A stretch of 44,959 nt of DNA from Kalymmatonema hyalinum WJT4-NPBG1 (GTDB lineage: Bacteria; Cyanobacteriota; Cyanobacteriia; Cyanobacteriales; Nostocaceae), in contig JAHHIB010000072.1 of NCBI GenBank assembly GCA_019359075.1, positions 1 through 44,959 on the forward strand, given 5' to 3'. Within the stretch, counting starts at the first letter, position 1. Each line of letters begins with the position of its first letter. Under the pieces are notes generated by a model. It ran no database searches and was not told the origin of the DNA. It saw only the letters and a program-made list of their open reading frames with translations. A program made the position numbers and the translations under genes. Positions 1 to 44,959 of this stretch are shown here, in pieces.

Positions 1-70
1 AGTATTGGTAGATGCACCCTGATAACTGACACCCCTGGCTAGCTACTAGCCACTTGGGGTTTTTTATTTT
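1..70 (+). ncRNA. nsiR1: NsiR1-like small RNA, copy 1 (promoter cut off by window edge)
   Basis: This is the first of two near-identical 70-nt units (1-70 and 135-204, period 134). The expected transcript runs from about 12 to 66. It ends in a terminator hairpin: ACCCC at 31-35, TGGCTAG at 36-42, loop CTA, CTAGCCA at 46-52, then GGGGT at 56-60 and a T-run. The tandem arrangement, the roughly 55-60 nt size and the wording of the 5' part (TGCACCCTGATAACTGACA) match my memory of NsiR1, the nitrogen-stress-induced, heterocyst-specific RNA encoded as tandem repeats next to hetF in Nostoc/Anabaena. More copies, and hetF itself, probably lie left of the window. The identification rests on recall and was not searched. 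Confidence 0.72.
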
Positions 71-104
71 TTACACCAACATCCCCAGAATTTTAGCGTT
101 TTTG

Positions 105-139
105 TCCGGAACCTACTGGTTTTTTCGAGAACATAGTAT
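105..139 (+). promoter_or_regulatory. DIF-type (TCCGGA) promoter of NsiR1 copy 2
   Basis: TCCGGA lies at 105-110 and a TAGTAT -10-like hexamer at 134-139, which would place the transcription start near 146. TCCGGA near -35 is the DIF+ motif of heterocyst-specific promoters in Anabaena, NsiR1 being the type example. The two hexamers are 23 nt apart, longer than a sigma-70 spacer, which fits a motif centred near -38 rather than a standard -35 box. The equivalent promoter of copy 1 lies outside the window. Confidence 0.65.
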
Positions 140-204
140 TGGTAGATGCACCCTGATAACTGACACCCCTAGCTAGCTACTAGCTACTTGGGGTTTTTTA
201 TTTT
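135..204 (+). ncRNA. nsiR1: NsiR1-like small RNA, copy 2
   Basis: This second repeat unit has its own TCCGGA promoter upstream, and the expected transcript is about 146-200. The terminator hairpin is ACCCC at 165-169, TAGCTAG at 170-176, loop CTA, CTAGCTA at 180-186, GGGGT at 190-194, then T6. Compared with copy 1, the stem pair G37-C51 has become A171-T185. This is a compensatory change, so the RNA structure appears to be under selection. The RNA points toward the thioredoxin-like gene at 323; its terminator ends about 120 nt before that start codon. Confidence 0.75.
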
Positions 205-322
205 GAACAAAATAACCGCAGCTGCAATTCTTAATATTTTTTCTATAATTTTTTGCTTTGTATATTGGTATCTTACTGTTTGAGTCAAAAGCTAGTGCTA
301 GTACCTAGAGAGTTGCAGAGCC

Positions 323-649
323 ATGAATTTAGCTGTCATTAAGTTTTCTTCAGAAGACTGCGGTCTATGCCACAAGATGTCTTTCTATGACAAAAAGGTG
401 GCTGAAGAACTGGGCTTGCAATTTATTGATGTGAAAATGCAGGATACAGCTACTTACCGCAAGTATCGTAAAATTCTACTGACTCAGTATCCAGATAAAT
501 CAGAAATGGGATGGCCGACCTACATTGTTTGTGATTCGCCAGAAGGAGAATTTCAGATTTTGGGTGAGGTTAAAGGTGGTCATCCCAAAGGGGAATTTAG
601 AAGTCGGCTGCAAGAAGTTCTGAATTCAGAAGCGTCTAACCAGAACTAA
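323..649 (+). CDS. Small thioredoxin-fold protein (CGLC motif)
   Basis: This 108-residue protein has an N-terminal beta strand (LAVIKFSSEDC) followed by a CxxC motif, CGLC at residues 13-16. A cis-Pro segment (GWPTYIV, about residues 63-69) follows, which is the layout of a single thioredoxin domain. There is no signal peptide, so it should act in the cytoplasm, probably as a thiol-disulfide reductant or thiol carrier; the partner is unknown. It is the first gene downstream of the NsiR1-like repeats and on the same strand. A TATAAT hexamer at 244-249 could be its own -10 box, without a convincing -35. Its last 14 bases overlap the convergent gene ending at 636. The fold is confident, the specific role is not. 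Confidence 0.8.
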   Translation: MNLAVIKFSSEDCGLCHKMSFYDKKVAEELGLQFIDVKMQDTATYRKYRKILLTQYPDKSEMGWPTYIVCDSPEGEFQILGEVKGGHPKGEFRSRLQEVLNSEASNQN

Positions 650-869
650 GGACTTCAAAAGATTTTACTTCCAGCACTGGACCAATCATCGCAATGGTCA
701 TAACATCTTCACGCACCTGTCCAGTGACTTTTGCTTTTTGTCCTTGTTTGAGTAAGCTTTTGTCAGATCCTTTAGAGATTTCATAGGTCACGCCATCATC
801 ACTAACTAACGCCCAAGCGCCAGTACCAATGTCACGGCGTTCAACGGTACCTGTAACTGTAATGCTCAT
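636..869 (-). CDS. Small OB-fold-like hypothetical protein
   Basis: This protein of about 77-79 residues is rich in beta-strand sequence (SITVTGTVERR, WALVSDDGVTYEI, QKAKVTGQVRED, VLEVKSFEVL). The alternation, with Gly-rich turns, suggests a small OB-like barrel of the kind seen in short cyanobacterial conserved proteins. Two in-frame ATGs lie six bases apart. A GGAGG Shine-Dalgarno is 3 nt from the first (875) but 9 nt from the second (869), so I chose 869. No catalytic residues, signal or membrane segment are seen. It is convergent with the thioredoxin-like gene and overlaps its stop codon. Function unknown. Confidence 0.65.
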   Translation of the reverse strand: MSITVTGTVERRDIGTGAWALVSDDGVTYEISKGSDKSLLKQGQKAKVTGQVREDVMTIAMIGPVLEVKSFEVLSSG

Positions 870-980
870 ATCCATTAACCTCCGGTTAAAAAAGAAAGAA
901 GAACGAAGAACGAAGAAAAGTCATAAAAACTCTTCTTTGTTTTTTCTCTCTTCTCTCTTGTGTGTTCACTCTTGACTTTT

Positions 981-2837
981 TTAGGCTGGTTGTTCTTCGT
1001 TTTTGACTGCTAAACGAGCTAAACCGAAACATAGCACGGCATTAACGATCAAGAACATACGAGCTAGGATACCACTGCCCAATCCCCAAACTGCGGGATC
1101 TGATACCGCACTCACGACCAAACACGTTGCTACACCTAGCGATGAACCAATGGCAAACCACTTCCATTTAGAATTTCCCAACAGCAATGCCATTAAGACT
1201 AAGGGAATCAGCACGCTGGCAAATAGCGGATTAAAAGCATTTGTTCCTTGCAGGGTGTTGCCTAATTCCGGAATGGAACTGCCCAACAAGCGGAAGGGCC
1301 ACTGGGGAAGGTCAAAGATATAAATTCCCTTGAGGAAAAATAAGCCAGAACTACCAGTTATCAAGCCCCAGGATAAATTCCAACCCCACTGGAACGGAAA
1401 GTAAACCCGTAAAAACCAAGCGAGGAGATAGGAACCGAGAACCATCATAATCTTGGGTAACAGTGCCACAGCACCGCCATCAATCCAAAAACCGGGGTTG
1501 AGATAGCCGTTATCCCGTAACCAGCGAAAGAAATCTTGGAAACTGATTTGCCCTTGGGTAGCACGTTGCACTGCTGCATCTGCATTCAGTAGTCCAGCGC
1601 CGTAATAGTTCAAACCATCATCCTGGACAGTTCGTGCTGACTGCTTGAGGACTTCGAGGATTTCATCTGGTTCTTTGACGCCAGAGGCTTTTACCAATGC
1701 AGCAACACCAGCAACGTGAGGCGCTGCCATGCTTGTACCCTGGAAGCCCATAAACACGCCTACACCTTTGTTTTCGGGGTCTATGGTTTCTTGCAGAATC
1801 TTGCCCGCATCACTGCCACCAGGGGCGGAGATATCGACTCCGGCACCAAAGTTAGAATAGGGTGCTCTTTCCCCATCTGGACCTAATGCCGAAACGCCAA
1901 TAACATAGGGATAACGCGCTGGATAGGAGGCAGAATTCTGATTCTCATTACCCGCAGCGGCAATGATGACAACGCCTTTTCTGTGGGCATATTCAATCGC
2001 GTCTTTCATCAGATGGCTTTCACCGCCACCGCCCAAGCTCATATTAATCACATCTGCGCCATTATCAGCAGCAAATTTAATCGCTTCGGCTATATCGGCA
2101 ACAGTCCCGCCACCATAATCACTCAGTACCTTGAGAGGCATCAGCTTGGCTTCGTAGGCAATACCAGCTACGCCATAGCTGTTGTTGGTGGATTGGGCGA
2201 TGGTCCCACCAACGTGGGTGCCGTGTCCGTTGTCGTCGTCAGCTTCTACTCTGTCGTTGACAAAGTCGTAACCAGGGACAAATTCTGTCTCTACTAAGTC
2301 ACGGACGCGGGTAATGCCGGTATCAATGACTGCAACTGTAATGTCTTTACCTTTGGTTTGAGTCCACGCGCCTTCAATATTGATATTGTGCAGATTCCAC
2401 TGCTTGCTGTAATAGGGGTCGTTGGGACCTTTTAATGTCGGTTTCGCTTCGTCACCCTCTTGTGAGGGCTGCAATAATTCTCCCAGCCAAGCAACTTTAC
2501 CTGGTTTGGGAATCTTGTAGATATAGTTTGGCTCAATAAAATCCATTGCTTGGGCAAATGGCGACTTTTTCAGTTCTTTCAGTCGCTGTTTATCGCCCTT
2601 GATGATATAAACATTCTCCTTGGCGGAAAATTGATTATCTAATCGGGGAGTGACGTTGTACTGTTGACCAATAGCTTGCAGATCCTGCTGCAATACCTCT
2701 TTGGGAATATCTTCGCGGAAGTTTAGCACTATCGTCTCAAATTCCCCTTTGGCTGCCAGTCCCTGAAAATTAATAAAATTAAACAGGGCAACACCTAGCC
2801 CGATGACAAATAAGCAAAATAATATTAGCTTTCTCAT
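981..2837 (-). CDS. Membrane-anchored S8 (subtilisin-like) serine protease
   Basis: This 618-residue protein starts with a hydrophobic signal or anchor segment (about residues 3-24). An I9-like propeptide region follows (about 33-105), then an S8 peptidase domain (about 140-425). The triad is visible: D172 (VIDTG), H205 (GHGTHV) and S369 (GTSMAAPHVAG), with oxyanion-hole N297 (AAGNEN). It should therefore be active, with the propeptide removed after export. Beyond residue 455 there are four to five hydrophobic segments (about 457-478, 489-505, 538-554, 560-578, 588-608). This would be an unusual polytopic tail keeping the protease at the membrane. The substrate is unknown. It stands alone; a purine-rich AGAAGAACGAAGAACG spacer lies just downstream. 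Confidence 0.92.
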   Translation of the reverse strand: MRKLILFCLFVIGLGVALFNFINFQGLAAKGEFETIVLNFREDIPKEVLQQDLQAIGQQYNVTPRLDNQFSAKENVYIIKGDKQRLKELKKSPFAQAMDFIEPNYIYKIPKPGKVAWLGELLQPSQEGDEAKPTLKGPNDPYYSKQWNLHNINIEGAWTQTKGKDITVAVIDTGITRVRDLVETEFVPGYDFVNDRVEADDDNGHGTHVGGTIAQSTNNSYGVAGIAYEAKLMPLKVLSDYGGGTVADIAEAIKFAADNGADVINMSLGGGGESHLMKDAIEYAHRKGVVIIAAAGNENQNSASYPARYPYVIGVSALGPDGERAPYSNFGAGVDISAPGGSDAGKILQETIDPENKGVGVFMGFQGTSMAAPHVAGVAALVKASGVKEPDEILEVLKQSARTVQDDGLNYYGAGLLNADAAVQRATQGQISFQDFFRWLRDNGYLNPGFWIDGGAVALLPKIMMVLGSYLLAWFLRVYFPFQWGWNLSWGLITGSSGLFFLKGIYIFDLPQWPFRLLGSSIPELGNTLQGTNAFNPLFASVLIPLVLMALLLGNSKWKWFAIGSSLGVATCLVVSAVSDPAVWGLGSGILARMFLIVNAVLCFGLARLAVKNEEQPA

Positions 2838-2957
2838 CTCAAACCATTAGCGCTTTTTGCCAGTTTGCTCACTACCATAACTCATACACGCCCCTTATTG
2901 GTGCGTTTAGGAGTAAACTTACAATTTTTACACAAAACTCAGGACAATTTATCAACG

Positions 2958-3395
2958 ATGGAACGCGGTCTTTTATGGTTACCCCTGTTATTTGCATTTT
3001 TTTGGTTGGCTTGGCAAGGCTCTAAGGAGTATCAAAAAATTGAGGCATATCGCACTTGGGCAGAGCAATTTGAACGGGCTAAGTTTGATATCTATGCAGT
3101 TTTGGGTCAAAAAGGTAACAATATAACTTGGGGCAAACCAACGCCAAAAGGTCCAATTAAGCTAGAAACATTTTCTTTGCTTGATGTCCAACAAGTTCGC
3201 CTTTTAGTAGATGACAAACAAGTAGAGATAGAACAGCCGCCACAAAAAGGTCGTACTATCGAGTTGGAATTTCTGTTTCCTGAAAGAGCGAATTCAGTAC
3301 GTGTTCCTTTTACGGAAATTCCCTTAGCCGCAGAATGGGGCAAGTTTTTGCACTCAAGAGTCAATAGTCAAGACTCAAGAGTCAATACTCAATAA
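2958..3395 (+). CDS. Conserved hypothetical protein with N-terminal membrane anchor
   Basis: An in-frame ATG occurs at 2865, but I prefer ATG 2958. From there the product begins with Met-Glu-Arg and a hydrophobic stretch (LLWLPLLFAFFWLAWQG), a credible single membrane segment; the 31 residues before it look non-coding. The remaining 110 residues are soluble, with beta-rich parts (VQQVRLLVDDKQVEIEQPP, TIELEFLFPE). It is probably inner- or thylakoid-membrane anchored. The last residues (about HSRVNSQDSRVNTQ) are encoded by a short imperfect tandem repeat (AGTCAAnAGTCAAGACTCAAG), suggesting the original C-terminus was extended by repeat DNA. It is divergent from the protease gene. Function unknown. 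Confidence 0.65.
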   Translation: MERGLLWLPLLFAFFWLAWQGSKEYQKIEAYRTWAEQFERAKFDIYAVLGQKGNNITWGKPTPKGPIKLETFSLLDVQQVRLLVDDKQVEIEQPPQKGRTIELEFLFPERANSVRVPFTEIPLAAEWGKFLHSRVNSQDSRVNTQ

Positions 3396-3479
3396 AGATA
3401 GAGTGCAAAAGTCAATTGGATGAAAATGAAACCACAGATGAACAACGGACACTTGCTATCTCCTATGTCCTGAGCCCTG

Positions 3480-3700
3480 AGTCCTTACGGACACGCTGCG
3501 CGTTGGCGGAGCCTGCGCTTTGCGCTTACGGGCACGGCTTGAGGCCGAACGGACACGCTACGCGTTCACGAACGAAGTGTGCGCTTTGCGCTTACGGAGA
3601 CGCTGAGTCCCTTGCGGGACACGCTGCGCGAACGCGAACAACGGGGGGAACCCCCCGAAGTTTGCAAAGGAGGAAACCCTCCTTGCAACTTCTCTCCGCA
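3480..3700. repeat. Cluster of dispersed GC-rich palindromic repeats
   Basis: The 3396-3845 spacer holds no convincing gene. It contains tandem variants of a GC-rich palindromic repeat (ACGGACACGCTGCGCG, GCGCTTTGCGCTTACGG) and hairpins such as GGGGGGAACCCCCC near 3646. An AGGAGG/CCTCCT stem inside TTGCAA lies at about 3660-3690. Open frames on both strands here are by-products of the repeats. Similar repeats occur near 6956, 17880, 32460 and 40150. This is the interspersed-repeat type common in Nostocales genomes. Confidence 0.75.
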
Positions 3701-3845
3701 ACGCAGTGTCCTCCAGATGCATACAGATGATTTATTTGTGTTAATCCGTGTGCATCTCTGGTTATAAATATCCATTCATCGTAATCTTTTGCAAGAAGTC
3801 TAATAGTCAAGAGTTATTCTTTCTCTTCCCTCTCTTCCCTAAACT

Positions 3846-4679
3846 ATGAACGCTGAAACAACACCCATGCCCGTTGCTTTAACCATCGCCGGATCTGATA
3901 GCGGTGGTGGTGCAGGTATTCAAGCCGATTTACGCACTTTTGCTTTTCACTGCGTCCACGGTACAAGCGCTATTACCTGCGTCACAGCACAAAATACTTT
4001 GGGGGTTAACCGGGTTGATGCTATGCCACCAGAGGCTGTTGTGGCGCAAATTCATGCTGTATATGAGGATATAGGTGTGCAAGCGGCGAAAACGGGAATG
4101 TTACTCAATCAGGAAATCATTGCCGCTGTTGCCCAACAGGTGAAAGCTTTAGAAATCCATAACTTAGTTGTTGATCCAGTTATGGTATCCCGCACAGGGG
4201 CGCAATTGATTGATGATGATGCCGTGAAAAGTCTCCGCAATCTCCTCATTCCCCTAGCAACTATCATCACACCAAATCGCTACGAAGCTCAGATTTTGAG
4301 CGGTTTACAAATTAACTGCTTAGATGATATGAGAGCAGCCGCGCAAATCATTCACCAGAATACAGGGGCAAAGGTTGTTTTAGTTAAGGGTGGAGGTATG
4401 CAGGGGAGCGTGCGTGGTGTTGATATCTGGTTTGATGGGCATAAGATGGAAACTTTGACAACAAAACACGTAGATACAAAAAATTCTCACGGTACTGGTT
4501 GTACTCTCTCAGCAGCGATCGCCGCTCATCTTGCACTGGGAACCGACTTGATAACAGCAGTGCGAAAGGCAAAGGAATATGTCACTTCTGCACTCTCTTA
4601 CTCTCTTAATATTGGCAAAGGACAAGGTCCTGTGGGACACTTCTTTCCACTCTTGATATCAGGGGAACGCCAGGTGTAA
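3846..4679 (+). CDS. thiD: Hydroxymethylpyrimidine/phosphomethylpyrimidine kinase ThiD
   Basis: ThiD phosphorylates 4-amino-5-hydroxymethyl-2-methylpyrimidine (HMP) and its monophosphate to HMP-PP, the pyrimidine half of thiamine. The 277-residue product has the family start (VALTIAGSDSGGGAGIQAD, residues 9-27) and the ribokinase-like C-terminal motif with the catalytic Asp region NSHGTGCTLSAAIA (about 214-227). Length is typical. It is preceded by a repeat-rich spacer and has no TPP riboswitch, unlike thiC at 23641, which makes its substrate. It appears to be a single-gene unit. Confidence 0.96.
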   Translation: MNAETTPMPVALTIAGSDSGGGAGIQADLRTFAFHCVHGTSAITCVTAQNTLGVNRVDAMPPEAVVAQIHAVYEDIGVQAAKTGMLLNQEIIAAVAQQVKALEIHNLVVDPVMVSRTGAQLIDDDAVKSLRNLLIPLATIITPNRYEAQILSGLQINCLDDMRAAAQIIHQNTGAKVVLVKGGGMQGSVRGVDIWFDGHKMETLTTKHVDTKNSHGTGCTLSAAIAAHLALGTDLITAVRKAKEYVTSALSYSLNIGKGQGPVGHFFPLLISGERQV

Positions 4680-4944
4680 GCCTCTACCAAAGTCGTTCAG
4701 TAGTTACGCAAGGTGCAGAATATGCTGAACTCCTTTTCTACCTAAACTTCCAGTTAACCTCATACCTTTGGGATAAATATTCTATTATTGATTGACTTGT
4801 ATCTTTTTGCCCTAAATTGTAAATTAATAATCTTTCCCCTATGCACACTTTTCCATTATTCTTGGGCATAGTTTCAGAGACTGCTAGTCTCTGATAGCAA
4901 ATCCGCTTCGTTGACTTACGTTCTCTTTTGAAGCTAATCCACCA
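4680..4944. other. Intergenic spacer with a small hairpin
   Basis: This 265-nt AT-rich spacer holds no open frame of interest. A short perfect hairpin (CAGAGACT, loop GCT, AGTCTCTG) lies at 4875-4893, about 50 nt before the next start codon. It could be part of that gene's leader, or a remnant repeat. No terminator with a T-run was seen after thiD. Confidence 0.5.
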
Positions 4945-5535
4945 ATGCGAACAATCTCAGATTCTGTTTACAGCAGTACACCCGTAGGAAATACCCAAGC
5001 CTATTCTCCCTCTGTACCAATCTCTGTGTATCGGGACTTGGCAACAGAGTTACATGCTTGTCAAGCAAAGTTAGATGCTCTTAGCGCCCAAAATCAACAA
5101 CTCGTACAAGAAAATCAACTACTTCGGCAAGAAATAAAGAAAGCTGTTGAGTCTGTTTTGCGCCTGCAAAAGTTGGTTGATTCACAACCAAAGGTTAGTT
5201 CTCACACAGCTTCTCAAGCTATACCTGATGATAAATCTCAAACCAAACGACCAGTCACCACAGTGTCTCCCAAAGAGCAAGTTTTCCGTGGGCGTCCTTC
5301 CTCCGTAGAACCTTCCCCAACACCTGTCTTTCCTCCAGAAATGGAAATTCCGAGTTCCATTCCCGAACCAGTGTTTATAGAAGAACAGGAAGTCAGTTAT
5401 TATCCCTACAGTGAATCTGAGCCAACGCATATTAAAGGCTGGTGGTTGATAATAGCTATCTTATTAATTATTGTTCTAGGTTTTGGTGCTGGGTATTTGG
5501 TTGTACGCCCCTTATTGGAAAAGCATAGTCGTTAG
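4945..5535 (+). CDS. Coiled-coil, tail-anchored hypothetical protein
   Basis: This 196-residue protein has three visible parts. Residues about 30-75 form a coiled coil with leucines at heptad spacing (LATELHACQAKLDALSAQ through RQEIKKAVESVLRLQKL). Residues about 80-160 are a Pro/Ser/Glu-rich linker. Residues about 165-188 are one strong C-terminal membrane helix (WWLIIAILLIIVLGFGAGYLVV), followed by a short basic tail. A tail-anchored topology with the coiled coil in the cytoplasm is likely. No enzyme motif is visible. It lies about 350 nt upstream of glnB on the same strand, but that spacing argues for separate promoters. Function unknown. Confidence 0.75.
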   Translation: MRTISDSVYSSTPVGNTQAYSPSVPISVYRDLATELHACQAKLDALSAQNQQLVQENQLLRQEIKKAVESVLRLQKLVDSQPKVSSHTASQAIPDDKSQTKRPVTTVSPKEQVFRGRPSSVEPSPTPVFPPEMEIPSSIPEPVFIEEQEVSYYPYSESEPTHIKGWWLIIAILLIIVLGFGAGYLVVRPLLEKHSR

Positions 5536-5660
5536 GTGAAATCATTCTCCCAGTCAATTGAGCGCACATCACAATTCATCTTTATTTTCAGTTAAATAAA
5601 CTACGAAAAAATGATAAATTGAGCTAGAAACCTCAAGTTATTACTTAAAAGACCATTCAG

Positions 5661-5690
5661 GTAGACAATGCTTACTAATTTGACTTTTAT
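5661..5690 (+). promoter_or_regulatory. Possible NtcA-like site upstream of glnB
   Basis: GTA at 5661 and TAC at 5673 enclose nine bases. The NtcA consensus is GTA-N8-TAC, so this is one base too long and only a weak candidate. An AT-rich stretch that could supply a -10 box follows (TTTATT/TGATAA, about 5686-5697). I list it because cyanobacterial glnB genes are commonly NtcA-activated and no canonical site is visible in the 350-nt leader. Confidence 0.25.
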
Positions 5691-5748
5691 TTGATAAGCA
5701 GGGCATCTATCGTGATGCCATGTGCCAATTTCGTAGATATTTATTTGA

Positions 5749-6222
<474 letters not shown>

Positions 6223-6232
6223 TAGTTAATAG

Positions 6233-6287
6233 TTAGTTGTTAGTTGTTAGTCGTTAGTCATAAACTCAACCAACAACTAACAACTAA
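6233..6287. terminator. Inverted repeat between glnB and rdgB, likely two-way terminator
   Basis: A perfect 16-bp inverted repeat, TTAGTTGTTAGTTGTT at 6233-6248 and its complement at 6272-6287, sits between the stop codons of two convergent genes. The arms consist of the TTAGTTG short tandem repeat typical of Nostoc. The position suggests it ends transcription from both sides. It lacks a GC-rich stem, so its efficiency is uncertain. Confidence 0.5.
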
Positions 6288-6290
6288 TAA

Positions 6291-6875
6291 CTAAGTATGA
6301 GTAATTTGTAAATGGGGCAACTTTTGAAGTAAAGCGGCAATTGCTTTGCCTCGATGACTAACAGAACGCTTCAATTCTGATGTCATCTCGGCAAATGTCA
6401 GTTGCATTTCGTGGACGTAAAAAATTGGATCGTAGCCGAAACCGCCACTCCCACGAGGGGCATGGAGAATTTCGCCACGACAAACACCTTCTGATTCTAA
6501 AGCAATAGTACCATCTGGAGAAGCGATCGCCACTGCACAAACAAATTGCGCTTGCCGATTTGGTGTATCGCCCAATTCGCTCAACAACCTGGCAATGCGA
6601 TCGCTATCGGTTTTGCCATAACGTGCAGAATACACTCCTGGTGCGCCACCAAGGGCATCGACTTGCAAGCCAGAATCATCAGCGATCGCCCAATTTCCTG
6701 TTGCTTGTGCAACTTGGGATGCTTTTAAGCAGGCGTTGGCAGCAAAGGTGTCTCCCGTTTCTTCTATATCCAATTCTTCTGGTTTGAGGGTTAATTCCCA
6801 ACCAGAATCAGTCAGGTAAGCTTGCATTTCCTTCAACTTACCTGGATTTCCTGTAGCTACTACGAGTAATGTCAT
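6291..6875 (-). CDS. rdgB: dITP/XTP (non-canonical purine NTP) pyrophosphatase
   Basis: RdgB/HAM1 hydrolyses XTP, dITP and ITP to monophosphates, keeping deaminated purines out of nucleic acids. The 194-residue product carries the family motifs in order: VVATGNPGKLKEM (5-17), ADDSGLQVDALGGAPGVYSARY (about 65-86), GSGGFGYDPIFY (about 142-153) and SHRGKA (about 173-178). Length and start are typical. Upstream of its start are short tandem repeats (GTGAACAGT, GTTAACA units, about 6881-6915) before the phosphohexomutase gene on the same strand. Confidence 0.96.
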   Translation of the reverse strand: MTLLVVATGNPGKLKEMQAYLTDSGWELTLKPEELDIEETGDTFAANACLKASQVAQATGNWAIADDSGLQVDALGGAPGVYSARYGKTDSDRIARLLSELGDTPNRQAQFVCAVAIASPDGTIALESEGVCRGEILHAPRGSGGFGYDPIFYVHEMQLTFAEMTSELKRSVSHRGKAIAALLQKLPHLQITHT

Positions 6876-6879
6876 AAGT

Positions 6880-7044
6880 CAGTGAACAGTGAACAGTTAA
6901 CAGTTAACAGTTAACAGTGATAACTGACAACTGATAACCCTTCGGGTATGTCCTTCGGACACGCTACGCGTATGCCTAGCGGCACGCTTTGCGCTTACGC
7001 CAGTCGCCTACGGAGGGAGACCCTCCTGCAGCGCTGGCTCACTG
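6880..7044. repeat. Short tandem repeats plus dispersed hairpin repeats
   Basis: The spacer starts with heptamer-like units (GTGAACA, GTTAACA, GATAACTGACAACT). A 45-nt GC-rich palindromic repeat follows at 6956-7000; a near-identical inverted copy lies at 40153-40197. Next comes a hairpin repeat (CCAG at 7000, GGAGGG at 7012-7017, loop AGA, CCCTCC at 7021-7026, CTGG at 7034) that recurs at 17883, 17927 and 32468. No gene is seen here. Confidence 0.75.
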
Positions 7045-7054
7045 ATAACTGATA

Positions 7055-8494
7055 TTACTCTGCCCAGTCTTTCGCCCAAGCTAGAGTTTGATGTACTTGC
7101 TCTAGTGTAGGGGCTTCGCAGTACAAGCGTAAAACGGGTTCGGTACCGCTGAAACGAATCATTAACCAACTTTGATCTGCTAGGCGGAACTTGTAGCCAT
7201 CTATTGTTTGGCAATCAATGACTGCTTTTCCTGCTATTTCTGTTAAAGGTTGGGTTTGGAGTTGTTGCAAAAGACGCGATCGCACTTCCATACTCGCAAG
7301 GGGTAAATCGATGCGATCGTATGCGGAAGTGAAACCTGTTTGTTCTTGCAACTGGCGATAGTAGTCACCTAAATCCAGCCCAGATTCCACAATGGCTTCT
7401 AGTACATACAATGCTGACAGAAGTGCGTCGCGTTCGGGAATGTGGCTTCCGTAGCCAATTCCTCCCGACTCTTCGCCGCCCAACAACACCTGTGTTTCTA
7501 ACATTCTGTCAGCGATGTATTTGTAACCTACAGGTGTTTCAAAAATTGACAAGTTATGCATTGCTGCGACGCGAGGCATCAAGTCAGAACCACTGACAGT
7601 TTTGACTATTTCACCCTGAAAGCCGCGTCGTAGGGTCAGGTGGTCGATTAATATGGGGATTAAGGCTTGGGAACTCAGGAAGTTGCCTTCTCTATCAACA
7701 GCGGCAATGCGATCGCTGTCTCCGTCAAACACCAAAGCCACCGTTAAACCTGCTTGATTGGTTTCTCGGTGATTTCGCATCACCTCAAATAGATGCGAAA
7801 GATATTTAGGTAGTGGTTCGGGCGCACCGCCACCAAACAGAGGATCGCGATTGCTGTTAATTTCTTTGACTTCATTGCCGAGTAGCATCGCCAGTCCGCC
7901 AGCAGCAGCGCCGTGCATAACATCGGCAAATACCGTGAGTTTACCTGTGCTTATAGCATTGCGGATTTTTGCTATATTGACTTTGCCTTCTAAACCTTCA
8001 CAATAACTGCGCCAAGGGTTAAACGTCTCTATCTTGCCTGGGATTGACGCGGGGGGTAGTGCCTCTGCTGATAAAAGTGCTTCTATTTCTTGAGTGACTT
8101 CTGGCGGTACGGAACCACCAAAAGCGCTTTTGACTTTTAAGCCCAAATATTTACCAGGATTGTGACTAGCAGTAATAACCAGTGCGCCCAAAGCATTTTC
8201 TTGCTTTGCCGCCCAACTAAAAGCTGGGGTTGGGGCAAAGGCATCTGTCAGCAGTACATCAAACCCAGCGGCTGAGACAACATCAGCAACTTTAAGGGCA
8301 AAGTCTTCTGCCATAAATCGTCTGTCGTGTCCGACAACGATTGTCCGGCTGCCTACTTTTTCTCCATATGTATTAAGTAACACTTTTGCGGCAAGTGGAG
8401 CGACCAAGGCTACACGTTCAAATGTGAACTCATCGCCAATCACACCACGCCAGCCATCTGTACCAAACTTGATTGAGTTAGCTGCTACTGGCAT
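7055..8494 (-). CDS. Phosphoglucomutase/phosphomannomutase family protein
   Basis: This 479-residue alpha-D-phosphohexomutase interconverts hexose 1- and 6-phosphates for glycogen, polysaccharide and nucleotide-sugar synthesis. Four family signatures are visible: an N-terminal FGTDGWRG loop (about residues 9-16), the phosphoserine loop TASHNPGKYLG (about 108-118), the metal loop FDGDSDR (about 255-261) and the sugar loop GGEESGGIG (about 341-349). The C-terminal phosphate-binding RFSGTEPVLRLY is also present. Whether glucose or mannose is preferred cannot be read from the sequence. It is a single gene, with repeat DNA on its downstream side. Confidence 0.93.
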   Translation of the reverse strand: MPVAANSIKFGTDGWRGVIGDEFTFERVALVAPLAAKVLLNTYGEKVGSRTIVVGHDRRFMAEDFALKVADVVSAAGFDVLLTDAFAPTPAFSWAAKQENALGALVITASHNPGKYLGLKVKSAFGGSVPPEVTQEIEALLSAEALPPASIPGKIETFNPWRSYCEGLEGKVNIAKIRNAISTGKLTVFADVMHGAAAGGLAMLLGNEVKEINSNRDPLFGGGAPEPLPKYLSHLFEVMRNHRETNQAGLTVALVFDGDSDRIAAVDREGNFLSSQALIPILIDHLTLRRGFQGEIVKTVSGSDLMPRVAAMHNLSIFETPVGYKYIADRMLETQVLLGGEESGGIGYGSHIPERDALLSALYVLEAIVESGLDLGDYYRQLQEQTGFTSAYDRIDLPLASMEVRSRLLQQLQTQPLTEIAGKAVIDCQTIDGYKFRLADQSWLMIRFSGTEPVLRLYCEAPTLEQVHQTLAWAKDWAE

Positions 8495-8625
8495 TGAGGT
8501 ATCCCTACTTCCTAACTGAGGATTCTAGCATTCACACAGGGCACCCGGTAAAAAAGGCATCTAGTATACAAAATGTAACAGTAATACCACGCTATTTGTG
8601 ACACCTCAGCAAACGAGTATGTTCC

Positions 8626-9585
8626 CTACTCACTTAATGCAAACTTATCTGTCGCTTCAATTAAGGCACTGCGAATTCCTGGTTCACTCATCGAATGTCC
8701 AGCATCAGGAACAACAATAAATTCTGCTTGATCCCAAGCACGATGTAATTCCCAAGCCGATATCATTGGACAAACAACATCGTAACGCCCTTGAACAATC
8801 ACAGCAGGTATATGGCGGATGCGGTCAACATTTAAAAGTAATTGATTTTCTGTTTCAAAAAATCCTTTATTAATAAAGTAATGACACTCAATTCGCGCAA
8901 ATGCCTCTGCAAATTCATTCTCACCAAACTTTTGCATCAGTTGTGTGTCTACAAACAATCGACTTGTACTCGCTTCCCAAATTGACCAAGCACGCGCTGC
9001 TTCCAACCTAATTTGTGAATCTGGACTGGTCAAGCGTTTGTAATAAGCTGTGAGCAAATCGTCACGTTCAGCCAGTGGAATTGGTTTTAAATATTCTTCC
9101 CAAGTATCAGGAAAAATATAGCTAGCCCCCTCTTGGTAGAACCAGCGCAATTCTTTTTGCCTCAACATGAATATGCCGCGTAGAATCAGCCCCGTGCATG
9201 AAGTGGGATAAGTTTGGCTGTAGGCTAATGATAGAGTACTGCCCCAACTCCCCCCGAATACCACCCACTTTTCTATACCTAAATGCTTTCGTAGCTTTTC
9301 AATATCACTGACCAAATCCCAAGTCGTGTTCTCACGCAGTTCCGCATGAGGTCTACTTTGACCGCAACCGCGTTGGTCAAACATCACCAGACGCCATTTT
9401 TCTGGATGGAAATATTGTCGATAAAAAGGCGGACATCCACCACCAGGTCCTCCATGTAACAAAACAATCGGCTTGCCTTGCGGGTTGCCTGATTCTTCAA
9501 AATGAATCGTGTGGAGGTCGGAAACCTTTAAATTGCCTTCTTTGTAAGGTTCGATGGGTGAATAAAGTTCTCGCATGCCGTCCAT
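8626..9585 (-). CDS. pip: Proline iminopeptidase
   Basis: This enzyme is a cytoplasmic alpha/beta-hydrolase (peptidase family S33) that removes N-terminal proline from peptides. Visible features are the oxyanion segment HGGPGGG, MFDQRGCGQSRPH, the nucleophile elbow GGSWGS (Ser in the middle), and late Asp and His in GRYDVVCP and PDAGHSMSEPG. About 320 residues is the usual size. The frame is open to 9618. Family members begin near MRELYSPIEPY, so the start is more likely 9585 or 9576 than 9618; no Shine-Dalgarno decides between them. It is a separate unit with no peptide-transport gene alongside. Confidence 0.93.
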   Translation of the reverse strand: MDGMRELYSPIEPYKEGNLKVSDLHTIHFEESGNPQGKPIVLLHGGPGGGCPPFYRQYFHPEKWRLVMFDQRGCGQSRPHAELRENTTWDLVSDIEKLRKHLGIEKWVVFGGSWGSTLSLAYSQTYPTSCTGLILRGIFMLRQKELRWFYQEGASYIFPDTWEEYLKPIPLAERDDLLTAYYKRLTSPDSQIRLEAARAWSIWEASTSRLFVDTQLMQKFGENEFAEAFARIECHYFINKGFFETENQLLLNVDRIRHIPAVIVQGRYDVVCPMISAWELHRAWDQAEFIVVPDAGHSMSEPGIRSALIEATDKFALSE

Positions 9586-9723
9586 TCTACTGCCTTTGAT
9601 GGAAAAATTGTATAACAAATTACTTAGGCATTGAGTTGTTTCTCAGGCAGGCGATGACACTATAGATGCAACCAAACAGGGGTGATTGCCTTTTGCATCG
9701 GGGGATGCCAAGAAGAGTTTCCG

Positions 9724-10515
9724 TCAATTTTCAATCAAATTTCCATCGGATGGCAGGTGACAGGAGAGCATAAGGGACCCACCATTTACGTGAATGACCT
9801 GACCAGTTACAAAGCTGCTAGCATCCGAGGCAAGATAGAGACATGCCTCGGCAACGTCCTCACAAGTTCCAAGGCGGCGTAAGGGTATGATTTCCCTGAG
9901 TATTTGATACTTTGCTTCTAAATTCAAATAATCTTCAGCAATACGACTGGTATCAATTGTGCCAGGGCTTACTGTGTTGACTGTTATTCCATAGGGACCG
10001 AACTCCATAGCAATGGCTTTTGACAAGGCGTGAATACCGCCTTTGCACGTCACGTTATGGGCACGATCAGGAGCCCCGACAAATCCGTCGTAGCCGGATA
10101 TATGAATTATTCGACCCCATTGTTTTGCTTTCATACCCGGCAAAGTTGCACGGGCAAGGTAGAAAGCGGAGCTTAAATTCGTGTTGATAACTCGATGCCA
10201 ATCTTCAATCGAGATATCCAGAAAAGCTTGTCTTGGTCTGATTGCCGCGTTGCACACGACAATATCAACTGCACCAAACTTTTCAATAGAAACATCGACC
10301 ATCTTTTGCACAGCATCTGGGTCACTGATATCAGCCATTACAGCTATTGCCTGACTCCCAAAATTACGGGCTTCTTCAGCAACCTTTTCTATGGCTTCCT
10401 GATTACGATGACCATTGATCACAACATTTGCCCCTGACGACGCTAATAATAACGCGATCGCCTTGCCAATATTTTGCCCAGAACCAGTAATCAGGGCTGT
10501 TTTACCCTGTAACAT
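9724..10515 (-). CDS. SDR-family oxidoreductase with Asn in place of the catalytic Tyr
   Basis: This classical short-chain dehydrogenase/reductase has about 263 residues. The Rossmann start is TGSGQNIGKA (cofactor loop), with CNAA (the NNAG equivalent) and the Ser segment HISGYDG. Where YxxxK is expected it reads NVTCK (Asn-Val-Thr-Cys-Lys), so the general-acid Tyr is absent; I re-read the DNA as AAC there. The PG segment TVSPGTIDT and the C-terminal GQVIHVNGG are present. It may be a binding-only or altered SDR, or use another residue. I chose ATG 10515, which follows an AGGA at 5 nt, over ATG 10533. It lies upstream of, and divergent from, the homocitrate synthase gene across an AT-rich spacer. 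Substrate unknown. Confidence 0.85.
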   Translation of the reverse strand: MLQGKTALITGSGQNIGKAIALLLASSGANVVINGHRNQEAIEKVAEEARNFGSQAIAVMADISDPDAVQKMVDVSIEKFGAVDIVVCNAAIRPRQAFLDISIEDWHRVINTNLSSAFYLARATLPGMKAKQWGRIIHISGYDGFVGAPDRAHNVTCKGGIHALSKAIAMEFGPYGITVNTVSPGTIDTSRIAEDYLNLEAKYQILREIIPLRRLGTCEDVAEACLYLASDASSFVTGQVIHVNGGSLMLSCHLPSDGNLIEN

Positions 10516-10984
10516 TTTATTCCTATCTTTCATGATTTAGAGTTAATTTATACTGAAGTTTTTTATCATATCACCTTTTCTATTTCCAAAAAATATTCCT
10601 TATTCGAATTTTCTATTTTTCACATTTAAAAAGATTTTTATTAACTTTATTTTGTATAAATTAAAGTTACAATTACAATTTAAAAGTTATGCTTATCTCT
10701 CAAAAATCATAGTCTCAAGGAGCTATATTTTTTGTTTAGTATAGAAATACAGCAGATTGCAAGTAGGTGAAGTACAACGCTCTTGTGTAAAAGCCAGACA
10801 CACAGCCAATTTTGCTTCTAATTCCTGACTCCTGAGTCAGGAATTGCTGCTGTAAGTTTAAGAATTGCAGCAAGGCATAAACAGAGGGTTTAATATCAAT
10901 TGAAGCTCGAATTTGCCAGGGAATAAAAACCGCCCTTAAAAGCCAGAGCATCTATAAGAATTTCCTAACAAAAGGACTAAATCA
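10516..10984. other. AT-rich divergent spacer with a hairpin repeat
   Basis: This gap of about 470 nt separates the divergent SDR and homocitrate synthase genes. The part from 10540 to 10720 is strikingly AT-rich compared with its surroundings. A 12-bp hairpin (AATTCCTGACTC, loop CT, GAGTCAGGAATT) lies at 10820-10845. No open frame there looks real. Promoters for both genes are expected here, but I cannot pick them out confidently. Confidence 0.5.
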
Positions 10985-12133
10985 ATGTCACTAAGCCAGT
11001 TTGCAATCGTTGAAAGTACTCTGCGCGAGGGAGAACAATTTTGTCTTGCCGACTTTTTATCAAATGATAAGGTTGAGATTGCCAGAGCACTCGACAATTT
11101 CGGCGTTGACTACATCGAAGTGACATCTCCTTGCGCCTCACCCCAATCCCATCGAGATTGTCAGCGTTTGACTCAATTAGGCTTGCGCTCCAAAGTAGTG
11201 ACTCACATTCGCTGCCATCTAGACGACGCCAAAGTTGCCCTAGATACAGGCGTCAATGGCATTAATATGTTTATCGGCACCTCTAGCCTCCTACGCCAGT
11301 TTGGTCATGGCAAGAGCATCAATGAAATCCTTGAACTGGCAACGCAAGTCATTACCTTCATCCACGAACAAAGCCCTGAAACTGAGTTGCGCTTTTCCAC
11401 CGAAGATTCCTTCCGTAGTTCGCTTCCAGATTTGCTACAGGTTTATCTTGCCATCGATAAACTCGGAATCGTCAACCGTTTCGGCATTGCCGATACTGTG
11501 GGCGTAGCTACTCCGAATCAAGTTTTTAATCTAGTGCAGACTCTGCGGCAATATACTGATAAAGATATTGAGTTTCACGGTCATAACGACACTGGTTGCG
11601 CGATCGCCAATAGCTACGCTGCCCTCGAAGCTGGTGCAACTCATATTGATACGACTATCCTAGGAATTGGTGAGCGCAACGGGATTACACCCCTTGCTGG
11701 ATTGATTGCTCGCCTTTATACTGTCGATCCAGAGCAGTTGAAGCGTAAATACTGTCTGGATCACCTCCAAGAATTACATCACCTAGTCGCTGATAAAGTT
11801 GGCATAACTATTCCCTTCAACCACTACATTGTTGGCTCAGCGGCTTTCAGCCACAAAGCTGGCATTCATACTCAAGCAATCCTCAATAATCCCAAGACTT
11901 ACGAAGTGATAAATCCCAATGATTTTGGTCAGACGCGCTCGTTTTTGATTAACCATAAGCTTACAGGTAAGCATGCAATTGCGAATCGAGCGAGTCAACT
12001 GGGGCTAGACTTTGACAAATTCCAAATTCAGACGATTACCCAGAGGATTAAAGCCTTAGCTGATCAACAACATCTCACTCTAGATAAAGTTGATGAAATT
12101 CTCTACTCTGCCTTAAACGTTCAACACAGTTAA
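10985..12133 (+). CDS. Lys20-type homocitrate synthase
   Basis: This 382-residue DRE-TIM metallolyase condenses 2-oxoglutarate (or a related 2-oxo acid) with acetyl-CoA. STLREGEQF at residues 11-19 supplies the catalytic Arg-Glu. HxH at 198-200 ([10 protein letters not shown]) ligates the metal, and [11 protein letters not shown] and [11 protein letters not shown] are conserved. The whole chain resembles fungal and Thermus Lys20 (alpha-aminoadipate lysine pathway; for example [31 protein letters not shown]) more than NifV or LeuA. At this length it lacks the LeuA regulatory domain. The start follows AAGGACTAAATCA. It converges with, and overlaps by four bases, the AbrB-like gene. No other alpha-aminoadipate genes are in the window, so its product's fate is unknown: nitrogenase cofactor or 2-oxo-acid chain extension are options. 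Confidence 0.85.
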
Positions 12134-13344
12134 AACTCTGCTTGATCGGGGTTAAATTCCACCAATCCTTCTTCTTCCTTCGGTTGAGAATTAGCATGTT
12201 TGCCACGTTTGACCAAAAAAGCAATTAACCACGGGGCAATCAACAAAATACCTAACATCCGAGTCAATTGCATTGCCAGCACCAAGCCGGTGTCACCGCC
12301 TAACTGCATAGCTGTGGCAATCATTGCCTCAATTCCCCCAGGAGTGAATCCTAAGACTGCCGTTACCGTATCAACGTGTGTTACCACATGGAACTCATAT
12401 CCAACTCCCAAACAAATGAAAATCAGCGCAATGACCAAACCCACCTCAATTAATACAGTTCGCAAGAGTTTGCGGGCTGTTTGCCAGTCAAACTGTACAC
12501 CAATGTACAGTCCAATGAGCAGTTGTCCTGCACAAAAAACAGGCTGAGGCACTTGTATTTGGTACGGTAGCATCCAAAACGCGACTAAGCCAACGAGAAA
12601 CGGACCCAAAAACCCGGATGAGGGCAGACGGAGTTGCTTTCCCCCCCAAATCCCCAAGCCGCTGCACACAGCGAGTACCAATAAGTTCAATAACATTGGC
12701 AGTGTTGGTAGGTTATTTGTTATCACAACACTAGCTGTGGCTTGGGTGTCTGGGTTGGCGGGAAAAAGTAAGGTGGCTGCGGTTGGCAGGATTAAGACGA
12801 CTAGCAATACCCGGATATACTGAATGAGGGCAACAGCGATTGTATCTGCCCCCATTTCTTCACTCATGGCAACGATGCTAGAGGCGGCACCGGGTATAAA
12901 ACCTAAAAAACCCGTAGTGCGATCAATACCAGCCCAACGGCTTAACAGGTAGCCGCTGAACATACTCAGGCTACCCGTGGTAAAAACACATAGTAGCAGA
13001 GGTATGGCGTAGGTTGTTGCCACACTCAGTGTCTCTGGGGAAAGACGGGTGGCAGTGACGATACCGATGATGACTTGCCCAACAATTTTAAAGGTCGAAG
13101 GTAGGGGTTGGGGGCTACCCTTGATAATTGCATAGGCAATTCCCCCCAGCATTGGAGCGAGTAGCCAACCGACTGGAACGTGCAGCCAATGGAATAGACA
13201 GCCAGCTAGAATCGCAGTTGCTAGCTGCTGGATAATTTTTTGAATCTTTGGCAAGCTTGAAACTATTTTCTCTCCCAATTGAGAGCGGATATCTTGATGG
13301 CAGACACATTGGGAGTCAGGTAAAGGTAGAATTTTCCAAGACAC
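12130..13344 (-). CDS. AbrB-family (COG3180-type) integral membrane protein
   Basis: This polytopic membrane protein of about 404 residues has two internally similar halves with the [27 protein letters not shown]-like motif late in the chain. An equivalent segment ([32 protein letters not shown]) occurs in the first half. This is the AbrB duplication family, sometimes annotated as putative ammonia monooxygenase although it is a transporter-like protein of unknown substrate. Roughly ten hydrophobic segments are visible. The start at 13344 is a GTG and the first 35 residues look atypical, so the true start may lie downstream. It converges with the homocitrate synthase gene; a functional link is unproven. 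Confidence 0.85.
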
Positions 13345-13410
13345 AGAGATATAGAAGAGCTACAAACAGCTTAGCTCATACAGCAATACTAAAATTAAAA
13401 TATTTAAACA

Positions 13411-13449
13411 TTAAACCTCCTCAATGAGGATTTCATTAAGGAGGTTTAA
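13411..13449 (-). terminator. Strong hairpin downstream of the actin-like operon
   Basis: This near-perfect 39-nt hairpin has TTAAACCTCCT at 13411-13421 paired with AGGAGGTTTAA at 13439-13449. The stem is extended inside by AATGA/TCATT around a GGATT loop. It lies about 35 nt past the stop codon of the ParR-like gene (minus strand) and is followed on that strand by AT-rich sequence rather than a clean T-run. A terminator or 3'-end stabiliser for that operon is the simplest reading. Confidence 0.55.
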
Positions 13450-13483
13450 CAGCAGCGAAACACTTTCACACCCTGAAATTTCT

Positions 13484-13996
13484 TTAGAAATCATCCAGAA
13501 ATTGACTAATGCGGCTGATGAGTGGGTCAACCTCTTGAGGAGGAGTAGCAGCAGCATTAGTAGGAGTAGAAGTACTATTGATAACTTCTAGCACTGGTGC
13601 GCTTTGGGGTGCTGGAGGGGGACTGGTTGATACATGATTGACCATGATAGCCAGTTGAGCCACTTGTTGACTAAGTTGCATTAGATGGTGTTCCATCATC
13701 TCCAACCGATTAGATTCCTTGGCAAAAAAACGTTCCTCAAGGCCAGCTATCTGACTTCTTAGGTCAGCAATTTGTTGTTCCACCCCTGGTGTTGCTGTTG
13801 TTGCTGCTGGTTTTGGGGCTGGTCGTACAGATTCCGGTACGCACAAAGATTGCCATAAGGCTTCTTTACACAGGTCGCTGAAGGTCTTTTGGGGATCTTT
13901 TTCCAAATGACTTTCGACGAGAGCTAACAAGCTTTCGTCAGCCACCCCTGGCTCGAACGTAACCGATTTAACGACTTTTTTTGACCATTGGAACAT
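13484..13996 (-). CDS. ParR-like adaptor candidate downstream of the actin-like ATPase
   Basis: This 170-residue protein starts 5 nt after the ParM-like gene ends, so it is almost certainly co-transcribed and possibly translationally coupled. Residues 9-51 look like a ribbon-helix-helix unit: a strand (VKSVTFEP) and two helices (DESLLALVESHLEKD, TFSDLCKEALWQSL). Residues about 72-120 form a coiled coil, 122-156 a Pro/Ala/Thr/Ser linker, and 157-170 a short acidic C-terminal helix (DPLISRISQFLDDF). ParR proteins have this layout: an RHH domain binding the centromere and a mobile C-terminal helix capping ParM filaments. The family call is inference from context and architecture; I do not recognise it by sequence. 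Cytoplasmic or nucleoid location is expected. Confidence 0.7.
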   Translation of the reverse strand: MFQWSKKVVKSVTFEPGVADESLLALVESHLEKDPQKTFSDLCKEALWQSLCVPESVRPAPKPAATTATPGVEQQIADLRSQIAGLEERFFAKESNRLEMMEHHLMQLSQQVAQLAIMVNHVSTSPPPAPQSAPVLEVINSTSTPTNAAATPPQEVDPLISRISQFLDDF

Positions 13997-14001
13997 CAGT
14001 C

Positions 14002-15153
14002 TTAAGCTCTAGCGCGAGCGGAGGATAACTGTGCTTCTCCATAAATGTACTGCCCGAGAGCATTTGCTTGTCGCGACGGTGAAGCTAGATGAGCGTTAAT
14101 TTTTGCTTCTTTAAGCAAACGTTGAACATCTTCCCAGAAAAATTCTCCACCTCCTCCGGTGAGAATCACATCGGTAACGCGCTCTGGTAGCCATGCTAGC
14201 ACGCGGTTACAGATTTCGCGAGAAAACATTTCTATCAGATTGGGGAGAAAATCATCCAGATTCGTGGGCTTGCTGGCACCTCTGGGACGGTAGAAGCGAT
14301 CGCTCTTGGGTCGGTTGACTGCGGTAATCAAAGAGAGAGATTGGCTATCTGCTCCCTCAATTTCGGCAGCAACCAGCTCATAAAACTTGCTCATACCAAA
14401 GTCTTCACTCTTGGAAGCACCTCGGGCAAAGCGGAAGTTATCAACCATCAAACAATCGGTCGTTTGATGTCCAATATCCACAATCGCCACAGAGACTTTC
14501 GTGAAATCCGGCATGACTGTGCCTTTTTTCGGTTGAGCCTCACTCCAGAGCAAGCTGCCATACCCTTCTGGCATCACCCAAACCTTGGTAACGTTCAGTG
14601 ATACGGCTTCACCGCGAAAATTCATCACATGAGGACCACTCAGTTGGCTAATGAGCTGTGCTTTTTCCTTTTCAAATTGTTCTTGAGAAAGGTAAGGCAG
14701 ACCCAGGATCACAGAGACCTCATCCTTGATCTTAAAATAGCCAGCGCAAGCTAAAACTTTTACCAGTGCGTCTTCAACCTTAGATTGGCCCACACCTAGG
14801 TTAGCCCCAAAATCTGCTGCCAGTTGACCAACAGCATATCCACTACCTTGATATTCCAGCCACAAATCCATTAATGGGTCAGTAGCACGGGCTTCAAAAA
14901 CACCCCCGCGCACCTGTTCCATTGACATTTCTTTGACGTTGGCAGGCACGAACACCACATTATTGGGTTCGCGGCTAATACAAGTCTTGGTGGAAGTTCT
15001 ACCTAAGTCAACACTAAGAATCTTTTTTCCCGCACCGCCACCAACTGCTTGAGGGGGAGCGGCATTTATTGGGGTAGATGCCGAAACTCTATCTCTATTC
15101 ATTGGGATAGCAGCGGCATTCATCGGATTGGCGGCGGAAGGTTGGTCTGTCAT
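14002..15153 (-). CDS. Actin-like ATPase, ParM/StbA type
   Basis: This 383-residue protein has an actin/Hsp70-fold nucleotide site: phosphate-1 loop LSVDLGRTSTK (46-56), phosphate-2 VAIVDIGHQTTD (222-233, Asp226) and adenosine motif VILTGGGGEFF (329-339). Length and motif spacing suit the ParM/StbA/Alp branch rather than MreB or FtsA. Residues 1-42 are a low-complexity Asn/Ala/Pro tail not needed for the fold. AGGAG lies 7 nt before the ATG. It should polymerise with ATP in the cytoplasm and move a DNA or protein cargo through the product of the next gene. The neighbours are ordinary chromosomal genes, not plasmid genes, and no iteron-like centromere repeats were seen upstream (15154-15230). 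Confidence 0.88.
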   Translation of the reverse strand: MTDQPSAANPMNAAAIPMNRDRVSASTPINAAPPQAVGGGAGKKILSVDLGRTSTKTCISREPNNVVFVPANVKEMSMEQVRGGVFEARATDPLMDLWLEYQGSGYAVGQLAADFGANLGVGQSKVEDALVKVLACAGYFKIKDEVSVILGLPYLSQEQFEKEKAQLISQLSGPHVMNFRGEAVSLNVTKVWVMPEGYGSLLWSEAQPKKGTVMPDFTKVSVAIVDIGHQTTDCLMVDNFRFARGASKSEDFGMSKFYELVAAEIEGADSQSLSLITAVNRPKSDRFYRPRGASKPTNLDDFLPNLIEMFSREICNRVLAWLPERVTDVILTGGGGEFFWEDVQRLLKEAKINAHLASPSRQANALGQYIYGEAQLSSARARA

Positions 15154-15518
15154 GAAAGCTCCTAGTACTTACTTAGCTATAACAAGTTATCATGCCCATC
15201 TTACATAAAGGCGTGTATCAGAAAACCTTTACTGCGTCAACTGTACCAAGAAATATGCAAACAATGACTTAGTCGTTGAGCAATAGCGATGGCTTCGTCG
15301 GCCCTGTTGCCCAACCGCACTCCCTGGGGTTGCCTCAAAGCAGCGGAGCTTTGAGGAAGCCTTTCTGGAAGAACACGGTAGCGCAGAACGGGCGATCGCG
15401 CATGAGTTTAGCTCTTTACCATAAAATAGTAAAGCAGGAGCGAGAGTTACACGGCTGATAACGCTTTGTTTTACCCAAAAACGCTTGTTTTTCTGCGTTC
15501 GTTGGGACAAGGATTTTT
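15154..15518. other. Intergenic region with a hairpin
   Basis: This 365-nt spacer lies between the actin-like operon promoter side and the DedA gene. It contains an 8-bp inverted repeat (CCTCAAAG at 15333-15340, CTTTGAGG at 15349-15356) and one HIP1-like site near 15391. The open frame on the minus strand at 15229-15558 overlaps the DedA stop and has no recognisable protein features. I see no gene here. Confidence 0.5.
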
Positions 15519-16139
15519 TTACTTTCTCCTGTTTTTCTGCCTCCGCTTGATCACCCAAACAACAAATGCCAGGACGAGAACTGCAAGCACAATTTTAGAT
15601 ACAGGAGCCAGGTACTTGTCCACTAGTTCATACTGACTACCCAACGCGTAGCCTGAGTATGTTAGCAAAGCAACCCATGCAGCGCTACCTAGAGTTGAGT
15701 AAATTAAAAATGGCAGCAAGTGCATATTGCTCATGCCTGCGGGAACGGAAATTAAAGTCCGCACTCCTGGTACAAGACGACCAATAAAAACTGCTTTGCC
15801 ACCTTGCTGGTCAAACCAGCGCTTTGCCTTGGTGATATCTTTGCTAGAGATACTCAACCACTTACCATATTTGTCAGCCCACGCTCGCAAGCGCTTTTCC
15901 CCGAAAATTTTACCGGGGTAGTACCAAACAAGTGCGCCTAGTACAGAACCCAGCAGTCCGGCAAAAAAGACTCCTATGACATTAAGTTTAGCCCCTGGCA
16001 GATTTGATGTATATCCTGCCAAGGGCATTATCAGTTCTGAAGGAATGGGGGGAAATAGGTTTTCGAGGAACATGAGCAGGGCGATTCCCCAATAGCCTAG
16101 GGATTCGATAATCTGTTTTATCCAATCCGTATCTATCAT
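15519..16139 (-). CDS. dedA: DedA-family membrane protein
   Basis: This 206-residue protein belongs to the DedA/SNARE-associated family, implicated in lipid (undecaprenyl-phosphate and phosphatidyl) flipping and membrane homeostasis. Visible family features are FLENLFPPIPSELIMPLAGY (about 24-43), the amphipathic GxxxG segments, and the conserved FIGRLVPGVRTLISVPAGMSNM (about 117-138) with its two arginines. It has four to five membrane segments and a basic C-terminus (KRRQKNRRK). Size is typical. It is a single gene, and no partner is visible. Confidence 0.94.
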   Translation of the reverse strand: MIDTDWIKQIIESLGYWGIALLMFLENLFPPIPSELIMPLAGYTSNLPGAKLNVIGVFFAGLLGSVLGALVWYYPGKIFGEKRLRAWADKYGKWLSISSKDITKAKRWFDQQGGKAVFIGRLVPGVRTLISVPAGMSNMHLLPFLIYSTLGSAAWVALLTYSGYALGSQYELVDKYLAPVSKIVLAVLVLAFVVWVIKRRQKNRRK

Positions 16140-16257
16140 TAAGTCATTCCTGAATTTACTACAGAAGTTTCGTTGCTAAGTTACAGTTATTACTGTATTA
16201 AATAAGCATTATCCGATACTTTTTCACTAATGTTGTTAAAAAAAACACTTTATAAAA

Positions 16258-16382
16258 CGAATAGGGAATAAGGTATAGGTTGCACCAGAGAGGTGACAGG
16301 TTGTAGGTCACAAAAAAGTTTTCTTTTCCTGTCCCCTACAATCTATCCCTTGCTCCCGTTATGTACCCTATTCCCTATACCC
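16258..16382. repeat. Long imperfect inverted repeat of the TAGGGAATA type
   Basis: AATAGGGAATAAGGTATAGG at 16259-16278 is answered by a complementary stretch near 16366-16380. Inner segments (GACAGGTTGTAGG against CCTACAATC) also pair, giving an imperfect foldback of roughly 120 nt. The same vocabulary (GGGATAGGGGATA) recurs at 30000-30110. It is a Nostoc-type repeat that here lies between two same-strand genes. Region 16140-16258 shows no gene. Confidence 0.6.
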
Positions 16383-17456
16383 TTAAACGGTAGGTGTCAA
16401 TGATTGCACTCTTGTTGGTTCAGATTGCCAATCTAATGGGTTCCAAACACGGTCTTCTAGAGCCATTTGCTCGATTAAACTTGCCAATCTTAGGGCTTTG
16501 AGCGCTTGTTCACCACCAACCGAAGGTTGATTCCCACCGCGCACGCAGTTGACAAAATGCTCCAATTCTGCACCTAATTTGTCAGTATTGGTCGTACAAA
16601 CTCTTTCAATCACACCATCCTGCTTGTACAATGCTTGTCGGTAGTCGTTGGTGTGTCGGTGAACCAAAATTTCATTTCTGAGAAAATCGGCTTCAGTGAA
16701 CGAGTTTTTACAATGGGCAACAATGCGGCGGATTTTGCAGTGGGTAATTTTGCTGGCAGTCACAGTAGCGACAATACCATTGGCAAACCCCAAAGTAGCA
16801 GTCACATAATCTAAATAACCAGAGTCCAAAGTGCGATTACCACTAGCTGTTAACTTCTCTACTGGTGCTCCGGCTAATTCCAAAAGTAGGTCAATGTCGT
16901 GAATCATTAAATCCAAGACAACTGAGACATCGTTTGCCCGACTTGAGTAGGGACTCATGCGATGTGCCTCTAGCGCCAGCACTTCTTCAGTTTTCAACAC
17001 CTTGCTCAATTCTTGAAATGCTGGACTAAACCGTTCTATATGACCCACTTGTAGGATACATCCAGTCTCAGCAGCAGCATTTACTAGCGATTCTGCTTCA
17101 GATATACTTGCTGCAATTGGCTTTTCAATCAAAACATGAATTCCTGCCAAAAGACAGTTAATTCCCACGGCGTAATGCAGGCGGGTAGGGACAGCAACGC
17201 AAACTGCGTCTACATGAGGCAGCAGGTCGCAATAATCTTCAAAAAAGCGGACTTTATGTTTGCTGGCGGTTTCCAACCCTCGCTCGACATTAATATCTGC
17301 TACACCGACCAGTTCAACGTCTTTCATCGAACTCAATACGCGGACATGATGCTGTCCCATATTACCCACCCCGATCACGCCTATGCGGATCGGTCGTGGA
17401 TGGTTGCGCTGTACTTGACCATTTTGTTCCCCTGCTGACATGCTTCTATTTTGCAC
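16383..17456 (-). CDS. Gfo/Idh/MocA-family oxidoreductase
   Basis: This NAD(P)-dependent sugar or cyclitol oxidoreductase has 357 residues. The Rossmann domain starts IRIGVIGVGNMGQHHVRVL (about 23-41). The conserved EKPIAAS (about 134-140) supplies the family's Lys, and GHIERFSPAF and HDIDLLLEL follow in the C-terminal alpha/beta domain. The substrate cannot be read from this; members act on inositol, glucose and UDP-sugars or biliverdin. Translation probably starts at GTG 17456, which has GAGGAG 9 nt upstream; an ATG at 17441 is the alternative. A 16-bp broken hairpin (17487-17537) sits just upstream, in the presumed leader. Confidence 0.9.
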   Translation of the reverse strand: MQNRSMSAGEQNGQVQRNHPRPIRIGVIGVGNMGQHHVRVLSSMKDVELVGVADINVERGLETASKHKVRFFEDYCDLLPHVDAVCVAVPTRLHYAVGINCLLAGIHVLIEKPIAASISEAESLVNAAAETGCILQVGHIERFSPAFQELSKVLKTEEVLALEAHRMSPYSSRANDVSVVLDLMIHDIDLLLELAGAPVEKLTASGNRTLDSGYLDYVTATLGFANGIVATVTASKITHCKIRRIVAHCKNSFTEADFLRNEILVHRHTNDYRQALYKQDGVIERVCTTNTDKLGAELEHFVNCVRGGNQPSVGGEQALKALRLASLIEQMALEDRVWNPLDWQSEPTRVQSLTPTV

Positions 17457-17486
17457 TCTTATTCACTCCTCAACCACCAAATATAG

Positions 17487-17537
17487 AGACGCTACGGTCA
17501 TTGGCTTTGATACTCAATCGCCAATGACCATGCGTCT
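17487..17537 (-). promoter_or_regulatory. Hairpin in the leader of the Gfo/Idh/MocA gene
   Basis: AGACGC at 17487-17492 pairs with GCGTCT at 17532-17537. Inside it, GGTCATTGGC at 17496-17505 pairs perfectly with GCCAATGACC at 17520-17529, leaving a 14-nt loop. The structure ends about 30 nt upstream of the minus-strand start codon. It could be a 5' leader element, a regulator's operator, or a repeat. I do not recognise it as a known riboswitch. Confidence 0.5.
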
Positions 17538-18087
17538 AAAACCATCCAGATGGTAACATAGAGGTTCTATTTATGAAGAATTTCAAAGTTTCTTGTGAGT
17601 TCCCGTCATCTGGATCACTTTTATGTGTTCTGTTCAAATTGATGCTTTTTTTGCACTTTACAAAAACTATAATCAGTTTTTTTATTAGCTTTAAAAAACA
17701 ACTAAGACGTTAATGAAGTTCTCTTTGTTTCACAAAAAAAAATCAATGAGTGAAAGCACAATCTACATTAAGGTGTAGGGTGTAGGCAGGACATTTTTCG
17801 ACACCTCATCATCCCAGCCCCATACCAGTTGCACGCCCCTCGGGGGAATACTCCGTATGCGCTTGACGCACAAGCACGGTGAGCCAGCGCTGCAGGAGGG
17901 TTTCCCTCCGCAGGCGACTGGTGAGACCAGTCCTGAAGGCGGGTCTCCCGCCGTAGGGAACTGGCGAACCCGAAGGGCGAACCCCGAAGGGGCGCTGTCC
18001 TCCTCAACAAAGAACACCTTCGCAGGCGAAACGCTCTTTGACACCTTGTTTTTGGAAATGACTTTGTTTAAATAAAAACTACTTAGT
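17538..18087. repeat. Spacer with two tandem hairpin repeats before queC
   Basis: The first 230 nt are AT-rich with poly-A/T tracts and no gene. Two related hairpin repeats follow. One spans 17883-17921 (GGAGGG/CCCTCC stem) and the other 17927-17964 (GGCGGG/CCCGCC stem), each bounded by CCAG and CTGG. They belong to the dispersed family also seen at 7000 and 32468. The last 80 nt before queC contain small stems but no preQ1 riboswitch consensus. Confidence 0.65.
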
Positions 18088-18765
18088 ATGAAAGCTGTTA
18101 TTCTACTGTCTGGTGGATTAGATTCTTCCACAGTTCTCTACCAAGCGCAAGCTGATGGTTGTGAGTGCTATACCATCTGCTTTGATTACCAACAGCGACA
18201 TCGACGAGAGTTAAGCTCAGCGTTGGCGATCGCTCAGAAAGCTAAGGTGGTAGACCATCAAGTGGTAAGGTTTGATTTAAGACAGTGGGGCGGTTCGGCA
18301 CTTACGGATAACGCTATTGATTTACCCCAAAAGCGTGACCTAGAGGAAATGTCTCAAACTATCCCTGTCACCTATGTTCCTGCTCGTAATACCATCTTTT
18401 TAAGCTTTGCCCTTGCCTACGCCGAAACTATTGCCGCACAACGTATTTACATTGGTGTTAACGCCTTAGATTACTCTGGCTATCCTGATTGTCGCCCTGA
18501 CTACATCCAGGCAATGCAGGAGGTGTTTCGTTTAGGCACAAAACAAGGACGTTCAGGGCAACCTACCTCGATTGTGACACCCTTGATTCATTTAAAAAAA
18601 ACTGAAATTATCCAACTTGGCAACAAACTGGAAGTGCCTTGGGAACTTACATGGTCTTGCTATGCAGGAGGCGGTATTGCTTGCGGTGTCTGTGATTCTT
18701 GCCGCTTGCGTCTTGCTGCTTTTGCGGAACTGGGATTGAAAGATCCCGTGCCTTATGCTGTGTAG
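18088..18765 (+). CDS. queC: 7-cyano-7-deazaguanine (preQ0) synthase
   Basis: QueC converts 7-carboxy-7-deazaguanine to preQ0 using ATP and ammonia, a step in queuosine tRNA modification. The 225-residue product has the PP-loop LLSGGLDSSTVLY (6-18), the substrate segment GVNALDYSGYPDCRPDY (about 128-144) and the four zinc cysteines near the C-terminus (SCYAGGGIACGVCDSCR). Length is typical. It converges with the CNNM-type gene across only 34 nt, which contain CTCCTCATCCTCC low-complexity repeat. No other queuosine genes are nearby. Confidence 0.96.
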   Translation: MKAVILLSGGLDSSTVLYQAQADGCECYTICFDYQQRHRRELSSALAIAQKAKVVDHQVVRFDLRQWGGSALTDNAIDLPQKRDLEEMSQTIPVTYVPARNTIFLSFALAYAETIAAQRIYIGVNALDYSGYPDCRPDYIQAMQEVFRLGTKQGRSGQPTSIVTPLIHLKKTEIIQLGNKLEVPWELTWSCYAGGGIACGVCDSCRLRLAAFAELGLKDPVPYAV

Positions 18766-18799
18766 GGAGATGGGGGGAGTAATATCCTCCTCATCCTCC

Positions 18800-20155
18800 T
18801 CACTCCTCCTCCAACCGTCGCACTTGAATCTGGTGCAAACGTGGTCCACTGACTGACACGACTGTGAATTCTAGATTTTCATAGCAAAAGGTTTCGCCAA
18901 GCGGGGGAACTTTCTGCAACTGGTACAGTAAGAAGCCCCCTAAAGTTTGGTATTCTTTCTTTAAGGGCAAATTAAGATGCAAAACCTCATTGAGGTCTTC
19001 TAGGTTGATCTGCGCCTGCACGAGAAAAATCTGCTCGTCTAAAATCTTGATCAGCAGGTCGTTAGTACTGTCTGGTTCGCCTAGGTTGCCGATGATTTGA
19101 GCGATGACGTCTTGGATGGTCACCAGCCCCACAGTACCACCAAATTCATCTACCACCATCACCATAGTTGGTTGCTCTCGCTGCATCATTGGCAAGATCT
19201 CGTTTAAGACGGTATGTTCTGGCACAAACCTTGCAGGACGCATCCACGGCTGGATTTGTGTTTCTAAAGTCAGTTTCCCCATAGCGAAGGGTTTTGCCAA
19301 GTCTTTGAAGTAAAGAATGCCACGAATATCATCCAAAGATTCTCCAATAACAGGGTAGCAAGAGTGACGTGTAGCTACCATTTCTGCGAGAAAAGTCTGG
19401 AAGGTGGCGACTTTTGGCAACGCTACAATGCTGGTACGGGGAACCATGACTGCTTGAACTGTCTGGTACCCAAACTCAAAGACGTTTTTGAGCAATTCTC
19501 TCTCTTTTGCCTGCAAGCCAATCGATTCACGTTCTGTGGAAATAATCAGTTGTAATTCTTCAGGTGTAACAGGTGATCTCCAGCTTTGACCAGCGTATTC
19601 GATGCGAAAAAGTCGCAACAGCCAGCGAGTTGATTGGTTGAGAATCCAAATAAAGGGGTTAAAAAATCTGACAGTTGCTCTGACTGACGGTCCCAAAAAC
19701 CTTGCCAGCTGTTCTGAATACAGCATAGCTACTGATTTAGGACAAAGTTCTCCCAAAACTATTTGCAAATAGGCTATGAAAAAAAAGGTGATTGGGATTG
19801 AGAAAGAATGAGCGATAACTGTACTCATCCCTTTAGGTAAAGGTAAAGATAGTAGCGATGCTTTAAAGAGCACAACCACCGTACTTTCTCCAATCCACCC
19901 CAATGCCAAACTAGAAAGGGTAATGCCCAATTGAGTTGTAGATAGCAATCGATCAATACTGCGTTGCAGCACCTCGACGGCGATCGCCTGAAGATCACCA
20001 GCCTGTACAAGCTGATGAATGCGCGATCGCCGCACTGTCACCATAGAAAACTCTGCTGTTACAAAAAAGGCATTGATAGCAATCAGCAGTAGCACTGACA
20101 ACAATCGCAGCCCTACATCTGTCAAACTTAAGCTAGAAAAACCACTCACTGCCAA
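18800..20155 (-). CDS. CNNM/CorC-type membrane protein (HlyC/CorC family)
   Basis: This 451-residue protein has a DUF21/CNNM membrane domain (about 10-195) with the signature FFVTAEFSMVTVRRSR and TTQLGITLSSLALGWIGE. A CBS pair (about 215-340, VPRTSIVALP and MVVDEFGGTVGLVTIQDV) and a C-terminal CorC_HlyC transporter-associated domain (about 355-445) follow. The family is linked to Mg2+/Co2+ efflux or homeostasis. Older annotations call it hemolysin, which is misleading. The very C-terminus (Leu-Glu-Glu-Glu) is encoded by the start of a GAGGAGGAG repeat that continues into the spacer. Single gene. Confidence 0.93.
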   Translation of the reverse strand: MAVSGFSSLSLTDVGLRLLSVLLLIAINAFFVTAEFSMVTVRRSRIHQLVQAGDLQAIAVEVLQRSIDRLLSTTQLGITLSSLALGWIGESTVVVLFKASLLSLPLPKGMSTVIAHSFSIPITFFFIAYLQIVLGELCPKSVAMLYSEQLARFLGPSVRATVRFFNPFIWILNQSTRWLLRLFRIEYAGQSWRSPVTPEELQLIISTERESIGLQAKERELLKNVFEFGYQTVQAVMVPRTSIVALPKVATFQTFLAEMVATRHSCYPVIGESLDDIRGILYFKDLAKPFAMGKLTLETQIQPWMRPARFVPEHTVLNEILPMMQREQPTMVMVVDEFGGTVGLVTIQDVIAQIIGNLGEPDSTNDLLIKILDEQIFLVQAQINLEDLNEVLHLNLPLKKEYQTLGGFLLYQLQKVPPLGETFCYENLEFTVVSVSGPRLHQIQVRRLEEE

Positions 20156-20368
20156 AGCTCGTGTAATACTGATGCCCCCAAATTGAAAAATAGTCTGGGA
20201 ATTTTGGATTGGAAATAGTTAGTTATTGGTTATTAGCTGTTAGTTGATTTTCCTTCACTAATAACCATTGACTACTAACCCTTCGCGTGAGCCAGTTGCT
20301 CATCGGGGAAGCCCCCAAGAGCGCACTGGCTCACCACTAACCAGTACCCAATCTCTCAATGCTCCAAC
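20156..20368. repeat. Short tandem repeats and palindromic repeat
   Basis: TTAGTTATTGGTTATTAG units at about 20218-20245 are partly complementary to ACTAATAACCATTGACTAC at about 20259-20277. A GAGCCAGTTGCTC...GAGCGCACTGGCTC palindrome follows at about 20288-20331. This is typical Nostoc-type repeat DNA, with no gene. Confidence 0.6.
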
Positions 20369-21073
20369 CTACCTTTCTACAGGAATATTTGACACTTCTA
20401 GCCGTAGTTTTTGAGCGGGATAATCTGTCAAAGCAAGAGAAACGCGCTTGACATCATCAAGTAAAGCCGTAGGAATGCTCACCGTGCCAGAATAAGTAGG
20501 TCCATTTGCTGGCAATTCTGATGGTAAGCCCTCTGTGCTAGCGCTTAAAGTCCGTCCTTTGTCATCAGAGACATCTAAAAAACTATATAGGAAGCGCACA
20601 GAATCTTTACCTTTGTTTTGCATTTTTACTTTTAACAGCAAAGCACCACCAGAAAAGCGAGCAGATTGCACGGAAATGCTGACACCCTCGCTTTCAGTGT
20701 TAATGGGAAATCCTGCTTGAGGCTTTTCTTGTTCAGCCACTTGCAAGGGTTTTTCCTCTCGCTTCTTCTTGCTGTTGTTTGTCTCCTCGTCATCGTCGTC
20801 TTGTTTCTTTGATTTAGCAGCCTTAGTTTTGCCCTCAATGCGTGATTTGACAATTTTCAAGATTTCATCTTCCTTAAGTAGAGCAAGCCCTGTATGTTGC
20901 TCCTTCGCTGATTTACTGCTGGCAAATTTGTTTGTGGGACGAGCATCTGGCGATGTGACGCCTTTGAGTGCTGCACTTCCCAAAGTAAATCCCCAAAATG
21001 CACTCACAGAACCAGATCCCAACATCAGGATTAACAAAATCAGAGTTAGAAGTACAGTAGAATTTAGTTTCAT
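20369..21073 (-). CDS. Exported hypothetical protein with charged linker
   Basis: This protein of about 234 residues starts MKLNSTVLLTLILLILMLGSGSVSAFWG, a clear signal peptide or membrane anchor; ATG 21073 therefore fits better than the upstream 21094. A long charged low-complexity stretch follows (KAAKSKKQDDDDEETNNSKKKREEK, in two blocks). A beta-rich C-terminal domain of about 100 residues (GVSISVQSARFSGGALLLKVKMQNKG through SLALTDYPAQKLRLEVSNIP) resembles an immunoglobulin-like or DUF4352-like fold. It is likely periplasmic. No catalytic motif. It is in tandem with the CNNM-type gene but 210 nt upstream of it. Confidence 0.75.
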   Translation of the reverse strand: MKLNSTVLLTLILLILMLGSGSVSAFWGFTLGSAALKGVTSPDARPTNKFASSKSAKEQHTGLALLKEDEILKIVKSRIEGKTKAAKSKKQDDDDEETNNSKKKREEKPLQVAEQEKPQAGFPINTESEGVSISVQSARFSGGALLLKVKMQNKGKDSVRFLYSFLDVSDDKGRTLSASTEGLPSELPANGPTYSGTVSIPTALLDDVKRVSLALTDYPAQKLRLEVSNIPVER

Positions 21074-21259
21074 TGTCGCCAAGCCATTGCACAAGAATGC
21101 TGGTCTATTTAAAAGTATCGAAGCTGTTTAGTTTAATTCCTAGAGGAACTTAATCAATATTAGTCTGCACTATCGCGTCCTCAAACGTGTAGTCTAAAAA
21201 TTAGATCTGATATCTTAGATTGTCAAACTGTGTGAACTTACGCTACAATTGATTCTCGA

Positions 21260-21332
21260 CCAGGGTTGGCCGAGCGGTTGAGGCAGCGAACTCATAATTC
21301 GCGTTAGGCAGGTTCAACTCCTGCACCCTGGA
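21260..21332 (+). tRNA. trnI-CAU: tRNA-Ile (CAU anticodon, lysidine type)
   Basis: A 73-nt cloverleaf can be drawn: acceptor CCAGGGT/ACCCTGG, D-arm GCC/GGC, anticodon arm GCGAA-CTCATAA-TTCGC giving anticodon CAU, T-arm GCAGG-TTCAACT-CCTGC, discriminator A. CCA is not encoded. CAU could mean Met, but the body closely follows plastid trnI-CAU (GGTT in the D-loop, AACTCATAATT in the anticodon arm). I therefore call it the isoleucine tRNA whose C34 is converted to lysidine by TilS to read AUA. Confidence 0.88.
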
Positions 21333-21359
21333 CTAATAATGAAAAAAGAAAATAAAAGA

Positions 21360-21533
21360 AATAAGAAAGAATCTGGTTTTAGGGACTTTCAAATAAAAAA
21401 TTATCCAACAACCTCTTGTGGAGGCAGACGACACGAGCAGGCAATTGGTTGCATTGGAGAGGACAAATCAGCCCACAAGATGGGTGACATCCTCCCACAC
21501 CAAAATCTTTGATTTGGTGTGGGCTTCCTCAAA
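21360..21533 (-). mobile_element. Right end of the tnpB element, with hairpin; possible omega-RNA region
   Basis: Just past the tnpB stop (minus strand) is an 11-bp hairpin, CCCACACCAAA at 21493-21503 and TTTGGTGTGGG at 21512-21522. Weaker stems near 21411-21425 (CCTC..GAGG) follow. In IS200/IS605-type elements the subterminal hairpin and the 3' end of tnpB lie in the transcript that guides TnpB. The exact right boundary, and so the guide, cannot be fixed without an empty site. Confidence 0.5.
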
Positions 21534-22793
21534 TCACTTCGAGGACTTCCTGGTTTTTCCCTTGCGGGATTTCGCCACTTGCCTAGACGAAGATATCTTC
21601 GTCCCCGGTAGATCGGCTGCACAGGCAGTTTCCATTCCGCCAAGCCCTGGCGTACTAATTAAGGCTAAGCCTCTATGTCTTATCAGTTGAGCACTAGCTA
21701 CGTCCCTGTCCGTGGTATACCCACAATTGAGACAGTAATGTACTCTAGTTTTCAAGTCTTTTTTTGCTACTGCATTACACTCTGGACACTCTTGAGAGGT
21801 TCCTCTGGCGTCAACTTGCGCAAAAAACTTTCCTCGTTTCCAGCATACATATTTGACAATGCTTCGGAACTGACCAAATCCTGCATCAAGCATATGTTTA
21901 CCCAGTATCCCCTTTGCCATCCTGGAGTAATCCAAATCTTCCATAAAAACCATATCTCCAGTATTGCAAAGAGTATGAGCTTGCTTAAAATGGAAATCTT
22001 TTCGAGTGTTGTCTATCGTGTGATGCATTCTTGCAACTGTTATGCGCTGTTTTTCGTAATTCTTGGATCGCTTTTGTTTCCTAGACAATCTGCGTTGCAG
22101 CAATTTCAGCTTGCTTTGCATTGTTTTGAAAAACTTAGGCGGCTTTACGAGAACACCATCACTGGTTGCTAAAAACTTTTCTAACCCCACGTCTACTCCG
22201 ATAGCATGACCGTGGGGCATTGATGAAGGAATATTGACATCGCATTGAATATTGATAGATGCATACCATTGATTGGCTTTCCTCAAAACACGTACTTGCT
22301 TTACCGTAAATCCACTAGGGATTGGACGATGCAAGTTGATAGAGATTATTCCAATCTTGGGAAGTTTTAAGTGAATATCTGTTACCGGATTCTCCTTGAA
22401 TTGAGGAAACAGTAATGACTTCAACTGTCCACGTTTCTTAAAGCGAGGAAATCCAAATCCCCGTTCCTGAAAATATTCCCATGCACGGTGTAATTGCTTA
22501 ATTGTCTGTTGCAAAACCTGAGAAGGTACTTCCCGTAATCTAGCAAAGTTCTCTTTAGCTCTGGGCAGGTTGTTAAGCTGATTGACTTCGTTTGGGAATT
22601 TTAGGTCAGCAGGAATGATGTACTCTTTTTCCACAGAGCATCTATCTATGAAGCACTTGCGACTATCACACCAATCTTTGATTTCTCGAAGTGCATAATT
22701 GTACGCGCTTCGACAAACTTCCATCCACTCAAACAATGTTTGCTCTTGAGTGACATTAGGATAGATTCGGTATTGATAGTTAAGTGTTAGCAT
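21534..22793 (-). CDS. tnpB: TnpB RNA-guided nuclease of an IS200/IS605-type element
   Basis: TnpB is the RuvC-type, omega-RNA-guided DNA nuclease of IS200/IS605-family transposons and the ancestor group of Cas12. The 419-residue product looks intact. It has the N-terminal helix-turn-helix-like region (YQYRIYPNVTQEQ), RuvC residues D201 (GVDVGLEKF), E285 (FMEDLDYS) and the TDRDVASAQ Asp (362/364), and a zinc ribbon with C336, C339, C354 and C357. It has a basic C-terminal tail. No tnpA transposase is present, so this is an IS1341-type, non-autonomous element that may still cut DNA. It sits 200 nt from tRNA-Ile and is flanked by hairpins on both sides. Confidence 0.93.
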   Translation of the reverse strand: MLTLNYQYRIYPNVTQEQTLFEWMEVCRSAYNYALREIKDWCDSRKCFIDRCSVEKEYIIPADLKFPNEVNQLNNLPRAKENFARLREVPSQVLQQTIKQLHRAWEYFQERGFGFPRFKKRGQLKSLLFPQFKENPVTDIHLKLPKIGIISINLHRPIPSGFTVKQVRVLRKANQWYASINIQCDVNIPSSMPHGHAIGVDVGLEKFLATSDGVLVKPPKFFKTMQSKLKLLQRRLSRKQKRSKNYEKQRITVARMHHTIDNTRKDFHFKQAHTLCNTGDMVFMEDLDYSRMAKGILGKHMLDAGFGQFRSIVKYVCWKRGKFFAQVDARGTSQECPECNAVAKKDLKTRVHYCLNCGYTTDRDVASAQLIRHRGLALISTPGLGGMETACAADLPGTKISSSRQVAKSRKGKTRKSSK

Positions 22794-22805
22794 GAAATGA
22801 ATTCT

Positions 22806-22873
22806 AGCACGTTTACTAGAGACGTGCTGTCTAGTAAATGCTTGTTTTTTCGCTGTCGAGGCAATAAAACAAG
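22806..22873. mobile_element. Left end of the tnpB element with nested inverted repeats
   Basis: Immediately upstream of tnpB lie overlapping palindromes: AGCACGT/ACGTGCT (22806-22812 and 22822-22828), TTTACTAGA/TCTAGTAAA (22812-22820 and 22830-22838), and CTTGTTTT/AAAACAAG (22841-22848 and 22866-22873). Subterminal hairpins of this kind mark IS200/IS605 left ends. The outer boundary is not certain. Confidence 0.5.
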
Positions 22874-22876
22874 CGC

Positions 22877-22935
22877 GGGGGCTATAAGACCCACACCAAA
22901 CTGAGTACAGTTATGATGTGGGTCTTATAGCCCCC
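22877..22935. repeat. Perfect 19-bp inverted repeat between tnpB and pyrE
   Basis: GGGGGCTATAAGACCCACA at 22877-22895 is exactly complementary to 22917-22935, with a 21-nt loop. It lies in a divergent spacer, 33 nt before the pyrE start codon. It may be a repeat element, the outer end of the tnpB element, or a leader structure of pyrE. The left arm and loop contain CCCACACCAAA, the same 11-mer that forms the hairpin arm at the other end of the tnpB element (21493). Confidence 0.65.
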
Positions 22936-22968
22936 GAACCCTCATTAGATAAATTTTTACCAGTTGTA

Positions 22969-23592
22969 ATGACGTATCAAGCCGAAACCCTTAACCAGCG
23001 TACTGTCTGGGCAGCTACTAGTGATTTAGTAACCCTACGCCAACATTTACTAAATTTATTTTGTCAACTCGCATATCAAGAAGGTGATTTTGTCCTCTCT
23101 TCCGGACAGCCTAGTTCTTACTATATCAATGGCAAGCAGGTAACACTGCATCCTCAAGGTGCTTTGGCAATTGGTCGTATTCTTCTATCACTGCTCCCTT
23201 TGGATACCCAAGCAGTTGCTGGGTTAACACTGGGTGCCGACCCAATTGTGACAGCAGTGAGTGTCGTTTCTACTTATGAAAACCGACCTATTCCGGCGCT
23301 GATTGTTCGCAAAGAAGCGAAAGGACATGGTACAAAGGCATACATTGAAGGTCCGAGTTTGCCGGAAGGTGCAAAAGTCGTGGTTTTGGAAGATGTCGTC
23401 ACTACCGGACAATCTGCTATGAAAGCAGTTGAAAGGTTAAGAACAGCAGGTTATAGCGTCAATCAAGTCATTGCATTAGTAGATCGCCAGCAAGGCGGAG
23501 CAGAGTTTTACCAACAAGCCGGGTTGGAGTTTGAGGCGGTGTTTAAAATTCAGGAGATTCAACAGCGATATAAGCAGCTTGCAAATAGCTAA
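22969..23592 (+). CDS. pyrE: Orotate phosphoribosyltransferase
   Basis: PyrE joins orotate to PRPP to make OMP in de novo pyrimidine synthesis. The 207-residue product has FVLSSGQPSSYYINGKQVTLHPQG near the start, the orotate-side loop RKEAKGHGTKAYIEG and the PRPP motif VVVLEDVVTTGQSAMKAVE. The frame is open back to 22918, but that would place the 19-bp inverted repeat inside the gene, so ATG 22969 is preferred. It is convergent with thiC across a strong hairpin. Confidence 0.95.
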   Translation: MTYQAETLNQRTVWAATSDLVTLRQHLLNLFCQLAYQEGDFVLSSGQPSSYYINGKQVTLHPQGALAIGRILLSLLPLDTQAVAGLTLGADPIVTAVSVVSTYENRPIPALIVRKEAKGHGTKAYIEGPSLPEGAKVVVLEDVVTTGQSAMKAVERLRTAGYSVNQVIALVDRQQGGAEFYQQAGLEFEAVFKIQEIQQRYKQLANS

Positions 23593-23596
23593 AAGT

Positions 23597-23617
23597 AGGG
23601 TGGGTATTGCCCACCCT
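23597..23617. terminator. Two-way terminator hairpin between pyrE and thiC
   Basis: AGGGTGGG at 23597-23604 pairs perfectly with CCCACCCT at 23610-23617 around a TATTG loop. It lies directly between the stop codons of convergent pyrE and thiC. The GC-rich 8-bp stem and the position suit termination from both sides, though the T-tract is weak. Confidence 0.65.
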
Positions 23618-23640
23618 GCCTTACGAATAGAACAATGTTA

Positions 23641-25114
<1,474 letters not shown>

Positions 25115-25123
25115 TGGGAATTG

Positions 25124-25154
25124 ATTTTACCACCTTCGTTGGGGATAGGAGCAA
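25124..25154 (-). promoter_or_regulatory. Probable thiC promoter
   Basis: On the minus strand, TTGCTC (25149-25154) and TAAAAT (25124-25129) are spaced by 19 nt. The -10 box is preceded by TGG, giving an extended -10. The implied start, near 25117, coincides with the 5' end of the riboswitch, which supports the call. Confidence 0.5.
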
Positions 25155-25334
25155 GAAGTTGACAAATTATGAGGAAAATGGATCGAAGGGTTGGTTAAGC
25201 AGAAGGTAGAGTGCGAAGTAATTTTGTCATAAAGTTGCTACGGCTAATAAGTAAATCTCCGCACAGAGGTAACGTTCAAAAGCTTATATATTAATAAGTT
25301 TAAAGCACTCAGGGGGGAAGCTAAGGTTTAGAAA

Positions 25335-25360
25335 TGCTAGAGTGCGATCGCACTCTAGCA
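25335..25360. repeat. 26-bp perfect palindrome centred on HIP1
   Basis: TGCTAGAGT, GCGATCGC and ACTCTAGCA together form an uninterrupted palindrome with no loop. HIP1 (GCGATCGC) is its centre. It lies about 50 nt upstream of the pseudouridine synthase gene, in the divergent spacer with thiC. A dimeric regulator's operator or a repeat are both possible. The rest of 25155-25409 shows no gene. Confidence 0.7.
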
Positions 25361-25409
25361 GGGGTAGAGAACGAAGCAACTATTGGGGAGAGTTGAGGAC
25401 TAAGAACTC

Positions 25410-26036
25410 ATGACTATTGACTATCGATATATTCTGTTTTATAAACCTTATGGCGTCCTAAGCCAATTTACAAAAGACTCCCCGACACGCAGCACCTTGA
25501 AAGAGTACATCGAGGTTCCTGATGTTTATCCTGTGGGGCGTTTAGATTGGGACAGTGAGGGGTTACTCCTGTTGACCAACCACGGACAATTGCAACATCG
25601 CCTCTCGCATCCCCGGTTTGGACACGAACGTACTTACTGGGTGCAGGTGGAACGAATTCCTGATGCTGCGGCTTTGACGCAGCTGCAAGAAGGTGTGATA
25701 ATCCAAGATTACCGGACTCGACCAGCCTTAGTGCAGCTATTACCAACACCTTCTTTACCAGAACGCGATCCGCCGATTAGATTTCGCAAAAATGTCCCGA
25801 CAGCGTGGTTGGAAATGATTTTAACAGAGGGGAAAAATCGTCAGGTACGGCGAATGACGGCGGCTGTGGGATTTCCGACTTTGCGGCTCATTAGGGTAGC
25901 GATCGCTCACCTACATTTAGATGGTCTGCAACCAGGTCAATGGCGTGATCTGACTCCTAGTGAACTCAAATTGTTACTTAATTTAGCTTTTGCAGTTCGC
26001 TCACGAAGTTCTCAGAAACGAGGTGTAGGGGTGTAG
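25410..26036 (+). CDS. RluE-type 23S rRNA pseudouridine synthase
   Basis: This 208-residue RsuA/RluB-family enzyme lacks an S4 domain and begins directly with the catalytic core ([13 protein letters not shown]). The catalytic Asp is in [18 protein letters not shown] (about residues 42-59). The [25 protein letters not shown] motif (about 145-169) is typical of this clan. By size and lack of S4 it fits RluE, which modifies U2457 in helix 89. No obvious operon partners. Its C-terminus ([12 protein letters not shown]) is basic and variable. Confidence 0.9.
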
Positions 26037-26592
26037 AAATTCCTGCGGCGGAATTACCACGTATTTTTGAAAAATTTTACTACATTGGTGGTAATGACTC
26101 TTGGAGACAAGGAAGCACAGGATTAAGAGTGATACTGATACAAAAAAGTACAAATTACATACGAGTAACAATGGAAGTTGAAAATCGGTCTTATAACACT
26201 TGCTTGACTATTCAACTCCCTGTGCTGCGTGAGGGGTGATTGGAAAGATGAGGAAGAGGAAGAGAATGAGACAGATGAGACAGATGAGACAGATGTAGCT
26301 TTTTTGACTTTCTTATCTCCCTTATCTCCCCACGCTCTAAATTTCCTAAACCTAAAGATATGTGTTGGAATATGCCACAAAGTCTAGCTTTAATGGCAAT
26401 TTATTGTGAGGAGATATATTGCCGTATCTGAAATCTATCGTTAATATGCGTAACAATTAAGACTGCCACCAAAATTCGCCAAATGAACCACAATATTTTG
26501 TCGGTCTACTGTAGGCAGGTGCTAACAAATGTGGCACTTATGGATTCTAGTGGCTAGAAGCACCTTGGATCGGGAATTAAGGAACTTCCACA
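26037..26592. other. Spacer with GATGAGACA/GATGAGGAA tandem repeats
   Basis: No gene is visible in this 556-nt spacer. It holds a short direct-repeat tract (GATGAGGAAGAGGAAGAG followed by three AGACAGATG units, about 26247-26297) and a matching CTTATCTCC tract near 26311-26327. Similar low-complexity DNA recurs inside the next gene and at 28600. The leader of the phosphatase gene is probably in the last 200 nt. Confidence 0.55.
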
Positions 26593-28584
26593 ATGCTGGT
26601 TTGCCCTCAGTGTAACTTTGAAAACCCCAATACCAACAAATTTTGTCAAAACTGTGGCGCTTCTCTGACCCAAAAGGTCTGTCCAGAGTGCAGTTCTTAT
26701 GTGGCTTTGAATGCACAACGATGTGATAACTGTGGCGCAGAATGCGGAACAGTTCTGTGGGCAATTATTACTCAGGAAGGAACTTTTGCGGCTGGGGGAG
26801 ATGGGGGAGATGGGGAAGCAATATTTTCTTCCTCATCCTCCTTATCCTCCTCATCCTCCTTATCCCCTCTTCCCTCCACTTCCCCTGAGTCGGTAGGCTC
26901 ATACTTAGACCCACAGAAGCGCTATCAACTGCTAGAACCAGTACCAGCCTTAGGGGAAATTGCTGCTAATACTGAGGTGTGCGTTAGGGTTCTAGATTGC
27001 CAACCATACCAACTGTCGCTCCTTGAGGTCATGCTAGCAAATGAGCAACAGGGGTTAGCAACGCCATCAGTGGGGGATCAGAAAATTCCCAGTCTCGCTA
27101 AACCTTATATTGCCTTACAATCCTGGTGCCATCTGGGAATACCGCCAATTCATGATGCTTGGCAGCATGAAAATATACAGGTGATACTGATCGAAGACCG
27201 ATCAAACTGGCAAAAATTACTTGATCTATGGCGAGAAGATACGACAAGTTCGTTACAAATTGTACACTTTTTTTACCAGATGACCCAACTATGGGCGGTG
27301 CTGGAAACAGTAAAGTGTCGTCAAAGTCTTTGGGAGTTGGACAATCTGCGACTCGATGAAGACCAGTCGCTAGCACTACAGCGCTTGTATGTAGAATTAC
27401 CAGGTAACCCATCGGCTGCTGAGTTATCAGAAGATTTACAAGCACAGACCTTTACAGTCCAAATTTTAGGACGAGTTTGGCAAGCACTTTTTAGACAGTC
27501 TCAACGCACTCAATTTGGCTCTATTTTACACCTTATAGGAGAGTTAGAACTCGGAAAGATCCAAACGCTCGTGGAGCTGCAATCACGTTTGGAAGCCATA
27601 GCCACTGAATTGCAAGGCAATTCCACAAGTGTTCCAATGACCCCAACAATGCCCAACAGTACGGCTACGCCCACTGTCTTGCAATTAGATGAGCTAGAGG
27701 ATGACACTGAATTGAAAACCGATGATATGCCCACACTTGTTCTGCCGATCCAGTTAGTGAGTTTGGAAAATGCAGGGCTTACCGATGTAGGACGTCAACG
27801 TGACCATAACGAAGATTACTTTGGTATTGAAACAAAAATTCATAAGTTAGAATTGCCCAACAACCGTACTTTGCAAGCGCGTGGTTTGTATGTTCTGTGC
27901 GATGGAATGGGCGGACACGCTGGTGGGGAGGTTGCTAGTGCCTTAGCTGTCAGTTCTTTGCGGCAGTACTTTCAAACCCACTGGACTTCTGACCAACTGC
28001 CCACAGAAGATGATATCCGCCAAGCGGTACGGCAAGCTAATCAAGCCATTTTCGATGTCAATCAACAAGATTCCCGTTCTGGGGTTGGGCGCATGGGTAC
28101 CACCCTCATTATGGTTTTAATTCAAGATACTCATCTCGTGGTGGCTCATGTGGGAGATAGTCGTCTCTACCGCGTGACTCCCAAAAGAGGACTCGAACAA
28201 ATCACGGTAGACCATGAAGTTGGTCAACGGGAAATTTCCCGGGGTGTGGAACCTAGTGTGGCATACTCCCGCCCTGATGCTTACCAACTTACCCAAGCCC
28301 TTGGTCCTCGCGATGAACACTTGATTATTGCCGATGTACAGTTTTTGGAGATAAATGAAGATTCCCTTTTTGTTCTTGCTTCGGATGGTTTGTCAGATAA
28401 TGATTTGTTGAAAATTCATTGGCAAACTCACTTAGCGCCTCTGCTGAGTTCTAGTGCCAATTTGGAAAGTGGCGTTCAAGCTTTAATTGATTTGGCAAAC
28501 CATTACAATGGTCATGACAATATTACTGCTGTAGTTATCCGGGCAAAAGTCCGCCCGAATTTAAACAACAGCAATCAATTTTAG
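26593..28584 (+). CDS. Zinc-ribbon PP2C-type protein phosphatase with degenerate middle domain
   Basis: This 663-residue protein has two N-terminal zinc ribbons (C4, C7, C18, C21 and C30, C33, C44, C47), a Ser-rich stretch (79-99) and a middle region (about 105-330). A PP2C Ser/Thr phosphatase domain spans about 395-655. The PP2C metal motifs are intact: RDHNEDYFG, CDGMGGHAGG (D437), VGDSRLYR, ASDGLSDND and HDNITAVVI. The middle region has faint kinase-like wording (HLGIPPIHDAWQHENIQVILIED) without catalytic residues, and may be a pseudokinase (inference). The Ser-rich part is encoded by a CTTCCTCATCCTCC low-complexity repeat found elsewhere in the window. AAGGA precedes the ATG by 9 nt. It likely opposes the FHA kinase 190 nt downstream on the same strand. 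Confidence 0.9.
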   Translation: MLVCPQCNFENPNTNKFCQNCGASLTQKVCPECSSYVALNAQRCDNCGAECGTVLWAIITQEGTFAAGGDGGDGEAIFSSSSSLSSSSSLSPLPSTSPESVGSYLDPQKRYQLLEPVPALGEIAANTEVCVRVLDCQPYQLSLLEVMLANEQQGLATPSVGDQKIPSLAKPYIALQSWCHLGIPPIHDAWQHENIQVILIEDRSNWQKLLDLWREDTTSSLQIVHFFYQMTQLWAVLETVKCRQSLWELDNLRLDEDQSLALQRLYVELPGNPSAAELSEDLQAQTFTVQILGRVWQALFRQSQRTQFGSILHLIGELELGKIQTLVELQSRLEAIATELQGNSTSVPMTPTMPNSTATPTVLQLDELEDDTELKTDDMPTLVLPIQLVSLENAGLTDVGRQRDHNEDYFGIETKIHKLELPNNRTLQARGLYVLCDGMGGHAGGEVASALAVSSLRQYFQTHWTSDQLPTEDDIRQAVRQANQAIFDVNQQDSRSGVGRMGTTLIMVLIQDTHLVVAHVGDSRLYRVTPKRGLEQITVDHEVGQREISRGVEPSVAYSRPDAYQLTQALGPRDEHLIIADVQFLEINEDSLFVLASDGLSDNDLLKIHWQTHLAPLLSSSANLESGVQALIDLANHYNGHDNITAVVIRAKVRPNLNNSNQF

Positions 28585-28775
28585 ATTAGGGATTCATTAA
28601 GGAAGATGAGGAAGATGAGGAGGATGAGGAGGATGAGGAAGTAAATAAACAATGGCTACTCTTTCTTAGTACTTGCTTCGCTCACAACCCGTCAATACTC
28701 GCTTCGCTCTCTTCTCTACCCTGAATACTCGCTTCGTCTACCCTCATCTCCCCATTCCCCAATCAAAAATAGTCT
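28585..28775. repeat. Low-complexity GAGGATGAGG and ACTCGCTTCGCT repeats
   Basis: GAAGATGAGGAAGATGAGG and GATGAGGAGGATGAGG tracts lie at about 28601-28640. Three variants of ATACTCGCTTCGCT follow at about 28672-28738; the same dodecamer occurs near 34468. No gene and no strong terminator were seen between the phosphatase and kinase genes. Confidence 0.6.
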
Positions 28776-29993
28776 ATGGTCACGCTGACCCTGTTAGAAC
28801 CGCAAAAAAAAACACCTCTTAGACAGTGGCACTTTGACGACGAGTCCATTATACGGATTGGTCGTTCCGCAGATAATGACGTTGTTTTAAGTGATAGTTT
28901 GGTTTCGCGGTATCATTTAGAACTCAAACAAATGGGTTCTGATAAAAATGGCGGTTCTTGGCAGGTGATTAGTCAAGGCATAAATGGCACTTTTCTCAAT
29001 GGCGTCTTGGTGAATCAGACTTTTTTGCCAGATAATTCCCTGCTGCAACTGGCACAGGGCGGTCCAATCTTGAAATTCCAAATGGACCAGGAAACCGCTC
29101 CACAATATTCTCCCATCGCGTCACCCAACACTTGCACGCACGAAGGAAATTCACCTAACAATTTGTTTTGCATCCACTGCGGTGAACCTCTGTCGGTGAT
29201 ACAGACTATTCGTCAATATCAGGTATTGCAAATTCTGGGACAGGGAGGTATGGGGACTACCTATCTCGCTTGGGATGGACAAGGAAAAATTGCCGGACAC
29301 CCGCAACTGCTGGTGCTCAAGCAGATGAATGCTGATATGGCGAAAATTGCCAAGGCACAAGAATTATTTGAACGAGAAGCAAATACTCTGAAATCCCTTA
29401 GCCATCTTGGAATTCCTAAGTATTACGATTTCTTTGTTGAAGGTGGCAAAAAATATTTGGCGATGGAATTAGTCCACGGTCAGGATTTAGAAAAACTTAT
29501 TTATTCAAAAGGACCAGTTACGCCAAATTTAGCGATTAATTGGATGATTCAAACCTGCGATATTTTGGAGTATCTCCATAGCAAAGAACCACCACTGATC
29601 CACCGCGATATTAAACCCGCTAACCTCATGGTGCGAAATTCTAATAATCGCATAGTGATGCTGGATTTTGGGGCGGTGAAGGAGATTGGCACCGCACCTG
29701 GAACTCGTATTGGTGCAGAGGGTTATTGTGCCCCCGAACAAGAACGGGGACAACCCCTGACTCAATCCGATTTATATGCCATTGGACCAACGCTTATTTT
29801 TCTGCTGACTGGCGAAAGCCCATTTAAGTTCTATCGCCAGAGGGGACGCAGTTTTCGTTTTGAAGTGGCAAATGTTCCCACTATTACTCCGCAGTTGCGC
29901 GAGGTGATTGACCGCGCTACAGAACCTCTGGCACGCGATCGCTACCAAACGGCTCAGGAACTAGCACAGGCTTTGGCTGCGTGCGAAGTCTAG
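28776..29993 (+). CDS. FHA domain-Ser/Thr protein kinase (PknB-like)
   Basis: This 405-residue protein has an FHA domain (about 5-100: IRIGRSADNDVVLSD, SRYHLEL, NGTFLNG) that binds phospho-Thr. A linker with zinc-ribbon cysteines follows (CTHEGNSPNNLFCIHCG, C120 to C135), then a Hanks-type kinase (147-400). The kinase site is complete: glycine loop GQGGMG (155-160), K182, HRDIKPANL with D278 and N283, DFG D297, and APE-like APEQ (319-322). No membrane segment, so it is cytoplasmic. With the PP2C gene upstream it makes a phospho-switch pair; the substrates are unknown. Confidence 0.93.
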   Translation: MVTLTLLEPQKKTPLRQWHFDDESIIRIGRSADNDVVLSDSLVSRYHLELKQMGSDKNGGSWQVISQGINGTFLNGVLVNQTFLPDNSLLQLAQGGPILKFQMDQETAPQYSPIASPNTCTHEGNSPNNLFCIHCGEPLSVIQTIRQYQVLQILGQGGMGTTYLAWDGQGKIAGHPQLLVLKQMNADMAKIAKAQELFEREANTLKSLSHLGIPKYYDFFVEGGKKYLAMELVHGQDLEKLIYSKGPVTPNLAINWMIQTCDILEYLHSKEPPLIHRDIKPANLMVRNSNNRIVMLDFGAVKEIGTAPGTRIGAEGYCAPEQERGQPLTQSDLYAIGPTLIFLLTGESPFKFYRQRGRSFRFEVANVPTITPQLREVIDRATEPLARDRYQTAQELAQALAACEV

Positions 29994-30002
29994 GGAATAG
30001 GG

Positions 30003-30112
30003 GAACAGGGAATAGGTGACAAGGGATAGGGGATAAGGTAGAAAGTACAGGTAACACACAAAAGCTTGAACTTTTCATCTGTATCCTGTAACCTATCACC
30101 TATCCCCTATTG
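30003..30112. terminator. Foldback repeat between convergent genes
   Basis: GGGAATAGGTGA...GGGATAGGGGATA (about 30009-30042) is answered by GTAACCTATCACCTATCCCC at about 30088-30107. This forms an imperfect long stem between the kinase gene (plus) and the DUF4327 gene (minus). It is made of the same repeat vocabulary as 16258-16382. It may end transcription from both directions. Confidence 0.45.
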
Positions 30113-30149
30113 CCACTTCAGCTGTCAGCTGTAACCTGTTTGCTACTGC

Positions 30150-30371
30150 CTATTCTTCATCCCAAGCTTCCACAGCTAGCAATTCGCTGACTGGATCTTG
30201 CATGCTAAACCCAAAGTCTAGCAGTTCTTGCTTCCAGTGTTGCCATTCGTTTCCGAACAGCAAAGCGATTTTCCAAATGCTATCAGTGGGCTTGATAATA
30301 TTAGAATCTACGAGTGAACTCACATTACGCTGCAACTTCACCATTGGGTGAATTACTTGCTGCTTACTCAT
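30150..30371 (-). CDS. DUF4327-family small protein
   Basis: This 73-residue protein contains HPMVKLQRNVSSLVDSNIIKP and the strongly conserved C-terminal DFGFSMQDPVSELLAVEAWDEE. I recognise this as the cyanobacteria-specific DUF4327 family. No signal or membrane segment. The function of the family is unknown. Size is as expected for the family. It is convergent with the FHA kinase. Confidence 0.8.
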   Translation of the reverse strand: MSKQQVIHPMVKLQRNVSSLVDSNIIKPTDSIWKIALLFGNEWQHWKQELLDFGFSMQDPVSELLAVEAWDEE

Positions 30372-31379
30372 AACCTCGATTAAATTCAGATTTGGTTTAG
30401 TAAATGCTTGATCAAAACTGCTTTCCGTTCCGGAATTTTTGACGACGCGTAGAGCTTTTTAATTTGGCAAAGCAAGTCTTAACTTTTTAAATATATCATA
30501 ACTTACTCAATTGAGTGACCATTAATTTCGGTTTTGTACGGTAATCCCCACAAAGCGAGGTAAGTTCCGCCTCTACAAGCGATTATTGTAAACTGTTCTC
30601 AAACAAGTCTTGTCCTATCTTTTGCACAAATAACACTTTTGAGCGATATATGCAAAACGTTATTTGTTTTTCCACCATAATATATGCAACTTTTAACAAA
30701 ATTATATGATCAGAGCTTTTTTGAAGATTCTTGCGCAAAGGCAAACTGTGCAGTCAACTGGATTTATACACAGTCTATTAAATGTTATATACAATATCGC
30801 AAACATCTAATATTAGATAGAGGAAAGAAGGATTTTTATCAAAATTTAATTATTCAGTCAGAGACAAAATTTATGAGACAATACAGTCCTCAAGGAGGAA
30901 GGCAAAAATTTTATACCTAGCTGATATTTGGGAAGCGGTATAAATTCATTTGTAGCGAAATTGTGAACAACAAGATTCCCGACTTCTTTAAGAAGTCGGG
31001 AATCTGAGCCAATGGATTTATGCGCGAAGCGCAGGCACTTTCACACAAAGAAGCGGTATAAATTCATCTGTAGCGAAATTGACCCGAAGATACAAAGTTT
31101 TATGCTGTCTACTGCAATTGGCTAGTGCATAACGGGTAATTGAAATTTAAGTTGATTTTATTGACTTTATTTTTATTCCAAAAAAGTTTAAAAAGGAGTC
31201 ATTAGCTTAGTTAAGGTTGTACCTCTTTAACTCTATTCGTAGTAAGCACTTTAGTGCTTCTGAGCGCTGAAGCGCTCACTACAAACTACTTTTCCAACAA
31301 AGTTATTGTTCTTTGACTTAATGGGGTTGGGAATCAAAATGTTGACAACTCTCGACAATGATTCATGACTCAGGCGAAG
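30372..31379. other. Gene-poor, AT-rich kilobase with repeats
   Basis: No convincing gene was found in about 1 kb. A 78-codon frame at 30684-30920 has no ribosome-binding site, biased AT-driven composition and no recognisable features. The region contains the direct-repeat/hairpin unit at 30932-31081. A TTAGTGCTTCTGAGCGCTGAAGCGCTCAC palindromic stretch (in parts) lies at about 31251-31279. The last 100 nt are the downstream flank of the pilin gene. Confidence 0.5.
30932..31081. repeat. MITE-like unit: 32-nt direct repeats around a hairpin
   Basis: GAAGCGGTATAAATTCAT and the following 14 nt occur at 30932-30963 and again at 31050-31081 with one mismatch. Between them is a 15-bp perfect hairpin (GATTCCCGACTTCTT, loop T, AAGAAGTCGGGAATC, 30974-31004). 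No coding capacity. It resembles a small non-autonomous repeat, but terminal inverted repeats and target duplications were not established. Confidence 0.6.
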
Positions 31380-32021
31380 CTAGCCGCCACCTGCTGGCGC
31401 AGAAGACGAAGTCTGATCCGACTGTGATGACGCGGATGTGTTGTTAGATAGGTTATTGTAAGTTGCCGTGGGGCAGCTAGGAGGGGTTCCGCTACCAGAG
31501 GGTGTGCCAAACTCGGCAACTTCTGTACCTTTTGCAGCCTTGTCATTATTGATATCTTTACCTAATTTAGCTTCACACAATACGGCTACGGTCGTTGCTT
31601 CATTTGTGCGAGTTACATTTCCCAGTTTCACGCCACCAATATAGGCTTTGATGCCATCAGTTCGTGGTCGTGCTTGGTTCGTGACAGTAGTAGTAGCACC
31701 TGTGGCGGGAAGAATTGCGTAGTTGTAATTTGTAGTCGTTGTTGCGATACCAAGACCTAAGTTATCAAACTCATCGTTACTTGCAAATTTACCATTTTCC
31801 AAGTAATAAGTTTGCTGCGCCCGGTTCATGGAACCCACATAGGTTTTACCTTCAGTCTGCTTGGCTTTATTCGCTTGATTGAGGAAAGATGGCAAAGCAA
31901 TCGCAGAAAGAATACCAATAATAATAATGACTACTAACAGTTCAATAAGTGTGAAACCCTGCTCTTCCTGCTTTTTATTAAGAATATATCGCAGAAATTT
32001 AGCTTTTATTTGAGTTTTCAT
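31380..32021 (-). CDS. Type IV pilin-like protein (PilA family)
   Basis: This 213-residue prepilin has a basic 22-residue leader ending in Gly22. PilD-type cleavage before Phe23 would leave FTLIELLVVIIIIGILSAIALP, with the conserved Glu at mature position 5 (E27). The head carries two cysteines (VLCEAKLG and PPSCPTATY) likely forming the D-region loop. The tail is Ser/Gln/Thr/Gly-rich (NNTSASSQSDQTSSSAPAGGG). The mature protein should be in the inner membrane or pili, serving motility, adhesion or DNA uptake. No other pil genes are adjacent. Confidence 0.92.
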   Translation of the reverse strand: MKTQIKAKFLRYILNKKQEEQGFTLIELLVVIIIIGILSAIALPSFLNQANKAKQTEGKTYVGSMNRAQQTYYLENGKFASNDEFDNLGLGIATTTTNYNYAILPATGATTTVTNQARPRTDGIKAYIGGVKLGNVTRTNEATTVAVLCEAKLGKDINNDKAAKGTEVAEFGTPSGSGTPPSCPTATYNNLSNNTSASSQSDQTSSSAPAGGG

Positions 32022-32700
32022 ACGTATTTACTATGAGGTGGTGAGGGTTTAAAGAGTTCTAAATGTAACTTACCCACTTCATATTGTTTTCATATCACCT
32101 TAGTAAAAAATTTTCCTTGTTAATAAGACAAGGGTCAAATCAACGTGGGGTAAAGGTCTGAACGTTAAATTGACACCAATGGGCTAGCCTTTGCCCCTAC
32201 GGCGTGTATGTATTTTATGCAAGTGAGAATGGCAATATAGCGGTTCGGGAGTTGAGTGCAATACATCAAGAAATAAGAACCACAGATGGACACAGATGGA
32301 CACAGATAAATCTGTACTGCATCCAAACGAGAAGCGTCATAGTCAGATTCACGTGAGATCTTGCAAGAGTTGCAACACTGAGGAGGCGAAGCCTCCAAAC
32401 CCTCGTTACCAGGTTCAACCTGGTAACGAGATATTAGAGCCTCTGGCTCTTGTTGAGAATGGTGAGTCCAGCCCTGCAGGCGGGTTTCCCGCCGTAGGGG
32501 ACTGGCGTTCGTCGAAGACGTGCCGAAGGCATACCCGAAGGGTGCAAGAGCTGAGATTCACCGAAAATTTCCCATTTCTATCTCAAAAGTGCATAAGTTG
32601 ATTTTGCTTACACTTTAATTAAAGAAGGAAGGAAACAAAATAATATAATACACATAATCGTCTTTTTGTCAATATGTGAAATAGAGAATAAATTTTCTGG
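32022..32700. repeat. Repeat-rich spacer upstream of NTRC
   Basis: The spacer contains GATGGACACA tandem units (about 32285-32308) and GAGGCGAAGCCTC (about 32381-32393). A perfect 12-bp hairpin CTCGTTACCAGG/CCTGGTAACGAG lies at 32402-32430, and AGAGCC/GGCTCT at 32436-32450. Another copy of the CCAG..CTGG hairpin repeat spans 32468-32505 (GGCGGG/CCCGCC stem). Apparent frames here arise from repeats, and no gene is seen. Confidence 0.65.
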
Positions 32701-32753
32701 TAGATTGGCACTGAAATGAAACGGCTCTGTCCTTCCCAAGCTCTGAAATAATT

Positions 32754-32762
32754 TGCTATACT
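32754..32762 (+). promoter_or_regulatory. Extended -10 promoter candidate for NTRC
   Basis: TGCTATACT at 32754-32762 fits an extended -10 box (TGnTATAnT), placing a start about 30 nt before the ATG at 32797. No good -35 hexamer accompanies it, as is common for extended -10 promoters. Confidence 0.4.
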
Positions 32763-32796
32763 AAGTCGTAGTCGTTATGAGTTTATATAAATAATC

Positions 32797-34170
32797 ATGA
32801 CCAACCCGACAGTAGAAAACGTAGTGATTATAGGTTCTGGTCCAGCAGGGTACACAGCTGCCATCTACGCAGGACGAGCTAACCTCAAACCCGTTGTCTT
32901 TGAGGGTTTCCAAGCCGGGGGGTTACCAGGTGGTCAGTTGATGACAACGACTGAAGTGGAGAACTTTCCTGGGTTTCCCGAAGGAATTACCGGACCAGAA
33001 CTGATGGATTTGATGAAGGCTCAAGCGGAACGCTGGGGAGCTGAGTTATATACAGAAGATGTTATTGAAGTTGATTTGACTCAGCGTCCTTTTACAGTTC
33101 GCTCTGAGGAACGGGAATTTAAAACCAATAGCGTTATCATCGCCACGGGTGCGACAGCAAAGCGCTTGGGTTTAGGCAGTGAACATCAATTCTGGAGCCG
33201 AGGAATTTCTGCTTGTGCTATTTGCGACGGTGCAACACCTATTTTCCACGGCGCGGAATTAGCTGTGGTGGGTGGTGGCGACTCGGCGGCGGAAGAAGCA
33301 ATTTACCTGACCAAATACGGATCTAAAGTGAATTTGCTGGTGCGTTCCGAGAAGATGCGGGCTTCTAAAGCGATGCAAGACCGCGTTTTGAGTAACCCCA
33401 AAATCACAGTTCACTGGAACAGTGAACCTCTGGATGTGTTTGGGAACGACAACCACATGGAAGGGATAAAAATCCGCAATACCAAAACTGGCGAAGAGAG
33501 CAAACTCCACGTTAAGGGATTATTCTACGCCATTGGTCACAATCCCAATACATCTTTATTTAAGGGACAACTGGAACTGGATGACGTGGGTTACGTTGTC
33601 ACCAAGCCTGGTTCTCCAGAAACAAGCTTAGAAGGTGTTTTTGCGGCAGGCGACGTACAAGATCATGAGTACCGTCAGGCAATTACCGCTGCTGGTAGTG
33701 GTTGTGCGGCGGCGATGTTAGCAGAACGCTGGTTGTCTTTCACGGGTTTGATTCAGGAATTCCATCAAAAAGTGGAAACTCCAGATAATGAACTAGAACA
33801 CCCAGTCGAGAAGAAAACTGAAGAACAGCAAGCCGCTGAATTTGATTTGGATACAACCCGCCATTACGGGGGTTATGCTTTGCGGAAGCTGTTCCATGAT
33901 AGCGATCGCCTGATTATCGTCAAATACGTCTCTCCTGGCTGCGGTCCTTGCCATACCCTCAAGCCGATATTAAATAAAGTGGTGGATGAATTTGACGGCA
34001 AAATTCACTTTGTCGAAATTGACATCGATAAAGACCGCGATATTGCCGAAAATGCTGGTGTTACAGGAACACCCACAGTTCAGTTCTTCAAGGATAAGGA
34101 TCTGTTGAAGGAACTCAAAGGCGTCAAGCAAAAGAGCGAGTATCGCCAATTGATTGAAAGCAATTTGTAA
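32797..34170 (+). CDS. trxB: NADPH-thioredoxin reductase with fused thioredoxin (NTRC)
   Basis: NTRC passes electrons from NADPH through FAD and its own thioredoxin domain to targets such as 2-Cys peroxiredoxin. The 457-residue product has an FAD motif [12 protein letters not shown] (11-22), the reductase disulfide CAIC (140-143), the NADPH-binding [12 protein letters not shown] (about 157-168), and [14 protein letters not shown]. After a charged linker, a thioredoxin domain with CGPC (382-385) and cis-Pro segment TGTPTV follows. The fusion is complete. It is typical of cyanobacteria and plastids. The symbol given is that of the reductase; the fused form is usually called NTRC. Confidence 0.96.
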
Positions 34171-34520
34171 GTCTTTGCCGACGCTGCAGTTGAGTGGAGA
34201 AGAGGACACTTTGCTTGCGTTCCCAAGTAACCTCAGCATGCAAGTGTCCTCGCTCATCGCTCAAGTTCCTAACTCTTGGAGTTCTGAGTACTTTATTTTG
34301 TCGATAGATGACTTTTGCAACAAGTCTATTCAAATCGACTGCAAAATTTGACCGAGTTCTATGCGTGAGGATTGCTGTTAACCAGAGATTTTAATTTCTG
34401 GCTGTTGCGGGCTAGTGCAAGATGTCATTTGTGTTGCACTGCGTTCATGCACCCTATGTTTTCTGCCAATACTCGCTTCGCTCTTTACCCTATCACCCCG
34501 AACGTCAGCAAATGAGAAGG
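34171..34520. other. Spacer downstream of NTRC
   Basis: No gene is seen in these 350 nt. There is a weak stem (CCAGAGATT/AATTTCTGG, about 34382-34401) that may end NTRC transcription, and an ATACTCGCTTCGCT repeat near 34468 shared with 28672-28738. Confidence 0.4.
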
Positions 34521-34706
34521 CTAACACCCCTTGCCCTCTACCATCTCGAAAACGACTTCATGTTTGCTATGGGGCTTTTGGTCACGCAATAACTGAAGGT
34601 ATCCTTCTGCATCAATACGACTCCGGTGGCGACTGATGACTACCTTTTGTGAAGAGGACAGTGAATGAACAACTGCCCAGGGTTTGAGGCGCTCTTGATA
34701 AGCCAT
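34521..34706 (-). CDS. Small conserved hypothetical protein
   Basis: This 61-residue protein begins MAYQERLKPWAVVHSL, continues KVVISRHRSRIDAEGYLQLLRDQKP and ends with HEVVFEMVEGKG. The beta-alpha-beta pattern and the RxRxDAEGxLQxLR segment are, from memory, shared by a family of small cyanobacterial proteins. A good Shine-Dalgarno (AAAGGAGA) lies 10 nt before the ATG, which argues it is real. Cytoplasmic. Function unknown. Confidence 0.72.
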   Translation of the reverse strand: MAYQERLKPWAVVHSLSSSQKVVISRHRSRIDAEGYLQLLRDQKPHSKHEVVFEMVEGKGC

Positions 34707-35114
34707 AATGAAATTATCTCCTTTGATAATTAGGAGCCAAAGCCAGCACTGTCGCTTTCCACGGTTAGGCGCTGGCTTCTGACTACTTTAAATGATATTA
34801 TTGCCCTGTTAAATATTGTTACAAATATTTATAAGTCTTTTTAACTAAAGCCAAGAATTTAAACCAAGGTAGTAAGGGCAAGGATGCTACTAGGCTCTCC
34901 CAAAGAAGCAGGAAATCTAAATCTTGAGGTTTAGAAGCCGTCGGTGTACCACGAAGTGGCGATCGCCGGGATCTGTCACTTATTTATAATGCAACACGTA
35001 AACATTGTAGCCGTTATCGGCTTTATGTCTTTGCGCGATCGCACGAAACTACCTGATAGGTAAAATGGTCATCTGTAGTTACGACCTTGCAACTCCTGAC
35101 GCCTCGGTGTATTT
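34707..35114. other. Divergent spacer between small gene and ABC permease
   Basis: This 408-nt spacer contains GCCAGC...GCTGGC (about 34743-34767), a possible hairpin in the leader of the small minus-strand gene. TATAAT at 34985-34990 without a clear -35 is a possible -10 for the permease. Two HIP1 or HIP1-like sites are present. No gene seen. Confidence 0.4.
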
Positions 35115-36005
35115 ATGACCATCACAAAAAGTCCCCCGATTCGATTTTTACGGTTTGCTAAAAACCCCACGCTTTCCCAACGACTGATGTTGATTGGGTT
35201 AGTCATAACTTTGTTTTTCATCTTCCTGGCTTTGTGCGCCCCCTTACTCCAGGCTTTCGGTTGGCTGCAAAACCCTCTAGATTCCTTGAGTAACCCCATT
35301 CAAGAACCACCCTCACTCCAACATTGGTTTGGCACCAGTCGCGAAGGCTATGATGTATTTTCGCGCACGATATTTGGCGCTCAAGCTGCCTTGCAAGTGG
35401 TTTTATTGGCTACAGCGCTCAGTATGTTTATTGGTGTGCCTTTGGGGATGGTGAGTGGGTACCTAGGGGGTAGATTAGATAAAGCATTACTATTTCTTAT
35501 GGATAGTATCTACACCTTGCCAGGCTTACTACTTTCGGTAACGCTGGCATTTATGGTAGGGCGTGGAATATTAAACGCCGCTCTTGCCATCAGCATTGCT
35601 TATGTGCCGCAGTATTACCGTGTTGTCCGCAACCACACTGTTAGCGTTAAAACAGAAGTGTTCATCGAAGCAGCACAAGCAATGGGTGCCAACACTTGGC
35701 AAGTTCTTTCTCGGTACTTATTTTTCAACGTGATTCAAAGCGTACCCGTCCTTTTTACCCTCAACGCCGCCGATGCGATTTTGATTCTGGGGAGTTTGGG
35801 TTTTTTGGGCTTAGGGCTTCCAAGAGAAACGCCAGAATGGGGACGCGATTTACAACAAGCTTTGCAAGCACTACCCATTGGTATTTGGTGGACTGCCTTT
35901 TTCCCGGGATTAGCGATGACAATCATGGTTGTGGGGCTGTCGCTACTCGGTGAGGGGTTAAATGAATTTATTAATCCCCGTTTGCGTAAAGACATCCGGA
36001 AATAG
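35115..36005 (+). CDS. Orphan ABC transporter permease, DppC/OppC type
   Basis: This 296-residue inner-membrane permease has the N-terminal OppC-type segment (LIGLVITLFFIFLALCAPLL) and a periplasmic part with HWFGTSREGYDVFSRTIFGA. The MetI-like domain has about five further helices, and the EAA loop that docks the ATPase reads EAAQAMGANTWQVLSRYLF. Family members import di- or oligopeptides, nickel or similar solutes. No partner permease, ATPase or binding protein is in the window, so the rest of the transporter must be encoded elsewhere. Confidence 0.92.
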   Translation: MTITKSPPIRFLRFAKNPTLSQRLMLIGLVITLFFIFLALCAPLLQAFGWLQNPLDSLSNPIQEPPSLQHWFGTSREGYDVFSRTIFGAQAALQVVLLATALSMFIGVPLGMVSGYLGGRLDKALLFLMDSIYTLPGLLLSVTLAFMVGRGILNAALAISIAYVPQYYRVVRNHTVSVKTEVFIEAAQAMGANTWQVLSRYLFFNVIQSVPVLFTLNAADAILILGSLGFLGLGLPRETPEWGRDLQQALQALPIGIWWTAFFPGLAMTIMVVGLSLLGEGLNEFINPRLRKDIRK

Positions 36006-36134
36006 TCAAGAATTATTTGTTAATAATCATTAGTCATTGAGTCTATTTTCATTTGTCGTTGGACAAATGACAAATAACAACCTAATTCTGTTTGCTACTC
36101 TAATATCTGTTGTACTTATCATTGAGAGATTTGT

Positions 36135-36338
36135 GTGAAAGATAATATTTCTTTAATTGCTGCCGCTGCTGGTGGCTTTATGCTTTCCGTCGCCCTGACT
36201 GGCATCTTAAGAGGTTCCCCAGTAGCATCTTTACAGGGTCAGCCCAGTTTTCATCCCCTGACTGTCGCTGCTTTACGACCCGCACCAAATGACTCCGAGA
36301 ATGTAGAATTTTTTGGTAGCGAAACTGGTAAAAAATGA
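36135..36338 (+). CDS. Small hypothetical protein with N-terminal hydrophobic segment
   Basis: A 67-residue product is read from GTG 36135. Residues 6-27 (SLIAAAAGGFMLSVALTGIL) form a signal or membrane anchor. The rest (SPVASLQGQPSFHPLTVAALRPAPNDSENVEFFG) is polar and may face the periplasm. GAGAG lies about 7 nt upstream. It is short, but the hydrophobic start and sensible composition favour a real gene. Function unknown. It lies 130 nt after the permease gene on the same strand. Confidence 0.55.
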   Translation: MKDNISLIAAAAGGFMLSVALTGILRGSPVASLQGQPSFHPLTVAALRPAPNDSENVEFFGSETGKK

Positions 36339-36558
36339 AGTCAGCTGAACCCCATCTAATTTGCGAGAGCGACCTAAGCCAGTAAAAGGTTTCAGCCTAC
36401 AAATTAGGCAAGTGAAATGTGGAATAGCTTAGCACATTTAGCAGCGTTTATCTGCTACAGGCTGCGGTTCCAAATAGCCCATTAGCGGATTTTTGCCAGA
36501 AATCTACTCATCGGTTGCCAAATCTGTGACAATATGCCTTTGTGTGAGGGGTTTGAAA

Positions 36559-37452
36559 GTGGGGAATTCTCAAGTAATTGGTATTGACTTGGGTGGAACA
36601 GCAATTAAGCTGGGGCGTTTTACCGCAGATGGCACTTGTTTACAATCGTTAACTGTGGCAACGCCGCAACCAGCTACACCAGAGGCGGTTGTGGCAAAAA
36701 TGGTAGATGCGATCGCCCAAATTGACTTCGAGAGAAATTGCATTGCCATTGGTGTTGGCACTCCCGGACCTGCAGATGCTCAAGGACGCATTGCCAAAAT
36801 CGCCATTAACCTACCAGGATGGTACGATGTGCCTTTAGCCGATGCTTTGGAAGCAAAAACAGGCAAACTTACGATTGTCGGTAACGATGCCAACTGTGCA
36901 GGGCTGGGGGAAGCTTGGCTGGGAGCAGGTCGCCGCTTTCAAAATCTGATTCTGCTGACTTTGGGAACTGGTGTGGGTGGCGCAATTATCCTAGATGGCG
37001 AACTGTTTGTTGGTCATCTAGGCGCAGCCGGTGAACTGGGATTGATAACCCTCAAGCCAGAGGGTCCAAGGTGTAATAGTGGCAATCAAGGCTCTTTGGA
37101 GCAGTATGTATCAGTCACCGCAATTCGTCGCCGTACAGGCAAGGAACCAGCAGAACTCGGCGTTCTGGCGAAAGCCGGAGATGCTCCAGCCTTGACATTT
37201 TGGCAAGAATATGGTAAAGATTTGGGAATTGGATTGACCAGTTTGATTTACGTGCTGACGCCGCAAGCAGTTGTAATTGGTGGCGGCGTGAGTGCAAGTG
37301 CTGAGTTTTTTATACCATCTGTCAAAGCAGAAATTGAGCAGAGAGTGCTGCCTACTTCACGTCTTGGTTTACAAATATTGCCAGCAGAATTGGGTAACTT
37401 TGCGGGAATAGCAGGTGCCGCGAAGTTAGCTTTTTCAAAACTAGGGGCTTAG
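36559..37452 (+). CDS. ROK-family sugar kinase (glucokinase-like)
   Basis: This ROK kinase of about 297 residues phosphorylates a hexose, probably glucose. It has phosphate-1 VIGIDLGGTAIKLG, catalytic Asp in VGNDANCAGLGEAWLGAG, phosphate-2 LTLGTGVGGAI, HLGAAGELG, and adenosine motif VVIGGGVSAS. The usual ROK zinc cluster CxCGxxGCxE is replaced by CNSGNQGSLEQ, so structural zinc is probably absent. I place the start at GTG 36559, with GAGGGG upstream, giving VGNSQVIGIDLGG. The longer frame from TTG 36493 adds 22 residues without family resemblance. It may feed glycolysis or glycogen metabolism. Confidence 0.9.
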   Translation: MGNSQVIGIDLGGTAIKLGRFTADGTCLQSLTVATPQPATPEAVVAKMVDAIAQIDFERNCIAIGVGTPGPADAQGRIAKIAINLPGWYDVPLADALEAKTGKLTIVGNDANCAGLGEAWLGAGRRFQNLILLTLGTGVGGAIILDGELFVGHLGAAGELGLITLKPEGPRCNSGNQGSLEQYVSVTAIRRRTGKEPAELGVLAKAGDAPALTFWQEYGKDLGIGLTSLIYVLTPQAVVIGGGVSASAEFFIPSVKAEIEQRVLPTSRLGLQILPAELGNFAGIAGAAKLAFSKLGA

Positions 37453-37695
37453 GCGTTATCAATTGAACGTGATTGTGAATTACCAGAGCAGGGGATGGGG
37501 TGTGGGGCTTCGCCGTGAGCGCTCAGCCGAACGGTGTGGGGTGTAGTGAGGAGGAAAATAAGTTTGGCTAGGTTTGTCCAATTTTGTCGAGACGGGATGA
37601 AACGGCAAGTGCCAGATCCAAAAAACTTACTCGGAACTAATAATATTGTTGAAGACGACTGCAAGTCACTCCACGTCAACCAAAAATGCTGACCT

Positions 37696-38544
37696 ATGCC
37701 TATGATGCTTGTACAGACACCACAAGACCGATATGTCCAAGTTGGTCAAATCAATACACGTTACTGGACTTCGGGGGACAAGGGAACAACAGTCATCTTG
37801 CTCCACGGCATCGGCAGTAGTGTGGAGACTTGGGCGTATAATATTAGCGTCTTAGCTCAACACCATCGTGTCTACGCTGTTGATTTAGTAGGCGCTGGTC
37901 GCTCCGATAAGCCACCAGCAAGTTATTCGCTCACCTACCTAGCCCAGTTCGTCAAAGATTTCATGGATGCCCTCAGTATCGAGTGCGCGAGCCTGATTGG
38001 AAATTCGCTGGGAGGCGGCGTCGCCTTGCAATTCGCACTGAATTTTCCTGGAAAACTAGAGAAGTTGGTCCTAGTGAACAGCTTGGGCTTAGGTAAAGAA
38101 ATAACACTTACGCTTCGGTTAGCGACATTACCTTTCGTTGGCAGATTGTTCAAACCCACTCGGAGCGGTACAGCTTTGGCGTTGAAGCAGTCTGTGTATG
38201 ACTCAACGCTTATTTCCAATGAGTGGGTTGAACTTTACTACCAAATTGCGACTCTTCCTAGGGCATGGGAAGCAGTTGTAGGACTTATTAAAACAAACAT
38301 CGACCTGTTTGGTGTTCGGACTGAAATTTATAATACGATTGTCGATAGATTGCCTACCATCACTGCGCCAACACTTGTGCTTTGGGGGCAACAGGATCGC
38401 GTACTGCCAGTTGCTCACGCTGCTGTTGCAACCTTAGGTTTGCCGAATGCCCGTCAACATATCTTCGACCCGTGTGGTCATTGGTCACAAGTTGAATATT
38501 CAGAGGAGTTTAATACTTTGGTTTTGGAGTTCTTAGCTAATTAG
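37696..38544 (+). CDS. Alpha/beta hydrolase
   Basis: This 282-residue hydrolase has the fold's landmarks: HGIGSSVETW (oxyanion, about 37-46), DLVGAGRSDKP, nucleophile elbow GNSLGGG, GQQDRVLP (Asp) and PCGHWSQVEYSEEF (His). The triad is therefore complete. The central segment resembles the meta-cleavage hydrolase/haloperoxidase-like group. No signal peptide. The substrate is not predictable. ATG 37705 is an alternative start three codons in. Confidence 0.9.
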   Translation: MPMMLVQTPQDRYVQVGQINTRYWTSGDKGTTVILLHGIGSSVETWAYNISVLAQHHRVYAVDLVGAGRSDKPPASYSLTYLAQFVKDFMDALSIECASLIGNSLGGGVALQFALNFPGKLEKLVLVNSLGLGKEITLTLRLATLPFVGRLFKPTRSGTALALKQSVYDSTLISNEWVELYYQIATLPRAWEAVVGLIKTNIDLFGVRTEIYNTIVDRLPTITAPTLVLWGQQDRVLPVAHAAVATLGLPNARQHIFDPCGHWSQVEYSEEFNTLVLEFLAN

Positions 38545-38612
38545 GCGTTGTAATCGCTTGTGACAACTAAAACTTAAAGCTTCAGGCGGGAAAAAGTCGC
38601 GCGTCCTGACGT

Positions 38613-39824
38613 CTAATCTCTGGATGCAGGAACTGGTTGCGCTAGTTCCTGCTGGGAACGAATTGGCTTGAGTCCGAATACAAATCTCATCACATTGTTT
38701 CGCCTGATGAATAACTCATAGAGGGCAATGGTTGCGATTAGGGAGGTGGTGCTAATCACCCAAAATTTCTCCATCACGCCTGCATTCCAACGCACGACAT
38801 AGAAACCAATTGCCACGAGGACTGTCTGGTGAAGCAGGTAGAATGGATATTGTGCAACACTCGCGTATTGCAGTAGCTTGCTATTGAAATTCAAGTACCT
38901 TCGACCTAACCCTACAAGGGCAACGATCCAGAACCAGGAGTCAACCCCCCGTAGTAATTGGTATAAGATGTATTCCAGAGAGTAACCTCGCTCTGGCAAG
39001 CTATCAGTCTGCCACAAACCAAAAAGAACTAACATACAAGTAACTGCCAAGACCAGAGCGATACTCTTATGCCTGTCTATAGCCTGCCCAAATCTTGCGT
39101 CAGAACTTAGGAAGTAGCCGTAGATAAAGTACAAAAGGTATAAACAGAAGTTTGCCCAGTCGTCATAGAGATTTTGGAAACCAGGCCATCTGGGTCGCAA
39201 TGCTGCTTCAATGGCAGCCAAGGGTAGAGCCAGCAGCAAAATTGCTCCAGGTTTTTCCATACCAACTGAGAGCTTAGAGAGTAAATGCGCTCCTGCCCCT
39301 TTCAAATGCAGAAAGAGCGGTAAAGCAATCAATGAAAAGACGAAAAGATAGATCACAAACCACAGGTGCGACCACTCAAAATTCCCCTGAGGACGAATGC
39401 CATTGAAGAACTGGGGATAGAATTGCAGGTATGAGTCATCGTAGCTTGGATTGCTCCGAAGTCGGTAGTAAACCTGAGGCGGAACAAGGATTAGAATGCC
39501 AAACAAGAAAGGAATGAACAGCCGCTTAAATCGCTCCTGCACATACTGATATGCTGACCGAAATGACAGCGCAAACCAAGTGCTAGATCCTGACAACAGA
39601 AAAAAGAGCGGCATATGCCACTGATGGACGAATACGATGAAGCAACTCATCGCATGGCTCAACTGGTTGTTCTTGATGTAAAACTCGCCAAGTTCGCCGC
39701 TATAAAAGATGGCTGCGGTATGGAAATAAAGTAGGAGCAGTACCGCCAGAACCCTAAGCCAATCTAATTCGTAGCGTCGAGCGGGTTGACTTTTCGCTTT
39801 GGCTTGACACTCAACTTGTTCCAT
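38613..39824 (-). CDS. Acyltransferase family 3 membrane protein
   Basis: This 403-residue polytopic protein has about ten hydrophobic segments. It starts RYELDWLRVLAVLLLLYFHTAAIF, the acyltransferase-3 signature with the conserved His. VHQWHMPLFFLLSG, RFKRLFIPFLFGIL and LWFVIYLFVFSL follow. The family moves acyl (often acetyl or succinyl) groups onto envelope sugars or lipids. The target is unknown; no glycosyltransferase or polysaccharide genes are adjacent. It is convergent with the hydrolase gene. Confidence 0.9.
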   Translation of the reverse strand: MEQVECQAKAKSQPARRYELDWLRVLAVLLLLYFHTAAIFYSGELGEFYIKNNQLSHAMSCFIVFVHQWHMPLFFLLSGSSTWFALSFRSAYQYVQERFKRLFIPFLFGILILVPPQVYYRLRSNPSYDDSYLQFYPQFFNGIRPQGNFEWSHLWFVIYLFVFSLIALPLFLHLKGAGAHLLSKLSVGMEKPGAILLLALPLAAIEAALRPRWPGFQNLYDDWANFCLYLLYFIYGYFLSSDARFGQAIDRHKSIALVLAVTCMLVLFGLWQTDSLPERGYSLEYILYQLLRGVDSWFWIVALVGLGRRYLNFNSKLLQYASVAQYPFYLLHQTVLVAIGFYVVRWNAGVMEKFWVISTTSLIATIALYELFIRRNNVMRFVFGLKPIRSQQELAQPVPASRD

Positions 39825-40403
39825 ATTAAAATAATAATTTTTTTAAGTCGATTTAGAAAATTTTATCCTCCTTTTTATCTTGATATCGCACCTAGCTCAC
39901 CCCCTCGCTTAATTCATAAAGTACGGCATTATAAATTCAAAATTAAAGACCCCATAACTAAAGTTAGGGACTTGAAACAAGGACGCCTTTTTCAGGAGCG
40001 CAGCGCGTCTCGGAAAAAATCTTTTTGCATTTTCCATAACGCGCGTTGGGGGCTTGTAACATGTCTTTCTTTTTTTGTTCGCGCAGCGTGCCCGTTCACG
40101 AAGTGTGCCGTAGGCTTAGGGCATACTTTGAATGAGCGAATTTTGAATTTGAGCGTAAGCGCAAAGCGTGCCGCTAGGCATACGCGCAGCGTGTCCGTAA
40201 GCCCTTCGGGCACACTACCTACGTGAACGGCGTTCGCCCTTGGCGTGTGCGAAGCACTCAGCCGTGCCGCACCGCGAGGGACTCAGCGAGTGACCAGAGG
40301 ATAACTCTTTGGGATAGTGGTGCTTGCTTCAAGCAGCGATTGCGCAAAGCGCAGTGCCTTCGGCAATCGCATGGAGTACCCGCAATCATGCGATCTTCTT
40401 GAC
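39825..40403. repeat. Dense palindromic repeats, no gene
   Basis: About 580 nt is dominated by GC-rich palindromic repeats (about 39985-40375). It includes the 45-nt element at 40153-40197 that is the reverse complement of 6956-7000 with one mismatch. AGCGCAAAGCGTGCC and GCGCAGCGTG variants recur. The overlapping open frames on both strands here are repeat by-products. Confidence 0.75.
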
Positions 40404-40826
40404 TTATAAAATATACCCGGTTGTGTTCTGAACGTATTCCAAAACTTTTTGATAAGAATCTGGATTACTCACAGGATTGATAATGATGGGAAGAGTACTA
40501 TTTGGCAACCAAAAAGTTATCCTGCCGTTCGTTGGTTCATGACAAAAAGAACTAATGCTGTCGAGGTTAATGATATATTCATTCCTTTCGTAAAGAATTT
40601 TCACCCAATAGGATTTCTCAAACCCTAACGCCGTGACATGCTGTATATAATCCAGAATTTTTTGATAGTCTTCTAAGTTATTTTGGGAATTAACCACTAT
40701 CGGGATAGCACAATCTGGTAACCAAAAAGTAACTCTGCCGTTCCGTTCATGACAAAAAGCCGTAACCCGTTCAAAATTGACTACATATTCATTTCTCTCA
40801 TAGTGAATTTTCACCCAGTAGGCCAC
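40404..40826 (-). CDS. Hypothetical protein made of two tandem ~64-residue repeats
   Basis: Residues 3-65 and 73-136 of this 140-residue protein align along their length. Both contain YWVKIxYERNEYxxN, then SFCHE or AFCHE, GRxTFWLP, PIxxN, and end with YQKxLxYxQ. The repeat looks like a compact beta-rich unit with a C-terminal helix. The copies differ at many positions, including silent ones, so the duplication is old. No signal, membrane segment or catalytic motif. It is in tandem with, and 116 nt downstream of, pyrG, and may share its transcript. Function unknown. Confidence 0.7.
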   Translation of the reverse strand: MAYWVKIHYERNEYVVNFERVTAFCHERNGRVTFWLPDCAIPIVVNSQNNLEDYQKILDYIQHVTALGFEKSYWVKILYERNEYIINLDSISSFCHEPTNGRITFWLPNSTLPIIINPVSNPDSYQKVLEYVQNTTGYIL

Positions 40827-40942
40827 AAAAATCCCTCAATTGCCAAGTTTCACAGCAGCAAATTTCAGCGCTACACCCGTAAAAGATTTTGAGTTGTGTC
40901 ATGAGCCTTTGGTATGAGTACCAAAGACTCATGACTGATGCA

Positions 40943-42604
<1,662 letters not shown>

Positions 42605-42680
42605 CTAAAAATACACCCGTCATTGTGCCACAGTAATTGTTATTGGGTAATGACGGATGTTGGTTGTTAGTTGTCAATAA

Positions 42681-44567
42681 GTGTTGAATGTTGTAATAAC
42701 TACTAACTACTTACGACTTCCCCAGTCCCAACTTTTTTGTAAATTATTCTTCTATTTTGACGTGAGACCACTTTTAGGATTAGTAATATTAAGCTTTATA
42801 ACCACACCCTCGTTAGTTTTGGCTCAAGAGCAATCCCTCAAAGTTGTTTATCCTCGGGCAAATTCCCAAACAAGTGCAAAGAAAATTTTCTTTATTGGCA
42901 CAGCACCATCAAGTGGAGAGGTTCTCATCAATGGTAAGCCAGTAAAGCGCAGCAAGTCTGGTCATTTTGCCCCGAGTTTTCCCTTGCAGGTGGGAGAAAA
43001 CGTCTTTACTGTCCGCTACGAAAATCAAGAAGTCCAGATTAAGGTGACAAGGGTTTCCACTCAACCGGAAGTGCCACAGGGGTTAGCCTTTGCCAAAGAT
43101 TCTCTCACACCAGCAGTGGACATTGCTAAACTTCCGGGGGAACGGATCTGTTTTAGGGCGATCGCTCAACCGAATGCTAATGTTTCTGTGAAGCTGGCAA
43201 ATCAGACTGTTTCCCTGGCGCGCCAACCACAACAAGCACAACTCCCGGCAAATTCTGCCGCCTTAACAGGGCAAAATCAACCCTCTGCTCAGTCTAGCGC
43301 AAGCAAGTATGAGGGTTGTACAACAGTGGAAACATCTGCCAATTTGGGACAACCCCAGTTTCAACTGACGCTGGATGGCAAAACGATAACTCAGCCAGGA
43401 ACGGGAAAAATCACCATTCTCTCACCTGCACAGTTGGAAGTTGTGGAGGTAACAGCAGATTCTGGTGTTGCTCGCACTGGTCCTAGTACAGATTATTCTA
43501 GACTCACGCCTCTACCTAAAGGCACACGGGCAGCAGTCACAGGACGAGAAGGTGAGTGGTTGCGTTTGGACTATGGGGCTTGGATCAATAGTAAGGAAAC
43601 TCGTACTTTACCAGGAGCAATTCTCCCACACACTATTATCCGCAGTGTTGGATATCGGAAACTCCCGGGTGTGACGGAAATGGTTTTCCCGCTGCAAGTA
43701 CCTGTTCCTATGAGTGTACAGCAGAATGACCAGACTTTTACTCTCACCCTTTATAATACCACTGCCCAAACAGATATTATTCGCTTAGATGACAACGCTC
43801 TGATTTCTCGCCTAGATTGGCAACAACTCCCCCCTGCTACAGCAGGGGGACACGGAGGAGTGCAATACACTTTTCACCTGAAAAAGGCTCAACAGTGGGG
43901 GTATAAGCTGAGATACGACGGAACGAGTCTGATTTTGGGTTTACGTGACTCACCCTTGAACTCGTCTGCAAGTAGGCGGGAAACAACGGGGTTATTCAAA
44001 AGACAAAAGCCGTTATCTGGTCTCAAAATTTTACTCGACCCAGGACATGGGGGTAAAGAATCTGGTGCATTAGGACCAACAGGGTATCCGGAAAAAGATG
44101 TCAATCTCGTGGTGTCAAAGCTGGTACGCGATGAGTTGGTGAGGCGAGGGGCGACAGTGGTGATGACACGGGAGAATGATACGGAAGTGTCGCTTCCTGA
44201 TCGCGTGGCGAGAATTGATAAAGAAGAACCAGCGATCGCCATTTCTATACATTACAACTCCCTACCCGATGAAGGTGATGCGGAAAACACCAAAGGAGTG
44301 GGAACGTTTTGGTATCATCCCCAAGCTCACAGCTTAGCAGTCTTTATGCACAACTATATAGTGAGTAAGCTAGGACGACCATCCTACGGCGTATTTTGGG
44401 ATAACTTAGCGCTTACACGTCCAGCGAGTGCGCCATCAGTATTGCTGGAGTTGGGTTTTATGAGCAATCCGAATGAATTTGAGTGGGTGACAAATCCTCA
44501 AGAACAGAAGAAATTGGCAAGAGTCATAGCTGATGGAATTGTTGAGTGGTTCCGTAGCGTCCGCTAA
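42681..44567 (+). CDS. N-acetylmuramoyl-L-alanine amidase with SH3 and AMIN-like domains
   Basis: This exported peptidoglycan amidase cuts the bond between MurNAc and the stem peptide, as in cell separation and septal pore formation. The order is: signal peptide (VRPLLGLVILSFITTPSLVLAQ), N-terminal beta domain (about 50-130), SH3-like region (about 253-312), AMIN-like region (about 324-415), and an Amidase_3 catalytic domain (about 448-625). Zinc and catalytic residues are visible: His in DPGHGG, Glu in YPEKDVN, His in SIHYNS and Glu in LLELGFMSN. The start is uncertain. GTG 42681 opens the frame, but GTG 42762, directly before the signal peptide, fits better; neither has a clear Shine-Dalgarno. 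Confidence 0.93.
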   Translation: MLNVVITTNYLRLPQSQLFCKLFFYFDVRPLLGLVILSFITTPSLVLAQEQSLKVVYPRANSQTSAKKIFFIGTAPSSGEVLINGKPVKRSKSGHFAPSFPLQVGENVFTVRYENQEVQIKVTRVSTQPEVPQGLAFAKDSLTPAVDIAKLPGERICFRAIAQPNANVSVKLANQTVSLARQPQQAQLPANSAALTGQNQPSAQSSASKYEGCTTVETSANLGQPQFQLTLDGKTITQPGTGKITILSPAQLEVVEVTADSGVARTGPSTDYSRLTPLPKGTRAAVTGREGEWLRLDYGAWINSKETRTLPGAILPHTIIRSVGYRKLPGVTEMVFPLQVPVPMSVQQNDQTFTLTLYNTTAQTDIIRLDDNALISRLDWQQLPPATAGGHGGVQYTFHLKKAQQWGYKLRYDGTSLILGLRDSPLNSSASRRETTGLFKRQKPLSGLKILLDPGHGGKESGALGPTGYPEKDVNLVVSKLVRDELVRRGATVVMTRENDTEVSLPDRVARIDKEEPAIAISIHYNSLPDEGDAENTKGVGTFWYHPQAHSLAVFMHNYIVSKLGRPSYGVFWDNLALTRPASAPSVLLELGFMSNPNEFEWVTNPQEQKKLARVIADGIVEWFRSVR

Positions 44568-44648
44568 TTGGTAAGCTCAATATTTGCAATATTTTGAAAC
44601 CCAGTTTCTTCCGGAAACCAAGTTTTTTAAGTACTGATGCTGACAAAT

Positions 44649-44700
44649 AAAGTCTGAAGGATAAGGAAGAAAGAATTAAGGACTTGATACTTCAGACTTT
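44649..44700 (+). terminator. Inverted repeat downstream of the amidase gene
   Basis: AAAGTCTGAAG at 44649-44659 pairs perfectly with CTTCAGACTTT at 44690-44700, with a 30-nt loop and a following T-rich stretch. It could terminate the amidase transcript, though the loop is long for an intrinsic terminator. Confidence 0.4.
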
Positions 44701-44781
44701 TGCTTTCTTTTCATACAAAACATACTTTGTGCTTCCCGCGTACTTCCTACTTTTGCTTTCTTTTCATACAAAACATACTTT
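44696..44781. repeat. Two 33-nt exact direct repeats
   Basis: The 33-nt unit beginning ACTTTTGCTTTCTTTTCATA occurs at 44696-44728 and 44749-44781 with period 53. The 20-nt spacer CGTACTTCCT-type sequence is unrelated. Only two copies are visible and no further unit follows, so it is not a CRISPR array. The remaining sequence to 44959 is AT-rich and shows no gene. Confidence 0.65.
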
Positions 44782-44959
44782 ATTCTTCACTACTATAATT
44801 CATATTATTAATTTTTATTAAGTTATTATTTTAATTAGGACTTACGCATTGACAAATATTTAATATTGTGTCTTCAAAAGAAGGTGGGAGCAATCCACAT
44901 TTCATTTCTTAAAAAGAGAAAGGATAAAAATTTCCGAAAAGTCGCTACAGTAAGGTTTT

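Follow-up and report, generated by a model that had tools for sequence, protein, structure and literature searches.

The first 204 nucleotides of the window (the whole 44,959-nucleotide stretch of Kalymmatonema hyalinum WJT4-NPBG1 DNA that was analysed) are best explained, with a probability of roughly 85%, as the terminal pair of units in a hetF-linked NsiR1 array, which would be HetR-dependent, would act through pairing of its 5' segment with targets and would belong to a family of RNAs sharing one seed. The feature had been correctly recognised as the end of an NsiR1 array and adds a member to a known RNA family. The array alone does no more than add a strain to those with a known regulator; of greater importance is the wider result concerning HetR and the RNA family. 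At that level the balance tips slightly towards NsiR1 being one branch of an ancient HetR-linked RNA family, whose members share a single 14–17-nt 5' pairing segment, and not a heterocyst invention. The likely founder would be the single copy between lgt and cobM, which is seen in several families; the tandem expansion beside hetF, together with other lineages carrying other terminators or (in the argJ-linked case) another promoter, would have reused the segment, thereby connecting one seed to several control inputs.

Two NsiR1 copies at the contig end

Pairwise comparison within the window revealed that the units at positions 1–70 and 135–204 are identical at 68 of 70 positions with a spacing of 134, as an earlier note on this DNA had described, and that the 64 bases downstream of each copy are in agreement at 19 of 64 positions. 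The assignment of both units to NsiR1 in that note was confirmed by an Rfam search, in which model RF02399 matched each of them well above its curated cut-off of 39 bits (Table 1); the repeat unit measures approximately 70 bases and the Rfam match approximately 60. The tandem arrangement that characterises NsiR1 is represented by the two copies present in the window.

The only two differences between the units (G37/A171 and C51/T185) constitute one stem pair, as had also been noticed previously, and the same hairpin, followed by six T residues, was folded in both copies with the pairs 37–51 and 171–185 formed. The fold z-scores are modest, amounting to −1.99 for copy 1 (−18.6 kcal/mol) and −1.48 for copy 2 (−16.6 kcal/mol). 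The proposal that both units end in intrinsic terminators is upheld as regards the hairpins and the T residues, but a simple scan of window positions 1–400 found no terminators, with the caveat that the stem contains a bulge. Similarly, no sigma-70 promoters were found by a scan of positions 1–400, with the caveat that DIF1 promoters are not of the scanned type. Furthermore, the stem change had been called direct evidence for a selected RNA structure, which is too strong a wording, as a single compensatory pair in two copies constitutes weak evidence for such a structure. A copy in a close relative carries G and T at the two variable stem places and possibly represents a G-U intermediate of the change. 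The consensus obtained with RNAalifold for 236 distinct non-first copies was poor (−2.6) because the hairpins vary in length and align badly; the pair of the window is absent from this consensus, and several stem columns display more than two standard pair types.

With regard to transcription, the TCCGGA box that had been placed before the second copy was indeed located at 105–110, and the GGTAG of this copy starts 36 nt downstream, at 141. In relatives, TCCGGA lies 35–37 nt upstream in 225 of 330 non-first copies. Given the positions of TCCGGA and GGTAG, the transcript of copy 2 probably starts at approximately 140–141, and not near 146 as had been suggested. The upstream part of copy 1 lies off the contig, and a DIF1 box is visible for copy 2 only. 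It could be argued that the window copies are debris of a decayed array that has lost transcription or function, as they are situated at the far end of the array, where divergent copies are also reported in PCC 7120 (PMC9045159), as no promoter is visible for copy 1 and as the z-scores of the folds are not pronounced. Such decay is highly improbable, however, since both copies carry the exact 5' segment, the box of copy 2 is intact and the stem pair has changed on both sides, and the end of an NsiR1 array remains the preferred reading.

Table 1. Features at the array end (window positions)
Feature	Position	Strand	Basis
TCCGGA, DIF1-type −35 element of copy 2	105..110	+	Position; spacing in copies of relatives
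NsiR1 copy 1, farther from the trx-like gene, promoter outside the window	7..66	+	RF02399 match 6–67, 54.1 bits
NsiR1 copy 2, nearest the trx-like gene, array end away from hetF	141..200	+	RF02399 match 140–201, 56 bits; gene order in relatives
Conserved 5' segment (proposed pairing seed), copy 1	7..23	+	Exact GGTAGATGCACCCTGAT in 245/330 non-first copies of relatives
Conserved 5' segment (proposed pairing seed), copy 2	141..157	+	As for copy 1
Terminator-like hairpin and T run, copy 1, with G37-C51	31..65	+	Fold; missed by simple scan
Terminator-like hairpin and T run, copy 2, with A171-T185	165..199	+	Fold; missed by simple scan
108-aa ORF marking the array end, trx-like by eye	323..649	+	ORF list; anchor for 80 relatives

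Elsewhere in the window, imperfect G+C-rich direct repeats with a spacing of 62–66 nt (3478–3639), an ORF that by eye resembles a PII nitrogen regulator (5791–6222), a tRNA gene (21260–21332, plus strand) and a TPP riboswitch (25028–25120, minus strand) were observed.

The array in relatives and its link to hetF

The array is cut by the contig end, because the window represents the entire contig C62 and starts at contig base 1. The earlier expectation that hetF would follow to the left is borne out in part: hetF was identified near the end of contig C159 (minus strand, 392 nt between start codon and contig end), in a suitable orientation and with 93% identity to hetF of Tolypothrix campylonemoides VB511288, and the array stands beside hetF in 41 relatives, but the join is not assembled. 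Joining C159 to the window was attempted without success: no overlap of 12–299 bases links the contig end near hetF with the first bases of the window, and the terminal part of C159 could not be aligned with either of the two nearest named relatives. Its last 392 nt, next to hetF, yielded no exact seed core. The further copies that had been predicted to the left are likewise expected, since the contig starts at base 1 and the arrays of the two nearest named relatives contain runs of N (1115 and 2958), though the contig breaks off at this point.

Eighty named relatives were fetched via the 108-aa gene, representing the best 80 of 250 loci. At least one copy was found upstream of the trx-like gene in 58 of these best 80 relatives and none in the other 22, a copy being counted with up to three mismatches in 17. 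hetF is visible beside the trx-like gene in 42 of the best 80, and in all but one of these (41/42) copies are located between the two genes. The hetF-proximal copy reads GGTAGATGCACCTTGAT in 39 of the 41 loci, while the other (non-first) copies carry the exact GGTAGATGCACCCTGAT in 245 of 330 cases; judged by this segment, the window copies belong to the GGTAGATGCACCCTGAT kind and not to the hetF-proximal kind. The recurrence of GGTAGATGCACCTTGAT in 39 of 41 hetF-proximal copies matches the functional split between NsiR1.1 and NsiR1.4 that has been reported (PMC9045159); the same work describes different targets for copy 1 and the central copies in PCC 7120.

Sibling RNAs and the company of HetR

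The RF02399 search returned ten matches in this genome, namely the two in the window, one on C89 (51.4 bits), one on C31 (44.4 bits) and six on C58, the last of which scored 33.1–37.9 bits, below the cut-off. The same kind of search in 14 control genomes yielded one match, in E. coli, which was also below the cut-off. This genome contains eight exact occurrences of the 16-nt core GTAGATGCACCCTGAT and two more with one mismatch, and when up to two mismatches were permitted 15 matches were obtained, as opposed to one for the reversed control. The siblings possess a common 5' segment and differing hairpins; as far as their sequences tell, NsiR1 is part of a wider set of RNAs with a near-invariant 5' end (GGUAGAUGCACCCU) and varied terminators.

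The sibling on C89 is a single NsiR1-like RNA located between lgt and a divergently oriented cobM (L016:2962–3012; G000 C89:23461–23511). Loci of this cobM-linked type were read, among the matches listed, in 51 of 60 own-family genomes searched, one per genome, and in all 51 of them TCCGGA is in place and cobM divergent, at a median distance of 80 nt (range 47–521). Across the order, 87 of 291 genomes contain the pattern of this type (at most two mismatches), including all 29 of the own family. In families f3, f15, f18 and f33, 30 loci were read, of which 26 include a divergent cobM on the stretch; three of the other four show lgt and one is at a contig end, and single loci from f2, f4 and f9 have the same neighbours. 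Full-text searching, with most subscription papers outside its reach, found no literature report of this cobM-linked sibling, which lends itself to specific probing or deletion. As an observation in its own right, a genome without a HetR match harbours a cobM-linked RNA (L300:546–595) that keeps TCCGGA and has a changed 5' segment (GGTAGATGCACCGGAC), as if it were decaying. The occurrence of several loci per genome and of tandem arrays might also bring to mind a mobile or selfish repeat that spreads itself. This is scarcely credible, however, given the fixed places of these RNAs between lgt and cobM in every own-family locus read, and beside cobM in most loci of the four families named above; additionally, window positions 120–204 have no match in plasmid or phage collections, and spread by either vehicle was discounted on that ground. 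A family of RNAs with a shared seed and settled positions is thus the reading that is retained.

Two further siblings were distinguished. The single RNA on C31 (L015:3182–3233; G000 C31:29181–29232) has TCCGGA 36 nt upstream, and similar copies occur in other own-family genomes among the matches listed. The type on C58 consists of five tandem copies near argJ that lack a DIF1 box (L013:3339–3960; G000 C58:10338–10959), a sixth copy elsewhere and a degenerate seventh, and a G+C-rich inverted repeat is situated upstream of the −10-like box of the array. The pattern of this argJ-linked type (at most three mismatches) was found in at least 110 of 118 own-family genomes, had no matches in the control genomes and is not confined to genomes with a HetR match; argJ is nearby in 19 of 22 own-family loci and in none of five others. 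TCCGGA, exact or one mismatch off, was found in none of the 48 copies of this type that were read, which were counted without a box-based definition of the type (28 loci given, one dropped as identical); an earlier box count was discarded as circular, the type having been defined partly by its missing box. A −10-like sequence, by a loose pattern, is present in 45 of the 48 copies. Separately, a seven-copy NsiR1-like array in an own-family genome (L214:827–1590) was observed to carry TCCCGA or TCCTGA instead of TCCGGA.

These siblings bear on an alternative according to which the 5' segment is kept since DIF1-type transcription needs this initial sequence, and not for target pairing. The presumed start site does coincide with the beginning of the segment, and TCCGGA stands at a fixed distance from most copies that possess it. 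The argJ-linked type, however, keeps GTAGATGCACCCTGATGA despite its missing box, and the conserved patterns reported for 58 DIF+ promoters aligned to +40 are located at −35, around −10 and at the start site (PMC6133370), making this alternative unlikely. From the common 5' end, combined with differing promoters and terminators, we infer that the 5' end of the RNA is the part under selection, as would be anticipated for a shared pairing seed.

The distribution of these RNAs was assessed in a sample of 291 genomes drawn from the order. NsiR1 was detected at E ≤ 0.001 in 198 genomes and over the cut-off in 181 (a set made by hand from the best E-values, with 17 weak ones left out, its size being the tally of the tool), HetR (PF03574) in 163 and HetP (NF037966) in 119. 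Every one of the 163 HetR genomes has the RNA at E ≤ 0.001, as do 35 of the 128 without HetR; over the cut-off the numbers fall to 161 and 20, respectively. When the over-cut-off matches are divided further, the RNA accompanies HetR together with HetP in 81/81 genomes, HetR only in 80/82, HetP only in 2/38 and neither in 18/90; by occurrence, NsiR1-type RNAs follow HetR and not HetP. Counted by family, 18 of 18 with HetR have the RNA as against 2 of 15 without (Fisher p 1.8e-7, a value that takes no account of the tree), the family labels having been read by hand from the RNA and HetR match lists. An exact TCCGGA copy is present in 71 of 75 HetR genomes and in 2 of 14 others, this tally covering the genomes with loci read (75 of the 163 with HetR, and 14 of the 35 that have an RNA match but no HetR) and leaving out G174, in which the 5' segment is mutated. 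The HetR gene of the present genome resides on contig C100, and heterocyst formation is not deducible from the presence of HetR or HetP alone.

The 20 over-cut-off genomes without HetR comprise ten in f32, six in f18 and four (G008, G144, G199 and G258) from families otherwise with HetR, in which HetR may have been missed, unassembled or lost. The six f18 genomes read TGCGGA, and G073 and G090 of f32 read TCCTGA or TCCCGA. HetR is present in G029 and G053, which have only the argJ-like RNA type, and in G005 and G023, where none of the copies read carries an exact box; in G174, TCCGGA is present in the absence of a HetR match. The company of the RNA and HetR could simply reflect shared ancestry of filamentous lineages with no functional link, as the genomes sampled are related and as the f32 and f18 genomes, as well as G174, separate the RNA or its box from HetR. 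This explanation carries appreciable weight, although it is considered rather unlikely in view of the difference between families with and without HetR, the opposite behaviour of genomes with HetR only and HetP only, and the concentration of the exact box in HetR genomes.

If the HetR-linked family is real, HetR would have a measurable output in an RNA that exceeds the Rfam cut-off in 161 of the 163 HetR genomes sampled and is often accompanied by a DIF1-type box, and in species without heterocysts such RNAs would provide a concrete output for studying the action of HetR. The role of hetR and patX in filamentous species without heterocysts has been called a mystery (PMC11298460). Possible surprises for specialists are the shared-seed family, its cobM-linked member and the near-complete company with HetR, even where HetP is absent.

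Proposed action, targets and known systems

Under nitrogen starvation, HetR would turn on DIF1 promoters via HetZ in the future heterocyst, as suggested by work on PCC 7120, including that on HetR/HetZ transcription in the differentiating cell (PMC7377430, PMC6133370), and by conservation. The multiple copies would increase the RNA dose, and the 5' segment would pair at the start region of target mRNAs and block translation, while the hetF-proximal copy, with its own conserved form of the segment, would be antisense to the hetF leader; both start-region pairing and antisense action on hetF have a basis in published work (PMC9045159, PMC3141674). Because siblings elsewhere in the genome reuse the same 5' segment, the array would be one output of a shared-seed family. 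In PCC 7120, altering or removing the −10 box of nsiR1.1 is reported to cause little change in the hetF promoter-gfp signal (PMC8406250), which by analogy would speak against a strong effect on hetF.

Pairing was evaluated with the first 26 nt of the window RNA against 20 HetP loci from eight genomes (20 read of the 27 matches tallied in those genomes) and 79 control leaders; leader types were assigned after the leaders had been viewed and start codons were chosen by script, so that all ranks are descriptive. The sole HetP-family gene found in this 95%-complete assembly displays no pairing with the window RNA (descriptive rank 79 of 79), and the eight hetP-type loci, that of this genome included, are unremarkable (descriptive ranks 52 to 79 of 79). 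In a wider test, one hetP-type leader (L329) pairs strongly but far upstream, at approximately −115. Among 12 non-hetP-type leaders of the HetP family, eight have a descriptive rank of 5 or better against the 79 controls, seven of these eight pairings being near or over the start codon, and four are unremarkable. The gene behind one of the eight top-ranked leaders begins Met-Tyr, as the text on alr3234 implies (PMC9045159). By these comparisons, targets of the published kind can be recognised in other genomes but not in this one. The pairing with a hetP-like (alr3234) leader, which was not found in this genome, concerns a reported PCC 7120 target and not a defining feature of NsiR1 (PMC9045159). 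As the HetP gene here lacks pairing, the target in this strain would be another gene, or would lie in the missing part of the 95%-complete assembly.

NsiR1 of Nostoc sp. PCC 7120 (RF02399) and the present array are alike in the model match, the tandem copies, the DIF1-type box and the terminator-like hairpin, and the layout with hetF is alike in relatives of this strain. They differ in that the PCC 7120 array is reported to have 12 copies (PMC9045159), whereas two are seen here up to the contig end, and in that only one HetP-family gene, without pairing, was found here. RNA162 of Limnospira indica PCC 8005, compared by description only, is a 57-nt RNA reported to be NsiR1-like, and its host forms no heterocysts; an NsiR1-like RNA in a non-heterocyst former has thus already been published (PMC8400943). 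The sRNA 4547237r of PCC 7120, of approximately 51 nt, was seen in stationary phase and long nitrogen starvation (PMC4734099), and at a guess, made from its description and not its sequence, it may be the argJ-linked type. Finally, patX is a DIF1-promoter gene in HetR-bearing filamentous species with or without heterocysts (PMC7761841, PMC11298460, PMC7377430); PatX is a small protein, characterised by RG(S/T)GR, unlike the NsiR1 RNA, and represents a parallel case of DIF1 control.
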